A DNA stretch of 64,000 bases. Origin: Clostridia bacterium. Its GTDB lineage: Bacteria > Bacillota > Clostridia > RGIG6154. Both the position numbers and the translations under genes were made by a program. Positions 1 through 64,000 of the stretch are shown here, in pieces. The notes beneath the pieces are model-generated. The model was given only the letters and a program-made list of their open reading frames with translations. It had not been told where the DNA came from and made no database searches. Position 1 is the stretch's first letter, and each line of letters begins with the position of its first letter. The stretch spans positions 1-64,000 of the forward strand of contig JAFQQW010000016.1 of NCBI GenBank assembly GCA_017410375.1. The letters are read 5' to 3'.

Positions 1-14
1 GACAAAAAGCAAGC

Positions 15-49
15 AATGGAGCGGAATCCTCGATGGATTCCGCTCCATT
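15..49. repeat. Perfect 15-bp inverted repeat
   Basis: The arms at 15-29 and 35-49 are exact reverse complements (beginning AATGGAGCGG) around a 5-nt TCGAT loop. No U-run follows, so it is not a typical terminator. It is more likely part of a dispersed palindromic repeat or a structured 3' end of a gene lying left of the window. Confidence 0.7.
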
Positions 50-67
50 CAACATCTGTTCAAACCG

Positions 68-96
68 GAGATTCTTCGCTTCGCTCAGAATAACAA
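68..96. repeat. Interspersed-repeat-like sequence
   Basis: The stretch containing TTCTTCGCTTCGCTCAGAAT resembles short dispersed elements that I recall from several bacterial genomes. Together with the palindrome at 15-49 and the imperfect inverted GCAAGCAA/TTGCTTGC flanks (about 9-16 and 106-113) it may form one non-coding repeat unit. No second copy was noticed in this window, so the call rests on resemblance only. Confidence 0.3.
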
Positions 97-138
97 ATAG
101 TTCTTTGCTTGCGGTAGAACGACTTTTTCGACAGTCTG

Positions 139-165
139 AAACAGCCTTTTTAAGGCTGTTTTTTT
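139..165 (+). terminator. Rho-independent terminator for an upstream gene
   Basis: A 10-bp stem (139-148 with 152-161) is followed by a T-run on the + strand. It touches the stop codon of the minus-strand AraC gene, but the T-run serves + strand transcription arriving from before the window. Confidence 0.7.
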
Positions 166-937
166 AATACAAATAATCTCTTGGCGAACAATGAAATTCT
201 TTTTGAAATGCTCTGTAAAAGGTGCGAACAGAATTAAATCCGCTTTCAAATGCACAGTAAGTTACGCTGTATTTTTTTGTTTTCAGTAAAAGCAACGCAT
301 TCTTTAAGCGGATTGTATTTAAATACTGTGTAAATCCGATGTGGAATACCGATTTGAAATGTCTCGAAATATGGCTTGCGGTATAGCCAAACTCAGAAGC
401 CAGACATGATAATGAGAGATCGGATTTGAAATTTTCGTTTACATAAAACAATATTTTGGATGTTAGGTCGGCATCTATTGGCTCACTGACTGTTTGCAAA
501 TCAATGCATTCGAAAACCAACCCCAAAATGTTGTAAATAGCACCTTTTTTCCGCAACTCGTTATTTGTTTTTTGTAATTCACTGATGTTATCCTTGATTT
601 TTCGTACAATTACTTTGTTATAAATAAACGGAGTTGTATTTCGTTTGTGCTCTGTCAAAGAAACAAATTCCTCACACCAATGGGTTGGTATAATTAAAAC
701 TGAAGATTTTGAATGGTCAGGGGTAGAATAGGTGTGTGCATCGTAGCTTAAAGCAACCGACATTTCGCCGGCACACAGAACAGTACGTTTATCGTTTATA
801 CAAACATCCATTTCGCCTTCATCTATAAAATACAGTTCGATTTGAGAGTGAAAGTGAAAAACGTCTGCATCATTTTCGTATTCTATATATGTAAGTTGAT
901 TTTGTTTTTCGCGTTCAATTCCAAAATTTGCTTTCAC
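164..937 (-). CDS. AraC-family transcriptional regulator
   Basis: A cytoplasmic DNA-binding regulator of 257 residues. The first ~130 residues look like a cupin-type sensor domain (EIEREKQN..., then LYFIDEGEMDV). Residues ~160-257 hold the two AraC helix-turn-helix motifs (LASEFGYTASHISRHFK and AFESGFNSVRTFYRAFQ), ending in the usual SPRDYLY. The start is GTG at 937, preceded by a strong AGGAGGT site at 941-948. It is divergent from the YitT-like gene, and the spacer carries several TGTCA/TGACA inverted repeats that could be its operators. AraC proteins of this layout usually respond to a sugar or small metabolite; the ligand here is unknown. Confidence 0.9.
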   Translation of the reverse strand: MKANFGIEREKQNQLTYIEYENDADVFHFHSQIELYFIDEGEMDVCINDKRTVLCAGEMSVALSYDAHTYSTPDHSKSSVLIIPTHWCEEFVSLTEHKRNTTPFIYNKVIVRKIKDNISELQKTNNELRKKGAIYNILGLVFECIDLQTVSEPIDADLTSKILFYVNENFKSDLSLSCLASEFGYTASHISRHFKSVFHIGFTQYLNTIRLKNALLLLKTKKYSVTYCAFESGFNSVRTFYRAFQKEFHCSPRDYLY

Positions 938-950
938 AGCAACCTCCTGA

Positions 951-1058
951 TGTCAAAAAATAGCACAAAACTATATGTTTTTGACAAGTAAATGTCATAT
1001 TTTTATGTTAGTATTTATCTTAACATATCTAAAAAATTTGTCAATACAGTTTTTGACA
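951..1058. promoter_or_regulatory. Cluster of TGTCA/TGACA inverted repeats (candidate operator)
   Basis: Between the divergent araC-like and yitT-like genes, half-sites occur at 951-959 (TGTCAAAAA), 978-986 (TTTTTGACA), 993-997 (TGTCA), 1039-1044 (TGTCAA) and 1053-1058 (TTGACA). 951-959 and 978-986 are exact reverse complements, and 1039-1044 pairs with 1053-1058. One half-site is also the yitT -35 box, so binding there could affect expression. The assignment to the neighbouring AraC protein is inference. Confidence 0.4.
981..1009 (+). promoter_or_regulatory. Promoter of the yitT-like gene
   Basis: TTGACA at 981-986, a 17-nt spacer and TATGTT at 1004-1009 form a SigA-type promoter about 65 nt before the start codon. 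Confidence 0.6.
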
Positions 1059-1073
1059 GGAAAGGTGCAAAAA

Positions 1074-1922
1074 ATGAAACAGAAAATTTTAAAGGGCTTA
1101 ACAGATTATTTGTATATTGCAGTGGGTTCGTTTTTATTTTCATTTGCTACAAGTTTTTTCTTGGTACCATTCAAAATATCAACAGGTGGAGTGAGCGGCA
1201 TCTCAACCGTTTTATATCACTCGATTGGAATACCTATGTCGATTACATCTTTTGTTATAAATGGTATATTATTTCTTTTTGCTTTTCGGATACTAAAAAA
1301 ATCATCCATTTTAAAAACATTGGTTGCGATTGTGTTGTTTTCGTTATTTTTAGAGGTTACGGCATTTTTGGGATGCTATACCGAAGATGTACTTATTGCA
1401 TCTTTGTTTGGCGGTGTGCTAGTGGGTTTAGGTATCGGTATTACGATTTTGCGTGACGCATCTACCGGTGGAACTGATTTTGCAGCATTGATGCTTAGAA
1501 AATTCTTTCCGCACATTTCGGTTGCGAATTTTATTTTAATGATTGATCTTGTGGTTATTGCAAGTTCAGGCGTTGTTTTTAAAGATTACACCTGTATGTT
1601 TTATTCGGCGATTTCTTTATACATAAGTACAAAAGTTACCGATTTTATATTGGTGCGCGGAGACAAAGCGAAATCCGTATATATTGTTTCTAAGCAAAGT
1701 AATATTATCGCGGAAGCAATCATAAAAAATATGCAGCGTGGTGTAACCGGTGTGTACAGTAAAGGTTTTTATGACGATAAGGATGGCATGATGTTGATGT
1801 GCATTGTACGCAGTAAAGAAATTCCGACACTTTTAAGGATTGTAAAACAAAAGGATAGAAGCGCATTTACTGTTGTTTCCGAGGTTTTAAAAGTAAAAGG
1901 AGAAGGATTTTCTGAATTTTAA
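1074..1922 (+). CDS. YitT-family membrane protein (DUF161/DUF2179)
   Basis: An integral membrane protein of 282 residues. About five or six hydrophobic segments fill residues 10-175 (for example YLYIAVGSFLFSFATSFFLV), with the STGGVSGIS and STGGTDFAAL glycine motifs typical of the YitT/YpjC family. The last ~80 residues form the soluble DUF2179 domain (RGVTGVYSKGFYDDKDG). An upstream in-frame ATG at 975 exists, but ATG 1074 follows an AGGAAAGG site and fits the family start. The function of the family is not settled. A bidirectional terminator follows directly. The divergent AraC gene may control it. Confidence 0.88.
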   Translation: MKQKILKGLTDYLYIAVGSFLFSFATSFFLVPFKISTGGVSGISTVLYHSIGIPMSITSFVINGILFLFAFRILKKSSILKTLVAIVLFSLFLEVTAFLGCYTEDVLIASLFGGVLVGLGIGITILRDASTGGTDFAALMLRKFFPHISVANFILMIDLVVIASSGVVFKDYTCMFYSAISLYISTKVTDFILVRGDKAKSVYIVSKQSNIIAEAIIKNMQRGVTGVYSKGFYDDKDGMMLMCIVRSKEIPTLLRIVKQKDRSAFTVVSEVLKVKGEGFSEF

Positions 1923-1926
1923 AAAA

Positions 1927-1954
1927 GGCAGAAACGGTTTATTCCGTTTCTGCC
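1927..1954. terminator. Bidirectional terminator
   Basis: An 11-bp perfect stem (1927-1937 with 1944-1954) lies between the convergent yitT-like and second AraC genes, with A-rich and T-rich flanks suited to both directions. Confidence 0.85.
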
Positions 1955-1961
1955 TGTATTT

Positions 1962-2822
1962 TTACAGATATTTAAGTAGATGTGCCGTGTCGTAAAAACC
2001 GCATTCCTGCGCCACAAAGCTTTTGGAGTTTTTGCCCTCCTGCAGCATTTTTTTAGCATGGCTGAGTCTTAAGTTTCTGAGATACTCAATGGGCGTAGCT
2101 GAGAAAAAATGCTTGAAATAGCGGATGTATGAAGAGCGGGACATGTGTGCAACGTTGGACAAATCATCCACCGTGATTTTGTCCGAGAAATTTTCCTTCA
2201 TAAAATAAATGCTTTCCATAATTGCGGCAAAATTATTGTTTTCATCTTTTTTTACCCATTTTTCATATTGTCTGGAATAAAGATAGCTTAAATAAGACAA
2301 TATTTTCAATGCTAAAATATTTTTCAGGTTCTCCTGCCATTTTGTATTCATATTGTCATACTCAACCATTAAATCCAGATCGTTCTTCACAATTACCATT
2401 TCTGAAGAAGAGAGGTGGAATGAAAATCCGCTCGACTGTAAAGGGGAGTGCAGATACGGGATTCCTTCAATCATTTCGGAAATAGGCGGAATCTGTTCGA
2501 TTTCGCGTCGGTATTGCTTAAAAAAGTCCTGATGTATGCAAAAGTTATAAATGTAAAAATCGGTATTTTTAAGATAGCCGTGATACGCATCGGGTTGCAC
2601 AATGAAAACATCACCGACCTTAGCATTGCAGTTGGAATCACCGCGAAAATATTTGCCGTTACCGTGCATAACAAAGTTGATTTCATAAAAATCATGGGTA
2701 TGCATTTTGGCTTCACAAAAATAGTGCATGTGCGCTCTGACGAGAGAATCTTTGTTCTTCTGACGCAGAAATGAATTGGTCCAACGCTCGGTTTTATCCA
2801 TGGGAAGACTGTTTTTATTCAT
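1962..2822 (-). CDS. AraC-family transcriptional regulator, short C-terminus
   Basis: A 286-residue regulator. Residues ~30-120 are a cupin-like domain (HTHDFYEINFVMHGNGKY), and ~190-286 the AraC DNA-binding domain (LSNVAHMSRSSYIRYFKHFF ... ATPIEYLRNLRLSHAKKML). The start is ATG 2822 with AGAGGTG upstream. The protein stops at DTAHLLKYL, right after the second recognition helix; family members usually continue about 12-15 residues more to an SPxxYR-type end. The stop codon lies a few bases from the terminator, so the tail was probably lost by deletion. It is divergent from the 1677-residue secreted protein and may regulate it (inference). Confidence 0.88.
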   Translation of the reverse strand: MNKNSLPMDKTERWTNSFLRQKNKDSLVRAHMHYFCEAKMHTHDFYEINFVMHGNGKYFRGDSNCNAKVGDVFIVQPDAYHGYLKNTDFYIYNFCIHQDFFKQYRREIEQIPPISEMIEGIPYLHSPLQSSGFSFHLSSSEMVIVKNDLDLMVEYDNMNTKWQENLKNILALKILSYLSYLYSRQYEKWVKKDENNNFAAIMESIYFMKENFSDKITVDDLSNVAHMSRSSYIRYFKHFFSATPIEYLRNLRLSHAKKMLQEGKNSKSFVAQECGFYDTAHLLKYL

Positions 2823-2897
2823 GCTTTCACCTCTTTTTTTGGAACTGATTTACAATTTTTTGAAACAGATTTACTATAATTATAACACGTTTTGCGT

Positions 2898-2903
2898 TAT
2901 AAT
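2898..2903 (+). promoter_or_regulatory. Candidate -10 box of the large secreted protein gene
   Basis: TATAAT sits 37 nt before the ATG at 2940. No good -35 is present at the expected distance (another TATAAT lies there), which suggests activator dependence. The gene is divergent from an AraC regulator. Confidence 0.4.
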
Positions 2904-2939
2904 GCAAGTAGAAATACTATACAAAAGGAGAGATAGGAT

Positions 2940-5900
2940 ATGAAAAAAATAAGCATACTGCTTGTTTTGGTAATGCTTGCCAATGTTTTGGTTGCGGTTC
3001 CTTCGTTTGCACAGCCTGCAAATGATAAAATAACCGTACTGTTCAATGGCGAGAAAATGGTGTTTGATGTAGACCCTGTGCTCATCAATGACCGTACAAT
3101 GGTACCTATGCGTGCTATTTTTGAAGCGCTTGGATGTGTGGTTTCCTGGGATGATGCCTCACAGCAGGCTATCGGCTTTAAAAACGGCAAAAAAGTAGTT
3201 GTTGCCATCGGTAACAACACTGCATTTGTAAACGGTGAATTCAAAGAGATTGATCAACCGCCCGTTTTAATGAATGACAGAACTCTGGTTCCGCTTCGTT
3301 TTGTCTCCGAAGCATATGATTGTAAAGTAGACTGGGATGATGCAACACAAACAGTTACTATCACGGAAGACAACAACACTCTGGTGCATAACTTAGATGC
3401 GCTTTCTTTTGGTGAAACAGGTGACTGGGCGCGTGACGGTTCTGCTTTAAAGGGCAGAACAACCAGAGATGCATTTTGGGAACAGGGAATCACCGATATC
3501 CCTGTGGACGAAAGTGCAATTGCAAAAGCCAATGTTCAGTTTACCAGATCCGGCAAATATCGCATCTGGGTTTTGGCGCGCGACTATAAAACAAATCAGC
3601 AGGGTAGTCGATTCTTTACCATCAGCGTGGATGATCAGGTTTCTGAAAAAACCTTCGGTCAGCATGGTCAGGAAGGCTTTGTTTGGGAAGATGCCGGCGT
3701 TTTTGATGTTTCTGAAGGTAAACACCAGATTAAACTGATTGATACTTCCGCGTTCTTTGCAAGATGCAACGGTGTGTTTATTACCTCGGATTTGAATTTC
3801 AATCCTGCAGATTATGGGGATGCACTTGCTGAACAGTATCCGACAAATCCGTCAGTACCGACAGCGCCCATTTCGATTTATCCGACCTGGACAAAGCAGG
3901 AAATGCCTGTTTCCAAAACCGATTCGATTGAAAACGATGCATATAAAATTGAATTTTATCAGGGGGAAAGTGTGAACGGTCCCTTGGTTCAGACTGCAAT
4001 TTATACAAAAGATAATGGCGCATGGGTCAAAGTAAAAGACCGCAGCGACGATTTCGTATACATTCTGCAATATGCAAAGTCCAGTAAATACAGCACGACC
4101 GTAAATTATGAATATGTAGCAAGTACAGTTATTGATTACAGCGGTGAAACTGTAAACGTATCTACAGACCATCTGTATGATATGGCACCTATCAGCTGGT
4201 GTATTCCTGTGGATTACAAAGTAATTGATGATAAGAAGGTAGAGGTATATTTTACAAACGAGTTCGCAGATTTAAAAGCAACCTTTGCTTTCGACGAGGT
4301 TGAAGTTGAACCGCAGGTTACAGCCGATGCAACCTTCAAAAAAGATGGTGCATACTCGTTTATTTTCCATAACGGTGACGGTGTAGCTTATGAAGATTTC
4401 GATACCGTTACAGCACCGCTTCTGTTTGTAAAACACGGTTTGCCTTCTAAACCGCTTGTAATTACAGAACCGTTTATGTTCACACCTATGAACACGTTAT
4501 ATTATAAAGCAGAACGTAACAAGGCGGGTAACGGCAAAGAATTTACCAGTGGTCTTGTGGTAGATCCGACGGTTGTTCGTCAGGGCTTTTCATATCCTGA
4601 AACCGCAGAATACGCAACAACCTTCTACACCTTCGACAATCAGATTCGTCCGCATTTGATTGCGCCTGTTTTAGGTGACAACAGCAATTTCAAAGCAGGA
4701 GATACCTATAGCTTTAAATTCAGACTTTTAAACGATTTTAAGTATTGGTACGATACCTTTACGCATATTGCTACCGATATGTATGATGTTGCGGATATCC
4801 GTGACAATTATTACACCTCTTATAACGAAGCGATTTATAATGCAACAGAACTGTGGCTGGATGATTTGTACGGTGGCTGGGATGATAAGGCTATGTCTTA
4901 TTACAATATGGAAGCCAAAGACGTTACTACCCAGGCTGACCCGTTAGAAGCCGCACAGCGTTATATGCTTACAGATGATTTGACTATTCTGGAGGAAAGA
5001 ACGGTTCCGACTATTGCATATATGCTTTCCAGAAAGAACATGAGCTTCCAGTATACTGCAGAGGCAGGCGGTTTGACAAGCTCATATATCAAAACCGAAA
5101 TTCCGTCTCCGATTGGCTCGCCTGTAGATTACAGTGCAGGTGTATACGGCGGTTTATATGAAATGACTCAAGGCAGAATGCCGTTCCTTTTAGAGCATGC
5201 AATCAATGGTGCAAACGGTTCAGAAATTGCAAGCTTGTCCGCACTTTATAAGTACACAGGTGATGAAGGCTATTACAATCTGTTGCTTATGAAAGCAGAT
5301 GACTATCTGGAAAAAACCAGCTGTATGTCCGGTGACAATTACAATAAGATGTTCACAACCGGTTTTGTATATACGGATTATGCCCGACTTTTGAACACAC
5401 TTTTGCTGGCATATGAATACACCGGTGAACAAAAATACTTAGATGCCGCAGACAAAGCAGGTCAGCTTACCATGACCAGCACATGGTCTACAGGCTATCA
5501 CAACGGCAATGACTTTAATACATTCCATATTGACAATGAAACAATGGGGCAGAGACCCCATCCGCATGACGGAAACAAGAGCTTCTTCTGGCATGGCAGT
5601 CAGCAGTGGCGTTTAGGTAATGTTTATGGCGAATCCAAAGCTGCAAGCGAATTGGGCCTTGAAATTCCGGAAGAAGATGTCCCCGGTTGGTTGCCTGCGC
5701 AGGCAGGTCTCGGCACAGAGCATCCGTACACCCCGAAATTCGGTGCAATCAACCAGCTGAACGTATGGGCAGGCTCTATTATGCGTCTTGCAAGATATAC
5801 CGGTGATGATTACTATGTGACACAAGCGAGAAATGCCATGATTGGTCGATTCGGTAACTATTCCGGTTACGGCAGAGAGCGTTACATTGTTCACAATCAG

Positions 5901-7973
5901 CACCCTGACTTCCCGTACAAGGGACCTGACTATGTAACACTTTACTATCATCATATCCCTGTATTTATGGGCATGCTTGAAGATTATCTTATTAATGATA
6001 TCTGGTACCGTTCGGATGCAAATATTGAATTTCCGATGGTATTCCAGCAGGGCTATGCGTACTTTGATATGAACCGTTACGGTCAGGAACCCGGTAAATT
6101 CTACGACGAACAGGATATGTGGCTGTGGATTACACCGGATGTAGTTTCGCCTGATAACAGAAGTGTTGACTATATTGCCGCCAGAAAAGAAGGAACACTC
6201 GGTGTTGCACTTGTTAACGAAAAAACAGAGCCTGTTACAACAACTGTAACGCTCGGAAGCAAAGTGGAAAATGCAAGTGCCATCAACGGAACCGCAACCT
6301 TGTACGATGCTAAAGGCAACAAGAGCGAGGTACAAGTTACAAATGGTGTGTTTACGGTAACAATTCCTGCTAAAGGTATTCAGAGTGTTGTGATTAAAAC
6401 CGATGGCGTACATAATCCTTCTTATGCACGTGAGTACAAATATTCAACACAGCTCGGACAGACGGTTTCCGAGCATACCAACGGTAAAGGCTATGTAATT
6501 CAGCTTAGCGATGAAATGTATCACGCATACACTTATGTAACCGATAAAGATTTGAAACAGCTTGAAATTACATACACAGCTGATGGTCAAACTGTTACCA
6601 AAACCTGCGATTCTTATCCTTTTGAATTTATTGTAAAGGTAAATAATGTAAATTCGGATTTCACATACAGTTTAAAGGCAACCAAAGCCGACGGCACGGT
6701 TGTAGATATGGGAAGCGGTTTGCTGCGTACGATAGACAATTCCGAAGGCGTTGATCCGAATGCAGGTGTTGTTGTGACTTCAGGAAGCTACTACAGCTCT
6801 GACGGAACAAGTGTATATACCCGAGAAGAGACAAATGCGCCCGATTTTGCGCCGACACAGGCAAAAATCAACCGTATCGGCAGAGCGTCCGAGGGTTGGA
6901 AATTTATCGTTGAAAAAGATACATTCCCGTTTGAAATCACACAGGCTAATGTAGGCGATTTGGTAAACATCGGTGTTGTTATGCATTGGTCGCACAAGCG
7001 CGAAGGAAAGATTATTGATGCAGCAAGCTATGTTGTAAAAGCCGAACTTGCAGATGATGGCAAACGCGTTGCACTTTGTGTAACCCCGACCTTTGCGTTG
7101 CCTTCTGCGGTATACTCTTTTGATAACGCTGATTATAACATCACGATGGATGTATACCATGATTCTCCGACAGATGCTAAAATCGGCATCACAACCTATG
7201 AATTTGTAGAAGAAAAGCTTGAGTTTGAACCCACCGAAATCAAAATCAATACAAGAGGACGTGACGGTACAAACTGGCGCTTTGTTGCATCGAATGATGC
7301 ATTCCCGTTTGAAGTGAAGGCGGATAACATGATTGGTTTGAAGGTCTATGCGATTTTCACGCACAAAAACGGCGAGGATGTTCGAGTTCTTGAAAGCACA
7401 GTAAAGACGAATGATATCCGTGCTGACGGTGCTTCTACCACATTGGTTGTGCCTGCAACCGATATTGTACCCATGAAAACGGCAAACGGCACCGTATTTG
7501 ATGATGCACCATACGATGTGAAATTTATTCTCGCTCCGAAAGATTATGCAGGTAAAATTGATTTGCCGGAAAACGCGGCTACAACTCCGCCTGCCGGTGA
7601 ACAAAAGAAGCCCGAAGCGGCTGTGCCCGAGCTGAAATTTGACGCTTTCGAAGCGGAAATCACCACACGCGGACGTGACAGTGAAAACTGGCGCTTTGTA
7701 ATTGCAAACGACCAATTTCCGTTCGACGTGACCGAAGGATGCATGGCAGGCTTAGCAGTTAAAGCAGTTTATACGCACAAAAATACAAAGGAAAAGCTTG
7801 TACTTTTAAACAATGTGAAAACAAACCAGATGCGTGATGACGGCGTTTCAACAACTTTAGTTGTACCTGCAACAAAAGAAGTGCCGATTCGTACTCCAGA
7901 TGGTGAGGTTTTTGACGATGCACCGTATACGGTTAAGCTTTACATTGCACCTGTTGGACATCAATTCAAGTAA
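2940..7973 (+). CDS. Large secreted multidomain protein, probable glycan-active (alpha/alpha)-toroid enzyme
   Basis: A 1677-residue exported protein. Residues 1-24 are a signal peptide ending at SFA. Residues ~30-147 are two copper-amine-oxidase N-terminal-type repeats (NDRTMVPMRAIFEALG; NDRTLVPLRFVSEAYD), a wall-associated stalk domain common in Firmicutes. Residues ~148-290 are a beta-sandwich module clearly related to the N-terminus of the FAD protein at 60252. The centre (~310-1165) has regular helical repeats with YTGD/E-x-x-Y motifs near residues 770, 824 and 950, as in six-hairpin glycosidases and polysaccharide lyases, then an all-beta region. Residues ~1299, 1427 and 1563 begin three ~110-residue tandem repeats sharing GR..xxW.F and FPF motifs. 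There is no SLH or sortase signal. Catalytic residues and substrate are not assignable by eye. RBS AGGAGAG precedes ATG 2940. Confidence 0.8.
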   Translation: MKKISILLVLVMLANVLVAVPSFAQPANDKITVLFNGEKMVFDVDPVLINDRTMVPMRAIFEALGCVVSWDDASQQAIGFKNGKKVVVAIGNNTAFVNGEFKEIDQPPVLMNDRTLVPLRFVSEAYDCKVDWDDATQTVTITEDNNTLVHNLDALSFGETGDWARDGSALKGRTTRDAFWEQGITDIPVDESAIAKANVQFTRSGKYRIWVLARDYKTNQQGSRFFTISVDDQVSEKTFGQHGQEGFVWEDAGVFDVSEGKHQIKLIDTSAFFARCNGVFITSDLNFNPADYGDALAEQYPTNPSVPTAPISIYPTWTKQEMPVSKTDSIENDAYKIEFYQGESVNGPLVQTAIYTKDNGAWVKVKDRSDDFVYILQYAKSSKYSTTVNYEYVASTVIDYSGETVNVSTDHLYDMAPISWCIPVDYKVIDDKKVEVYFTNEFADLKATFAFDEVEVEPQVTADATFKKDGAYSFIFHNGDGVAYEDFDTVTAPLLFVKHGLPSKPLVITEPFMFTPMNTLYYKAERNKAGNGKEFTSGLVVDPTVVRQGFSYPETAEYATTFYTFDNQIRPHLIAPVLGDNSNFKAGDTYSFKFRLLNDFKYWYDTFTHIATDMYDVADIRDNYYTSYNEAIYNATELWLDDLYGGWDDKAMSYYNMEAKDVTTQADPLEAAQRYMLTDDLTILEERTVPTIAYMLSRKNMSFQYTAEAGGLTSSYIKTEIPSPIGSPVDYSAGVYGGLYEMTQGRMPFLLEHAINGANGSEIASLSALYKYTGDEGYYNLLLMKADDYLEKTSCMSGDNYNKMFTTGFVYTDYARLLNTLLLAYEYTGEQKYLDAADKAGQLTMTSTWSTGYHNGNDFNTFHIDNETMGQRPHPHDGNKSFFWHGSQQWRLGNVYGESKAASELGLEIPEEDVPGWLPAQAGLGTEHPYTPKFGAINQLNVWAGSIMRLARYTGDDYYVTQARNAMIGRFGNYSGYGRERYIVHNQHPDFPYKGPDYVTLYYHHIPVFMGMLEDYLINDIWYRSDANIEFPMVFQQGYAYFDMNRYGQEPGKFYDEQDMWLWITPDVVSPDNRSVDYIAARKEGTLGVALVNEKTEPVTTTVTLGSKVENASAINGTATLYDAKGNKSEVQVTNGVFTVTIPAKGIQSVVIKTDGVHNPSYAREYKYSTQLGQTVSEHTNGKGYVIQLSDEMYHAYTYVTDKDLKQLEITYTADGQTVTKTCDSYPFEFIVKVNNVNSDFTYSLKATKADGTVVDMGSGLLRTIDNSEGVDPNAGVVVTSGSYYSSDGTSVYTREETNAPDFAPTQAKINRIGRASEGWKFIVEKDTFPFEITQANVGDLVNIGVVMHWSHKREGKIIDAASYVVKAELADDGKRVALCVTPTFALPSAVYSFDNADYNITMDVYHDSPTDAKIGITTYEFVEEKLEFEPTEIKINTRGRDGTNWRFVASNDAFPFEVKADNMIGLKVYAIFTHKNGEDVRVLESTVKTNDIRADGASTTLVVPATDIVPMKTANGTVFDDAPYDVKFILAPKDYAGKIDLPENAATTPPAGEQKKPEAAVPELKFDAFEAEITTRGRDSENWRFVIANDQFPFDVTEGCMAGLAVKAVYTHKNTKEKLVLLNNVKTNQMRDDGVSTTLVVPATKEVPIRTPDGEVFDDAPYTVKLYIAPVGHQFK

Positions 7974-7980
7974 AAATGAA

Positions 7981-8014
7981 ACAAACGCAAGTAAAGTGCT
8001 TGCGTTTGTTTTTT
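7981..8014 (+). terminator. Rho-independent terminator
   Basis: An 11-bp perfect stem (7981-7991 with 7999-8009) with a 7-nt loop and a T-run follows the large secreted protein gene. Confidence 0.9.
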
Positions 8015-8042
8015 GCATATTCTGTCCGGACTGCACATAGAT

Positions 8043-8771
8043 ATGAACAAATATATATGGAATGGCGGGAGAGGGTTGCTTGAAATTGCTGTGCTTTTTC
8101 GTTCGGAAACCAAAAAACTTGAAACGGAAACCATGCAACTGCCGATTTTGGATGTGAAAATTGCAGTTTTTAAAATTCCTTTCAGAAAAAGAATTAAAAG
8201 AAAGCACAAGAAACAACTGCAATGCATATACAATGATTTTTCGCATATTCTAACTTCAGTTCCTGCATTTTTTCCATATAAGAAAGGGATATGCGAAAAG
8301 AATATAATGTACTTTTATCCTAAATCCTGCATAGATGTTCTTACACGAAGCAAATCACACGTCGATATTGCGTTTTGGATTGAGAGTCCCGATAATTACG
8401 CGATGGAAGTCTTGAAAGAATTTGGTAAAACTTTTCCGTATATTACACTCTATACCGATAAAACGGACAAAATGTCAGAGTTTGCAGAATCTTTTTTTGA
8501 CACATACGGTATACCGCTCAGATTGAAAGAGTACATTCCGGACAGTTCGCTGAAAGAACGGTATATTGTTATTATCGGAAAAAAGGTGATGCTGTACAAA
8601 ACGGCGGAAAAAACAACCGTTGGGGATGTTATGCTTTCGTTTATGACACCACTTAAACAGTATACGCATCTACCAATTTCTGAAATTTGGAAAACAGCAG
8701 AAGAAAATGGATACAAAACGGATTTGATAAAGATGCATAAAGTAAAAATAGTGGGGGAAATATCAAAATAA
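8043..8771 (+). CDS. Unrecognised soluble protein
   Basis: An open frame of ~242 residues whose family I do not recognise. It has a very basic patch near residues 45-58 (FRKRIKRKHKKQ) and then alternating hydrophobic beta-type segments (HVDIAFWIES, YITLYTD, RYIVIIGKKVMLYK) suggesting an alpha/beta domain. There is no signal peptide or membrane span. The start is uncertain: TTG 8013 lies inside the preceding terminator tail, ATG 8043 has no good ribosome binding site, and a GGGAGAGGG at 8065-8073 favours a start near 8076-8091. No promoter is evident. It ends 7 nt before the greA promoter. Codon use resembles its neighbours, so it is probably real. Confidence 0.55.
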   Translation: MNKYIWNGGRGLLEIAVLFRSETKKLETETMQLPILDVKIAVFKIPFRKRIKRKHKKQLQCIYNDFSHILTSVPAFFPYKKGICEKNIMYFYPKSCIDVLTRSKSHVDIAFWIESPDNYAMEVLKEFGKTFPYITLYTDKTDKMSEFAESFFDTYGIPLRLKEYIPDSSLKERYIVIIGKKVMLYKTAEKTTVGDVMLSFMTPLKQYTHLPISEIWKTAEENGYKTDLIKMHKVKIVGEISK

Positions 8772-8777
8772 AAGGTA

Positions 8778-8805
8778 TTGACAAAAAACTTTTAAGTGTT
8801 ATAAT
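8778..8805 (+). promoter_or_regulatory. greA promoter
   Basis: TTGACA at 8778-8783, a 16-nt spacer and TATAAT at 8800-8805: a near-perfect SigA promoter 33 nt before the greA start. Confidence 0.85.
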
Positions 8806-8838
8806 AAAGAAGATGTTTTTGAAAAGGAGAAGCTTGAT

Positions 8839-9321
8839 ATGAGTCAAACCAAACAAATCAAATTGACAGCCGAGGGCCTCAAGAAAATGGAACAGGAGCT
8901 CGAATATTTAAAGGTTGTCAAAAGAAAAGAGGTTTCTGCGCGTATTAAGGAAGCTATGTCTTATGGCGATTTATCCGAGAATTCCGAGTACGACGAAGCA
9001 AAAGACGAGCAGGCACGCGTTGAAGCCAAAATTGCCGAAATGGAAAATGACTTGAAACACGCCGTAGTAATTGACGTTTCCAATGCAGATAACAGTACAG
9101 TATATATCGGTTGCAAGGTTAAAATTTTCGATTACGAATTTGACGAAGAAGTGGAATACTGTATAGTAGGTTCCAAAGAAGCGGATGTTCGTAACGGCAA
9201 GATTTCCGATTCTTCACCAATCGGTAAAGCCTTAATCGGCAGAGCGGTAGATGAAGAGTTTGAAATTACTGTCGGTGATGAAAAATTCAAGTACAAAGTG
9301 CTTGAAATTTCCATGGCATAA
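8839..9321 (+). CDS. greA: Transcription elongation factor GreA
   Basis: GreA inserts its coiled coil into the RNA polymerase secondary channel and stimulates cleavage of backtracked transcripts. The 160-residue length is normal. Residues 1-75 form the antiparallel coiled coil with the acidic tip GDLSENSEYDEAKDEQ, and residues ~80-160 the FKBP-like C-terminal domain (SPIGKALIGR near 128). AAGGAG precedes ATG 8839. It is transcribed alone from its own consensus promoter and closed by a terminator at 9327. Confidence 0.97.
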   Translation: MSQTKQIKLTAEGLKKMEQELEYLKVVKRKEVSARIKEAMSYGDLSENSEYDEAKDEQARVEAKIAEMENDLKHAVVIDVSNADNSTVYIGCKVKIFDYEFDEEVEYCIVGSKEADVRNGKISDSSPIGKALIGRAVDEEFEITVGDEKFKYKVLEISMA

Positions 9322-9326
9322 CATTA

Positions 9327-9360
9327 AAAGCAAAGCAAGAGTGTTCTTGTTTTGCTTTTT
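9327..9360 (+). terminator. greA terminator
   Basis: A near-perfect hairpin (AAAGCAAAGCAAG at 9327-9339 against CTTGTTTTGCTTT) ends in a T-run just after the greA stop. Confidence 0.85.
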
Positions 9361-9425
9361 TGTTGTCCAAAATTTTCTGAAATATTAAAATATTGTCTTT
9401 TTTATATAAAAAATGAAAATAACTA

Positions 9426-9454
9426 TTGACTTTTAAAACTAAATTATATATAAT
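9426..9454 (+). promoter_or_regulatory. Promoter of the first gfo gene
   Basis: TTGACT at 9426-9431, a 17-nt spacer and TATAAT at 9449-9454. Confidence 0.8.
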
Positions 9455-9512
9455 TTAACTGTAAATGCATGTATTACTTTGCTTTAAATTTTTTATAAAA
9501 GGAGAGGGAAAA

Positions 9513-10691
9513 ATGGCAAAAAGTAATAACGATGCTATGCTCGACTTTGATGTTGCAGCCGGTGCTGCTTCGGTTGACGCAAGCAAAAAATTAAGAATTG
9601 GTATTATCGGTACAGGCTGGATTGCAGATTCTCACATCGTAAACTACAAGAAAATGCCTGATGTTGAAATCGTTGCAGGTGCCGACCTTGTTCCCGGCAA
9701 AGCTGAAGCATTCTTCAAAAAGCATGAAATCGAAGGTGCAAAATGCTACTTAAGCCACAAAGAAATGCTTGATGACGAAAGCTTAAAGCTCGACGGTGTA
9801 AGTGTATGTACATATAACATGACCCATGCAGAATGTACAATTTACGCTTTGGATAAGGGTGTTAACGTACTTTTGGAAAAACCCATGTGCGTAACCTTAG
9901 AAGAAGGTGTCGAAATCTTAAAGGCTGAAAAGAGAAGCGGTAAGATTCTTTCTATCGGCTTTCAGCCCAGATTTGACCCCAATATGCAGATGGTTAAAGA
10001 AGTTGTTCAGTCTGGTGTATTGGGTAAAATTTACTACATCCAGTCCGGTGGTGGCCGCCGTCGTGGTATTCCGACTCCGTTTGGTACAACCTTTATCGAA
10101 AAGGAAACCGGCGGTTTGGGTGCATTAGGTGATATCGGTTGCTATTCTTTGGATATGCTTCTTAATGCTGTTGGTTATCCGAAACCGTTAACCGTTACCG
10201 GTTATGTTTCTGATTACTTCGGAACTGATCCGAATTACAGCGGTTATACAAGCAAAGGTCATCCGGAATATGCTGCGAAATTTGGTGTTGATGACTTTGC
10301 TGCAGGTTTCGTTCGTATGGAAAATGACATTATCTTAGACTTCAGAATTTCCTGGGCTATGAACATGGACACTCCCGGTGACGCTTTAATCTTAGGTACC
10401 AAGGGTGGTTTGAGAATTCCTTCCACAGACTGCTGGAACGGCACCATTGGCGGCAACCTGAAGCTTTATCAGGAAATTGGTGGCGAACAGGTTTGCACAG
10501 AAATCGAAATGAAAGAATCTAACGTTCCTTGCTTTGAAGTTAAGATTCGTTCTTTCCTGGATGCAATCAAAAACGGTGGCACAGCTCCCGTTCCTGCAAG
10601 CCAGATTATTATCAACCAGGCTATCCTTTCCAGCATCAAAAAGTCTGCTGATCTGGGTAGAGAAATCGAAGTTGAAATTCCCGAAATCTAA
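9513..10691 (+). CDS. Gfo/Idh/MocA-family NAD(P)-dependent oxidoreductase
   Basis: A cytoplasmic dehydrogenase of 392 residues. A short acidic leader precedes the Rossmann fold GIIGTGWIADSH (from residue ~30), and the conserved EKP motif (LLEKPMC) sits near residue 127. The C-terminal beta-sheet substrate domain contains GALGDIGCYSLDML, where the usual catalytic His position holds Tyr. Members oxidise or epimerise sugars, inositols or sugar nucleotides; the substrate cannot be assigned here. ATG 9513 follows GGAGAGGG; an upstream in-frame ATG (9465) lacks such a site. It is monocistronic, with its own promoter and terminator, and its G/C-ending codons suggest strong expression. Confidence 0.92.
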   Translation: MAKSNNDAMLDFDVAAGAASVDASKKLRIGIIGTGWIADSHIVNYKKMPDVEIVAGADLVPGKAEAFFKKHEIEGAKCYLSHKEMLDDESLKLDGVSVCTYNMTHAECTIYALDKGVNVLLEKPMCVTLEEGVEILKAEKRSGKILSIGFQPRFDPNMQMVKEVVQSGVLGKIYYIQSGGGRRRGIPTPFGTTFIEKETGGLGALGDIGCYSLDMLLNAVGYPKPLTVTGYVSDYFGTDPNYSGYTSKGHPEYAAKFGVDDFAAGFVRMENDIILDFRISWAMNMDTPGDALILGTKGGLRIPSTDCWNGTIGGNLKLYQEIGGEQVCTEIEMKESNVPCFEVKIRSFLDAIKNGGTAPVPASQIIINQAILSSIKKSADLGREIEVEIPEI

Positions 10692-10705
10692 GCTTTACTT
10701 TTTAA

Positions 10706-10740
10706 AAACTGCATTGCGCAAGCGGTGCAGTTTATTTTTT
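10706..10740 (+). terminator. Rho-independent terminator
   Basis: A 12-bp stem with two G-U pairs (10706-10717 with 10722-10733), GCAA tetraloop and T-rich tail after the first gfo gene. Confidence 0.85.
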
Positions 10741-10793
10741 TTGAAAAAAGTTTAATATTTTTCAAAAAAAGACTTTATATTTTTGTTTACTTA

Positions 10794-10802
10794 TGATATA
10801 AT
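10794..10802 (+). promoter_or_regulatory. Extended -10 promoter of the secA operon
   Basis: TGATATAAT is an extended -10 element; the -35 position (TTTATA, 10774-10779) is weak. It lies 73 nt before the secA start. Confidence 0.6.
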
Positions 10803-10874
10803 ATATGCAATAATGCATTTTTATAGCTTTTTATTGGTTTGGAGATATAAATACTTTATAGAGGTGAACATAAA

Positions 10875-13613
10875 ATGGGTTTTCTGGAAAAGATTTTTGG
10901 GAATTACAGCCAAAAAGAATTAAAAAGATTAACGCCGCTTCTGGAAAAGACGTTGTCTTACGAAGAGGCTTATTCTAAATTTTCGGATGCGGAGCTGAAG
11001 GCAAAAACCACCGAGTTCAAAAACCGTTTTAACAACGGAGAAACATTGGATGATTTGTTGCCCGAAGCATATGCAACCGTGCGTGAAGCTGCATGGCGTG
11101 TGCTCGGCATGAAGCATTTTCCGGTACAGATTATCGGTGGTATTGTTTTACATCAGGGCAGAATTGCAGAAATGAAAACCGGTGAAGGTAAAACGTTGGT
11201 TGCAACACTTCCTGCTTACTTAAACGCGTTATCCGGCAAAGGTGTGCATATTGTAACGGTCAACGATTACTTAGCAAAGCGTGACAGCGAATGGATGGGA
11301 AAGGTTTATAACTTCCTCGGCATTTCTGTCGGACTTGTTGTGCATGACCTGGATGCGAATCAGAGGAAAACTGCTTATAACGCAGATATTACCTACGGAA
11401 CAAACAACGAGCTTGGTTTTGACTATCTTCGTGACAATATGGTTGTTCAGGGAGAAAACCGTGTACAGCGCGGACACAACTTTGCAATTGTAGACGAAGT
11501 GGACAGCATTTTGATTGATGAAGCCAGAACCCCTTTGATTATTTCCGGCATGGGTGATAAATCCACAAAGCTTTATGAGCTTGCGGATGCATTTGTTGCA
11601 AAACTTTCTTTCAAAAGAATCAAAGAGGAAGATAAAAAGACATTTGATAACGATGAAAATGTTGACTATATTGTAGATGAAAAGGCGAGAAGTGTTAACC
11701 TTACACCTCGCGGTATCGGTAAAGCAGAGCATGTATTTGGCATTGAAAATCTCTCTGATCCTGAAAATATGGAAATTTCGCATCATATCAATCAAGCGAT
11801 GCGTGCGCACGGCATTATGCAACGTGACAAGGATTATGTTGTAAACGACGACGGCGAAGTGGTTATTGTAGATGAATTTACCGGACGTATGATGCCCGGT
11901 CGTCGTTATTCAGACGGTCTCCATCAGGCGATTGAAGCCAAAGAAAAGGTTGCTGTTCAAAGAGAAAGCAAAACACTGGCAACCATTACATTCCAGAATT
12001 ATTTCAGAATGTATAAAAAGCTTTCCGGTATGACCGGTACAGCGATGACAGAAGAGGAAGAATTCCGCGGTATTTATAAGCTCGACGTTATTGAAGTGCC
12101 GACCAACAAGCCTCTTGCAAGACAAGACCTCGATGACCAGATATACAAAAGCGAGCAAGGCAAGCTTCTGGCAGTTGTAAAACAAATTAAAGAATGCTAC
12201 GAAAAGGGTCAGCCGATTCTGGTTGGTACCGTTACTATCGAAAAATCCGAGCTATTATCTGCTCTTCTCAAAAAGAACGGCATTCCGCATAATGTGCTGA
12301 ATGCAAAGCATCATGAAAAGGAAGCTGAAATTGTTGCGCAGGCAGGTAAAAAAGGCATGGTTACCATTGCGACAAACATGGCAGGTCGTGGTACCGATAT
12401 TATGCTTGGCGGTAATGCAGAATTCTTAGCCAAAAAAGAAATGAAAAAGCTTGGCTATAGTGATGAAATGATTGTAGAGGCAACCGGCTACGGCGAAACC
12501 GATAACGAAGAGATTTTAAGTGCCCGTGCAAAATATGCTGAACTGCACGAAAAATTCAAGGCTGAAATCGCGCCGCAGCATGATGAAGTGGTTGCACTTG
12601 GCGGCTTGTATATTTTGGGAACGGAACGTCACGAAAGCAGACGTATTGATAACCAGCTTCGCGGTCGTGCGGGTCGTCAGGGAGATCCCGGGGCTTCCAG
12701 ATTTTTCATTGCTATGGAAGATGACATTATGCGTCTTTTCGGCTCTGAAAAATATATGGGACTTGTGGATTCGTTAGGAATGGATGATTCTCAGCCTCTT
12801 GAAATGAAAATGCTGTCAAATGCCATTGAATCTGCGCAAAAACGTGTAGAAGGCAGAAACTTTGATTCTCGTAAGCATGTGTTGCAGTATGATGATGTTA
12901 TGAATACCCAGCGTGAGTTGATTTACGGTCAGAGAAATCAGGTGCTCGACGGGGATGATGTACAGCACAATATTACCAATATGATGCATGCTTTTGCCGA
13001 AGATGCTGTTGCAAGATTTACTGCAGAAGGCGAGTATCCTGATGACTGGAACTTAAATGGTCTTATCGAGTATCTGCAATCTGTTTTCCTTGAAGAGGGT
13101 GAGCTTTCCTTTACAAACGATGATTTGGAAACGATGACAAGAGAATCTTTGACCGAAACGGTTGATGCACTTGTTATGGATGCATATAAAGCAAAAGAAG
13201 AAGAGTTCGGTGCAGAACATATGCGTAACTTTGAACGATACATTTTGCTTAAAGTCGTTGACACCAAATGGATGGATCATATTGACGAAATGGATCAGTT
13301 GAAGCAAGGTATCTGGCTCAGATCCTACGGTCAGAAAGACCCTGTAATGGAATATAAGAATCTCGGAAGCGATATGTTTGATGATATGGTTGAAGCAATC
13401 AAAATTGATACAGCTCGTTTCATATTGAATGCAAAAATAAAGACTGAAATCAAACAGGAAGAAAGAAAAATTCAAATGTCCGAGAGCCGGAATGAAAACT
13501 CCGTTGAAAAAAGACCCGTTAAAAAACAGCCCGTTCATGTAGAAAAGGTCGGAAGAAATGACCCCTGTCCCTGCGGATCCGGACTGAAATATAAAAAATG
13601 TTGCGGTAAATAA
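10875..13613 (+). CDS. secA: Preprotein translocase ATPase SecA
   Basis: The motor that pushes unfolded preproteins through SecYEG. The 912-residue length is full. Walker A is [11 protein letters not shown] (~98-108), the DEAD-type Walker B region is [13 protein letters not shown] (~207-219), and the helicase C-terminal motif lies at RGTDIMLGG (~504-512). The helical scaffold follows, and the end carries the SecB/lipid-binding zinc motif [20 protein letters not shown] precedes ATG 10875. It leads a probable operon with prfB, prfA, sigH, yaiI and a gfo gene, all on one strand with gaps of 43 nt or less. It is housekeeping and essential. Confidence 0.98.
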
Positions 13614-13656
13614 ACTGCAATTTTCAAATTTTATTTATAAAAAGGAAGTGAAAGAA

Positions 13657-14767
13657 ATGCTGGAATTTGACGAATATCGTTTGACGCTTGAAAGCATGAA
13701 AGGCGGCATTGAAGAACTGAGGGATTCACTTTGACATTGCCGGCACGAGTTTGAAAATTGAAGAATTGGAAAAAGAATCTGCAGACCCTGCATTCTGGGA
13801 CAACATGGAAGAATCACAAAAGGTGTTGCAGAAAATCAAACAGCTTAAAAACAAGGTAGAACAGTATGACCAGCTTTATACAAGCTGGGAAGACTTGCTT
13901 ACACTTGTTGAACTTGGCAATGAGGAAGAAGACCTTTCTGTACTGGATGAAGTGAAAACAGGTTTGAAAGAATTACAGGACAAAGTAGAAACCATGACCT
14001 TGCAAACACTTCTTTCTGGCGAATATGATGCAAACAATGCTATTCTAACGCTGCATGCAGGTGCAGGTGGCACCGAAGCACAGGATTGGTGCGAAATGCT
14101 ATACCGCATGTATTCAAGATGGGCTGAAAAGACAGGATATACTGTAACCGTTTTAGACTTTTTAGAAGGTGATGAAGCGGGCATCAAGAGCATTACATTC
14201 CAAGTGTCCGGTTTAAATGCTTACGGTTATTGCCGTGCTGAAAAAGGGGTACACCGTTTGGTTCGTATTTCTCCTTTTGACTCTTCCGGCAGACGCCATA
14301 CTTCGTTTGCCAGTCTTGAAGTTATGCCCGAAATTGAAGATGACACCAGTATCGAAATTGCTGCAGATGAAATCCGTATTGACACCTATCGTGCCAGCGG
14401 TGCAGGCGGTCAGCACATCAACAAAACCGACTCGGCGATTCGTATTACCCATTTTCCGACAGGTATTGTTGTATCCTGCCAGAACGAACGTTCTCAGCAT
14501 AAAAATAAGGATATGGCAATGAAAATGCTCAAATCCAAGTTGATTGAACTGAAAGAGCAAGAACAGCAAGCAAAAATTGATGGCATTAAAGGCGAACAAA
14601 AGGATATCGCATGGGGTAGTCAGATTCGCTCCTATGTTTTCCATCCGTATAATCTTGTGAAAGACCACAGAACCGGTTTTGAAATGGGTAACATTGGTGC
14701 GGTGATGGATGGCGAACTGGATGGCTTTATTAATGCATTCTTAAAAATGTCTGCACAGAAAAACTAA
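13657..14767 (+). CDS. prfB: Peptide chain release factor 2, with programmed +1 frameshift
   Basis: RF2 terminates translation at UGA and UAA. Translation begins at ATG 13657 (GGAAGTG upstream) and reads 25 codons to an in-frame TGA at 13732-13734. A +1 shift on CTT at 13729-13731 then continues as GAC ATT GCC, giving 369 residues, the normal length. The second part carries the SPF stop-recognition tripeptide ([12 protein letters not shown]) and the catalytic GGQ ([13 protein letters not shown]). The shift region holds AGG three codons before CTTTGAC, the same spacing as in Escherichia coli. Low RF2 favours shifting, giving autoregulation. It sits between secA and prfA. Confidence 0.97.
13720..13735 (+). 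promoter_or_regulatory. RF2 programmed frameshift site
   Basis: AGGGATTCACTTTGAC: a Shine-Dalgarno-like AGGG, slippery CTT and in-frame TGA followed by C, the poor-termination context conserved in prfB genes. Confidence 0.95.
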
Positions 14768-14778
14768 GTGAGGTTTAT

Positions 14779-15849
14779 ATGTTAGAAAAATTAGATGGCA
14801 TTCTGGTGCGCTTTGAAGAAATCTCTGCAAAGCTTTCCTCGGCAGAAGTGCTTTCCAATCCGCAGGAAATGACAAAACTCTACAAAGACCATGCTGAATT
14901 GCAACCTATTGCGGAAACCTATATGCGTTATAAAAAAATTGCACAGGATCAGCAGGATGCAAAGCTGATGCTTGAAGATAATCCTGATCCCGAATTTAAA
15001 GAAATGCTGGAGATGGAGATTCTTGATGCAAAAGAGCAATTAGAAGCCCTCTCAGAAGAACTTAAAGTTTTGCTATTGCCTAAAAATCCGGATGATGACA
15101 AGAATGTTATTGTGGAAATACGCGGTGGTGCAGGCGGTGATGAGGCAGCTCTTTTTGGTGCAGACCTGATGCGCATGTACACCCGTTATGCGGAACGCAA
15201 CAACTGGAAAATTGAAATGCTTTCTTCAAACATTACTGAAATGGGCGGTGTAAAAGAAGTTTCGTTTTCCATCAACGGAAAAGGTGCGTACAGTCGTTTG
15301 AAGTTTGAAAGCGGTGTACATCGTGTACAGCGAATTCCTACAACCGAATCGGGTGGACGTATTCACACATCCACGGTAACGGTTGCTGTTCTACCTGAAG
15401 TAGAAGAGGTAGAAGTGGAGATCAATGCAAATGATTTACGTATTGATGTGTTCCGTGCAGGCGGACCGGGCGGACAGTGTGTAAACACAACCGACTCTGC
15501 TGTGCGAATCACACATTTACCTACCGGGTTGGTGGTATCTTGCCAGGATGAAAAATCGCAGCACAAAAACAAAGACAAGGCAATGAAAATTCTGCGCTCC
15601 CGTCTGTTTGACCTGATGCAGGAGCAACAACACAGTGAAATTGCAAGTCAACGAAAAAGTCAGGTTGGGACAGGGGACAGAAGTGAACGCATCCGAACCT
15701 ATAATTTTCCACAGGGGCGTGTGACAGACCACAGAATCGGTCTTACATTGCATCGTCTTGAAACTATTTTAGATGGTGATTTAAACGAAGTGATTGACGC
15801 ATTGGTGACAGCAGATCAGGCGGAACGCATGAAAGCAGCTGATGTGTAA
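14779..15849 (+). CDS. prfA: Peptide chain release factor 1
   Basis: RF1 recognises UAA and UAG and triggers peptide release. Its 356 residues are the standard length. The N-terminal helical domain (1-100) is followed by the P-x-T codon-recognition motif ([13 protein letters not shown]) and the catalytic GGQ near residue 230 ([13 protein letters not shown]). TGAGGT precedes ATG 14779. It starts 11 nt after prfB, so both release factors probably share one transcript; the two are more often encoded apart. The methyltransferase PrmC, which modifies GGQ, is not in the window. Confidence 0.97.
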
Positions 15850-15872
15850 AAAATGGTGTTGGAGTGGCGTGT

Positions 15873-16511
15873 ATGGATTATAATACGTTAGAAGATGTCG
15901 AACTGGTCCAAAAAGCGCAACATGGTGATTTTGAAGCCATGGAGGTTTTGATGGAGCGGTATAAGAATTTTGTCCGCGGTAAAGCGCGCACCTATTTTTT
16001 AATCGGTGCAGACCGGGAGGACATTATTCAGGAGGGTATGATCGGTTTGTTTAAGGCTGTTCGGGATTTTGATGCGGAAAAGCAGGCGCATTTCCGTTCT
16101 TTTGCTGAGCTTTGTGTAAAAAGACAAATCATTACTGCGATTAAAACCGCGACTAGGCAAAAACACATTCCGCTTAACACCTACGTTTCTTTAAGTCGTC
16201 CTGTTTATGAGGATGACTCTGAAAAAACGTTGTTGGATTTACTGAGCACCGAGTATATTTTAGACCCTGAGCAAATTCTGATTAATCAGGAAGCTCTGGG
16301 AATTACCGAAAAACGTATATACATGACGCTCAGCGAGTTCGAAAAGTCGGTGCTTACATACTATATTAACGGCAAATCCTATCAAGAGATAGCTGTTTTA
16401 CTTGAAAAAGAGCCAAAAAGCATTGACAACGCCATCCAAAGAGTGAAACGTAAAATTGCAAAACAACTGGAAAAAGCACGAGAGGAAGACCATCATGCAG
16501 ATAATCATTGA
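15873..16511 (+). CDS. sigH: RNA polymerase sigma factor SigH (Spo0H)
   Basis: Stationary-phase and early-sporulation sigma factor of 212 residues. Region 2 has the very conserved KNFVRGKARTYFLIGADRED and DIIQEGMIGLFKAVRDF, then the RQIITAIKTATRQKHIPLN block characteristic of SigH. Region 4 is at ~155-205 (ILINQEAL ... SYQEIAVLLEKEPKSIDNAI). ATG 15873 is chosen because GGAG ends 8 nt upstream; GTG 15864 overlaps that site. It lies in the secA-prfB-prfA operon and overlaps the next gene by 17 nt. It sets the entry to sporulation, in line with the spore genes elsewhere in the window. Confidence 0.94.
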   Translation: MDYNTLEDVELVQKAQHGDFEAMEVLMERYKNFVRGKARTYFLIGADREDIIQEGMIGLFKAVRDFDAEKQAHFRSFAELCVKRQIITAIKTATRQKHIPLNTYVSLSRPVYEDDSEKTLLDLLSTEYILDPEQILINQEALGITEKRIYMTLSEFEKSVLTYYINGKSYQEIAVLLEKEPKSIDNAIQRVKRKIAKQLEKAREEDHHADNH

Positions 16512-16938
16512 TGCAGATGCTTGTCCGGTTAATGACATTGTTATTAGCTTTGCCAGAACAAATGCGATTCCTTGTATAATGGTCAGCGATATGAATCATG
16601 TACTAAAATCCGATTACGCAACTGTTTACACAGTTGACAAAGGACGTGACAGTGCAGATTTTAAAATTATGAAGCTTGCCCAAAAAGGTGATATTGTTGT
16701 GACACAAGATTATGGCTTGGCATCCCTTTTGATTTCCAAATCCGTGTATGCAATTCATCCAAGCGGAAAAATCTATGACTCCGACTCTATGGATTTGATG
16801 CTTTACGAGCGTTTTATGGCACAAAAAGCCAGAAACGAAGGAAAAAGAACCAAAAACATGAGCAAACGGACAAAACAGGACAATCTGACATTTAAAACAG
16901 CGTTTGAACAATTAGTTACAAAAGTTATGACAAAATGA
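16495..16938 (+). CDS. YaiI/YqxD family protein (DUF188)
   Basis: A 147-residue protein of the DUF188 family, predicted to have a PIN-like fold and of unproven function. The N-terminal IIIDADACPV and the later VDKGRDSADFKIMKLA and VVTQDYGLASLL blocks are the family signature (several conserved Asp). The basic tail (RTKNMSKRTKQDN) is typical. The start ATG 16495 lies inside sigH and follows GAGGAAG; the longer frame from 16456 would only overlap sigH further. Translation is probably coupled to sigH. Confidence 0.9.
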   Translation: MQIIIDADACPVNDIVISFARTNAIPCIMVSDMNHVLKSDYATVYTVDKGRDSADFKIMKLAQKGDIVVTQDYGLASLLISKSVYAIHPSGKIYDSDSMDLMLYERFMAQKARNEGKRTKNMSKRTKQDNLTFKTAFEQLVTKVMTK

Positions 16939-16947
16939 GGCAAAAAT

Positions 16948-17928
16948 ATGAGATTGAAATTTGTAACAATCGGTACCGGAAGCATTGTGGATAAAATGAT
17001 TTTAGGCGCAAAGCAATCTGAACATTTTTCTCTTTACGGCGTGTATTCCCGTTCTGAAGAAAAAGCAATTGCTTTCCGTGAAAAACATGATGCGCAACGC
17101 ATTTTTACCGATTTAAATAATTTGGCTGTATCGGATGCAGATGTTGTATATATTGCAAGTCCTACATCGTGCCATTATGAGCAGGCTAAGCTAATGCTTC
17201 AGCACAAAAAACACGTTTTGTGTGAAAAACCGGCTTGTACAAATACATCTGAATTGGAAGAATTGCTTATTTTGGCAAAAGAAAACGGTGTTTTATTCTT
17301 GGAAGCGATGCGTCCGGTTTTCTCACCGGGATTCAAATGGATTGCGGATAATCTACATAAAATCGGTAAAATTCGACAGGCAACATTTACATATTGTCAA
17401 TATTCATCCCGATATGACAATTTTAAAAAGGGAATCATTGAAAACGCGTTCAGACCCGAGCTTTCCAATGGCGCTTTGATGGATATCGGTGTATATCCCA
17501 TTCATGTTATGCTTGCGCTTTTCGGAAAACCAATCTCCGTACAAGCCAATGCATTTGTTTTAGAAGACAGCATTGACGGTTGTGGATCCGCGATTTTAAA
17601 GTATCCTGATTTCATCGGAAGTGTATCCTATTCTAAAATTGCCGACTCAAAATTGCCTTGCGAAATTCAGGGTGAAGAAGGAATTTTACAGTTTTCACCG
17701 GTCGGCACACCTGTTCATGCAGAGCTGATTTTGCGAAACGGCAAAAGGGAAGTGGCAGATATTCCTTCTATGGAATACGATATTTTCTATGAAGTGGATT
17801 CTTTTTGCAAGATGATCTTGAACCATGAAACACCCGAATGGTACAATTCCGTTACGCTAAACACATTACGAACCATGGATGAAATCCGTAAGCAATGCAA
17901 CATCCGCTTCCCGGCAGATGAAAAATGA
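16948..17928 (+). CDS. Gfo/Idh/MocA-family oxidoreductase
   Basis: A second member of the NAD(P)-dependent Gfo/Idh/MocA family, 326 residues. The Rossmann motif is TIGTGSIVDKM (residues 7-17), the EKP motif is LCEKPACTN near residue 92, and the C-terminal domain has ALMDIGVYPIHVML. The DIGVYP form resembles the dihydrodiol/scyllo-inositol-type branch rather than the protein at 9513, so the two are not recent duplicates. GAGGC precedes the ATG, 9 nt after the DUF188 gene. It closes the secA operon or bridges to galE 36 nt downstream. The substrate is unknown. Confidence 0.9.
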   Translation: MRLKFVTIGTGSIVDKMILGAKQSEHFSLYGVYSRSEEKAIAFREKHDAQRIFTDLNNLAVSDADVVYIASPTSCHYEQAKLMLQHKKHVLCEKPACTNTSELEELLILAKENGVLFLEAMRPVFSPGFKWIADNLHKIGKIRQATFTYCQYSSRYDNFKKGIIENAFRPELSNGALMDIGVYPIHVMLALFGKPISVQANAFVLEDSIDGCGSAILKYPDFIGSVSYSKIADSKLPCEIQGEEGILQFSPVGTPVHAELILRNGKREVADIPSMEYDIFYEVDSFCKMILNHETPEWYNSVTLNTLRTMDEIRKQCNIRFPADEK

Positions 17929-17964
17929 AAATTAAATCAATTAATATAAATTGGAGGTATTTTT

Positions 17965-18981
17965 ATGAAAATTTTAGTAACAGGCGGTGCAGGCTATATT
18001 GGTAGCCACACTGTAGTAGAATTGCAGAACGCAGGCTATGATGTGGTTGTCATCGACAATCTGTCTAACTCCAGCGAAAAGTCTTTGGAACGTGTTTCCA
18101 AAATCACCGGTAAGCCGGTTCCGTTCCACAAGGTAGACATTCTTGACCGTGAGGGTCTCAACAAAATCTTTGAGGCTGAAAAAATTGATGCTGTAATTCA
18201 CTTTGCAGGTCTTAAAGCGGTTGGCGAATCTGTTCGTAAACCTTGGGAATACTACGAAAATAACATCGCCGGTACTTTGACTCTAGTAGATGTTATGCGT
18301 AACCATGGTTGCAAAAACATTATCTTCTCTTCTTCCGCAACGGTTTACGGCAACCCTGCGTTTATTCCGATTACTGAAGAATGTCCCAAAGGTCAGTGCA
18401 CCAATCCTTATGGCTGGACCAAATCCATGTTAGAGCAGATTTTGTCGGATATCCAGGCTGCAGATAATGAATGGAACATCATTTTGCTTAGATATTTCAA
18501 CCCCATCGGTGCACATAAGAGTGGTACAATTGGTGAAAACCCCAACGGTATCCCGAACAATCTTATGCCTTACATTACACAAGTTGCCGTTGGCAAATTG
18601 CCCGAACTTGGTGTGTTTGGTGACGATTATGATACCCATGACGGCACAGGTGTACGCGACTACATCCATGTTGTAGACCTTGCGGATGGTCATGTGAAAG
18701 CTTTAAAGAAAATTGAAGAAAAAGCAGGGCTTAAAGTATACAATTTAGGTACAGGTACCGGCTACAGCGTATTGGATATCGTTAAAAACTTTGAAGCAGC
18801 AAATGGTGTAAAAATTCCTTATGCAATCAAGCCTCGTCGTGAAGGGGATATTGCTACTTGCTACTCCGATGCAACAAAAGCAAAAGAAGAGCTTGGTTGG
18901 GAAGCAAAAAACGGCATCAAAGAAATGTGTGCCGACTCTTGGAGATGGCAGAGCAACAATCCGAACGGATATGACGAATAA
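17965..18981 (+). CDS. galE: UDP-glucose 4-epimerase
   Basis: Interconverts UDP-galactose and UDP-glucose (Leloir pathway), using bound NAD. The 338-residue short-chain dehydrogenase has the [10 protein letters not shown] nucleotide-binding motif at residues 7-16, the catalytic Ser/Thr region [11 protein letters not shown], and the YGWTK Tyr-x-x-x-Lys pair near 148-152. GGAGGT precedes ATG 17965. The alpha-galactosidase gene follows after 14 nt, so together they release galactose and feed it to UDP-sugars. Galactokinase and uridylyltransferase are not in the window. Confidence 0.97.
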
Positions 18982-18995
18982 GGAGATTTCTGATT

Positions 18996-21194
18996 ATGGC
19001 AATTCGTTTTGAAGAAACAACCAAGAATTTCTATTTAGAAACACCGAAAACAAGCTATATCATCGGCGTTGTAGAAGACAAATATCTATTTCACGCGCAC
19101 TATGGCAAAAAAATTGCATACATGCCCAATTGCGATGCGCTTGCACAAAAGCACACCTCCAATTACGCGGTTGTAAACAGTGATTCTTATGACAAGCTTG
19201 GCTTGTGTGGTAATGATGTATTGTTTGAGTTCTCAACATACGGAAGCGCGGACTACAGAACGCCAACCTTTCATGCCCAGTATGAAAGCGGAAGCACCGT
19301 TACACAATTGTGGTATGACGGTTACCGTATTATGAAAGGTAAACCTGCATTAAAAGGCTTGCCGGCTACTTATGTAGAAGTTGAAAACGAAGCTACAACC
19401 CTTGAAATTGATTTAAAAGACTCGGTTTCGGGTCTTAAAGCAATTCTCAGCTATACTGTATTTGAAAATCACGATGCCATTGCAAGAAGTATTCGTTATA
19501 TCAACGAAGGTGTTTCCTGCATTAAGTTAAAATCTGTGATGAGTATGAGTGTGGATTTGCCGGACATGAATTTTGATTTTATCAATCTGGCAGGTTCATG
19601 GGCGAGAGAAAGACATATCAACAAAACCAAGCTTGCCCGTACTAAAATCGAAGTTTCGAGTGCAAAAGGCACAACCAGCCACATTCAGAACAATTTTATT
19701 GCTCTTGCAAGACCCGAAACCACCGAAGAATCCGGTGAAGTGTACGGCTTCAGCTTGGTTTACAGCGGTAATTTTGTGGCAGGTGTGGATGTAAACGGTC
19801 AGGATACAACGCGTGTATATATGGGTATCAATCCGCTTGATTTTTGCTGGAATTTAAATCCCGGCGAGGATTTTCAGACACCTGAAGCTGTTTTGGTGTA
19901 TTCTGCAGACGGTTTAGGCAAAATGTCCCGAATCTATCACAGTTTGTACAGAAGTCGCATTTGCCGAGGCAAATATCGTGATGCAGAACGACCTGTTTTA
20001 ATCAACAACTGGGAAGCAACCTATTTTGGGTTTGATGAAGATAAAATTGCAAAAATCGCAGAAAAAGCAAAATCAGCAGGCATCGATCTTATGGTTTTGG
20101 ATGACGGTTGGTTTGGCAAGCGTAATGACGACACCACATCTCTTGGTGACTGGTACGAGGACAAAAACAAGCTTCCGAAAGGTCTGACCAGCCTTGCCAA
20201 CCGCGTAAACGGTTTAGGCATGCGTTTTGGCTTGTGGTTTGAGCCTGAAATGATTTCGGAAGATAGCGATTTGTTCCGCGCACATCCTGACTGGTGTATT
20301 GCAACACCCGGACGTGCAAAGAGTCTTGGCAGACACCAGTATGTTCTTGACTTATCCAGAAAAGAGGTTTGTGATTACATAGTTGAAACTGTTTGCGGTG
20401 TTTTGGGACGCGCAAATATTTCTTATGTAAAATGGGATATGAACCGTTATCTTTCCGAATTCGGTTCACTTGCATATCCTGCCGATCAGCAGGGAGAGAT
20501 TGCGCACCGCTATGTACTGGGTCTTTATGATGTACTTGAAAGAATCACATCCAAATTCCCGGACGTTTTGTTTGAAGGCTGCAGTGGCGGTGGCGGTCGC
20601 TATGACCCTGCAATGCTGTACTATTCTCCGCAGGTTTGGACAAGTGATAACTCTGATGCAATTGAACGCATGTACATTCAGCACGGAACCAGTCTTGTTT
20701 ATCCTGCATCTGCAATGGGTGCGCACGTTTCTGCAGTTCCGAATCATCAGGTGGGAAGAACGACACCCATTACGTTGCGCGGAAATGTTGCTATGGCAGG
20801 TCAGTTTGGTTATGAGCTGGATTTGAATAAGCTTTCTGAAAACGATTTTAACGAAGTTGTAAATCAGGTAGCTTTTTATAAAAAAATCCGTAAAACCGTG
20901 CATTACGGTGATATGTACAGAATCCGTTCACCCTTTGATAAGTCTACGCAGAATACGGCATGGCAGTATATTTCAGAAGACAAGAAGCAGGTTGTTTTGT
21001 TCGACTACACCATGGATGGCAAAGCAAACCCTGTACTTGACCATATCAAATTACAGGGATTAGACGCAGATGCGAAGTATGAACTTGAAGAAACCGGTGA
21101 GATTTTCGGCGGTGACTATCTGATGCATTTTGGTATCACAACGGTTCATGCACATGACTATGACAGTAAGGTATACGTCTTTAACAAAAAATAA
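18996..21194 (+). CDS. Alpha-galactosidase, GH36 family
   Basis: Hydrolyses terminal alpha-1,6-galactose from raffinose-type sugars or galactomannan. The 732-residue length matches GH36. An N-terminal beta-supersandwich (~1-320) precedes the TIM barrel. The nucleophile Asp is in YVKWDMNR (~residue 480), and the acid/base Asp is in WTSDNSDAIERM (~551); LDDGWFGKRNDD and the GCSGGGGRYDP segment are also typical. There is no signal peptide, so it acts in the cytoplasm on imported oligosaccharides. GGAG precedes the start. It pairs with galE. The name aga/rafA is not given because family branch cannot be told by eye. Confidence 0.95.
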   Translation: MAIRFEETTKNFYLETPKTSYIIGVVEDKYLFHAHYGKKIAYMPNCDALAQKHTSNYAVVNSDSYDKLGLCGNDVLFEFSTYGSADYRTPTFHAQYESGSTVTQLWYDGYRIMKGKPALKGLPATYVEVENEATTLEIDLKDSVSGLKAILSYTVFENHDAIARSIRYINEGVSCIKLKSVMSMSVDLPDMNFDFINLAGSWARERHINKTKLARTKIEVSSAKGTTSHIQNNFIALARPETTEESGEVYGFSLVYSGNFVAGVDVNGQDTTRVYMGINPLDFCWNLNPGEDFQTPEAVLVYSADGLGKMSRIYHSLYRSRICRGKYRDAERPVLINNWEATYFGFDEDKIAKIAEKAKSAGIDLMVLDDGWFGKRNDDTTSLGDWYEDKNKLPKGLTSLANRVNGLGMRFGLWFEPEMISEDSDLFRAHPDWCIATPGRAKSLGRHQYVLDLSRKEVCDYIVETVCGVLGRANISYVKWDMNRYLSEFGSLAYPADQQGEIAHRYVLGLYDVLERITSKFPDVLFEGCSGGGGRYDPAMLYYSPQVWTSDNSDAIERMYIQHGTSLVYPASAMGAHVSAVPNHQVGRTTPITLRGNVAMAGQFGYELDLNKLSENDFNEVVNQVAFYKKIRKTVHYGDMYRIRSPFDKSTQNTAWQYISEDKKQVVLFDYTMDGKANPVLDHIKLQGLDADAKYELEETGEIFGGDYLMHFGITTVHAHDYDSKVYVFNKK

Positions 21195-21270
21195 TTGTTT
21201 TCTTTCCAAATTTTTAATTTTTTACAAAAACATACTTGTATTTTATTTTTTCGGCTACAGACAATAGTAG

Positions 21271-21286
21271 TGTGATTTCGGTCACA
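21271..21286. promoter_or_regulatory. TGTGA-N6-TCACA palindrome (Crp/Fnr-type site)
   Basis: TGTGATTTCGGTCACA is an exact match to the Crp-type operator consensus. It lies 26 nt before the SASP start and 77 nt after the alpha-galactosidase stop, close to the expected 5' leader of the SASP gene. No Crp/Fnr regulator is in the window, so the function is speculative. Confidence 0.35.
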
Positions 21287-21311
21287 AATAAAATCAAGGA
21301 GTGTTTTAAAA

Positions 21312-21509
21312 ATGGCTAAAAGCAACAACAAAATTGTAGTGCCTGAAGCTAAGGCAGCAATGGAAAAATTCAAAATGGAAGCAGCGAACGAAGTTGGCGT
21401 AAACTTGAAGCAAGGCTACAACGGTGACCTTTCTTCCAGAGAAGCCGGCAGTGTTGGCGGTCAGATGGTTAAGAAAATGATTAAGGCATACGAAGAATCT
21501 ATTAAATAA
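21312..21509 (+). CDS. Alpha/beta-type small acid-soluble spore protein
   Basis: A 65-residue DNA-binding protein that saturates forespore DNA and protects it, and is degraded at germination. The GPR protease region is KFKMEAANEVGVNL (residues ~21-34), and the second conserved block is GDLSSREAGSVGGQMVKKMI (~41-60). AAGGAG precedes ATG 21312 and a strong terminator follows, so it is monocistronic. I could not find a convincing SigG promoter in 21195-21300. It is direct evidence that the organism makes endospores. Confidence 0.96.
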   Translation: MAKSNNKIVVPEAKAAMEKFKMEAANEVGVNLKQGYNGDLSSREAGSVGGQMVKKMIKAYEESIK

Positions 21510-21523
21510 GAAACCTTAAATTA

Positions 21524-21566
21524 AAAATAAATTGCAGATTTTGATTGAATCTGCAATTTATTTTTT
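21524..21566 (+). terminator. SASP gene terminator
   Basis: A 17-bp perfect stem (21524-21540 with 21548-21564), 7-nt loop and T-run. Confidence 0.93.
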
Positions 21567-21581
21567 GCTTTAACATAAAAT
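21553..21581 (+). promoter_or_regulatory. Possible SigE-type promoter of yunB
   Basis: CATAAAAT at 21574-21581 with GCAATTT 14 nt upstream loosely fits the mother-cell SigE consensus, which would suit yunB. It overlaps the terminator 3' arm. This is a weak call. Confidence 0.3.
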
Positions 21582-21598
21582 ATCTTGAGGTGATGTTT

Positions 21599-24315
<2,717 letters not shown>

Positions 24316-24345
24316 TTGTTTTGATAACAAAATATAGTGTTTTGA

Positions 24346-24375
24346 TTGACTTTTGATGTGTTTATATGGTATAAT
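24346..24375 (+). promoter_or_regulatory. recA promoter P1
   Basis: TTGACT at 24346-24351, an 18-nt spacer, and TATAAT at 24370-24375 with an upstream TG (extended -10). Confidence 0.75.
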
Positions 24376-24478
24376 AATTGCGACCAAAGAAAAAACACTT
24401 CGTGTTTTACATTTATGCAATTATTGTACCACGGAGTGATGAAGCAAGCCGACTACGGCTTGCACTTATGGTATAATA
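24369..24478 (+). promoter_or_regulatory. Structured recA leader with nested hairpins and a repeated -10 element
   Basis: Arms 24369-24382 and 24418-24431 are complementary at 13 of 14 positions and enclose a small AAAACAC/GTGTTTT hairpin (24392-24408). A third hairpin (CAAGCCG/CGGCTTG) lies at 24446-24463. TATGGTATAATA occurs at 24365-24376 and again at 24467-24478, so a second extended -10 promoter (P2, TATAAT 24472-24477) is possible. No GAAC-N4-GTTC LexA box of the Bacillus type is present in 24316-24541. Confidence 0.5.
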
Positions 24479-24541
24479 TACAAAATATAATGTTTCAACA
24501 ACTTGGTTTTCTATTTTTAAATAAGAGGGAGAGAAAAAGAT

Positions 24542-25594
24542 ATGAGTGATCAGAAGAAAAAAGCGCTGGAAAGTGCAATGAAAGATATCGAAAAACAGTT
24601 CGGCAAAGGCGCCATAGATCGTTTGGGCAACACCAAACGTATGAACGTAGATGTTATTCCGACAGATATTTTAAGCCTTGACCTCGCTATGGGCGTAGGT
24701 GGCTTGCCCAAAGGAAGAATTATCGAAATTTTCGGACCTGAATCTTCCGGTAAAACAACTGTTTCGCTTTGTGCAATTGCAGCAGCACAGCGTCGTGGTG
24801 GCGATGTGGCATTTATTGACGCCGAGCATGCATTAGACCCTGAATATGCAGAATTGTTGGGGGTTGACATTGACAACCTGCTTATTTCTCAGCCAAATTC
24901 CGGTGAAGAAGCTCTGGAAATTACCGATACATTGGTTCGTAGCGGTGCTGTGGATATGATTGTTATTGACTCTGTTGCAGCACTGGTTCCCAAATCTGAA
25001 ATTGAGGGCTTGATGGGCGACAGCCATGTGGGGGCACATGCAAGACTTATGGCACAGGCGTTAAGAAAGCTTACCGGCTACATAAGCAAAACCAATACGG
25101 TTGTTATTTTTATTAACCAGCTTCGTGAAAAAGTTGGTGTTATTTACGGTAATCCCGAAGTTACCACCGGTGGCCGTGCTTTGAAATTCGCTTCCAGTGT
25201 TCGTCTGGAAGTTCGCAAAGCAGAAACACTCAAAGTTGGTGGCGATGTTATTGGTAACCGTACCAAGGTTAAGGTTGTAAAAAACAAAGTAGCTGCTCCT
25301 TTTAAAGAAGCATTCTTTGATATTATTTTCGGCGAAGGCGTTTCTACCGAAGGTGTGATTTTGGATTATGCAGTTGAATTTGATATTGTAACCAAAGCCG
25401 GCGCTTGGTTCTCTTACGGCGAGCAGAGAATGGGACAGGGTAAGGATGCCGCAAAAGCATTCCTTAACGATAATCCTGAATTACAGGAAGAAATCAAGGC
25501 AAAGGTTATGAAAGTCATTGAAGAAAACACCGCTAAAAACCGCAAAGGAACAAAAGATACAACTGACGACGCGGTGACAAACGATGCAGAATAA
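24542..25594 (+). CDS. recA: Recombinase RecA
   Basis: Forms filaments on single-stranded DNA, drives strand exchange and triggers LexA cleavage. 350 residues. Walker A is GPESSGKTT (~66-74), followed by [11 protein letters not shown] and the Walker B-type [12 protein letters not shown]; the DNA-binding loop region includes [21 protein letters not shown]. The C-terminal tail is acidic as usual. GAGGGAGAG precedes ATG 24542. recX overlaps its end by 11 nt. Two possible promoters with a structured leader lie upstream, without an obvious SOS box. Confidence 0.98.
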
Positions 25595-26201
25595 AATCAC
25601 AGACATCAAACAACAACAGAAAAATCAGGAACGTTTTTCTGTGTATGTCAACGGTCAATACGCTTTTAGTCTTGATGGCGTTGATTTGTTAAAGGAAAGC
25701 TTGTCGGTTGGTCAGATTTTATCTGAAAGCGATATTGAACGCATAATGATGCGTTCCGAGAGTTCTAAATGCCTGCAAACAGCCCTTTCTCTTGCACAGA
25801 GCAGAATGTACACAGAACGCGATTTGCGAAAAAAACTCTCTTCAAAAGGTTTTTCTGAAGATAGTGTTGGTTTTTCTATCTCTGAGCTGAAACGCTATAA
25901 CTATGTAGATGATGCTTTGTTTGCACAAATGTATGTTTCGGAAGTCAAACAGAAGTATGGACCTTTAAAGATTAAACAAAAGCTGTTTGAAAAAGGTATT
26001 TCGTCCGAGATTATTGCAGAAGTTCTGCAATATGTGGAGAACACAGACTCTGCAGTGGATGTTCTGCGTACAAAAATGCGGAACCAACCCATTTCAGATG
26101 AAGATTATCAGAAAGCACTGCGGTTTCTGGCACAACGCGGTTTTAACTACGAACAAGCAAAAAAAACAATCGATACCTATATGGAGGCATTTTATGAATA
26201 A
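25584..26201 (+). CDS. recX: RecA regulator RecX
   Basis: Binds RecA filaments and modulates recombinase activity. 205 residues of helical repeats; [33 protein letters not shown] and [17 protein letters not shown] are typical RecX three-helix units. ATG 25584 lies inside the end of recA and rimO starts 8 nt before its stop, so recA-recX-rimO look translationally coupled. Confidence 0.93.
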
Positions 26202-27519
26202 AGTCAACATAATCTCTCTGGGGTGCGCCAAGAATTTAACCGATGCAGAAATTATGCTTGGTAAGCTCCAGGCTGCCGGTTATGAGATTGTTGAAAATCA
26301 GAATCATGCAGAAATTATTATTGTAAACACCTGTTGTTTTATTGACAGTGCAAAACAGGAGTCAATTGAAACAATTCTGGATATCGCAGATTTGAAAAAA
26401 GATGCAAAATTAAAGCTTTTGATTGTAGCAGGTTGTATGGGGGAGCGGTTCAAGCAGGAGGTTCTCGATGAACTCCCTGAAGTGGACGCGGTTTGCGGTA
26501 CAGGCGATTTTGCTGATATTTGTGATGTGATTGAACAAGCTGAGAAAAAGAGGGGCTTGTATTTAAAAGGGTGCGAAAATGCACCTCTGGAAGTGGATTG
26601 CCGAACCTTGCTCACGCCGCCTTATACCGCATATCTGAAAATTGCTGAAGGTTGCGATAATCATTGTACATACTGTGTCATACCGTCTATTCGTGGCAAA
26701 TACAGAAGCAGAAAAATGGAAAACATTTTGGACGAGGCGGAACTTTTAGTTCAAAACGGCGCAAAAGAGCTTGTTATTATTGCGCAGGATGTTTCCTGCT
26801 ACGGGAAAGACATCTATGGAAAATACGCTTTACCTGAACTGATCACAAAGCTTACGACGATAGAAGGGTTAGAATGGCTTAGATTACATTATTTGTATCC
26901 GGAGGAAATAGACGACACACTTTTAGATGCTATTGCATCAAACCCGAAAATCGTTCGTTATTTCGATATTCCGATTCAACATATTTCAGATGATGTTCTG
27001 AAAAGAATGGGCAGGAAAACGACAGGTGCCGAAATTATCGGGCTTATTCAAAAAATCAGGTCTAAAATGCCTGATGCGGTTATCCGTACATCTCTTATCG
27101 TTGGATTTCCAGGTGAAACAGAAGAATCTTTTAACGAGTTGCTTAAATTTGTCAGAACATATAAAATTGAACATCTGGGTGCTTTTACTTTCAGTTGTGA
27201 AGAAGGTACACCTGCTGCAAAGTTGCCCGACCAAATTGATGAAGATGTAAAAATCTTCAGACAAGAAAAAGTCATGGAGCTTCAATATGAGATTGTCGAA
27301 GCACACAACAATTCAAGAATCGGCAGAACGGAAAAGGTTCTTGTTGAAGGCTATGACCGTGTTATCAAACTTTATTTCGGAAGAACCTACAGAGATTCGA
27401 TAGATGTCGATGCAAAAGTTTTTGTACATTCTGAGAAAACACTTGACATCGGTGGGTTTTATGATGTAAAATTAACTGATGTGCTTGACTACGATATGCT
27501 TGGTGAACTAAGCGAATAG
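26194..27519 (+). CDS. rimO: Ribosomal protein S12 methylthiotransferase RimO
   Basis: A radical SAM enzyme that methylthiolates a conserved Asp of S12. 441 residues. The N-terminal MTTase domain has conserved Cys (SLGCAKNLTDAE, NTCCFID, AGCMGERF). The radical SAM cluster motif CDNHCTYC lies at ~153-160, and a C-terminal TRAM domain ends the protein. SLGCAKN..D followed by IPSIRGKYRSR favours RimO over the related MiaB. ATG 26194 follows GGAGG and overlaps recX; the longer frame from 25987 is a shadow of recX. Confidence 0.95.
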   Translation: MNKVNIISLGCAKNLTDAEIMLGKLQAAGYEIVENQNHAEIIIVNTCCFIDSAKQESIETILDIADLKKDAKLKLLIVAGCMGERFKQEVLDELPEVDAVCGTGDFADICDVIEQAEKKRGLYLKGCENAPLEVDCRTLLTPPYTAYLKIAEGCDNHCTYCVIPSIRGKYRSRKMENILDEAELLVQNGAKELVIIAQDVSCYGKDIYGKYALPELITKLTTIEGLEWLRLHYLYPEEIDDTLLDAIASNPKIVRYFDIPIQHISDDVLKRMGRKTTGAEIIGLIQKIRSKMPDAVIRTSLIVGFPGETEESFNELLKFVRTYKIEHLGAFTFSCEEGTPAAKLPDQIDEDVKIFRQEKVMELQYEIVEAHNNSRIGRTEKVLVEGYDRVIKLYFGRTYRDSIDVDAKVFVHSEKTLDIGGFYDVKLTDVLDYDMLGELSE

Positions 27520-27534
27520 AGAGGAGAACAACTG

Positions 27535-28059
27535 ATGAATTTACCAAATAAATTAACACTGCTGCGTATACTGATTGTTCCTTTTTTTGTGGCAGTTTTA
27601 CTGATTGATGCCATTCCGTTTAACACATGGATTGCAACAGTTTTGTTTGTTATCGCATCCATTACAGACTCTCTGGACGGTCATATTGCAAGAAAATATA
27701 ATCTTGTGACCGACTTCGGGAAATTTGCAGACCCCATTGCGGATAAGATTCTTGTGGTTTCGGCATGTGTTTGTCTCGTTGAACTTGGAACAATTCCTGC
27801 CTGGTCTGTTTTAATCATTATTTTTCGTGAGTTTGTTGTGTCCGGACTTCGCATGTCGGCGGCGGCTAAAAATGTTGTTATTCCGGCTGACAAACTCGGA
27901 AAGTTAAAAACCGTTACACAAATGATAGCTTTAATTCTTCTGATGCCGGGTCTTTTAACACAGTGGTACATACCGCAAATCTTATACTATATCAGTGTAG
28001 CTTTAACCTTTATTTCGGGTGTCAGCTACATTGTTAAAGGTAAAGAAATTATATTATAA
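27535..28059 (+). CDS. pgsA: CDP-diacylglycerol-glycerol-3-phosphate 3-phosphatidyltransferase
   Basis: Makes phosphatidylglycerophosphate, the committed step to phosphatidylglycerol, in the membrane. 174 residues with about four to six membrane spans. The CDP-alcohol phosphotransferase signature D-G-x2-A-R-x8-G-x3-D-x3-D is visible as SLDGHIARKY then DFGKFADPIADK. GAGGAG precedes ATG 27535, 15 nt after rimO; acpP follows 18 nt later, so a lipid-synthesis pair closes this operon. Confidence 0.96.
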   Translation: MNLPNKLTLLRILIVPFFVAVLLIDAIPFNTWIATVLFVIASITDSLDGHIARKYNLVTDFGKFADPIADKILVVSACVCLVELGTIPAWSVLIIIFREFVVSGLRMSAAAKNVVIPADKLGKLKTVTQMIALILLMPGLLTQWYIPQILYYISVALTFISGVSYIVKGKEIIL

Positions 28060-28077
28060 TTATTAGGAGGAATAAAC

Positions 28078-28305
28078 ATGGTTTTTGAAAAAATCAAAAG
28101 CTCACTTGCTGAACAATTGGGGATTGAAGAATCTACCATCACACTCGAATCAACTTTTATCGAAGATTTAAATATTGATTCACTGGACTTGGTTGAACTG
28201 ATTCTTGCACTTGAAGAGGAATATCAGATCGTTATTCCGGAAGAGGAAGCAGAAAACTTAACCACAGTCGGAGATGTTGTGAATTACGTCAACAACCACA
28301 TCTGA
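28078..28305 (+). CDS. acpP: Acyl carrier protein
   Basis: Carries growing acyl chains on a phosphopantetheine arm during fatty acid synthesis. 75 residues, acidic. The modified Ser is in IDSLDLVEL (Ser ~38). AGGAGG precedes ATG 28078. pgsA precedes it; rnc follows after a hairpin, an acpP-rnc-smc-ftsY order shared with many Firmicutes. Confidence 0.97.
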
Positions 28306-28313
28306 TTCCAATA

Positions 28314-28341
28314 GAGTGTGTCTTGTGTTCAAGGCACACTC
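28314..28341 (+). promoter_or_regulatory. Hairpin in the rnc leader
   Basis: GAGTGTG-t-CTTG pairs with CAAG-g-CACACTC around a TGTT loop, about 11 pairs with one opposed mismatch, ending 27 nt before the rnc start. Only a weak T-rich tract follows (CTGTTTTAA). It could be an attenuator or a substrate for RNase III itself. Confidence 0.6.
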
Positions 28342-28368
28342 ATTGCTGTTTTAATAGGAGAGATTTAT

Positions 28369-29019
28369 TTGATTAATTTGACAGATTTTGAAAACAAAAT
28401 CGGATATAAATTCAAAAACAAAGCACTTTTAACCGAAGCACTTACACATACATCTTATGCAAATGAGCATGGCACCAAGTCCTTTGAACGGCTTGAGTTC
28501 TTGGGCGATTCCATTCTTGGCTTTGTCGTAGCCGAAAATCTTTATACCATGTATCAAAATAAAGATGAGGGCTTTTTGAGCAAAACGCGCGCCGGCATTG
28601 TATGTGAAGATTCTTTATCCGAAATTGCCCGTTCATTAGGGATTCCGGATGTTCTGTTGTTAGGTGTCGGTGAAGAAAAAAGCCGTGGCAGAGAAAAAAA
28701 TTCAATTATTTCAGACGTTGTGGAAGCGACTATTGCTGCCGTTTATAAGGATAGTGACTTTGAAACCGCAAAAGAACTTATCAATCGAATCATTCCGCAA
28801 GACACATATTTAAAATGCGGCATTTCCGATTACAAATCCACGTTGCAGGAAACATTTAAGCAAAGCAAAGTTTCATATGATACAATCCCATTTACGGATG
28901 ATGACGTCAACATGTTCCGTTCTCGTGTTTTTCTGGATGGAAAATGCAAAGGAGAGGGGACCGGCATAACAAAAAAGGCAGCAGAACAGCGTGCTGCACA
29001 ACATGCTTTAGAAAAATAA
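28369..29019 (+). CDS. rnc: Ribonuclease III
   Basis: Cleaves double-stranded RNA, including rRNA precursors. 216 residues. The catalytic signature is ERLEFLGDS (~39-47), with the second acidic site SDVVEATIAAVY (~110-121), then the C-terminal double-stranded RNA-binding domain (DYKSTLQETFKQ ... KKAAEQRAAQHAL). TTG 28369 is chosen because AGGAGAG ends 6 nt upstream; the GTG at 28318 lies within the leader hairpin. smc follows 13 nt later. Confidence 0.95.
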   Translation: MINLTDFENKIGYKFKNKALLTEALTHTSYANEHGTKSFERLEFLGDSILGFVVAENLYTMYQNKDEGFLSKTRAGIVCEDSLSEIARSLGIPDVLLLGVGEEKSRGREKNSIISDVVEATIAAVYKDSDFETAKELINRIIPQDTYLKCGISDYKSTLQETFKQSKVSYDTIPFTDDDVNMFRSRVFLDGKCKGEGTGITKKAAEQRAAQHALEK

Positions 29020-29032
29020 ACAGAGGTATACT

Positions 29033-32000
29033 ATGTTTTTAAAATATTTGGAAGTACAGGGATTTAAATCCTTTCCTGATAAGATTAAAATAGAACTGCA
29101 CCCCGGCATTACCGGTATTGTTGGTCCGAACGGAAGCGGTAAAAGCAATGTTTCTGATGCTATTCGTTGGGTATTGGGTGAGCAAAGTGCTAAAAGTCTT
29201 AGAGGCGGCAAAATGGAGGATGTAATATTTGCAGGTACGCAGGAACGTAAGCCTATGGGCTTTGCAGAGGTTTCTGTTTGCTTTGACAACGCCGACAGAC
29301 ATTTTAAAATTGATTTTGATGAAGTTTTGATTACAAGACGTTATTTCAGATCCGGTGAAAGTGAATATTATTTAAACAAAACCTCCTGCCGTCTGCGAGA
29401 CATTCACGAACTGATGATGGATACCGGTATGGGCAAAGATGGTTATTCCATGGTTGGTCAGGGCAAAATAGATGAAATTATCTCTGCAAAGCCGGAAGAC
29501 AGACGTCTTATTTTTGAAGAGGCGGCAGGTATCTCAAAATTCCGTTACAGAAAACAAGAATCTGAACGCAAAATGCAGCAAACAGGCGAGAATTTAATTC
29601 GTTTGCTGGATATTATCGGCGAAATTGAAGGAAGATTAGACCCATTAGAACGCGAATCTGCAAAAGCAAAAGAATATTTGAAATTGCGTGATGAACTGAA
29701 AGAGAACGAAATCAGCCTTTCTCTTTATTTACTGGACGATTTAAAAGTAAAGCTTTCCAAAACGCATGAAAATTTAGAGACCAATCAACGTGACCTGGAA
29801 AAAGCGAGAGAAAGTATTGCAGAATTCGAAAAGCAAAACGTAATTTTGACTGATTCTTCCAGAAAACAGCAGGAAAAGCTGGATTCTGCGATTGAAAAAA
29901 CGTATCAGATAAAAAACGATATTTCTTCCCTTGAAAATAAAATCGATATACTCAATAACAGCAAAGCATTCAATGTTGAAAACATAAACAGAATTCGTGC
30001 CGAAATCAGAACCCTTACCGAAAAGTGTGGAAAAGCATCCAAATCCATACTTGAATTGGATGAAGCACAGGAACAGGCTTTTTCTGAAAAAGATAAGCAT
30101 ACAAAATTTCTTACCGAGCTGCAAAATAAAATATTAAGCCTCAGTACAAACAGCACTGAAGATGTCAGACGTATTGAAGAACTTAACACGTCCATTCTGG
30201 AAAATCTGAATCTTTCTGCGGAGCTAAAAGCGGATGTATCTTCAGCAAACACATTGATTGAATCAAACAAAAATCGTCTGTTGTCAGTTGAAGAGGATAT
30301 TCAGATTGCAAAGGAAGACATTGAAATTGCAGACCGGCGACTAAGTACAGAAAAGAAAAACGGTGATTTACTGCAAGCTAAGCTTGCGGATTTACAGAAG
30401 AAAAGCGAAAAAGCTGTTGAAGATTACGCAACAACGCAAAACAAACACAAAACAGCGCTGGATGAATTACAGCAATTCAAAAACAATCTTGAACAAACTG
30501 TTTCCAGACAAAAAATGCTCTCCGATCTGGAAAACGCTATGGATGGCTATGCTTATAGTGTGAAAACTGTGATCCAGGCTTCCAAAACCGGTCGTTTGCC
30601 AAATGTAACATTATATGGCACCGTATCGTCTGTGATTCAGGTACCGGTAGAATATACTACCGCAATTGAAGTTGCAATCGGAAATGCAGCACAAAACATC
30701 ATCACCCGGAACGAAGAGGATGCGAAACGCGCTATTCAGTTCCTTAAATCTGTAAAGGGTGGCAGAGCGACCTTTTTGCCCGTTTCCGCGGTAAAGGGGA
30801 ATGCTTTTGATGCAAAAAAATTCAAGGGAAACTATGGATTTGTCGACATTGCATCTAATCTTGTTAACAACGATCCCCGATACGACGGTGTTGTTTCGGA
30901 ACTTTTGGGTCGCACACTTGTTTTTGAAACACTGGATCAGGCAATTTCTTTTTCAAAAAAAGAAGGACAACGATACCGTCTTGTAACACTTGAAGGTGAA
31001 ATTTTAACTCCGGGTGGTGCCATTACCGGTGGTCACTTAAGCAAGAACAGCGGTTTTCTCACTCGTAAAAATCAGATTGATGAGCTTAAAAATTCAGCTG
31101 TTGCTCTTGAAAGAAAAATTGCAAACTGCGAAGATATAGTTGTAAAACTTGAAGAACAGTGTTCTGCATCCAAAAAACTCTTAGATGATGCCGAAAATGA
31201 TGTACGCCTTTGTCAAAACGAGCTGTTTAAACTGAACTATAATTTTGAACACTACAAAACGGTTCTTTCTGGACACGAAAATGAACTGCGGGAACTTGAA
31301 AACGAAAAGAAAAAGCTTTTACTTTCTTTTGATGCTATTAAAGCAGATGCTGAATCAAAAAAAGAAAAAGCAAAAGAGTGCGAAAAGCTTGTTGCTGAAA
31401 TGCAGACAGAATTAAGAACTTTACAGGAAAAGAATAGCAACGACCTTTCCGAAACCGCTTCTCTTAACAGTAAAATTGCGGGTGTTCAGATTGAAATTGC
31501 CAACATTGATAATGACATCCGTGGGTTTGAAAACGAAAAGAACAGACTGCAAGCTGAAATAGATGAACACCAAAATCAAATTAATTTGAAAAATATGGAG
31601 CTTTCATCCACCGACAACGAAGGCGGTTCTTTCCTTAAAAAAATTGAATCTTTCGAATCTGAAATCACACAAAAAAATACCGAGCTTTCTTCAATTGAAC
31701 AGGATATCCAGAGACTCAGAGCTGAGAAAGAATCAATAGAAACGGATATCGCCAACAATCTTAACGCCTTAAAAGATGCAAACGAAAATACTGTTGCACT
31801 TTCTCAGGAACAGGTGCGTATTGAAAACAAAGAAACGCGTCAGCAGGCAGAATTCGACAGTATAACCAACCGCATGTGGGAAGACTATGAACTGACATAC
31901 ATTTCGGCACAACCCTTGCGTAAGGTTATTGAGGATATCCCCGAGGCACAAAAGCTTGTTAACGGCTTAAAAAACAAAATCAAGTCACTTGGCAATATTA

Positions 32001-32608
32001 ATCTGTCTGCAATTGAAGAATTTGCAGAACTGAAAGAGCGTTATGAATTTTTGTCCATCCAACGCAAAGATATGGAAGATGCGAAAGAAACATTGTCCAA
32101 GCTGATTGATGATATGGAAGTGCTGATGACAAAACAGTTCCGCGAACAGCTTGAAATCATTAACGCGGCTTTTAAACGTGTATTCAGTCATCTGTTCAGC
32201 GGGGGTACAGCCGAACTCGTTTTATCCGACCCTGAAAACATTTTAACATCAGGTGTTGAAATTGTTGCACAGCCGCCCGGTAAGAAGCTGCAGAATATGA
32301 CATTGTTCTCCGGTGGAGAAAAGGCAATTATTGCGATATCTTTACTTTTTGCACTTTTGGAAGTCAGACCCTCACCACTCTGTATTCTGGACGAAATTGA
32401 AGCGGCACTTGACGATGTAAACGTTGCGAGATTTGCTTCTTATTTGCGCAATATCAGTCAAAATTCCCAGATTGCTATTATTACGCACAGAAGGGGCACA
32501 ATGGAAGAAGCGGATCGTCTTTACGGTGTTACCATGCAGGAGAAAGGTATCTCTAAGCTGTTACAGCTCAATATTGATGAAATTGAACAGAAAATTTTAA
32601 AAAAATAA
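29033..32608 (+). CDS. smc: Chromosome condensation protein Smc
   Basis: ATPase of the condensin that compacts and separates the chromosome, working with ScpA and ScpB (53.4 and 52.8 kb here). 1191 residues. The Walker A is GPNGSGKSNVSDAI (~32-45). Two long coiled coils (~170-500 and ~670-1010) surround a hinge (~505-665, with glycine-rich GNAAQNII and TPGGAITGG). The C-terminal head has LFSGGEKAIIAI and the Walker B CILDEIEAALDD. GAGGT precedes ATG 29033. It is cotranscribed with rnc and ftsY. Confidence 0.98.
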   Translation: MFLKYLEVQGFKSFPDKIKIELHPGITGIVGPNGSGKSNVSDAIRWVLGEQSAKSLRGGKMEDVIFAGTQERKPMGFAEVSVCFDNADRHFKIDFDEVLITRRYFRSGESEYYLNKTSCRLRDIHELMMDTGMGKDGYSMVGQGKIDEIISAKPEDRRLIFEEAAGISKFRYRKQESERKMQQTGENLIRLLDIIGEIEGRLDPLERESAKAKEYLKLRDELKENEISLSLYLLDDLKVKLSKTHENLETNQRDLEKARESIAEFEKQNVILTDSSRKQQEKLDSAIEKTYQIKNDISSLENKIDILNNSKAFNVENINRIRAEIRTLTEKCGKASKSILELDEAQEQAFSEKDKHTKFLTELQNKILSLSTNSTEDVRRIEELNTSILENLNLSAELKADVSSANTLIESNKNRLLSVEEDIQIAKEDIEIADRRLSTEKKNGDLLQAKLADLQKKSEKAVEDYATTQNKHKTALDELQQFKNNLEQTVSRQKMLSDLENAMDGYAYSVKTVIQASKTGRLPNVTLYGTVSSVIQVPVEYTTAIEVAIGNAAQNIITRNEEDAKRAIQFLKSVKGGRATFLPVSAVKGNAFDAKKFKGNYGFVDIASNLVNNDPRYDGVVSELLGRTLVFETLDQAISFSKKEGQRYRLVTLEGEILTPGGAITGGHLSKNSGFLTRKNQIDELKNSAVALERKIANCEDIVVKLEEQCSASKKLLDDAENDVRLCQNELFKLNYNFEHYKTVLSGHENELRELENEKKKLLLSFDAIKADAESKKEKAKECEKLVAEMQTELRTLQEKNSNDLSETASLNSKIAGVQIEIANIDNDIRGFENEKNRLQAEIDEHQNQINLKNMELSSTDNEGGSFLKKIESFESEITQKNTELSSIEQDIQRLRAEKESIETDIANNLNALKDANENTVALSQEQVRIENKETRQQAEFDSITNRMWEDYELTYISAQPLRKVIEDIPEAQKLVNGLKNKIKSLGNINLSAIEEFAELKERYEFLSIQRKDMEDAKETLSKLIDDMEVLMTKQFREQLEIINAAFKRVFSHLFSGGTAELVLSDPENILTSGVEIVAQPPGKKLQNMTLFSGGEKAIIAISLLFALLEVRPSPLCILDEIEAALDDVNVARFASYLRNISQNSQIAIITHRRGTMEEADRLYGVTMQEKGISKLLQLNIDEIEQKILKK

Positions 32609-32620
32609 CAGGAGGATATA

Positions 32621-33529
32621 ATGGGCTTTTTTGATAAATTAAAAAAAGGATTAGAAAAAACCAAAAACGACTTCTCTGAAAAAATCAATGACGTTTTTGC
32701 ATCCTTTGTAAAAGTAGACGAAGACCTTTTTGATGAACTTGAAGAAACATTGATTATGGCTGATGTAGGCGTTGAAACGGTTGAGGATGTCCTCGACACC
32801 TTGCGTGACAAGGTGAAGCATGCAAACATCAAAGATGCTGAAGCTGTTAAAAATCTTCTGATTGAAACCTTAAGCGAAATCTTAAAGCAAAATGATACTT
32901 CGATGAAACTCGACACAACACCTTCCATAATCATTGTTGTCGGTGTAAACGGCGTCGGAAAAACAACAAGTATCGGAAAAATGGCACACTACTACAAAGA
33001 GCAAGGAAAAAAGGTGTTGTTAGCTGCCGGAGATACATTTCGTGCAGCTGCAGCAGAACAGCTTCAGATTTGGTCCGAGCGCGCAGGCGTTGATATCATA
33101 AAGCATGCGGAAGGAGCAGACCCCGGCGCAGTTATTTTCGATGCAATCAATGCTGCAAAAACAAGACACTCTAATCTCATCATATGTGATACAGCCGGAA
33201 GACTTCACAATAAGAAAAACCTCATGGATGAGCTCAAAAAAATTATGCGAATTATTGACCGCGAACTGCCAAACGCTTCAAAAGAAGTTCTTTTGGTTCT
33301 GGATGCTACAACCGGTCAGAATGCCTTACTTCAAACCAAAACATTTGATGAATCAGTTGGTCTTACGGGCTTAATTCTGACAAAACTGGACGGTACTGCG
33401 AAAGGTGGCGTAATCATCGGCCTTTCCCACGAGCAGTCATTACCGGTTAAATTTGTCGGTGTAGGGGAGCAGATGGACGACTTACAACCCTTTGATGCGG
33501 ATGATTTTTCGAAAATATTGTTTGAATAA
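32621..33529 (+). CDS. ftsY: Signal recognition particle receptor FtsY
   Basis: SRP receptor GTPase that docks ribosome-Ffh complexes at the membrane. 302 residues: a short form lacking the long acidic A domain. The N domain precedes the G1 motif GVNGVGKTTSIGKM (~107-120); AGDTFRAAAAEQL, CDTAGRLHNKKNLM and TKLDGTAKGGV are the SRP GTPase motifs. AGGAGG precedes the ATG, 12 nt after smc. Its partner Ffh is encoded at 36720. Confidence 0.98.
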   Translation: MGFFDKLKKGLEKTKNDFSEKINDVFASFVKVDEDLFDELEETLIMADVGVETVEDVLDTLRDKVKHANIKDAEAVKNLLIETLSEILKQNDTSMKLDTTPSIIIVVGVNGVGKTTSIGKMAHYYKEQGKKVLLAAGDTFRAAAAEQLQIWSERAGVDIIKHAEGADPGAVIFDAINAAKTRHSNLIICDTAGRLHNKKNLMDELKKIMRIIDRELPNASKEVLLVLDATTGQNALLQTKTFDESVGLTGLILTKLDGTAKGGVIIGLSHEQSLPVKFVGVGEQMDDLQPFDADDFSKILFE

Positions 33530-33544
33530 TATAAAGGAGCTTAT

Positions 33545-36274
33545 ATGAAAGAAAAAGAAATTTATTCTGCACATTTGACGCGGAGAAAGATTCGAAAAGC
33601 CATATTTGCGATTTCAGCTTTTGTTTTACTGTTTTTTCTCTTTATCGGTTTTTCTATTTATTCGGAATATCTTGAGATTCAGGAGATTGGTTCACAATTT
33701 GTCGGAATATTTTTTAAGCGTCTGCTTACGCAAATATTATTCTCGTCAGCGTTTTTTGTGTTATGCTTTGGTCTTGTTGCTGTAAACACCGGCTTTATCA
33801 AGAAAAATTTAAACCGTGCAGGTGTCATCCATTCCATTTTCGAGCATAAGATTCTGCTGATTTTAATTCAACTCGCGATTTCTTTTTTTGTTTCGCAATA
33901 TATGTCTGCTTCGTTACACGAGAAGTTCCTCGCGTACCAGAATTCAACCGATTTCAATTTAAAAGACCCGATTTTAGGCTTAGAACTGAGTTTTTATATT
34001 TTTCAACGTCCCTTTTGGAACGCGTTAGTCGATAGTGTTTTTTCTGTGTTGGTTTTAGTTGAAATATACAGCCTTATAAGTTATATTCTGTTGTACATCA
34101 AAATGGGTGAGCGTGATATTTCTGATTTATTCCACGAAAAAAATATCCTGCTTCATATCGCAATCCAGTTGTTTGTTCTTCTTGCTTTTTTGGCAGCATC
34201 TGTCTGGTTTGATGCACAGGAAATTCTAACAGGACGGTTTATGCAACTTACAGGCGGCGGATTTGTGGATATAAATCTTTGGTTTAACTTCTACCGTTTT
34301 GCACCGCTGTTAATTATATTTTCGGCATTTGTTGCATTATACTTTTTAGTAAAGAAGAGATATATAAAAGCAATCGCGGTTTGTTGCTCTTACTTCGCTG
34401 TACTGTTGCTTGTAGGCGTTGTTGCGTGGGTGGTTCAAATGGTTTATGTTTCCCCTAATGAAGTAACGGCAGAGAAGAAATACATCGAGCACAATATTCA
34501 CTTCACACGTTTTGGTTACGGAATAGACCATGTAGAAGAGTATGAATATCCTGTTTTGGATACAGCTGACGCCTCACAGTTCAACATGGAAAACGAGACC
34601 ATAAAAAACATCCGGATTATCGATTTCCCTGCAACAATTACCGCAACAAACCAGCTTCAGGGCATTCGTGGATATTACAAGTTCAACGATATGAATGTCG
34701 GATACTATGATATAAACGGCAAAAGGAAAGCGGTCGCAATCGGTGTCCGTGAAATTTACAAAGACAACCTCGAGGAATCCTCCAAAAACTATCTGAATGA
34801 GAAATTCAGATACACGCATGGTTTTGGTCTGGCAATGGCTGAAATGGATAGTGTAACACCAAAAGGTCAACCCAAATATCTGATTGAGAATTTAGTGCCG
34901 GAATCCGCTACAGGAGCACCGGAAATTACACAGCCACGCATTTACTTTGGAGAATTGACGAATGACGATGTAATTGTCAACACGGACATTCCGGAGTTGG
35001 ATTATTCCGAAGGCACAACCGATGCGGAATTTAATTACGATGGTAACGCAGGCATACAAATGACTTTTTTAAACCGTCTTTTGTTTGCCTTTAAAACCGG
35101 AGACCTGCGTATGCTTATCGCCGGTCAGATTTCAAATGAAAGCCGACTGCTCACAAACCGCAATGTGCTACAACGTGTAAAAAAAGTAGCTCCTTTTTTC
35201 AAGTATGACAACGATCCGACAATTGCAATTGATGATGACGGCACATTAAAATGGGTTATCGACGGTTACACAACCTCAGATGCATTGCCTTACTCACAGT
35301 ACACCGACGGATACAATTATATCCGAAATGCATTTAAAGTTGTAGTAGATGCATATTCCGGCGATGTCAAATTCTATGTAATCGATTCTTCCGACCCGAT
35401 TGTCCGGACTTACCGTAAGATTTATCCGTCTCTGTTTGAAAAACACGATATGCCGGATTCTTTAAAACAGAAAACAAAATATCCCGAATCACTTTTTAAA
35501 ACACAATGTAATATATATACCCAGTATCATGTTACCAATCCCGGTGTTTTCTACAACAAGAGTGATTTGTATGCGGTTGCTAACGAAAAATATGAACAGA
35601 ACACACAACCTATTGAGCCATATTACAGTGTGATGAAGCTGGATGAATTTAACCGTGATACAACCGAGCTTGTTCTGATGTTGCCGTTTACGATTTCTAA
35701 GCGAGCAAACATGGTTTCATGGATTGCTGTCGGAAATGAAGGGGAGAATTATGGAAAACTTGTTGCGTATAAGTTCCCGAAAAACAAAACCGTTTACGGT
35801 CCTATGCAGATAGAAAATATGATTGATAATGATCCGGGGATATCAAAGGAAATGACTTTGTGGAATTCAGGCGGCTCCAATGTAATCCGTGGTAATCTTC
35901 TGGTTATTCCTGTAAACGATACGATACTTTATGTAGAGCCGGTATATATTACATCAAACAACGAAGAATCCTTACCCTTGTTACAAAGAGTAATTGTCGG
36001 CTTCGGTGAAAACATTGTTATGTCCGATTCTCTGGAAGATGCACTGCTTACTCTTTTTGGCAGTTCTTCTACTCAAAAAGAACAGAATCCTGCATCAACC
36101 GATACCGAACCAACTACACCCGATGAAAATGATGTTTCCACAAAAGACGAAAAAATTCAAGCCGTTGCAGACGCATATCATGCGGTTGAAAAAAGTGCTT
36201 CTGAAGGGGACTGGACCGCATTCGGGAAATCAATGCAGACTTTAGAACAGGCTATTTCTGACCTAGAAAAATAA
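33545..36274 (+). CDS. UPF0182 family integral membrane protein
   Basis: A 909-residue protein of the UPF0182/COG1615 family, function unknown. About seven membrane spans fill residues ~18-310 (first: AIFAISAFVLLFFLFIGFSI). A large extracytoplasmic domain follows (~310-830), with conserved segments NIHFTRFGYG, YTTSDALPYSQ, DAYSGDVKFYVID and MLPFTISKRANMVSW. The C-terminus is a Ser/Thr/Pro-rich linker (~838-865) and a short helix. AAGGAG precedes ATG 33545. It starts 15 nt after ftsY, so it is probably made with the SRP receptor; a new promoter follows it. Confidence 0.92.
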   Translation: MKEKEIYSAHLTRRKIRKAIFAISAFVLLFFLFIGFSIYSEYLEIQEIGSQFVGIFFKRLLTQILFSSAFFVLCFGLVAVNTGFIKKNLNRAGVIHSIFEHKILLILIQLAISFFVSQYMSASLHEKFLAYQNSTDFNLKDPILGLELSFYIFQRPFWNALVDSVFSVLVLVEIYSLISYILLYIKMGERDISDLFHEKNILLHIAIQLFVLLAFLAASVWFDAQEILTGRFMQLTGGGFVDINLWFNFYRFAPLLIIFSAFVALYFLVKKRYIKAIAVCCSYFAVLLLVGVVAWVVQMVYVSPNEVTAEKKYIEHNIHFTRFGYGIDHVEEYEYPVLDTADASQFNMENETIKNIRIIDFPATITATNQLQGIRGYYKFNDMNVGYYDINGKRKAVAIGVREIYKDNLEESSKNYLNEKFRYTHGFGLAMAEMDSVTPKGQPKYLIENLVPESATGAPEITQPRIYFGELTNDDVIVNTDIPELDYSEGTTDAEFNYDGNAGIQMTFLNRLLFAFKTGDLRMLIAGQISNESRLLTNRNVLQRVKKVAPFFKYDNDPTIAIDDDGTLKWVIDGYTTSDALPYSQYTDGYNYIRNAFKVVVDAYSGDVKFYVIDSSDPIVRTYRKIYPSLFEKHDMPDSLKQKTKYPESLFKTQCNIYTQYHVTNPGVFYNKSDLYAVANEKYEQNTQPIEPYYSVMKLDEFNRDTTELVLMLPFTISKRANMVSWIAVGNEGENYGKLVAYKFPKNKTVYGPMQIENMIDNDPGISKEMTLWNSGGSNVIRGNLLVIPVNDTILYVEPVYITSNNEESLPLLQRVIVGFGENIVMSDSLEDALLTLFGSSSTQKEQNPASTDTEPTTPDENDVSTKDEKIQAVADAYHAVEKSASEGDWTAFGKSMQTLEQAISDLEK

Positions 36275-36288
36275 ATTATTAAAAAGTA

Positions 36289-36317
36289 TTGACAAAACTA
36301 AAACTTTGTTGTATAAT
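36289..36317 (+). promoter_or_regulatory. ylxM-ffh operon promoter
   Basis: TTGACA at 36289-36294, a 17-nt spacer and TATAAT at 36312-36317: a full-consensus SigA promoter. Confidence 0.9.
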
Positions 36318-36346
36318 TAGCTGTAAAGCAAAACGCTTTACAGCTA
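36318..36346 (+). promoter_or_regulatory. 12-bp perfect palindrome at the ylxM transcription start
   Basis: TAGCTGTAAAGC (36318-36329) and GCTTTACAGCTA (36335-36346) are exact reverse complements around AAAAC, starting right after the -10 box. It would form a 5'-terminal RNA hairpin or serve as an operator overlapping the start point. Confidence 0.65.
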
Positions 36347-36367
36347 TATTATTTGGAGTGAAGTGTA

Positions 36368-36706
36368 TTGGATGCTTTTTTAGAGTTGTCTCTTTTATAT
36401 GAGTATTACGGTGCTTTGTTAACCGATATGCAGAAAATGATTTGTGATTTATACTACAATCAGAACCTTACTTTGACAGAAATTGCAGAGGATCTGGGGA
36501 TTACGAAACAAGGTGTCAGGGATGCGTTGAAAAAATCCGAAAAGCTTCTTTACAAATACGAAGATGCTTTGCACATCCAGTCAAAAAACAATCAATTAGG
36601 AGAATTGGTTCAAAAAATTATTTCGTTATTAAATGATTCGACAATTTCCGATACAGAAAAGAAGAAAATGTCGGAACTGGCTGAGCAAATAAACAGTCTT
36701 ATATAA
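36368..36706 (+). CDS. ylxM: YlxM/UPF0122 helix-turn-helix protein
   Basis: A 112-residue DNA-binding-type protein found next to ffh in Firmicutes; it has been linked to SRP function but its exact role is uncertain. LTDMQKMICDLYYNQNLTLT and EIAEDLGITKQGVRDALKK form a sigma-70 region-4-like helix-turn-helix. TTG 36368 follows GGAG by 8 nt; no ATG is available in frame nearby. It is transcribed from the promoter at 36289 and ffh starts 13 nt after it. Confidence 0.93.
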   Translation: MDAFLELSLLYEYYGALLTDMQKMICDLYYNQNLTLTEIAEDLGITKQGVRDALKKSEKLLYKYEDALHIQSKNNQLGELVQKIISLLNDSTISDTEKKKMSELAEQINSLI

Positions 36707-36719
36707 AATAGGAGGAAAC

Positions 36720-38051
36720 ATGGCTTTTGAAAATCTGTCCGAGAAACTCGGGGAAGTATTTAAAAAATTGCGTGGCAAAGGTAAAGTATCCGAAGCAGAT
36801 GTAAAAGAAGCGATGCGACTGGTTCGCCGTGCTTTACTGGAAGCCGATGTTAACTTTAAAGTTGTAAAAGAATTTATAAACAATGTTTCTGAAAAAGCCG
36901 TCGGGAGTCAGGTGCTTGAAAGCTTAACACCCGGACAACAGGTTATAAAAATAGTAAACGAAGAGCTTACAAAACTTATGGGCTCTGATGTTTATAAACC
37001 GCAGATTGCATCTAAAGCCCCTACAATTTATATGCTGATGGGATTGCAGGGTGCCGGCAAAACCACAACTTGTGCAAAAATTGCAAAATATTTTAAAAAG
37101 CAGGGCAAGAAACCTTTACTCGTTGCCTGTGATATTTACAGACCTGCCGCAATCAAGCAATTACAGGTTGTTAGTGCACAGGTTGAGGCGGATGTCTATA
37201 CTTTACCGGACGCCAAACCTCTTGCTGTTGTAAAAGGCGCATTGGAATATGCAGCACAAAACCAGAATGACCTTATCATTTTAGATACCGCAGGACGCCT
37301 TCATATTGATGAAGAGTTAATGAATGAGCTTAAAGAAATCAAGCTTTTTTCTAACCCTGATGAATTATTGCTTACTCTTGATTCGATGACCGGGCAGGAT
37401 GCCGTAAATGTAGCAAAGGAATTTGATGAACAAATCGGCATTACCGGTGCGATTCTGACAAAGCTTGACGGTGATACTCGTGGCGGTGCCGCACTTTCCA
37501 TCAAGGCAGTTGTAGGGAAACCGATTGTTTTTGCTTGCATGGGAGAAAAACTTGACGATATTGAATTGTTTTATCCCGACCGGATGGCTTCCAGAATTTT
37601 AGGAATGGGCGATGTGCTTACCTTGATTGATAAAGCACAAAGTGCTTTTGATCAAAAACAGGCTGAGGAACTGGAGAAAAAACTTAGACAAAATACATTT
37701 GATTTAAACGATTTTTTAAATCAGATGGAACAAATGAAAAATATGGGTCCGCTTGATCAGTTGCTTGGTATGCTTCCGGGAATGAATAAAGCAGCGATGA
37801 AAGGCGTTACGGTGGACGAAAAGCAAATGGCTCGCACCGAAGCGATTATTAAATCCATGACCATGCGTGAGCGCGAACGCCCTGACATCATTGATTTCAG
37901 TCGCAGAAAACGTATTGCTGCAGGCTCCGGAACAAGTGTTTCGCAGGTTAATGCCTTGCTCAAACAATTTGAACAAATGCAAAAAATGATTAAGCAGTTC
38001 TCAAATCCCAAACAAATGAAAAAATTAAAAGGTTTAAAATTTCCGTTTTAA
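36720..38051 (+). CDS. ffh: Signal recognition particle protein Ffh
   Basis: SRP54 GTPase that binds signal sequences and SRP RNA. 443 residues. The N domain (1-85) precedes G1 GLQGAGKTTTCAKI (~103-116); CDIYRPAAIKQL, LDTAGRLHIDEELM and TKLDGDTRGGAAL follow. The methionine-rich M domain is ~330-443 (MEQMKNMGPLDQLLGMLPG; IDFSRRKRIAAGSGTSVSQV binds SRP RNA). AGGAGG precedes ATG 36720. It belongs to the ylxM-ffh-rpsP-khpA-rimM-trmD series. The SRP RNA gene is not in the window. Confidence 0.98.
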   Translation: MAFENLSEKLGEVFKKLRGKGKVSEADVKEAMRLVRRALLEADVNFKVVKEFINNVSEKAVGSQVLESLTPGQQVIKIVNEELTKLMGSDVYKPQIASKAPTIYMLMGLQGAGKTTTCAKIAKYFKKQGKKPLLVACDIYRPAAIKQLQVVSAQVEADVYTLPDAKPLAVVKGALEYAAQNQNDLIILDTAGRLHIDEELMNELKEIKLFSNPDELLLTLDSMTGQDAVNVAKEFDEQIGITGAILTKLDGDTRGGAALSIKAVVGKPIVFACMGEKLDDIELFYPDRMASRILGMGDVLTLIDKAQSAFDQKQAEELEKKLRQNTFDLNDFLNQMEQMKNMGPLDQLLGMLPGMNKAAMKGVTVDEKQMARTEAIIKSMTMRERERPDIIDFSRRKRIAAGSGTSVSQVNALLKQFEQMQKMIKQFSNPKQMKKLKGLKFPF

Positions 38052-38095
38052 CGGGAAATAATTAATATTTTATTTATATTTAGGAGGAAACTAAA

Positions 38096-38341
38096 ATGGC
38101 AGTAAAAATGAGATTAAGAAGAATGGGTTCTAAGAAGGCACCTTTCTACAGAGTGGTTGTTGCAGATTCTAGATACCCCAGAGATGGCAGATTTATTGAA
38201 GAAATCGGTACCTACAATCCTTTGACAGACCCCGCAACCGTTAACATTGATGCTGAAAAGGCTCAGAAATGGTTGGGTAACGGTGCACAGCCGACTGATA
38301 CTGTTAAAGCATTGCTTAAGAAAGCAAACATTACAAAATAA
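38096..38341 (+). CDS. rpsP: 30S ribosomal protein S16
   Basis: Small-subunit assembly protein, 81 residues. The family start [20 protein letters not shown] is complete, as is [24 protein letters not shown] precedes ATG 38096. It heads rpsP-khpA-rimM-trmD with very tight spacing. Confidence 0.98.
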
Positions 38342-38353
38342 GGAGCGAACAAC

Positions 38354-38581
38354 ATGAAAGAACTCCTTACAGAAATCGCCAAAACCTTAGTTGACAACCC
38401 TGACGAGGTAACAGTTACTGTTGTGGAAAAAGAGCGTCTTACCGTTCTGCAGTTATCTGTTGCAAAAGAGGATATGGGCAAGGTCATCGGCAGAAAAGGT
38501 AAAATTGCACAAGCGATTCGTACCGTTATCAAAGCAGCATCTACACCCGGTGACAAGAAAGTTGTTGTTGACATCTTATGA
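38354..38581 (+). CDS. khpA: KH-domain RNA-binding protein KhpA
   Basis: A single KH domain of 75 residues that binds RNA, usually with partner KhpB. The KH signature is GKVIGRKGKIAQAIRTVI (~44-61). GGAG precedes ATG 38354, 12 nt after rpsP, and its stop overlaps the rimM start (ATGA). Position and size match YlqC of Bacillus. Confidence 0.96.
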   Translation: MKELLTEIAKTLVDNPDEVTVTVVEKERLTVLQLSVAKEDMGKVIGRKGKIAQAIRTVIKAASTPGDKKVVVDIL

Positions 38582-39072
38582 GCAAAATCGAAGTAGGAAA
38601 AATCATTAACGTACACGGGTTGCGCGGCACATTAAAAGTGCAGCCCTGGACAGACTATCCGGAAAAATTCGAAGAGATAGAACGCGTTTTTGTTGATGAA
38701 AGTCAATTCATAATTGAAAACGTATCCTATCACAAGCAATCCGTTTTATTAAAGCTCAGTGGAATTGATTTTGTGGATCAAGCTGAAAAAATGCGTAACA
38801 AAATCATCACCGCCAATCGTGAGGATTTAGGTCCGTTGCCGGAAGGCGTGTACTATATCGTTGATTTAATCGGTTGCACTGTTTTTGAGAACGATGTTGA
38901 AATTGGTGTTTTGGCTGATGTAATCAATAATGGTGGCGTTGATTTATACGAAATCAAACGCAAAGGAATGAAACCTTTGTATTTTCCGGCTGCAAAAGAG
39001 AATCTTGTGTCTGTTGACGTTGATGCAAAAAAAATTCAAGTAAAAATTCCGGAAGGATTGTTAGATTTATGA
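38578..39072 (+). CDS. rimM: Ribosome maturation factor RimM
   Basis: Assists maturation of the 30S head near S19. 164 residues. The N-terminal barrel has GKIINVHGLRGTLKVQPW, and the C-terminal PRC barrel has YYIVDLIGCTVF and LYFPAAKENLVSVDV. It overlaps khpA and trmD by 4 nt each (ATGA), so the three are translationally coupled. Confidence 0.96.
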   Translation: MSKIEVGKIINVHGLRGTLKVQPWTDYPEKFEEIERVFVDESQFIIENVSYHKQSVLLKLSGIDFVDQAEKMRNKIITANREDLGPLPEGVYYIVDLIGCTVFENDVEIGVLADVINNGGVDLYEIKRKGMKPLYFPAAKENLVSVDVDAKKIQVKIPEGLLDL

Positions 39073-40151
39073 TACACTTTGATATTTTAACACTTTTTCC
39101 CGAGATTTTTCCTGGTGTATTAGAAACAAGCATTTTAGGGAGAGCGGTTCAAAAAAAACTGCTCTCTTTTAACTATGTAAATATCCGGGATTTTACAACG
39201 GATATCCATAACAAAGTGGATGACTATCCATACGGCGGGGGATGCGGTATGCTTATGCAGGCACAGCCCATTTATGATGCATACCAATCGGTTGTTAAAA
39301 ACAAGCCCAAGCCTTTAACCGTCTATCTTTCTCCGCGCGGCAAGGTTTTTAATCAGGAGGTCGCGAAAGAGATGGTAAAGCACGAACACATTGTTCTGCT
39401 ATGCGGTCACTATGAAGGCGTTGACCAAAGAGTTATAGATGAAATATCTGATTTTGAGCTTTCAATCGGCGATTATGTTTTAACCGGTGGAGAATTAGGT
39501 GCTATGGTTGTTTGTGATGCAGTTTCCCGCCTTGTTCCGGGCGTGTTATCCGAAGAAGCTGGTTTTACAGGTGAGTCCCATTATAATCAACTGTTAGAAT
39601 ACCCTCAGTACACACGTCCTGCGGTTTGGATGGGCAGAAATGTTCCTGAAGTTTTACGCAATGGAAATCAAAAGGATATCGATGCTTGGCGAAAAGAGCA
39701 GTCTCTGATTTTGACAGAATCAGCCCGCCCTGATATTTTTTACAACACATCCCATCTTCCTTATGCAGTACGAAATGGTATCAGTAAGGATTACAAATTT
39801 AAACTTTTCGGATTTTCTGCCGACATAAACAGTGATACTGTTTTTAAAGAAAAACGGAAATTATATCAGAAGCTGCAAAAAAAAGGCTTTGCTGTACAGG
39901 ATGTTTTCAAGGTTTATAGTGATTTTAATAAGCTTCAAACAGAACTTTCAAAATGCGAAAAAGCCATTGTTTTAAGCGACGTAACTTTTGATGCCGTAAA
40001 TACACTTTCTAATCCTGTAATGTGGATTTCATCCGAGAGTGATAAAAACAGCCTGTATCCATATAAAATATCGCAATCCGAAGATTCTGTTATAGATGAA
40101 ATTCTTACTTTTTTGTCTGTTGCAGAAATTATTTCGAAATTTTCAAAATAA
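39069..40151 (+). CDS. trmD: tRNA (guanine-N1)-methyltransferase TrmD with a C-terminal extension
   Basis: Methylates G37 of tRNAs to prevent frameshifting. Residues 1-~235 are a complete TrmD: DILTLFPEIFPGVL, the SAM-binding knot GHYEGVDQRVIDE and SIGDYVLTGGELGAM, and the tail ESHYNQLLEYPQYTRP. The usual protein is about 230-250 residues; this one is 360. The extra ~125 residues (from about DIFYNTSHLP) contain FKLFGFSADIN, a helix RKLYQKLQKKGF, and a hydrophobic AIVLSDVTFDAV segment. I do not recognise this domain. The reading frame is open and codon use is unchanged, so fusion rather than frameshift. It overlaps rimM. Confidence 0.95.
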   Translation: MIHFDILTLFPEIFPGVLETSILGRAVQKKLLSFNYVNIRDFTTDIHNKVDDYPYGGGCGMLMQAQPIYDAYQSVVKNKPKPLTVYLSPRGKVFNQEVAKEMVKHEHIVLLCGHYEGVDQRVIDEISDFELSIGDYVLTGGELGAMVVCDAVSRLVPGVLSEEAGFTGESHYNQLLEYPQYTRPAVWMGRNVPEVLRNGNQKDIDAWRKEQSLILTESARPDIFYNTSHLPYAVRNGISKDYKFKLFGFSADINSDTVFKEKRKLYQKLQKKGFAVQDVFKVYSDFNKLQTELSKCEKAIVLSDVTFDAVNTLSNPVMWISSESDKNSLYPYKISQSEDSVIDEILTFLSVAEIISKFSK

Positions 40152-40164
40152 TTCAAAAAAAGAC

Positions 40165-40193
40165 TTGCATTTTTAAATAATCTGTGTTATAAT
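40165..40193 (+). promoter_or_regulatory. rplS promoter
   Basis: TTGCAT at 40165-40170, a 17-nt spacer and TATAAT at 40188-40193. Confidence 0.8.
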
Positions 40194-40206
40194 AGCATAG
40201 TTAAAA

Positions 40207-40264
40207 GGATGGTCCTCTGGGGGAAGTGCCAAAACCGCCCATGAACATCTTACAAGAGAGGAGG
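40207..40264 (+). promoter_or_regulatory. Candidate L19 ribosomal-protein leader
   Basis: The short rplS leader can pair CCTCT (40214-40218) with the AGAGG of the Shine-Dalgarno stretch (40256-40264), or GATG with CATC (40208-40211 with 40246-40249); the two pairings exclude each other. GGG/CCC complementarity lies between. L19 leaders of this sort are known in Firmicutes for autogenous control; the match to that family is by position and structure only. Confidence 0.5.
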
Positions 40265-40272
40265 AAATGACA

Positions 40273-40614
40273 ATGAACAAATTGGAAGCAATTGTTAAAG
40301 ATCAGATCAGAACTGATTTGCCCAAGCTCGTTATCGGTGATACCGTTAAAGTGCACATTAAGGTTAAAGAAGGTTCCAGGGAAAGAATCCAGATTTTTGA
40401 AGGTACTATTATTGCTAAGAAGCATGGCGGTATCTCCGAAACATTTACAGTAAGAAGAATTTCTTACGGCGTTGGCGTAGAAAAAGTATTCCCTGTAAAT
40501 TCTCCTAATATCGACAAGATTGAAATTGTGAGAAAAGGTAAAGTTAGAAGAGCAAAACTCTACTACTTAAGAGATAGAGTTGGTAAGGCTGCTAAAGTTA
40601 AGGAAAAGATCTAA
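40273..40614 (+). CDS. rplS: 50S ribosomal protein L19
   Basis: Sits at the 30S-50S interface. 113 residues from ATG 40273, which is 8 nt after GGAGG; the ATG at 40267 is too close to that site. Signature segments are [39 protein letters not shown] and [17 protein letters not shown]. It has its own promoter, a probable regulatory leader and a terminator, although trmD lies just upstream. Confidence 0.97.
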
Positions 40615-40622
40615 CAACAAAA

Positions 40623-40651
40623 AAGCCAGGCGCCGTTTCGGTGCTTGGCTT
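40623..40651 (+). terminator. rplS terminator
   Basis: A 12-bp stem with G-U pairs (40623-40634 with 40640-40651) and GTTTC loop, followed by a T-rich tract. Partial read-through to lepB is likely since lepB has no clear promoter. Confidence 0.75.
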
Positions 40652-40703
40652 AATATTTATTTCAGGAAATCATTATTTTTATAAAATATAAAGGAAGAGT
40701 ACT

Positions 40704-41306
40704 ATGGATGAAGAAAGAATCGTTAACGTTGAAGAAACAGAAACTGTGCCCGAGGAAGGTAAGAAAAAAAGCGTGCAAAGAGAAATTTTAGAGTGGATTG
40801 TGGTAATTCTTGCCGCGTTTATAATTGCGCAGCTTATAAACAATTTCGTGTTCCGCTTTGCCAGAGTAGATGGTCCTTCTATGGAACACACATTGCATGA
40901 TAAAGACTATTTGCTGGTTTGGAAGCTTGGTTATGAACCGCAATGCGGCGACATCATTGTTTTTGAAACAGATATGAATGTACAGGGTCAGATCAAAAAA
41001 CAATATCTTGTCAAACGTGTAATCGCAACTGAAGGACAGACGGTTGAAGTTAATTACGATACAGATGAAGTTTTTGTTGATGGCAAGCTTATTAAAGAAG
41101 ACTATATCAAGGAACCGGATATGAGCTCATTTACAGATCAGCAGGTCTATCCGTTAACGGTTCCCGATAACTATATTTATGTGATGGGGGATAACCGAAA
41201 TAACAGTTTTGACAGCCGTGCAAAAGGTGCTATTCCTGTCTCTGAAATCACAGGTAAAGTTGTATTCAGACTTTTACCTTTTAACGCTATAGGCACTTTA
41301 AAATAA
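40704..41306 (+). CDS. lepB: Signal peptidase I
   Basis: Membrane serine protease that removes signal peptides from exported proteins. 200 residues. One N-terminal span (~32-52, WIVVILAAFIIAQLINNFVF), catalytic Ser in GPSMEHTL (~59) and general-base Lys in VKRVIATEGQ (~103), plus the MGDNRNNSFDSR box. It has the single-span, short form of Gram-positive enzymes. GGAAGAG precedes ATG 40704, and rbgA follows 12 nt after it. Confidence 0.97.
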   Translation: MDEERIVNVEETETVPEEGKKKSVQREILEWIVVILAAFIIAQLINNFVFRFARVDGPSMEHTLHDKDYLLVWKLGYEPQCGDIIVFETDMNVQGQIKKQYLVKRVIATEGQTVEVNYDTDEVFVDGKLIKEDYIKEPDMSSFTDQQVYPLTVPDNYIYVMGDNRNNSFDSRAKGAIPVSEITGKVVFRLLPFNAIGTLK

Positions 41307-41318
41307 AAGGAGTAAATT

Positions 41319-42173
41319 ATGAACATTCAGTGGTTTCCCGGACATATGAAAAAAACGGAACGCCAGATTGAAGAAAACATTCGGTTGGTCGATATTGTCT
41401 ACGAGCTTGTTGATGCCCGAATCCCGCTTTCCAGTAAAAACCCGGACATTGAACGAATGATACAACAAAAACCGAGAATCATACTTTTAAATAAGTCGGA
41501 TTTAGCAGATAAAAATGCAACCGATAAGTGGATTTCGTATTATAAATCAGAACACACTGCTGTTATTCCGATTTGTTCTCAGTCCGGCGATGGACTTAAA
41601 AACATACAAAAAATAACCGAACAGATGCTTGCTGACAAAATAGCTCGTCAAAAACAAAAAGGCATGGTCGGGAAGGGGATTAAAGCGCTGGTTGTCGGTG
41701 TCCCCAATGTTGGCAAATCATCATTTATAAATAAAATTTGCGGCAGAAGCAGTGCTAAAACCGGAGATCGTCCCGGCGTAACAAAAGGTAAGCAATGGAT
41801 AACCGTAAACCCCTCCTTGCAATTGCTTGACACCCCTGGAATTTTGTGGCCGAAATTCGAAGATAATAACATCGCATATTCTTTGGCATTTACAGGGGCA
41901 ATCCGAGACGAGATTATCGATGTAGAAGAACTTGGTGTTAAACTTTGTGGTTTGCTGAGAAATTTTTACCCCGATTCTTTACGCGTTCGGTACAAATTAG
42001 AAGATTTGTCCGAAGATGATTACGAGCTGTTGCATCAGATAGGAAGAAAAAGAGGCTGTGTTGTCAGTGGAGGCGAAATTGACACGCGCAAAGCAGCGAT
42101 ATTACTTTTAGACGAATTCAGAGGCGGAAAGCTTGGACGTATTACGCTGGAGCTTCCTGCAACACAGAGGTAA
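41319..42173 (+). CDS. rbgA: Ribosome biogenesis GTPase RbgA (YlqF)
   Basis: A circularly permuted GTPase needed for late 50S assembly. 284 residues. The G motifs appear in the order NKSDLAD (~58), GVPNVGKSSFINKI (~128) and DTPGILWP (~170), diagnostic of permutation. The N-terminal MNIQWFPGHMKKTERQIEEN is the family hallmark. AAGGAG precedes ATG 41319. The order lepB-rbgA-rnhB-yraN matches other Firmicutes. Confidence 0.97.
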   Translation: MNIQWFPGHMKKTERQIEENIRLVDIVYELVDARIPLSSKNPDIERMIQQKPRIILLNKSDLADKNATDKWISYYKSEHTAVIPICSQSGDGLKNIQKITEQMLADKIARQKQKGMVGKGIKALVVGVPNVGKSSFINKICGRSSAKTGDRPGVTKGKQWITVNPSLQLLDTPGILWPKFEDNNIAYSLAFTGAIRDEIIDVEELGVKLCGLLRNFYPDSLRVRYKLEDLSEDDYELLHQIGRKRGCVVSGGEIDTRKAAILLLDEFRGGKLGRITLELPATQR

Positions 42174-42176
42174 AAT

Positions 42177-42782
42177 ATGTACGAAATTGAACAGGAAATT
42201 TTTGATAATGGCGCAAACTTCATTGCCGGTGTTGATGAAGCTGGCAGAGGTCCTTTAGCAGGTCCCGTTTGCGTTGCTGCAGTGGTTTTGAAAAAGGACT
42301 GCTATATTGAAGGCATTAACGATTCCAAAAAACTCAGCGAAAAAAAACGCGAACAACTTTTTGATAAAATTATAGAAGAGGCAGAAGCTTATTCCATTTG
42401 TTTTATTTACGAAAAGGAAATTGATGATTTAAACATTTTAAATGCTACCTTCAAAGGTATGAATGATGCGGTAAATTCTTTATCTACAACTCCGGATATG
42501 GTACTGATTGACGGTAATGCTATTCGCGGAATGACATTACCACATCAGTGTGTTGTAAAAGGAGATGCGAAATGTAACTCCGTTGGAGCTGCTTCTATTT
42601 TAGCAAAGGTTTCGCGTGACAGATATATGATGAAAATGCACGAATTGTATCCCGAGTATTCATTTGACAAGCACAAGGGATACCCGACTAAACTGCATTA
42701 TGAGTGCCTTGATTTGCATGGTATTTCTCCGATTCACCGCCTTTCTTTTTTAAAGAAATGGAAAAGTGGTGGAGAATCATGA
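42177..42782 (+). CDS. rnhB: Ribonuclease HII
   Basis: Removes RNA from RNA-DNA hybrids and single ribonucleotides in DNA. 201 residues. The catalytic acidic residues are in GVDEAGRGPLAGPV (~21-34) and later in MVLIDGNAIRG; INDSKKLSEKKRE and KGDAKCNSVGAASILAKVSRD are family motifs. GAGG is upstream; it starts 4 nt after rbgA and its TGA overlaps the next ATG. Confidence 0.97.
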   Translation: MYEIEQEIFDNGANFIAGVDEAGRGPLAGPVCVAAVVLKKDCYIEGINDSKKLSEKKREQLFDKIIEEAEAYSICFIYEKEIDDLNILNATFKGMNDAVNSLSTTPDMVLIDGNAIRGMTLPHQCVVKGDAKCNSVGAASILAKVSRDRYMMKMHELYPEYSFDKHKGYPTKLHYECLDLHGISPIHRLSFLKKWKSGGES

Positions 42783-43147
42783 TTCCTTTTTACAAGCAAA
42801 ATATTGGTGCTGTTGGCGAAAACGCAGCAGCAAAGTATTTAAAGAAAAAGAAACATAAAATCATCAAACGAAACTTCAAAAACTATTATGGAGAAGTGGA
42901 TATTATTACGCAGGATAGAGAATACACTGTTTTTGTAGAGGTGAAAACACGAACGAGTGCTGAATATGGCGAAGCTTCCCGAGCGGTCAATTTACGGAAA
43001 CAGCAAAAGATAATGCTTGTGGCACAGACCTATTTAAACAATCCTGAAGAAACAAACATTCGTTTCGATATTGTTGAAGTCTATTTAAACAAAGAGAATT
43101 TAAAGCTCCAAAAAATCAATCACATTGAAAATGCTTTCGGATTCTAA
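42779..43147 (+). CDS. YraN/UPF0102 family nuclease-like protein
   Basis: A 122-residue member of UPF0102, which has an endonuclease-like fold and unproven function. GAVGENAAAKYLKKK, NFKNYYGEVDII and VFVEVKTRTSAEYGEA carry the conserved E, D and ExK residues of that fold. ATG 42779 follows GGTGGAG and overlaps the rnhB stop (ATGA); the longer frame from 42758 runs inside rnhB. It ends this operon. Confidence 0.93.
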   Translation: MIPFYKQNIGAVGENAAAKYLKKKKHKIIKRNFKNYYGEVDIITQDREYTVFVEVKTRTSAEYGEASRAVNLRKQQKIMLVAQTYLNNPEETNIRFDIVEVYLNKENLKLQKINHIENAFGF

Positions 43148-43240
43148 CATATTTTTCGCAAGCAGCGTTTTAAATTCTTTCGTTATTATGCGCAAATAGC
43201 GACTAAAATCTGTTTTATATGAATTTTTTATAAAAAGAAC

Positions 43241-43269
43241 TTGCATTTTTTGCATTTTTGTTATAGAAT
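43241..43269 (+). promoter_or_regulatory. Promoter of the aminotransferase gene
   Basis: TTGCAT at 43241-43246, a 17-nt spacer and TAGAAT at 43264-43269. Confidence 0.65.
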
Positions 43270-43298
43270 AGAAGCAATTAAAACTTGGAGGTATTCAG

Positions 43299-44486
43299 AT
43301 GAATTTTTCAACTAAAAATATGGCAATTGCTCCTTCGCCCACATTGTCAATCGACGCAAAATATAAGCAAATGCTCTCCGAAGGTGTGGATGTTGTCGGT
43401 TTTGGTGCCGGCGAACCTGATTTTGATACACCGGAGCACATCCGTAATGCTGCCATCGAAGCAATTCACGGGGGTCAGACCAGATATACACCGGCTGCAG
43501 GCACATTAAAGCTCCGTCAGGCTGTTGCAGATAAATTTGCGAAGGAGAACGGTATTTCATACAAGCCTACACAAATTGTCATCAGTAACGGCGCAAAGCA
43601 TTCCTTAACTAATGCTTTTTCGGCAATTTTAAATCCCGGTGATGAAGTGATTATTCCTGCACCATATTGGGTAAGTTATCCGGAAATGGTTAAAATGGCG
43701 GATGGTGTTCCAAAGTTTGTTTATGCTGACGAAGAACACGACTTCAAAATCACGGCAGTTCAATTGGAAGAAGCCATTACCGATAAGACCAAAGCAGTTA
43801 TTCTTAATTCGCCATCCAATCCTACAGGCATGGTTTATACCGAAAACGAATTGCGTGCATTGGCAGAAACAGCAGTCAAGCACGACCTTATTATCGTGGC
43901 AGATGAAATCTACGAAAAATTAATCTACGATGATAATCAGCATGTAAGTATCGCGTCCTTCAGCGAAGAAATTAAAGAACATACCATCACAATTAACGGT
44001 GTATCCAAATCCTATGCGATGACAGGCTGGAGAATTGGCTTTGCAGCCGCAAATGATACAATTGCAAAAATTATGTCTAACATTCAGTCTCATGCTGCAT
44101 CTAATCCCAATTCCATCGCTCAGGCCGCTACATTAGCTGCTTTAGAAGGTCCGCAGGATGAAGTCGAAATGATGCGCAGAACTTTTTCTGAACGCCGTGA
44201 ACATATGGTTAAAAGAATCAACAGTATTGAAGGCGTTTCCTGTATCATGCCACAGGGTGCATTTTATGTAATGATGAATGTAAAAAAGCTTTTTGGCAAA
44301 ACATTTTTTGGGAAAACAATACACAACGCAGATGAATTTGCTGAAGTTCTGTTAGAGCACGCAAAAGTAGCTTTGGTGCCCGGCTCCGGTTTTGGTGCAG
44401 AAGGCTATGTACGTTGGTCTTATGCAACATCCATTGAAAACATTGATAAAGGCTTAGACAGATTGGAAGCTTTCTTAAAATCCTGA
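43299..44486 (+). CDS. PLP-dependent aminotransferase (aspartate/aromatic type, class I)
   Basis: Transfers amino groups between amino acids and 2-oxo acids, probably aspartate and 2-oxoglutarate. 395 residues. GAGEPDFDTPEHI binds substrate carboxylate; NSPSNPTGMVY and VADEIYEKLIYD hold the PLP ring contacts. The Schiff-base Lys is in NGVSKSYAMTGWRIGF (~237), and YVRWSYATSIENI ends the fold. Sequence fits the I-gamma aspartate aminotransferase group. GGAGGT precedes ATG 43299; proC follows 17 nt later. Pairing with proC suggests amino-acid metabolism around glutamate. Confidence 0.94.
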   Translation: MNFSTKNMAIAPSPTLSIDAKYKQMLSEGVDVVGFGAGEPDFDTPEHIRNAAIEAIHGGQTRYTPAAGTLKLRQAVADKFAKENGISYKPTQIVISNGAKHSLTNAFSAILNPGDEVIIPAPYWVSYPEMVKMADGVPKFVYADEEHDFKITAVQLEEAITDKTKAVILNSPSNPTGMVYTENELRALAETAVKHDLIIVADEIYEKLIYDDNQHVSIASFSEEIKEHTITINGVSKSYAMTGWRIGFAAANDTIAKIMSNIQSHAASNPNSIAQAATLAALEGPQDEVEMMRRTFSERREHMVKRINSIEGVSCIMPQGAFYVMMNVKKLFGKTFFGKTIHNADEFAEVLLEHAKVALVPGSGFGAEGYVRWSYATSIENIDKGLDRLEAFLKS

Positions 44487-44503
44487 TTATTTAGGAGGTA
44501 AGT

Positions 44504-45274
44504 ATGAATATTGGCTTTATCGGAACAGGAAATATGGGCGGTGCATTAATCGAAGGACTGTCAAAAAACAACACATACAGTGTCTCCGTTTATGACATTG
44601 ACCCTGCAAAAGCATCACGGTTCAACAATGTAAAAATTTATGACTCCATTGAGTCTATTGCATCAGAATGTGACGCTTTGGTTTTAACCGTAAAACCATC
44701 TGTGTATGATTCGGTATTAAAAATACTTTCTCAGATTCATTATAAAAAAATGCTGATTTCTGTTGCTGCAGGAATTACAACATCATATATTCTGTCAAAG
44801 ATTCCGAGTGCTGTTGTAATCCGAACAATGCCCAACACGCCTGCATTAGTGGGAGAGGGGATGACGTTGATTGCAGCTTCTTCAAACAAAGAGGCAATAC
44901 TAGCAACACAAAATATTTTTTCTTCTGTTGGCAAGACCGTTGTTTTGCCTGAAAATCTGATGGAAGCAGGCACAGCGCTTTCCGGCAGCAGTCCGGCTAT
45001 TGTCTATCACATGATTGATGTTATGGCAAATAATGCGCTTTCATACGGCATCCCTAAAGAACTGGCGATCTCGATAGCTGCACAGGTTCTTTACGGCAGT
45101 GCTAAAATGGTTCTGTCCTCATCGGAACATCCGGCATCGTTAACAGATAAAGTTTGTTCCCCCGGAGGAACAACAATTGCTGCAATGAAAACTCTTGCGC
45201 AAAAAGGTTTTGAGGATGCAATTCATTCAGCTATGGATGCTTGCGTAGAGAAAACCTTCAAAATGAAAAAATAA
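44504..45274 (+). CDS. proC: Pyrroline-5-carboxylate reductase
   Basis: Last step of proline synthesis, reducing pyrroline-5-carboxylate with NAD(P)H. 256 residues. The Rossmann motif is FIGTGNMGGALIEGL (5-19); IRTMPNTPALVGEGM (~105-119) and ALSGSSPAIVYHMID plus VCSPGGTTIAAMKTL mark the C-terminal active-site domain. AGGAGG precedes ATG 44504. It is cotranscribed with the aminotransferase. Confidence 0.96.
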   Translation: MNIGFIGTGNMGGALIEGLSKNNTYSVSVYDIDPAKASRFNNVKIYDSIESIASECDALVLTVKPSVYDSVLKILSQIHYKKMLISVAAGITTSYILSKIPSAVVIRTMPNTPALVGEGMTLIAASSNKEAILATQNIFSSVGKTVVLPENLMEAGTALSGSSPAIVYHMIDVMANNALSYGIPKELAISIAAQVLYGSAKMVLSSSEHPASLTDKVCSPGGTTIAAMKTLAQKGFEDAIHSAMDACVEKTFKMKK

Positions 45275-45323
45275 CATAATTCATACGAATCACTCATATG
45301 TTTCTTATAAAAGGGACAAGGCG

Positions 45324-45884
45324 GTGATTCGTTTGTTTATATATAAAAAAAGATTCCATAAAAAACAAAACAGCGTAAAATCTTTCTATTGGATTATAAC
45401 AACATTTTGTATGGGTTCGGGAATGATTGCAGGTTTTTTCCTCCCGAATCATGCAAATGACATTTTATATACGACAAATCCACAAGACTCTGTCTTGTTT
45501 TCATATTCTCTTTTAAAGAACATTTTTGTCGTTATTTTACTTTTTCTCAATGCATTTTCGTTGGTAGGTTTCCCGCTTTCGGCAATGCTTTTGTTTCTTG
45601 CAGGTTTTATGATTTCAGATGCATCAATTTATATATATCTTTTTTCCGATATTTCGCATCTATCCTTTATAATCCGGGCTATGCCACACATAATTATGCA
45701 AATTTCCATGTATTTTTTCCTGGCAAACAAGGTATTTCATTATTCCGCCGATCTGTTTGCTACAATACAACTCAACAGAGGAAAAAGAATTATCAGAACG
45801 GATTTTTTTAAATTGTTTCTCACGTTTCTATTTTCTGTTCTCCTTGCTTTTTTATCCTCGGCGTACGAAACCTTCATTCTTTAA
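45324..45884 (+). CDS. spoIIM: SpoIIM-like sporulation membrane protein
   Basis: A 186-residue membrane protein with about five spans (ITTFCMGSGMIAGFFLP; NIFVVILLFLNAFSLVGFP; LFLAGFMISDASIYIYLF; MPHIIMQISMYFFLANK; LTFLFSVLLAFLSS). The MPHIIMQ segment corresponds to the conserved membrane-interfacial helix of DUF95/SpoIIM. SpoIIM works in engulfment of the forespore with SpoIIP and SpoIID. The call leans on gene order: a tyrosine recombinase and a DacF-type peptidase follow, as around spoIIM in Bacillus. The sequence match itself is moderate. GTG 45324 follows AAGGCG. Confidence 0.75.
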   Translation: MIRLFIYKKRFHKKQNSVKSFYWIITTFCMGSGMIAGFFLPNHANDILYTTNPQDSVLFSYSLLKNIFVVILLFLNAFSLVGFPLSAMLLFLAGFMISDASIYIYLFSDISHLSFIIRAMPHIIMQISMYFFLANKVFHYSADLFATIQLNRGKRIIRTDFFKLFLTFLFSVLLAFLSSAYETFIL

Positions 45885-45891
45885 AAAACAC

Positions 45892-45920
45892 TTTACAAAA
45901 CACCTTTTTTGATGTAAAAT
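45892..45920 (+). promoter_or_regulatory. Promoter of the xerD-like gene within an inverted repeat
   Basis: TTTACA at 45892-45897, a 17-nt spacer and TAAAAT at 45915-45920. AAACACTTTACA (45886-45897) and TGTAAAATGTGTTT (45913-45926) are inverted repeats apart from a 2-nt insertion, so both boxes lie in the arms of a dyad. Confidence 0.55.
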
Positions 45921-45940
45921 GTGTTTGTGAGGTAATTATT

Positions 45941-46807
45941 ATGGAAGAAAGAAAAAACGAATACTTAACCTACTTAAAAAAGATTAAAAAACTTTCCCAA
46001 AATACTCTTATGGCATATTCCAAGGATATAAATGATTACATTTTATACCTGAGCGAACATAAGATTTCACTAAAACGCGTTCGTAAAAATACCATCTTTG
46101 GCTTTGAGAATTTTTTGTATCATAAGGGAAAATCAGGCGCGTCTGTCGCCAGAGCGGTTGTATCTGTTCGGGGCTTTCATCAGCATTTGGTAGATGTCGG
46201 ATTCATGAAATCAAATCCCGCAATAAACGTTGAAACTCCAAAACCCGAACGGTTGCTCCCGGGAATTCTATCGTTAAAAGAAATTGAAATTTTGATGCAA
46301 CAACCAAACTGCGTCAACTACAAAGGTTATCGTGACAAAGCCATTTTAGAACTTTTATACGCAACAGGTCTTCGTGTTTCTGAGTTGGTACAGTTAAAGC
46401 TCTCGCACGTCGATTTTGACAAAGGCACAATATCCTGTACCGACCGTATTATTCCTTTCGGCGCTTTTTCTTCAGAAGCGTTGAAGAAATATGTAGAAAA
46501 TTCCCCATTTTTAAAAAACGAGAAAACAGATCCTTTCTTGTTTACTAATACAGGTGGTAAGCAGTTAACGCGTCAGGGCGTGTGGAAAATGTTGCGCAAA
46601 TACAGAACTTTATCCGGCATTCAAAAGGATATCTCGCCACAAATTTTACGAAACTCTTTCGCTGCACATTTGATTGAAAACGGTGCGGATATAAAAATCG
46701 TACAGGAACTTATGGGACATACAGCATTATCTTCTACGCTTATATATGCCGAACTAAGCAAAAACAAACTCCGTGACGCATATGACAAAGCACACCCGAG
46801 AGCATAA
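45941..46807 (+). CDS. xerD: XerD-like tyrosine recombinase with altered active site
   Basis: A 288-residue protein of the XerC/XerD family, in the spoIIM-xerD-dacF position. The N-terminal SAM-like domain and the ATGLRVSEL catalytic Arg (R145) are intact, as are R237, the His in LMGHTALSS, and the nucleophile Y269. However, the HxxR box reads SPQILRN, so the catalytic His is Gln (Q234). The beta-hairpin that normally holds GKGNKER with the catalytic Lys is shortened to SCTDRIIPFG with no Lys. The tail KAHPRA is typical of XerD. It may be inactive or changed in function; an intact paralogue lies at 48019. GTGAGG is upstream of ATG 45941. Confidence 0.9.
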   Translation: MEERKNEYLTYLKKIKKLSQNTLMAYSKDINDYILYLSEHKISLKRVRKNTIFGFENFLYHKGKSGASVARAVVSVRGFHQHLVDVGFMKSNPAINVETPKPERLLPGILSLKEIEILMQQPNCVNYKGYRDKAILELLYATGLRVSELVQLKLSHVDFDKGTISCTDRIIPFGAFSSEALKKYVENSPFLKNEKTDPFLFTNTGGKQLTRQGVWKMLRKYRTLSGIQKDISPQILRNSFAAHLIENGADIKIVQELMGHTALSSTLIYAELSKNKLRDAYDKAHPRA

Positions 46808-46810
46808 TTA

Positions 46811-46849
46811 AAAACATCTCCACATATAGATGGATGTGGAGGTGTTTTT
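46811..46849 (+). terminator. Hairpin that is both terminator-like and covers the dacF ribosome site
   Basis: A 15-bp stem with one G-U pair (46811-46825 with 46834-46848) and a T-run starts 3 nt after the xerD stop. Its 3' arm contains GGAGGTG, the ribosome binding site for the dacF start at 46850. If transcripts read through, the site is hidden in the stem. Confidence 0.8.
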
Positions 46850-47983
46850 GTGTATAAAAAGTTTTTTATATGCCTGCTTTGTTTTTTCATGACATTTACA
46901 ACAGCAAGTGCTAAAGATATCCATTCTATTGAAGCGCAATCCTATGTGCTGATGGATGGTCAAAGCGGAAAAGTTCTTTTAGAGAAAGACAGTGACATGC
47001 AGCTTCCACCTGCATCAATAACAAAAATTATGACAATGCTGTTAACCTTGGAGGCTGTCGATAAAGAAGTTATATCTCTGAGCGACATAGTTACAGTAAG
47101 CGAAAGTGCCGCTATTCATGAAGGATCACATGTTTTTTTGGAAATAGGCGAGCAAATAAGTGTAGATGACCTGATGAAGGCAGTTGCTGTCGCATCTGGA
47201 AATGATGCTGCAAATGCTCTGGCGGAGCACGTATCAGACTCTCAGGATGATTTTGTAAAAGCGATGAACAAACGTGCAAAAGAACTGAAAATGTCAAACA
47301 CTAATTTTGTGAACTGCAATGGGCTGGACCAGGAAAACCATTACTCTTCAGCAATGGATGTTGCGAAAATGACTTTTGAAATAGCAAAACACCCTGAAAT
47401 TTTTAAATACACATCCATCTGGATGGATACATTGCGAGACGGAGCATTTCAATTGGCAAACACAAATAAGCTTATTCGTTTTTATGACGGAGCGACCGGC
47501 ATGAAAACAGGATACACCTCAAATGCCGGTTATTGTTTATCTGCCACAGCAGAAAGAAATGGCATTTCTTTAATTGCGGTTGTCATGAAATCCCCAACCT
47601 CTTCGGGTCGTTTTGGAGATGCATCTGCATTACTGAATTACGGATTTGACAGCTATACAATGATAGAATGCGGTAAAAAGGGACAAATTTATGGTGAAAT
47701 TGCGGTTGAAAAGGGAGAAAATGAATCTGTTCAGGCGGTTTTGTCCGAAGACGTGAATTTAACGGTTTTAAAAGAAGAAAAGGGAAGTGTAGAAGAAAAA
47801 ATCTTGCTTCCATCAAAGGTTTCAGCGCCGATATACAAAAACAGTACGATTGGAAAAGTGGAGTATCTTATAAACGGCAGAGTAGTGGGGGAAGCGGAAT
47901 TGGTTGCGTTAAACAATTCCCCAAAAACAACACTTTCCTCATGTTTTAAAAAGCTACTTAAAAATATTATTTCATGTGTATAA
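46850..47983 (+). CDS. dacF: D-alanyl-D-alanine carboxypeptidase, DacF type
   Basis: A penicillin-binding protein (peptidase S11) that trims pentapeptides of peptidoglycan; DacF acts in the spore cortex in Bacillus. 377 residues. A signal peptide (~1-22, ending TASA) precedes the SxxK motif PASITKIMTM (~60), SGN in AVASGNDAA, and KTG in GMKTGYTSNAGYC. A C-terminal beta-rich domain and a weak amphipathic end (KKLLKNIISCV) follow. GTG 46850 is used, with GGAGGTG inside the hairpin just upstream. The stop lies in a 19-bp terminator stem. Confidence 0.93.
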   Translation: MYKKFFICLLCFFMTFTTASAKDIHSIEAQSYVLMDGQSGKVLLEKDSDMQLPPASITKIMTMLLTLEAVDKEVISLSDIVTVSESAAIHEGSHVFLEIGEQISVDDLMKAVAVASGNDAANALAEHVSDSQDDFVKAMNKRAKELKMSNTNFVNCNGLDQENHYSSAMDVAKMTFEIAKHPEIFKYTSIWMDTLRDGAFQLANTNKLIRFYDGATGMKTGYTSNAGYCLSATAERNGISLIAVVMKSPTSSGRFGDASALLNYGFDSYTMIECGKKGQIYGEIAVEKGENESVQAVLSEDVNLTVLKEEKGSVEEKILLPSKVSAPIYKNSTIGKVEYLINGRVVGEAELVALNNSPKTTLSSCFKKLLKNIISCV

Positions 47984-48022
47984 ATATAAATCACCGCATT
48001 GATTGCGGTGATTTATATTTAT
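47980..48022. terminator. Bidirectional terminator
   Basis: A 19-bp perfect stem (47980-47998 with 48004-48022) with TTGAT loop, holding the stop codons of dacF (+) and the convergent recombinase (-) in its two arms. Confidence 0.92.
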
Positions 48023-48972
48023 TCTTCATCGTTTAAACTTGCGAGCGGATTGTTTTTTACAGCATTCCGCCTTTGTTCATCGTCAATATGTGTATAAATT
48101 TGTGTTGTTGCAAGCTGATTATGGCCTAAAATTTCCTGCAATGTTCTTAAATCTGTTTCTGCGTATTTATACATCAATGTAGCCGCGGTATGGCGCAGCT
48201 TATGTACCGAGTATTTCGTATCATCCAGTCCGGCATCCTTTATATGCTTTTTAACAAGCCACTGAACTGTTTTATTGCTGATTCTGGTTAATCGTTTGCT
48301 TAAAAAGAGCGCGTTTTTGTCAATAACACCGTCTGTCGGACGCACACGCATATAATTACGCACCGCAGCAATGCAGGCGTCATTTAAATAAATAACACGT
48401 TCTTTGTTGCCTTTGCCGGTTACAATTAAAACATCATCCTTAAAATCATTAATATTTATACCAACCAATTCAGACAAACGAAGGCCGCAATTTAAGAAAA
48501 GTGTTAAAATAGCATAGTCTCTGTATTTGTTTTCACCTTCAACAGCGGACAACAGTTGTTTTGACTCATCTAGTGTAAGATACCGCGGGAGCGATTGTTT
48601 TATTTTTGGAGAGTCCAATTCTTTCGCAGGATTATCCTTAATATGCTTTGCTTTTGAAGCCATATATTTAAAATAGCTTCTGAGACATGCAACCTTACGC
48701 GCTCTGGATGACGCAGTGTTTTTTCTTTCATCTGCCATATACGTTAGGTATGCGTATAAATCAATCAATTCAATGGTTTCAACGAAAGAGTAATCCAGAT
48801 CAGAGATAGAATCAGTTTTTTCATGTAGCTTGTATTCTTTCATAAACAGAAAAAATATATTCAAATCAGAAGCATACTCTTTAACGGTACTGAAAGACTT
48901 ACCCTTAATAGATTGCATATACATCAAAAACTCCCGATAAACAAAAGGCTGCTCATTAATATGAAACTCCAT
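48019..48972 (-). CDS. Tyrosine recombinase, XerC/XerD type, intact active site
   Basis: A 317-residue site-specific recombinase. The N-terminal SAM-like core-binding domain (~1-105) precedes the catalytic domain. All six expected residues are visible: Arg in NCGLRLSELVGI, Lys in VTGKGNKERVIYL, His and Arg in SVHKLRHTAATLM, His in ILGHNQLATTQ and Tyr in IYTHID. It is thus the better candidate for chromosome-dimer resolution at dif than the XerD-like protein at 45941. GGGGAG lies upstream of ATG 48972. It has its own strong promoter overlapping a 13-bp palindrome. No dif-like site was recognised nearby. Confidence 0.93.
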   Translation of the reverse strand: MEFHINEQPFVYREFLMYMQSIKGKSFSTVKEYASDLNIFFLFMKEYKLHEKTDSISDLDYSFVETIELIDLYAYLTYMADERKNTASSRARKVACLRSYFKYMASKAKHIKDNPAKELDSPKIKQSLPRYLTLDESKQLLSAVEGENKYRDYAILTLFLNCGLRLSELVGININDFKDDVLIVTGKGNKERVIYLNDACIAAVRNYMRVRPTDGVIDKNALFLSKRLTRISNKTVQWLVKKHIKDAGLDDTKYSVHKLRHTAATLMYKYAETDLRTLQEILGHNQLATTQIYTHIDDEQRRNAVKNNPLASLNDEE

Positions 48973-48986
48973 TATTTTCTCCCCTC

Positions 48987-49016
48987 AATTATACAAAATC
49001 TTTATTTTGTATAATT
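48987..49016 (-). promoter_or_regulatory. 13-bp perfect palindrome at the recombinase transcription start
   Basis: AATTATACAAAAT (48987-48999) and ATTTTGTATAATT (49004-49016) are exact reverse complements around CTTT. It overlaps the inner part of the -10 box and the expected start point, a typical repressor position; as RNA it would form a 5' hairpin. Confidence 0.65.
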
Positions 49017-49042
49017 ATATCATAATTTTCATAGGATGTCAA
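49014..49042 (-). promoter_or_regulatory. Promoter of the intact recombinase gene
   Basis: On the minus strand, TTGACA (49042-49037), a 17-nt spacer ending in TGA, and TATAAT (49019-49014): a full-consensus, extended -10 promoter. Confidence 0.9.
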
Positions 49043-49540
49043 GTCTTTTTTTTGTAATCAGTCCCCTCACTGTAAAATGTTAAATTATAAATCGAATTAC
49101 CTCATCAATCGGATTTTTATTTTAACATCTGTTTTTTTGATCCCGATTTATTTCAAATTCTTCAGCTCGGTATTCCATAACACATTTAATCCTACGCTAT
49201 TTATAAAATTTATAAAAATTTTTCTTCAGGAAATTTCCGAAATGATGTCTCCTCTGTTTTAAAAAATTCCTGAAGATTTTTTTATTTGAATTTTTAAGGC
49301 TTTCTTAAATAAATAGAGTTATTTTCTTTTTTTATGCAAAAAATTCTTTTCTTATTTAAAATCCTGTCATTTATGATGTGCCTCCAAGAAATCTTTTCGT
49401 TTGGAGTTTTACTTTGTTTTTTACGATACTTGCCTTTGGATGACGGCCTATTCTTTTTTTACTCCGTCCAAATATTTTAACCGGTAAAGTTTTAAAACGC
49501 TCTTTCCATTAAAGTAAAAACATTTTATCTTTGTTTTCGG
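49043..49540. other. AT-rich intergenic region without a convincing gene
   Basis: About 500 bases of unusually T-rich sequence. A 61-codon frame (49077-49262) has no ribosome binding site and an amino-acid make-up dominated by F, I, L and N, as expected of AT-rich non-coding DNA. TCTTCAGGAA (49223-49232) and TTCCTGAAGA (49267-49276) form an inverted repeat with a 34-nt loop, the latter followed by seven T's. Nothing else was recognised. Confidence 0.6.
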
Positions 49541-49569
49541 TTGAATTGTAAATTTAAAAATGCTATAAT
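49541..49569 (+). promoter_or_regulatory. Promoter of the M20 amidohydrolase gene
   Basis: TTGAAT at 49541-49546, a 17-nt spacer and TATAAT at 49564-49569. Confidence 0.75.
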
Positions 49570-49600
49570 AAAGCAAATACTATATTCGAGGTTTTTTAAG

Positions 49601-50722
49601 ATGAAAAATGACTATATTGCTATTCGACGTTATTTACATCAGCACCCAGAGTTGTCATTTGAAGAATATAACTCTGCAAAAACAATCTCTGATGTTTTAA
49701 ACAGTCTGTCTATTCCCCACTCTACAGGAATTGCCAAAACAGGTGTTTGTGGTGTTTTACGCGGGAAATATCCCGGAAAAACAATTCTTTTGCGTGCTGA
49801 TATGGATGCACTCCCTTTGCAGGAAAAAAATCAGTGCGAATATGCATCACAAAACAACGGCGTTATGCATGCGTGTGGACACGATGTGCATGTTGCTGTG
49901 ATTTTGATGGCAGCAGAATTGCTCTCAGAAAGAATCGATGATATTCACGGAAATGTAAAATTTGTTTTTCAACCTGCTGAAGAAACCACAGGCGGTGCTC
50001 TGCCGATGATAAAAGAAGGCATTCTGAAGAATCCCGATGTAAGTGCATGTATCGGATTACATGTAAAGCCCGAGCTTGAAACGGGTAAAATTATCGCTTC
50101 CTCCGGAAAAATAATGGCATCTCCCGACTCTTTTTACATCACCTTATCCGGCAAAGGCGGACATTGCGCGACACCGTCACAAAATGACGATTTATTATCA
50201 GCACTTGCCGTTCTTTTGACTGAATTAAAGTGTATTTCTTATCCCGATTCGTTGGTAGTGCCGTGCGAAGTTCATGCAGGTACAGCACCGAACATCATGC
50301 CCTCTGAACTAAAAATCAGCGGAAGTTTTCGTTCTTTCGATCCGGGCGTTCGTCAAAAGATTGCGCAAAACATATGCAATCTTGTAGAAAAAATCTCCAA
50401 AAGTTTCGGTATTCAAGGTGAAACAGAAATCGAATTATTGTATCCGCCACTTTGCAACGATACCCACTTAACAGCTACCCTTCAAAAGGTCGCCGAAACC
50501 GTGATTGGCACCGATAACGTAATCAAAACCTTTACCCCAAGTTTTCTCGGAGAAGATTTTTCTTACTTTGGAGAATCTGTTCCGGCATCTTATTTTTATC
50601 TGGGATGCAAAAGAAATGACCGCGAAACTGCGTTACACGCAGATAATTTTGATGTAGACGAATCAGCCATCGAGATAGGTGCAAAAATCATAGCAGAAAC
50701 CGTTCTGGAATATTTAAAATAA
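49601..50722 (+). CDS. M20D-family amidohydrolase
   Basis: A metal-dependent hydrolase of N-acyl amino acids, 373 residues; N-acetyl-diaminopimelate deacetylase and hippurate/IAA-amino-acid hydrolases belong here and cannot be told apart by eye. RRYLHQHPELSFEEYNSA, the metal-binding MHACGHDVHVAVI (~90-102), VFQPAEETTGGALPMI and the terminal GEDFSYF are signature blocks; a dimerisation domain is inserted at ~175-290. There is no signal peptide. ATG 49601 follows GAGG at 49588; the longer frame from 49541 would start inside the promoter. It converges with and overlaps the next gene by 9 nt. Confidence 0.92.
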   Translation: MKNDYIAIRRYLHQHPELSFEEYNSAKTISDVLNSLSIPHSTGIAKTGVCGVLRGKYPGKTILLRADMDALPLQEKNQCEYASQNNGVMHACGHDVHVAVILMAAELLSERIDDIHGNVKFVFQPAEETTGGALPMIKEGILKNPDVSACIGLHVKPELETGKIIASSGKIMASPDSFYITLSGKGGHCATPSQNDDLLSALAVLLTELKCISYPDSLVVPCEVHAGTAPNIMPSELKISGSFRSFDPGVRQKIAQNICNLVEKISKSFGIQGETEIELLYPPLCNDTHLTATLQKVAETVIGTDNVIKTFTPSFLGEDFSYFGESVPASYFYLGCKRNDRETALHADNFDVDESAIEIGAKIIAETVLEYLK

Positions 50723-51823
50723 TTGTCCGAACAGCATCAACAAAAAATCCTGAAGCTTCGGAACAATTTTTACATCACAGCTTTCTTTCGAAACAATATC
50801 TGCTTTCATTATCATTTCACCATTTAAATAAAACTCTCTGTATCCAACCACAGCTCCTTTTTCTATCGGAGCTGTGTTATTTTTACTCCAAATCGTTTTG
50901 AAGGTAACGCAATCCGAATCTAAAACAGGAATAGAAACTGTGTTCTTGTAGCTTGTTTTAACAAAATTTTTCTCTCCATTCTTAACAACATAATCCTCTG
51001 CTGTTAAATTTTCCTGCAGTAAATCTTTTCTTTGTAAAATTGAAAATCCGTAATCCATCAATTTTATATGATCATTCCAATCATCCGGTGCATTCAGTGT
51101 CACAGCAATAAGGTGTATCCCGTCTCTTGTGGCTGAACTTACCAAACATCTTCCGCTCTTTTTTGTAAAGCCAGTCTTTCCTCCGCTACACCCTTCATAT
51201 AACGTTAAGAGCTTATTATGATTATGAATCACACGATTGTACGGATGTCCCTTCCAGGGAATTTCATACTGTTTTGTAGAAGTGATTGTTCGGAACAGCG
51301 GATTTTTTTCTGCATAAGCCATAATTTTCGCTAAATCCGCAGCTGTTGCGTAATGCGATTCATGGTCAAGCCCGCTCGGATTGACAAAATTGGATTGATC
51401 CGCACCCGACCTTTTAGCGGTTTGATTCATGAGAATAGCAAAATTTTCAACATCTTTTCCGATGTGCTCCGCAATCGCAACAGAAGCATCATTTCCGGAT
51501 GCGAGCATCAATCCATACAGCAAATTTTCAAGCGTCTGTTCCTCCCCTTCTTCAAGCCAGATTGAAGAACCTTCGATTTCAGAAGCGCTTTTGCTTGTTA
51601 TAACAACATCAGCAGGGTTTCCGTTTTCTATTGCCGTAATTGCGGTAAGGATTTTCGTTGTACTCGCAATTCCCATTTTTACATCCTTGCTTTTTTCGAA
51701 TAAAAATCTTCCGCTGACCGGCTCATATAAAGCGGCAGATGCTGCAGACAAGTCAAACCCCATTATAACAACAGGAAAAAGAATAAAAATAATTAAAAAT
51801 ATAAAAAGAACTTTTTTCTTCAA
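50714..51823 (-). CDS. D-alanyl-D-alanine carboxypeptidase (second S11 paralogue)
   Basis: A second DacF/DacA-type enzyme, 369 residues. An N-terminal signal or anchor (~3-24, VLFIFLIIFILFPVVIMGF) precedes SxxK in GIASTTKILTAI (~54), SGN in LASGNDASVAIAEH and KTG in GGKTGFTKKSGRC. The C-terminal domain ends in an amphipathic membrane-binding helix (LQDFLLMLFGQLF). Gene order (beside gerW, DUF2953, scpB and scpA) suggests the sporulation-linked branch, but the vegetative role of DacA is possible. The start is ATG 51823, with GGGCGGTGA upstream. It differs clearly from the 46850 protein. Confidence 0.92.
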   Translation of the reverse strand: MKKKVLFIFLIIFILFPVVIMGFDLSAASAALYEPVSGRFLFEKSKDVKMGIASTTKILTAITAIENGNPADVVITSKSASEIEGSSIWLEEGEEQTLENLLYGLMLASGNDASVAIAEHIGKDVENFAILMNQTAKRSGADQSNFVNPSGLDHESHYATAADLAKIMAYAEKNPLFRTITSTKQYEIPWKGHPYNRVIHNHNKLLTLYEGCSGGKTGFTKKSGRCLVSSATRDGIHLIAVTLNAPDDWNDHIKLMDYGFSILQRKDLLQENLTAEDYVVKNGEKNFVKTSYKNTVSIPVLDSDCVTFKTIWSKNNTAPIEKGAVVGYREFYLNGEMIMKADIVSKESCDVKIVPKLQDFLLMLFGQLF

Positions 51824-51865
51824 AAAATCACCGCCCTACTTAAAAAGTATGAGCGGTAAACATTT

Positions 51866-52270
51866 TTATTCATTTTCTTCGTCTTTTTTGGGAATCAAAT
51901 CCGCAATTTTATTAACCATAGACGGAATATAATCCACAAGTTTTGTTATCGGATCAGAGCCTTGAACCGGCAACAGTTTAACATGTACATCGTTTGCGAC
52001 CAAAAACGCAACCGGATCAATTGAAACGCCCGCGCCAACACCACCGCCGAAAGGAAATGATTTTTCCGAATCTTCCGCTTTTTTCGAGCTAAATTCTTTA
52101 CCGAATTCGCATCCGCCTGCCGCAAGTCCGAAGCTTACTTTGGATACAGGAATTACAACAGTACCGTCCGGCGCCGTTACCGGATTACCGACAATTGTAT
52201 TCACATCAACCATCTGCTTCAGATTTTCCATAGCCGTGTCCATCATACTGTTCACAGGATGTTCACTCAT
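51866..52270 (-). CDS. gerW: GerW family sporulation protein (YtfJ)
   Basis: A 134-residue protein of the GerW/YtfJ family, needed for normal germination in Bacillus. The block NTIVGNPVTAPDGTVVIPVS and the glycine-rich FGGGVGAGVSIDPVAFLV are family hallmarks. ATG 52270 (MSEHPVNSMMDTAMENLKQM) matches the family start; the frame could also begin at 52282. It overlaps the DUF2953 gene by 8 nt, the same pairing as ytfI-ytfJ. Confidence 0.92.
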   Translation of the reverse strand: MSEHPVNSMMDTAMENLKQMVDVNTIVGNPVTAPDGTVVIPVSKVSFGLAAGGCEFGKEFSSKKAEDSEKSFPFGGGVGAGVSIDPVAFLVANDVHVKLLPVQGSDPITKLVDYIPSMVNKIADLIPKKDEENE

Positions 52271-52838
52271 TCTCAACACCATCTTTCTTTTTTAATATAT
52301 TATTTAAATGCATTAAAGCAACACGCTCCTGCATTAATAAACTTATAACCCAAAAGAGAGAAACAAAAAAACTTATTTCAAACGCAATCTTAGTGTGCGT
52401 TTTATCAAAATCCGGCTCAACCGATACATCAAAGCTTTTAACGGTGTAGCGATTCACAATAAATCCTAAAAAGTTATAAACCGCAGTATACAAAATTCCG
52501 GTACGAATAGCCGTTTCAGCCGCATCTCCGCTGCCGTGGATAATTTTAAACTTAATACTTGATACAGTAAGCTTCGAACGGATGTGTTTTTCAAGAATTA
52601 AAAAAATATCCTTTATCACCTTTAAAAGCATGCGTATTTTCTGAATTTCGAAGTTAAAATTATTAAAAACCGGCTCATGCTTTTTCACATTCCTGTTTTC
52701 TGAAATAAAACTGTATACGCGAATTGATAAAAAACGCACCTCAAGTTTAAATTTTTCGTTAAAAGAAATGCACAATCTGAACGGAATAAACAAGATCCCA
52801 ATCGGAATTAATATTAGAAGCCAAAGAAGATGTAACAT
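52263..52838 (-). CDS. DUF2953 membrane protein (YtfI-like)
   Basis: A 191-residue protein with an N-terminal span (LHLLWLLILIPIGILFIPF) and a C-terminal hydrophobic stretch (ISFFVSLFWVISLLM). The middle has the DUF2953 features (IHGSGDAAETAIRTGILYTAVYN; the YTVKSFDVSVEPDF segment). Function is unknown; it is found beside gerW. ATG 52838 follows GGGGAG by 8 nt; GTG 52844 is too close. scpB ends at 52845. Confidence 0.85.
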   Translation of the reverse strand: MLHLLWLLILIPIGILFIPFRLCISFNEKFKLEVRFLSIRVYSFISENRNVKKHEPVFNNFNFEIQKIRMLLKVIKDIFLILEKHIRSKLTVSSIKFKIIHGSGDAAETAIRTGILYTAVYNFLGFIVNRYTVKSFDVSVEPDFDKTHTKIAFEISFFVSLFWVISLLMQERVALMHLNNILKKKDGVENE

Positions 52839-52844
52839 ATACAC

Positions 52845-53429
52845 TCACTCCCCTTCGACCTGCAAATTCTCCTCATCATCACCCTGCGTTGCTTCAACAT
52901 CCAAAAGAGAAAGTTGCATTGAATCAAGATCCGGTACATCCTCCAGACTTTGAAGTCCAAAAAGTTTTAAAAATTCCGGCGTTGTCCCATATAAAATCGG
53001 GAGCCCCGGTGCTTCCAGACGACCCTGCTCTTCAACAATTTCCCGGTCAAGAAGTTTTTTTAAAGGACCAAAACTGTCAACACCACGGATTTTGTCAATT
53101 GTACTTCTTGTAACCGGCTGATTGTATACAATAATAGATAAAACCTCAAGTGCCGCTCTAGATAGAGTGTTCGGTTTTTTTATACCCGCAAATTTGTTTA
53201 AATATTCAAATAAATCAGGATTTGTTGAAAGCTGGTAAAAATCACCATAATGCAAAATCTTTAAACCTTTCGATGCGTAATTATACCGATCGGAAAAACC
53301 GTTCAGGATTTTTTGCATTTTGCTTCTGGAAAGTTCAAATACTTCTGCCAGTTTTTCAACCGAAACCCCTTCTCCAGATACAAACAGAATTGCTTCTATC
53401 GCATTTTCAATACGTTCAATATCATTCAT
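52845..53429 (-). CDS. scpB: Segregation and condensation protein ScpB
   Basis: Winged-helix subunit that bridges ScpA and helps load Smc. 194 residues from ATG 53429, which overlaps the scpA stop; GTG 53453 is an alternative. IEAILFVSGEGVSVEKLAEV, SRAALEVLSIIVYNQPVTR and IRGVDSFGPLKKLLDREIVEE are characteristic, and the tail is acidic. With Smc at 29033 the whole condensin is encoded in this window, though in two operons. Confidence 0.95.
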   Translation of the reverse strand: MNDIERIENAIEAILFVSGEGVSVEKLAEVFELSRSKMQKILNGFSDRYNYASKGLKILHYGDFYQLSTNPDLFEYLNKFAGIKKPNTLSRAALEVLSIIVYNQPVTRSTIDKIRGVDSFGPLKKLLDREIVEEQGRLEAPGLPILYGTTPEFLKLFGLQSLEDVPDLDSMQLSLLDVEATQGDDEENLQVEGE

Positions 53430-54162
53430 CCCGTGTTTTGTTATCCCCTTCACTTAAAATTATCTTTTCCTCGCTGTATGTAATGGTCAAAGAATCATTC
53501 CGGACCATTTCAAGTACAGCAAGAAAAATAGCAACAATTTCACTTCTTGATTCAACAGCCTCAAACAAGTCGTTAAATTCGACCTGACCATCAACCTGCA
53601 ACCGCGATTTAATTACCTTAACCTTCGTTTTAACAGACACGGGCTCGCGGCCAACTATGCCCGAAAACATATATTTAGAAGGCGGAAGGCTTTTTTCAAA
53701 GCGTTCCATCACCGACGCAAACGCCATGGTAAGCTTGTCGACAGGAATTGTTTCGAACTGTGCGTCAGACTTAAACTGATCTGTTTCGGACGATTCTTTA
53801 AAATAAATATAATCGCATATAGATTTTCTGTCATCAAAGAAACCTGAAATATCTTTGTATTTTTTGTATTCTGCAAGACTTAAAATTAGTTCTTGTCTCG
53901 GGTCATCCTCTTCATCTTCCTCTTCATCATATTGCGGTAATAAAACACGAGACTTAATATATAATAATTTGGCGGCCATGACCAGGAATTCGCTGTTTAC
54001 TTCCAGATTCATTTCTTCTATCCGCTCAAGATATTCCAAGTATTGTGCCGTAATTAAAGAGATGGGAATATTAAAAATACTGACCTTGTTTTTGGAAATC
54101 AAATGCAACAAAAGATCTAAAGGACCTTCAAAAACTTCCAAATGAAAATTCAATTCGCTCAT
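53422..54162 (-). CDS. scpA: Segregation and condensation protein ScpA
   Basis: The kleisin that links the two Smc heads. 246 residues. The N-terminal LEVFEGPLDLLLHLISKNKV is diagnostic; an acidic linker (YDEEEDEEDDPRQE, ~89) and the C-terminal winged helix (VEFNDLFEAVESRSEIVAIF) follow. ATG 54162 overlaps the stop of the M50 gene (ATGA) and has AGGT upstream; the frame from 54183 lies in that gene. Confidence 0.95.
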   Translation of the reverse strand: MSELNFHLEVFEGPLDLLLHLISKNKVSIFNIPISLITAQYLEYLERIEEMNLEVNSEFLVMAAKLLYIKSRVLLPQYDEEEDEEDDPRQELILSLAEYKKYKDISGFFDDRKSICDYIYFKESSETDQFKSDAQFETIPVDKLTMAFASVMERFEKSLPPSKYMFSGIVGREPVSVKTKVKVIKSRLQVDGQVEFNDLFEAVESRSEIVAIFLAVLEMVRNDSLTITYSEEKIILSEGDNKTRDE

Positions 54163-54776
54163 ACAAAAATACCTGAAATCCATTCAAATAAATGATAATA
54201 TATAAAATTTAAAGCTACACCGAGTAAATCGGAGAGATTCAAAAAATAAATCGCTACAAAAAGAATGATACCGCCATAGCGTTCAAAAGAAAGATAATTC
54301 CATTTTGCTTTCGCAGGCAAAAACTGTGCTATAACCTTAGAGCCGTCCAAAGGAGGAACGGGTAACAAATTAAAAAGAAATAACCCAAGATTAATCTGCG
54401 TAAACACACACCAGAAATCATCAACAAAAGACAGCCCGTTAGCTGTATAAATCATTCGGTCTATAACATAAACATCATTTGATATACAGAATATAAGAAT
54501 CGAAATCAAAGCCAACAAAAAATTAGACAAAGGTCCGGCGAGACTGACAGCAATCATTCCCCATTTTCTGTTTTTGAAAAAATAAGGATTCACAGGAACC
54601 GGTTTTGCCCATCCAAAATGAAAAACCAGCAGACACAACGCGCCAATCGGATCAATATGTTTAAGCGGATTCAAAGAAAGTCGCCCGTCATTCCGTGCAG
54701 TCTTGTCTCCCATAAGAAAAGCAACAAATCCGTGGGCTACTTCGTGGAACACAATTGCAAGCAATGCTGCAACCAC
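54159..54776 (-). CDS. Site-2-protease-type M50 metallopeptidase
   Basis: An intramembrane zinc protease of the small S2P/YwhC-like branch, ~205 residues from GTG 54776. The HExxH motif is FHEVAHGFVAFLMGD, and the second metal site is NLLPVPPLDGSK; about five or six spans fill the rest. The only good ribosome site (AGAGGTG, 54829-54823) lies 46 nt before GTG 54776; it would fit an ATC or ATT start at 54815 or 54812 that adds INWAFLQEIITAV and completes the first span. scpA is coupled to its end. The substrate is unknown. Confidence 0.88.
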   Translation of the reverse strand: MVAALLAIVFHEVAHGFVAFLMGDKTARNDGRLSLNPLKHIDPIGALCLLVFHFGWAKPVPVNPYFFKNRKWGMIAVSLAGPLSNFLLALISILIFCISNDVYVIDRMIYTANGLSFVDDFWCVFTQINLGLFLFNLLPVPPLDGSKVIAQFLPAKAKWNYLSFERYGGIILFVAIYFLNLSDLLGVALNFIYYHLFEWISGIFV

Positions 54777-54828
54777 AGCAGTAATAATCTCTTGTAAAAA
54801 AGCCCAATTAATGATAAGTCAACACCTC

Positions 54829-56127
54829 TTAGCAGATATCATTTTTTAACACATCTTCATACGTTTCACGTTTAATAATAAGTTTGGCCATACCCTCTCT
54901 GACCATAACAACAGGCGGTTTTGGGATGCGGTTATAATTGCTTGCCATAGAATAATTGTACGCACCGGTTGAAAGAATCGCAAGTGTATCACCGACTTCA
55001 ATACGGGGAACAGTTGCATTTTTAATAATCAAATCGCCGGATTCACAGCATTTTCCCGCAACAGTTACCTGTTCAGTCGGCTCAGCAGATGCGTTATTTG
55101 CAACAATTGCAGTATATTCCGCATCATACATAATGAAACGCGGATTATCAGCCATACCTCCGTCGACCGAAACATATTTCCGGATTCCCGGAATATCCTT
55201 GACTACACCGACAGTATATAACGTAATTCCTGCAGAACCAACAATAGACCGTCCCGGTTCCATTAAAAGCATCGGCATTTCAATGCCTCTGTTGTACGCA
55301 ATTTTTCTCACAATTTCAGCAACCGCTCCGATGTATTCATCATACCCGATCGGATTATCAGTCTCTACATAACGAATACCGTAGCCGCCCCCGAGATTGA
55401 GTTCTTTAAATACAATTCCTGTTTCAGCCGTTGCATCCGCAATAAAGTTTGTCATTACCTCAGCAGCTTCTAAAAACGGCTCTTTGTCAAAAATCTGCGA
55501 ACCTATATGACAATGCAATCCGACCACATCAATATTCGGGAGTTGTTTTGCAACGTGCAAAATCTCCATTGCATCTCCGGTTTCTAAACCAAAACCGAAC
55601 TTCGAGTCGACTTGTCCCGTCATAATAAAATCATGCGTATGTGCGTCAATTCCCGGCTTTACACGAAACAAAACTTTTGCTGTTTTTCCCTCAGTACACG
55701 CAAGTTTGTTTAAAGTCTGTAATTCATAGCTATTATCTACTACAACACGGCCCACACCAAAATCTATCGCCATTTTTAATTCATCAGGCGTTTTGTTATT
55801 ACCGTGGAAATAAACCTTTTCCATTGGGAATCCTGCCTTGTGCGCAGTATAAAGTTCACCACCGGATACAACATCAAGACCCATACCTTCTTCCGCAACC
55901 AACTTACACATATACATGCAGGAAAAGGCTTTGCTTGCATAAAGAGCAAGCCCTTTATCGCCGCATGCCTCTTTTATAGAATCCAGGTAAAGTCTGCAGT
56001 TTTTACGAATCTGTGTTTCGTCCATTACATAGACCGGCGTACCGAATTCCTTGGCAATATTCAAAGTGTCTAACCCGCCAATAGTCAAATGATTTTTGTT
56101 GTTTATCCCAAGTGAATCTGAAATCAT
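54829..56127 (-). CDS. lysA: Diaminopimelate decarboxylase
   Basis: PLP enzyme for the last step of lysine synthesis. 432 residues. The Schiff-base Lys is in ALYASKAFSCMYM (~60); LHCHIGSQIFDKEP, LNLGGGYGIRY and the C-terminal AGKCCESGDLI and GAYNYSMASNYN motifs are those of LysA. ATG 56127 follows GAGGTG by 6 nt; GTG 56136 overlaps that site. It is transcribed from its own consensus promoter, whose -35 lies in the end of the upstream peptide gene. Confidence 0.96.
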   Translation of the reverse strand: MISDSLGINNKNHLTIGGLDTLNIAKEFGTPVYVMDETQIRKNCRLYLDSIKEACGDKGLALYASKAFSCMYMCKLVAEEGMGLDVVSGGELYTAHKAGFPMEKVYFHGNNKTPDELKMAIDFGVGRVVVDNSYELQTLNKLACTEGKTAKVLFRVKPGIDAHTHDFIMTGQVDSKFGFGLETGDAMEILHVAKQLPNIDVVGLHCHIGSQIFDKEPFLEAAEVMTNFIADATAETGIVFKELNLGGGYGIRYVETDNPIGYDEYIGAVAEIVRKIAYNRGIEMPMLLMEPGRSIVGSAGITLYTVGVVKDIPGIRKYVSVDGGMADNPRFIMYDAEYTAIVANNASAEPTEQVTVAGKCCESGDLIIKNATVPRIEVGDTLAILSTGAYNYSMASNYNRIPKPPVVMVREGMAKLIIKRETYEDVLKNDIC

Positions 56128-56172
56128 GCTATGCACCTCATATAAGTCTTATTAGAATAAATTTATTATAAT

Positions 56173-56201
56173 ATTATAGCACATTTTGCTTTATTTGTCA
56201 A
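56173..56201 (-). promoter_or_regulatory. lysA promoter
   Basis: Minus strand TTGACA (56201-56196), a 17-nt spacer and TATAAT (56178-56173): full consensus. The -35 overlaps the last codons of the Nif11-like gene. Confidence 0.9.
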
Positions 56202-56478
56202 TCAAAAGGCTTTCCAGCTGTACACAGAGCATTTCGAACGGATCGTCGAAATACGCATACGGATTCACACCACCGCCATTTGTGCTTTTCAGCTGATTAC
56301 ACGAGTAGCTTTCGCCCGCATCCAAAAAATCTCCCACAGTAACATCAACACCGTGTTTTTGTGCACACAAACAAAAATCAAACATCGCATTTTCACCTTG
56401 TAACGTAAAAAGAAGTTCCGTAAGAAAGACTTTATCCGCTTTTGCGTTTTCATAGATTTCGTCCAAAAAATTTTGCAT
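56191..56478 (-). CDS. Small Nif11-like protein with GG motif
   Basis: A 95-residue acidic protein, third gene of the rfbA-rfbB operon (starts 8 nt after rfbB stops). Residues 2-60 resemble Nif11-type leader peptides: MQNFLDEIYENAKADKVFL, then AQKHGVDVTVGDF. Residues 61-70 (NQLKSTNGGG) look like the double-glycine cleavage motif, leaving a 25-residue tail rich in acidic and aromatic residues with one Cys (VNPYAYFDDPFEMLC...). Such proteins are often precursors of modified peptides. No maturase or peptidase-transporter gene is adjacent, so other roles remain possible. ATG 56478 follows AGAG; the frame running back to 56637 is a shadow of rfbB. Confidence 0.65.
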   Translation of the reverse strand: MQNFLDEIYENAKADKVFLTELLFTLQGENAMFDFCLCAQKHGVDVTVGDFLDAGESYSCNQLKSTNGGGVNPYAYFDDPFEMLCVQLESLLIDK

Positions 56479-56485
56479 TGTTCTC

Positions 56486-57484
56486 TTAAGCCTCCGCTTT
56501 ATATGAGCCATCCAATATACGTTCCCACCATTTTCGGTTATCCAGATACCACTGTATCGTTTTGCGAATTCCGTCTTCGAAATTCGTTTTCGGAACCCAA
56601 CCAAGCTCACGTCGGATTTTAGTGGGATCGATTGCATATCTTAAATCATGACCTTTTCTATCCGAAACAAAGGATATTCTGTTTTCATCAACATCAAGCG
56701 CGTTTGCAATCAAACGCACAACATCAATATTTCTTTTTTCGTTGTGTCCGCCAACATTATACACTTCGCCGACCGTTCCTTTTTGCAAGATCAAATCGAT
56801 CGCAGAGCAATGATCTTCTACATAAAGCCAGTCCCTGACATTTTCACCCTTTCCGTACACCGGTAAATTTTTTCCCGTAAGCGCATTTGTAATCATCAGA
56901 GGAATTAACTTTTCCGGAAAATGAAAAGGTCCGTAGTTGTTTGAGCATCTGGAAATTGTAACAGGCAAGCCATATGTTCTGTGATATGCCAGCACCAGCA
57001 AATCCGCACTTGCTTTGCTGGCAGAATACGGACTGGATGTATGGATGCTTGTTTCTTCAGTAAAAAACAAATCAGGTCTGTCTAAAGGCAAATCTCCATA
57101 CACCTCATCTGTTGAAATCTGATGATATCTTTTGACAGAAAATTTAAGAGAAGCATCCAAAAGAACCTGCGTACCCAAAACATTGGTTACCAGGAAAATT
57201 TCAGGATTTTCAATCGAACGGTCTACATGACTTTCTGCAGCAAAATTCACCACAACATCAAAAGCCTCTTTCTCAAAAAGAGGAAAAACAGTATCGCGTT
57301 CAGCTATGTCACCATGCACGAAAGAAAAATTTGCATTTTCGCTTGCCTTTAGAAGATTGTCGAGATTGCCTGCGTATGTCAGCTTGTCCAGACATACAAT
57401 CTGAGCATCTGGGTGTTTATCAAGCATATAATAGATAAAATTGCTGCCAATAAAGCCGGCACCGCCTGTAACTAAAATTTTCAT
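56486..57484 (-). CDS. rfbB: dTDP-glucose 4,6-dehydratase
   Basis: Converts dTDP-glucose to dTDP-4-keto-6-deoxyglucose, a precursor of rhamnose and other deoxysugars. 332 residues. The NAD motif is [11 protein letters not shown] (7-17); STDEVYGDL holds catalytic Thr, Asp and Glu, and [11 protein letters not shown] the Tyr-x-x-x-Lys pair (~152). ATG 57484 overlaps the rfbA stop (ATGA). rfbC and rfbD, needed for rhamnose, are not here, so the end product is open. Confidence 0.97.
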
Positions 57485-58356
57485 ATTTGCCCCTCTGCCA
57501 AAGAAATGATATATTGTCCGTAATCCGTCATTTTTAATTCTTCACCAAGTAAACGCAATTGTTTTTTGTCAATAAATCCTTTTCGCCATGCAATCTCTTC
57601 AATACACGATACATAAAACCCTTGTCTGGACTGCACAGCTTCGATGAACTCCCCTGCTTTAAGCATTCCTTCAGGTGTACCGGTGTCCAACCATGCCATA
57701 CCGCGTCCTAAAACTGCAACATCCAAGCATCCGTGACTCATATATACTTTATTTACTGCTGTAATCTCTAACTCTCCTCTGTCGGACGGTTGGATTCTTT
57801 TTGCGATATCGATAACACGGTTGTCGTAAAAATACAATCCGGGTACCGCGTAGTTTGATTTGGGATGAGCAGGCTTCTCTTCAATGGAAATCGCCTGACC
57901 CGTAGCAGAATCAAACTCCACAACACCAAACGCAGTCGGATTCTTCACCGGATAAGCAAAAATCGTCGCCCCCTTGTTTTTTGAGCGAGCATCTCGTAAA
58001 ATCTGCGTAAAGGTTTGCCCATAGAAAACATTATCTCCCAGAATCAGGCAAGCGGAATCATCGCCAATGAACTTCTCGCCGATTATAAAAGCCTCTGCAA
58101 GACCTTTCGGCTCAGCTTGTTCTGCATAAGAAAGAGAAATTCCCCATTTTCTTCCATCGCCTAACAATTTCTGATAAAGCGGAAGGTCAGAAGGTGTAGA
58201 AATGATTAAAATCTCCCTGATTTCCGCCAGAAGCAGAACTGACAACGGATAATATATCATTGGTTTATCGTAAACAGGCAGTAATTGTTTTGATATCACT
58301 TGAGTAATCGGATAAAGTCTTGTGCCTCTGCCTCCTGCCAAAATAATTCCTTTCAT
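57481..58356 (-). CDS. rfbA: Glucose-1-phosphate thymidylyltransferase
   Basis: Makes dTDP-glucose from glucose-1-phosphate and dTTP. 291 residues. The nucleotide-binding GxGTRLxPxT is in [19 protein letters not shown] (5-23); [21 protein letters not shown] and GLYFYDNRV are conserved in RmlA. ATG 58356 follows GGAGG by 6 nt. It heads an operon with rfbB and the Nif11-like gene. Confidence 0.97.
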
Positions 58357-58381
58357 AAAAACCTCCGACATCTTTTTTTAT

Positions 58382-58410
58382 ATTATACCAAAATAATGTG
58401 TCACTGTCAA
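58382..58410 (-). promoter_or_regulatory. rfbA operon promoter
   Basis: Minus strand TTGACA (58410-58405), a 17-nt spacer ending TGG and TATAAT (58387-58382): full consensus with extended -10. Confidence 0.9.
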
Positions 58411-58422
58411 TGAAATCAGGTC

Positions 58423-58453
58423 AAAAAAAAAGAAGCTGCACTTGCAGCTTCTT
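58423..58453 (-). terminator. Terminator of the structured RNA / DUF1292 transcript
   Basis: A 10-bp perfect stem (58430-58439 with 58444-58453) with ACTT loop and, on the minus strand, an eight-base T-run. Confidence 0.9.
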
Positions 58454-58454
58454 C

Positions 58455-58640
58455 ATTTTTTAATTAGCCCCAACGAACCGTTTCAATACAAATTTTTAAA
58501 CCTGTCTGTACAGGTGGGTTAAAGCCCGGTCTCTTCACGCTTCCCCGTCCACAATTAAGCAGGGGGCCTGCAATCCCTTACCGGAGACAAAATCCCTTAA
58601 AAAAAGTGTTGGTTCAAAACACAAGTATTGATAACGCATC
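58455..58640 (-). ncRNA. Probable structured RNA, possibly 6S-like
   Basis: Between the DUF1292 stop and a strong minus-strand terminator lie ~190 nt with no reading frame and unusually high GC for the locus. Long-range pairing TCAATAC/GTATTGA (58483-58489 with 58625-58631) could close a rod, inside which CCGGT/ACCGG (58526-58530 with 58580-58584) pair, along with hairpins ACCTGT-CTGT-ACAGGT (58500-58515) and GCAGG-GGG-CCTGC (58559-58571). CCAAC/GTTGG and GAACC/GGTTC offer alternative outer pairings. A rod with an internal bubble recalls 6S RNA, but no family signature was confirmed. It could also be the 3' end of the DUF1292 mRNA, since no separate promoter is obvious. Confidence 0.45.
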
Positions 58641-58659
58641 CGCCAGGAAGTGTGTATTC

Positions 58660-58914
58660 TTATTCTTCGTCAAGCGATTCATCGTACTTTTTCAGTACAG
58701 CCATCGCCTCTTCATCGTCATCCACACCCACAAGAATTTCCTCGCCTTCGTCATCTGTGTCAAATTTAAGAATGACTACACCATCATCAGGCTCTTCAAC
58801 AGGCAAAAGCAATACATAACAATTGTCATCCATTTCAATGGTATCAATGTGTTCAAACTCAACCTCTTTGCCCTCGTCGTCCGTTAAAACAACAACATTA
58901 TCCTTTTCGCTCAT
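58660..58914 (-). CDS. DUF1292 family protein (YrzB-like)
   Basis: A very acidic protein of 84 residues, function unknown. VVVLTDDEGKEVEFEHIDTI and YVLLLPVEEPDDGVVILKF are the DUF1292 pattern. GAGGTG is upstream of ATG 58914. In many Firmicutes this gene stands near alaS-yqgF, which are not here. It has its own promoter, and transcription may continue into the structured RNA downstream. Confidence 0.9.
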   Translation of the reverse strand: MSEKDNVVVLTDDEGKEVEFEHIDTIEMDDNCYVLLLPVEEPDDGVVILKFDTDDEGEEILVGVDDDEEAMAVLKKYDESLDEE

Positions 58915-58941
58915 TTATTACACCTCACATTTCTATTATGT

Positions 58942-58971
58942 ATTGTACACGATGAAATATACTTTTGTCAA
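58942..58971 (-). promoter_or_regulatory. Promoter of the DUF1292 gene
   Basis: Minus strand TTGACA (58971-58966), an 18-nt spacer and TACAAT (58947-58942) with upstream TG. Confidence 0.75.
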
Positions 58972-58983
58972 TCCCGATTTTAA

Positions 58984-59805
58984 TTATTTTCGTTTATTTC
59001 TCGAAATACGCTCCTGAACCTTATACATTTTCACAGCAGTCAGAACTATCATAACAAGACCGGCATCCGTAACCAGGGTCAATGCATCTATATAGTGCTC
59101 CAGTCTGCCGTTTTGTGAAATCATATTAATAACCGAAAGAATTTCATAAACGAGCAAAGAACCTGAAAACAAAAGACTGCCTGTAAACGTAAATGTCTCT
59201 GCATTCTTTTGACGATTTTTAATATAAAACACAAAAACCATAATGGCGGAAGTTAAAGAATATGCCAGTACCACACCATGTAAAAAATACAAAGCATGAA
59301 TATAAAATCCGGCAGCAAACTCCATTGTGCTTTCAAACCAGTACAACGAAATATAAACCGCAGGAACAATCAGTATTACAAATGACAATGCAAGATACCA
59401 TATTCGTTGAACCATAGCCTTTTCTGACACAATTCTGTCAAAAAGCATAAAAACAAATAAACCTTTAACTGCTTCGCCGAAAAATTCAAATATTTTTCTT
59501 CCGTTTATGATATCGGTCATCGTCCCAAAGCAAGCTTCTGTTACAGAAAAGATTGATATAAGAAGAACACCGAGCAGTGCAAATACCGTTTTTTCTTCAC
59601 GGTTCATAACCGCATACACAAAAGCATACAGACTCATTAAAAACATCGGTATAAAGGTAATAAGCTTCATTGCACTGAAATCTCTTTGCAGATTTCCGAG
59701 CTGGAAAATCACAAAATATGTACCAATAATCCCTAATACAATAATAAAAGTCAGGAAATTGAAGACACCAATCTCCGTTTTTTTGTCCTTAAATAATTTA
59801 TGCAT
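58984..59805 (-). CDS. Multi-spanning membrane protein of unknown function
   Basis: A 273-residue protein with about seven or eight hydrophobic segments (for example FNFLTFIIVLGIIGTYFVIF, FIPMFLMSLYAFVYAV, LALSFVILIVPAVYISLYW, LVTDAGLVMIVLTAVKMY) and short charged loops; the C-terminus is basic and so probably cytoplasmic. I do not recognise a family; the even spacing of spans and lack of motifs might suit a 7TM-type sensor module. ATG 59805 follows AAAGGG; the frame from 59898 lacks a ribosome site. It is divergent from a 51-codon membrane-peptide gene. Confidence 0.75.
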   Translation of the reverse strand: MHKLFKDKKTEIGVFNFLTFIIVLGIIGTYFVIFQLGNLQRDFSAMKLITFIPMFLMSLYAFVYAVMNREEKTVFALLGVLLISIFSVTEACFGTMTDIINGRKIFEFFGEAVKGLFVFMLFDRIVSEKAMVQRIWYLALSFVILIVPAVYISLYWFESTMEFAAGFYIHALYFLHGVVLAYSLTSAIMVFVFYIKNRQKNAETFTFTGSLLFSGSLLVYEILSVINMISQNGRLEHYIDALTLVTDAGLVMIVLTAVKMYKVQERISRNKRK

Positions 59806-59835
59806 ACAATCTACCCTTTCAATAGTTATATTGCT

Positions 59836-59864
59836 ATTATACATTTTTTTACCAAGAAAAGCAA
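59836..59864 (-). promoter_or_regulatory. Promoter of the unknown membrane protein gene
   Basis: Minus strand TTGCTT (59864-59859), a 17-nt spacer and TATAAT (59841-59836) with upstream TG. Confidence 0.7.
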
Positions 59865-59891
59865 TAGCTTTTAAAAAAATAATTAGAACTC

Positions 59892-59920
59892 TTGACATAT
59901 ATTTTTTTGCGTGTTATACT
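59892..59920 (+). promoter_or_regulatory. Promoter of the 51-residue membrane protein gene
   Basis: TTGACA at 59892-59897, a 17-nt spacer and TATACT at 59915-59920. Confidence 0.8.
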
Positions 59921-59942
59921 AAATAAAAAAGGAGTTTTAGCC

Positions 59943-60098
59943 ATGAAAGTTTTAGAACGTATTTTAGCGGTTGTATCTATTTTAGCAATCATTGCCGTAA
60001 TTATCACTCTGGTGTTCCAATGGAAAAAAGATGGTGAAATCTGGCGCACAATTAAAACAATGCTTCCTCAGAAAAAAATCGTAGATTTAGAAGAATAA
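59943..60098 (+). CDS. Small single-span membrane protein
   Basis: A 51-residue protein: a short basic start (MKVLERI), one span (LAVVSILAIIAVIITLVFQW), then a basic, polar tail ending KKIVDLEE. No family is recognised. Its reality is supported by a good promoter, an AAGGAG site 9 nt before ATG 59943 and a tight terminator after it, so it forms a complete one-gene unit. The longer frame from 59892 starts in the promoter. Confidence 0.75.
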   Translation: MKVLERILAVVSILAIIAVIITLVFQWKKDGEIWRTIKTMLPQKKIVDLEE

Positions 60099-60102
60099 TT
60101 TT

Positions 60103-60138
60103 AAAGCTTATGAAGCTGAAACTTCATAAGCTTTATTT
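60103..60138 (+). terminator. Rho-independent terminator
   Basis: A 13-bp perfect stem (60103-60115 with 60122-60134), loop CTGAAA, then a T-rich tail. Confidence 0.88.
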
Positions 60139-60169
60139 TAAATTTGTTCGTTTTTTAGTTGAAAAAAGC

Positions 60170-60198
60170 TTGCTTTTTCTTTTATAAAGAGGTATAAT
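60170..60198 (+). promoter_or_regulatory. Promoter of the FAD oxidoreductase gene
   Basis: TTGCTT at 60170-60175, a 17-nt spacer and TATAAT at 60193-60198. The leader then holds a small imperfect GGTTATTT/AAATAAACC hairpin (60211-60231) before the AGGAGG site. Confidence 0.75.
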
Positions 60199-60251
60199 AA
60201 ATCAAAGAATGGTTATTTTGACAAATAAACCGATTTTTAGGAGGAAAAAAC

Positions 60252-62933
60252 ATGGATAACAAATTCTTGTGGATTGATTCAACCGATTTTGAACAAAAAG
60301 GCGAATGGGTTCTGGATACCCAGTTTGTTCATTTAATGGGTTCCCCTTATTTACTTGCCGTAGAGGCACCCGGAGTTCCTGTTGCTGATGCTACAATTAA
60401 AGCAAACTGGCAGGGCGATAAAATGGTTCGTGTCTGGGTTCGTACTAAAAACTGGTACTTTCCCTATGCTCCCGGTGTGTTTAACATTGCAATTAACGGT
60501 GAAAAGAACAAAGTTGACTTAGGTGACAGCCCTACACATGACTGGTACTGGCAATTGGCCGGCGACTTTGAAATGAGCAAAGGCGAATTTGAACTGGCTC
60601 TTTGCGATAAGTCCGGCTATTTTGGGCGCTGTGCAGCAGTTCTTCTTACGGACGATATGGATTTCATTCCCAAACGTCCCACTGCAGATTATATTAAAGA
60701 ACGTGCCTTCTTCATGGGCAAAGATTTAACTCCAAAGAATTTTGGCGAATATGATGTTGTTGTCTGCGGTGCAGGTCCCGGCGGTGTTCCGGCTGCTGTA
60801 GCTGCAGCAAGACATGGCGCTAAAACACTCTTAATCAGCGGCAGACCGGTTGTAGGTGGCAACTCCTCTTCCGAAGCCGGTGTTGGCTTTAACGGTGCTT
60901 CTTCCAGACAATTTAATGCCCGCGAAGGCGGTATTGGTGAAGAAATTGTTCGTGGCGCATTTAAACAGAAAAACGGCTGGACACCTGTTTTACAGGAGCT
61001 TTGTGACAAAGAAGAAAATCTTACCGTTATTTACAATTACTTTGTAAATGGTGCAAATACTGTTGATGGTACAATCAAAAGTATCACCGCACTTAACACT
61101 TTAACCAACGAACAAATCGAAGTGGTTGGTAAGCAGTTTATCGACTGTTCCGGTGACGGCTGGCTTGGATATTATGCAGGTGCAAAATACAGACTTGGTC
61201 GTGAAGCTTTCTGGCAATACAACGAAGAATTTGCACCTGAGGTTGCAGACACCCGCACCATGAGCGGCTGTATCATGCGTGGTCATGAAAGAAGCAAAAA
61301 ACCTCTTTATATGGAAACGGACAAGGAGGTTAAATATACTGCGCCCGAATGGGTTCCGCAGTTCCCCAAAGGCAAGGATTACGGCAGAAATATTGAACAC
61401 ATCGGTTTCCAATGGTGGTTGGAAGCACCAAACATCTATGATGATCTTTACGATGCAGAAATGGCGCGTGATGAACTGTTCAGAATTCTGCTCGGACACT
61501 TTAACTACCTTAAAAATCTTTGGGATGAAAAAGACCGTGCGAAAAATTATGTTTTCAGCATGATGCCCTTCTACGATGCAAAACGCGAATCCAGAAGATT
61601 TGTCGGCGATTATGTGTTAACACAGAACGATTGTATGGAAGGTAAAAACTTTGAAGATACTGTAGCTCACACAGGTTGGCCGATTGACTTACATAATCCG
61701 AAAGGCATATATTCCGGTAAAGAAGGTCCCTTCTTCTCCAACACACATATTCCGATGGCAAAAGTTCCCTTCCGTTGCCTCTACTCTGTAAACATTAACA
61801 ATCTTATGTTTGCCGGCAGATGCGCAAGTGTATCGCATATCGCTTTAGGTACTTGCAGAATCCAGAATACAATTGCCTGCGAAGGTCAGGCTGTTGGTAC
61901 TGCTGCAGCGATGTGTGTTAAAGATAACATTTCACCCAGAACATTGGGTCAGACCAGAATCGAAGAATTACAGCAGATTTTGATTAAAGATGACCAGTAT
62001 ATTCCGGGTCGCATAAGCACGGATGAAGCAGATATTGCACGAAAAGCAACTGTTACTGCTTCTTCTGAAAATCCGAACGAAGTATATTACGCACACATCG
62101 GTGATGAATCCGAAGGCTTTGAACTGGATAAACAGCGTGCAACCTTCTTCGCACGCGATGTTGCAGATTACATTGGAAGCGTTTGGACAAAACTTACCAA
62201 CAAAACAAATGAAGAAAAGAAAGTTCTTTTCCATGTATACTTACAGGCTGACCCCGATGGTTTCTTAGAAGATCAGCCCATTCGTGATTGCGAAATCACC
62301 TTACCGCCCAACTCTACTGATTGGTATGAAGTTAAAATCGATGTAACCACAAAACTGCGTTATCTTTGGATGTGGACCGACAAAAACCTCGGTGTGTGGT
62401 GGCATACATATACCGGTGCCGCTCTTGATCACACCCACTCCGAACGTGAAACTGCCGATCAGGTGTTTGACAACATGCGCTTCATCACCCATTGCGTAGA
62501 ATTGAAAAAACCTGAAATTTATATTGCGAACTGCTCAGCAAGCAATATTATAAACGGTTATTCCAGAGCAAACGACCACATTGACTACGAATGGGTTTCC
62601 GACCCGGATCAGGGACTTCCCCAGTGGATTGAATTGAAGCTTGATAAACAGCAGCCTATCAATAAAATCCATGTTACATTAGATACCGACATGACAAATC
62701 CATCTATGCTCCGTTGCTACGAGGATTATCCGCACACTTTAGTTCGTGCATATACCGTCGAGGTAAATGATGGAGAAAAATGGGTTCAGGTTGGTGATGT
62801 AAAGGATAATTACATGAGAAGAATTGATCACAAATTTGATACAATTAATGCTACAGCCGTTCGTATTAACGTAACTGAAACCGGCGACAACGCAACAGCA
62901 AGAATTTTTGAAGTTCGTATTTATAATGAATAA
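60252..62933 (+). CDS. FAD-dependent oxidoreductase with carbohydrate-binding-like flanking domains
   Basis: An 893-residue protein without signal peptide. Residues ~5-145 are a beta-sandwich module homologous to residues ~148-290 of the secreted protein at 2940. Residues ~165-590 are an FAD_oxidored-type flavoprotein: the dinucleotide motif VVVCGAGPGGVPAAVAA (~169-185), GGNSSSEAGVG, FIDCSGDGWLGYYAGA, and the C-terminal GTCRIQNTIACEGQAVG closing the FAD site. Residues ~595-745 and 755-893 look like discoidin/F5-8-type beta-sandwiches (ATVTASSENPN; WIELKLDKQQPINKIHVTL). Proteins of this layout are often mis-annotated as xanthan lyases; the flavin substrate is unknown. AGGAGG precedes ATG 60252. 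Confidence 0.88.
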   Translation: MDNKFLWIDSTDFEQKGEWVLDTQFVHLMGSPYLLAVEAPGVPVADATIKANWQGDKMVRVWVRTKNWYFPYAPGVFNIAINGEKNKVDLGDSPTHDWYWQLAGDFEMSKGEFELALCDKSGYFGRCAAVLLTDDMDFIPKRPTADYIKERAFFMGKDLTPKNFGEYDVVVCGAGPGGVPAAVAAARHGAKTLLISGRPVVGGNSSSEAGVGFNGASSRQFNAREGGIGEEIVRGAFKQKNGWTPVLQELCDKEENLTVIYNYFVNGANTVDGTIKSITALNTLTNEQIEVVGKQFIDCSGDGWLGYYAGAKYRLGREAFWQYNEEFAPEVADTRTMSGCIMRGHERSKKPLYMETDKEVKYTAPEWVPQFPKGKDYGRNIEHIGFQWWLEAPNIYDDLYDAEMARDELFRILLGHFNYLKNLWDEKDRAKNYVFSMMPFYDAKRESRRFVGDYVLTQNDCMEGKNFEDTVAHTGWPIDLHNPKGIYSGKEGPFFSNTHIPMAKVPFRCLYSVNINNLMFAGRCASVSHIALGTCRIQNTIACEGQAVGTAAAMCVKDNISPRTLGQTRIEELQQILIKDDQYIPGRISTDEADIARKATVTASSENPNEVYYAHIGDESEGFELDKQRATFFARDVADYIGSVWTKLTNKTNEEKKVLFHVYLQADPDGFLEDQPIRDCEITLPPNSTDWYEVKIDVTTKLRYLWMWTDKNLGVWWHTYTGAALDHTHSERETADQVFDNMRFITHCVELKKPEIYIANCSASNIINGYSRANDHIDYEWVSDPDQGLPQWIELKLDKQQPINKIHVTLDTDMTNPSMLRCYEDYPHTLVRAYTVEVNDGEKWVQVGDVKDNYMRRIDHKFDTINATAVRINVTETGDNATARIFEVRIYNE

Positions 62934-62942
62934 TTGAGTCTG

Positions 62943-62974
62943 CAAAATAAGCATCTTTAAAGATGCTTATTTTG
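62943..62974 (+). terminator. 32-nt perfect palindrome after the FAD gene
   Basis: CAAAATAAGCATCTTT and its exact reverse complement abut at 62943-62974. The T-tract is short, so it may be a weak terminator or attenuator; the GH3 gene downstream has no separate promoter that I can see. Confidence 0.7.
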
Positions 62975-63007
62975 ACTTTATAACAAAACAGTGGTGGAGG
63001 CGTAAAA

Positions 63008-64000
63008 ATGTTAAAATCCAAACGTGTTGTTTCAGCTGTTGTTTTACTCGCAACGATATTTTTCAGCTCGTGTACACAACACACATCCTCTCCGATAAAT
63101 TCCGAGGTTGATTCACATGAAACGATCATTGTTGACAACAACGAGCACGATGTTTACCTCTCAAAAAAAGGCAAAAAAGCCTCTGAATTTATAGCCGGAT
63201 TGCTGAATGAAATGTCGCTGAGCGAAAAAATATACCAGATGATGTTCACAACGCCCGAAGATGTTACCGGGGTTGGTTGCGTTGTTGCTGCAGGTGAAAC
63301 GACAAAAAAAGCACTGACCGTTTATCCCGTTGGCGGAATTGTATATTTTTCTCAAAATTTCGAAAACAGAGAACAGACAATCGAAATGATTAAAAATACC
63401 CAAAACTATTCTCCCATTCCTCTTTTTATCAGCGTAGACGAAGAAGGGGGCACAGTTTCAAGACTGGGTTCAAATCCGGAGATGGGCATCACGAAGCATC
63501 CGCCTATGCTTGAAATTGGTAAAAAAGCCGATTTTTCAGATGCATATACTGTTGGAAAAACGCTTGCAACAGAATTAAAAGATATCGGATTTAATGTAGA
63601 TTTCGCCCCTGTGACTGATGTTTTGATAAATACGGAAAATGTAGAAATCGGAAGCAGATCGTTCGGTACAGACCCGATTTTGGTTTCTGAAATGATTGCA
63701 AACATTGTAAGTGGAATGGAAGAAAACGGTATTTCCTCCACTCTGAAACATTTTCCGGGGCACGGAAGCACATACATTGACTCTCACACCGGCTATTCGG
63801 AAAGCACGCGTACTTTAGACGAGCTTCAAAGCAACGAATTTCTTCCGTTTAAAGCCGGCATAGAAGCCGGTGCAGATTTTATAATGGTTTCACATATGAC
63901 ACTTGTAAATGCAACTGATGAAAAAGTACCCTGCTCTATATCCGACGAAGTTGTAAACGGCTGGTTAAAGAAGGACCTCGGTTATACAGGCGTTATTATT
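63008..64000 (+). CDS. GH3-family glycosidase lipoprotein (cut by window end)
   Basis: Only the first 331 codons are present. The N-terminus is a lipoprotein signal with lipobox FFSSC (Cys 22), so the enzyme is probably anchored outside the cytoplasmic membrane. The catalytic domain follows from ~50: MSLSEKIYQMM, VGGIVYFSQNFEN, SVDEEGGTVSRLG, and KHFPGHGSTYIDSHTGY, the NagZ-type His loop that marks GH3 beta-N-acetylglucosaminidases rather than beta-glucosidases. It may act in peptidoglycan recycling or glycan use. GGAGG precedes ATG 63008. It lies 74 nt after the FAD protein. Confidence 0.93.
   Translation, partial: MLKSKRVVSAVVLLATIFFSSCTQHTSSPINSEVDSHETIIVDNNEHDVYLSKKGKKASEFIAGLLNEMSLSEKIYQMMFTTPEDVTGVGCVVAAGETTKKALTVYPVGGIVYFSQNFENREQTIEMIKNTQNYSPIPLFISVDEEGGTVSRLGSNPEMGITKHPPMLEIGKKADFSDAYTVGKTLATELKDIGFNVDFAPVTDVLINTENVEIGSRSFGTDPILVSEMIANIVSGMEENGISSTLKHFPGHGSTYIDSHTGYSESTRTLDELQSNEFLPFKAGIEAGADFIMVSHMTLVNATDEKVPCSISDEVVNGWLKKDLGYTGVII

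Follow-up and report, generated by a model that had tools for sequence, protein, structure and literature searches.

A putative single-recombinase Xer/dif system in Clostridia, accompanied by a XerD that has probably been released from catalysis

Xer/dif systems that rely on a single recombinase have been described in several bacterial lineages. In the Legionellales, XerL is associated with a near-terminus dif of perfect, uninterrupted dyad symmetry (PMC9765430). XerS/difSL of streptococci and lactococci and XerH/difH of Helicobacter and Campylobacter likewise consist of one recombinase and a gene-linked dif located at the terminus (PMC5357621, PMC9765430). In Bacillus subtilis, XerD has been presented as an unloader of SMC complexes, according to what PMC12322038 and PMC8669397 cite. 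For most Firmicutes, Kono et al. 2011 (PMC3025954) obtained dif predictions with a Bacillus-based model, and these may already include some of the sites presented here. Our literature search retrieved no description of the present Xer/dif in Clostridia.

Here, we analysed a window of 64,000 nucleotides from a Clostridia bacterium (contig JAFQQW010000016.1), in which a XerD-like protein, hereafter slot XerD, is encoded between a spoIIM-like and a dacF-like gene. The slot contains the following features:

45324..45884, forward strand: spoIIM-like gene, context (weak TIGR02831 match)
45941..46807, forward strand: slot XerD, 288 aa, predicted catalytically dead (ORF, profile search, alignment, AlphaFold2 model)
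46427..46456, forward strand: shortened beta2-beta3 hairpin, residues 163-172 (TISC-TD-RIIP), catalytic Lys gone (alignment, AlphaFold2 model)
46571..46588, forward strand: DNA-recognition helix motif R211 Q212 G V W K216, kept; it corresponds to the E. coli XerD R220/Q221 region, which we take to have a role in base recognition (alignment)
46640..46651, forward strand: Q234, in place of the catalytic His, to R237, catalytic Arg II, kept (alignment)
46850..47983, forward strand: dacF-like D-Ala-D-Ala carboxypeptidase gene, context (profile search)

The best profile match of slot XerD is XerD, spanning residues 7-288, and its score against the XerD equivalog TIGR02225 (294.5 bits) falls under the curated cut-off of 329.6. 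It aligns with E. coli XerD (1a0p; phmmer E-value 1.6e-44), and this alignment shows that the XerD catalytic set, R-K-H-R-H/W-Y, is incomplete. A five-residue gap (ISC-----TDRIIPFG) takes out GKGNKE, and E. coli SPHVLRH corresponds to SPQILRN, replacing the catalytic His with Gln. In the AlphaFold2 model (pLDDT 89), a two-residue turn without Lys links strands 163-166 and 169-172. R145, R237, H260 and Y269 are still present, R237 and Y269 being invariant columns of the slot-XerD alignment, and the C-terminal HPRA tail is kept. The original prediction, that two of six catalytic residues are missing and the other four remain in a protein of a conserved spoIIM-xerD-dacF slot, is thereby borne out; the checked relatives have a dacF-like gene nearby or, judging by their ORFs, proC, spoIIM-like or nucleoside genes. 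The prediction had also named a sequencing or strain artefact as a possible cause and relatives as the place to look. We rejected an assembly or strain artefact because the losses recur in G001, a relative from the same genus whose slot XerD is 70.5% identical, and because the catalytic His is likewise replaced, by Lys and Gln, in G003 and G005, which belong to the same family.

A second Xer protein is encoded on the opposite strand:

48019..48972, reverse strand: intact Xer paralogue, 317 aa, proposed single recombinase for chromosome-dimer resolution (profile search, alignment)

All six catalytic residues expected of this paralogue (R165, K187, H257, R260, H284 and Y293) are present and invariant in 13 orthologues. 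Orthologues are 48-69% identical and spread over many families, including genomes without slot XerD. The intact Xer falls below every curated cut-off for XerC, XerD, XerA and XerS, scoring 144.1 bits against the XerS model NF003462 (cut-off 267) and 198.1 bits against the archaeal-type XerA model NF040815 (cut-off 220). PADLOC returned no match. A canonical XerC equivalog was found above its cut-off in none of 63 genomes of the class, the window's own included, and two control genomes passed the same search. The canonical XerC that defines the two-recombinase XerC/XerD arrangement is therefore missing from this set. As a separate observation, one contig (G281:C9, locus L388) encodes a second, highly degenerate Xer-like ORF (9451-10350, reverse strand) whose start carries a dif-type palindrome (site 10344). 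The ORF and its site lie 5.5 kb from another such palindrome and close to a lexA-linked Xer of 357 aa; this arrangement looks like turnover of single-Xer genes.

Directly upstream of the intact Xer gene lies a palindrome, ATTATACAAAAT-CTTT-ATTTTGTATAAT, present in a single copy in the window's genome:

48987..49016, no strand assigned: proposed dif, 13-nt perfect inverted repeat with a 4-nt centre, 28-bp core at 48988-49015 (repeat search, copy number, GC skew)
49014..49042, reverse strand: promoter of the intact Xer, TTGACA-17-TATAAT, 12/12 with TG before the -10, overlapping dif (sequence match)

The overlap suggests that the intact Xer may regulate its own expression. Upstream of most of its orthologues, two arms of 11 bp separated by 6 bp (11-6-11) form a perfect inverted repeat; the arms differ between lineages but match each other within a site. 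Of the 393 class genomes, 163 contain the pattern AnTnnnCnAAATnnnnATTTnGnnnAnT, nearly always once, whereas the reversed pattern, used as a control, is present in about 40. Among 80 named loci, the palindrome lies at most 8 kb from the Xer gene in 27, as opposed to 0 of 800 mononucleotide shuffles. The named genera with the site include Clostridium, Acutalibacter, Anaeromassilibacillus, Pseudoflavonifractor and Proteiniclasticum. A Bacillus-like dif core (AATnTATATTATGTnAA) was also considered and discarded, its matches being at control level with no convincing site in the window's own genome. On another contig (G380:C28, 205,650 bp), the two ends (L389 and L390) are inverted copies of one sequence, at least 1,200 bp long, that includes a dif-type palindrome; either a limit of the assembly or a genuine terminal repeat may account for this.

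The genomic position of the palindrome was then compared with two landmarks of replication. In 14 of 15 near-complete genomes with a placed dnaA, it is located at 0.41-0.50 of the chromosome from dnaA (binomial p = 2e-9, with genomes taken as independent, although several share a genus). The maximum of the cumulative GC skew lies 34 bp to 4.5 kb from the site in all six genomes checked, which represent six families and include the window's own (peak offsets of -1082, -4468, -46, +34, -3126 and +243 bp). On the window's contig, the skew is +0.09 to the left of the site and -0.10 to the right, peaking within about 1.1 kb. From the single copy, the position opposite dnaA, the GC-skew peak and the distance from the gene in other genomes, we conclude that the palindrome is dif, and we infer that recombination takes place there. 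The locus thus combines one Xer bearing all six residues with a single, terminus-located dif. The intact Xer is very probably a single-recombinase dimer-resolution enzyme, acting on a symmetric, promoter-overlapping dif that marks the terminus. The reverse strand of the window also holds, at 50714-51823, another ORF resembling a D-Ala-D-Ala carboxypeptidase; it lies beyond the proposed terminus as seen from the dacF-like gene, some 3 kb away and in the opposite orientation.

The presence of two Xer proteins raises the question of their relationship. The division of labour foreseen in the original prediction stands as far as one active and one non-catalytic Xer are concerned. The further proposal of an accessory or regulatory subunit corresponds to a slot XerD that partners the intact Xer at dif, regulating it, bending DNA or linking to FtsK, within a heterotetramer of which one member cuts. 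The retained HPRA tail and DNA-recognition helix would suit such a partner, as would the proximity of the two genes, about 1.2 kb apart in the window's genus. However, the genes lie on separate contigs in G003 and G005, the proposed dif is perfectly symmetric and offers no distinct XerD arm, and some genomes of the class, G019, G021 and G039 among them, keep Xer and dif but have no slot XerD. We consider an accessory subunit unlikely, since the active Xer is provided with a perfectly symmetric dif of its own and since Xer and dif alike are maintained where slot XerD is absent. This persistence is consistent with a recombinase sufficing alone.

To place the catalytic losses in a broader context, slot XerD was examined across the class. 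Close matches were found in 217 of 393 genomes, and 128 proteins were aligned. Of these, 41 lack R148, H244, H270 or Y279: at R148, 26 proteins have Lys and one has Leu; 29 proteins carry a substitution at H244 and 10 at H270; and two have Phe for the nucleophile Y279. R247 is invariant throughout. The Lys position varies even in otherwise intact slot XerDs, where the hairpin alignment is uncertain. On a quick tree built with the trait columns removed, the minimum numbers of changes are 12 for R148, 14 for H244, 7 for H270 and 2 for Y279; the degenerate/intact label changes at least 13 times, and well-supported branches require at least 6 of these changes. The window's family forms a single supported clade in which all members lack the His. 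In several families, slot XerD is catalytically intact despite the presence of the single Xer, so that its catalytic loss seems to be permitted rather than obligatory. Some genomes with a degenerate slot XerD (families f2, f11 and f30) have a different Xer and no close orthologue of the window's intact Xer. Such an orthologue is also missing from the genomes of the two Tyr-to-Phe proteins (L118 in G346 and L124 in G095), which are the clearest catalytically dead slot XerDs.

A degenerate enzyme may be a functionless remnant, and decay after replacement was indeed the other outcome contemplated in the original prediction. Catalytic residues have been lost repeatedly and in differing ways, about 45% of class genomes have no close slot-XerD match, and dN/dS is higher in measurable degenerate pairs (0.08-0.17) than in intact pairs (0.02-0.07); these values are near saturation and approximate, and the pair formed by the window and G001 is excluded because its synonymous sites are saturated. 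Even so, all of these values are well under 1, indicating purifying selection, and among the matches listed the slot-XerD frames are open, with no internal stops, bar one. Since the degenerate group was chosen by catalytic loss, its catalytic residues vary by construction, and the finding is the invariance elsewhere: R220, Q221, G, W and K of the recognition helix (RQGxWK), together with R247, are 100% conserved in 41/41 members. Between the window and G001, slot XerD is also better conserved (70.5% identity) than dacF (59%), proC (58%) and spoIIM (34%). Given the intact ORF, the invariant helix and the low dN/dS, pseudogene decay is unsupported and, in our view, improbable. Judged by its sequence evolution, slot XerD is a constrained, functional protein, with constraint somewhat relaxed.

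Such a protein could instead still recombine DNA, at another site, by means of a modified set of catalytic residues in which Gln stands for His and another residue for Lys. The window protein retains both Arg residues and the nucleophilic Tyr, Gln or Tyr occurs naturally at the catalytic His position in the family, and the Cre mutant H289A, which lacks the His, still recombines (PMC4381057). However, the Lys-bearing hairpin is gone, the Cre Lys mutant K201A is inactive yet forms synapses (PMC4381057), and two relatives have Phe for the nucleophile. From the Cre mutants, the absent hairpin is the decisive loss, the His-to-Gln change being no proof by itself, and residual recombinase activity has a low probability. 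Even less likely is a palindrome that acts solely as an operator, of the intact Xer's promoter or of another regulator, and not as dif. Its overlap with a perfect sigma-A promoter in the window would fit that reading, but in other genomes it lies up to 66 kb from the Xer gene and is still at the terminus, and its single copy, its position opposite dnaA and the GC-skew peak also speak against it. We infer that slot XerD has lost its catalytic activity, and a catalytically dead protein retained for a function is the probable interpretation.

Taken together, the two parts point to an explanation to which we assign a probability of roughly two in three. The intact Xer would resolve chromosome dimers alone at the symmetric dif at 48987-49016. 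With the single Xer doing this job and the canonical XerC gone, slot XerD would have been relieved of its catalytic role here and in several other lineages of the class, losing catalytic residues (here the Lys hairpin and the His) and keeping sequence-specific DNA binding, so as to act now as a non-cutting DNA-binding protein. By analogy with B. subtilis XerD, the best candidate for the retained job, put forward tentatively, would be the unloading of SMC complexes near the terminus. Karaboja and colleagues reportedly found that SMC unloading by the B. subtilis protein does not need the catalytic residue. More speculatively, the explanation could be extended to Clostridia in general: a Xer that needs no partner, with its perfectly symmetric dif, would have taken the place of XerC/XerD, and XerD, left on its own, would time and again have turned into a dedicated terminus protein that unloads SMC complexes and does not cut DNA. 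This would amount to a natural separation of the two roles of XerD, SMC unloading and recombination. Terminus-polar XerD half-sites (TTATGTnAA) were considered as a sign of SMC-unloading sites. Suggestive in single genomes, they showed no excess over shuffled motifs, 19 of 150 of which were as extreme; an SMC-unloading role is therefore unsupported by these genomes. In one contig (G116:C1; L367 and L386), the 26-mer TATTATGTWAATTMAAAAAAWGTAAA has exactly four perfect copies genome-wide, at 1450734 and 1464346 on the forward strand and 1502394 and 1553542 on the reverse strand. All four point toward the proposed dif (1491286), none of them more than 62 kb away, and their flanks are unrelated. 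The element, possibly XerD- or SMC-related, was not found in the window or in other families.

The dif site, its terminus location and the class-wide recurrence of degenerate slot XerDs go beyond the original prediction. If correct, this explanation would add a widespread single-Xer/dif system in Clostridia, correct the assumption that XerD resolves dimers in these genomes, and provide a simple DNA pattern marking the terminus in draft genomes. It would also supply natural catalytic mutants for testing whether chromosome organisation by XerD is separable from recombination.

Among the known systems, the locus most resembles XerL/dif, with which it shares the single recombinase, the near-terminus dif, the perfect dyad symmetry and the lack of a canonical XerC/XerD pair. 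It differs in belonging to another lineage, in its arm (AnTnnnCnAAAT), in that dif is usually near the xer gene, and in the coexistence of a non-catalytic XerD. The single recombinase and the gene-linked terminus dif are shared with XerS/difSL and XerH/difH; unlike in the window site, the repeats of difSL are imperfect and its centre measures 11 bp, and the intact Xer is far from the XerS cut-off. Slot XerD itself is orthologous to RipX/XerD of B. subtilis, with the same spoIIM-XerD-dacF neighbourhood, and the likeness would extend to the second role beyond recombination, as far as Karaboja et al. 2021 (PMID 33472056) is cited in PMC12322038. The B. subtilis protein is catalytically intact and acts with XerC at dif, whereas the window protein has neither the Lys hairpin nor a XerC partner. 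We regard the clostridial system as a form of single-recombinase Xer/dif that is unusual in being accompanied by a XerD with recurrent degeneration of its catalytic site.
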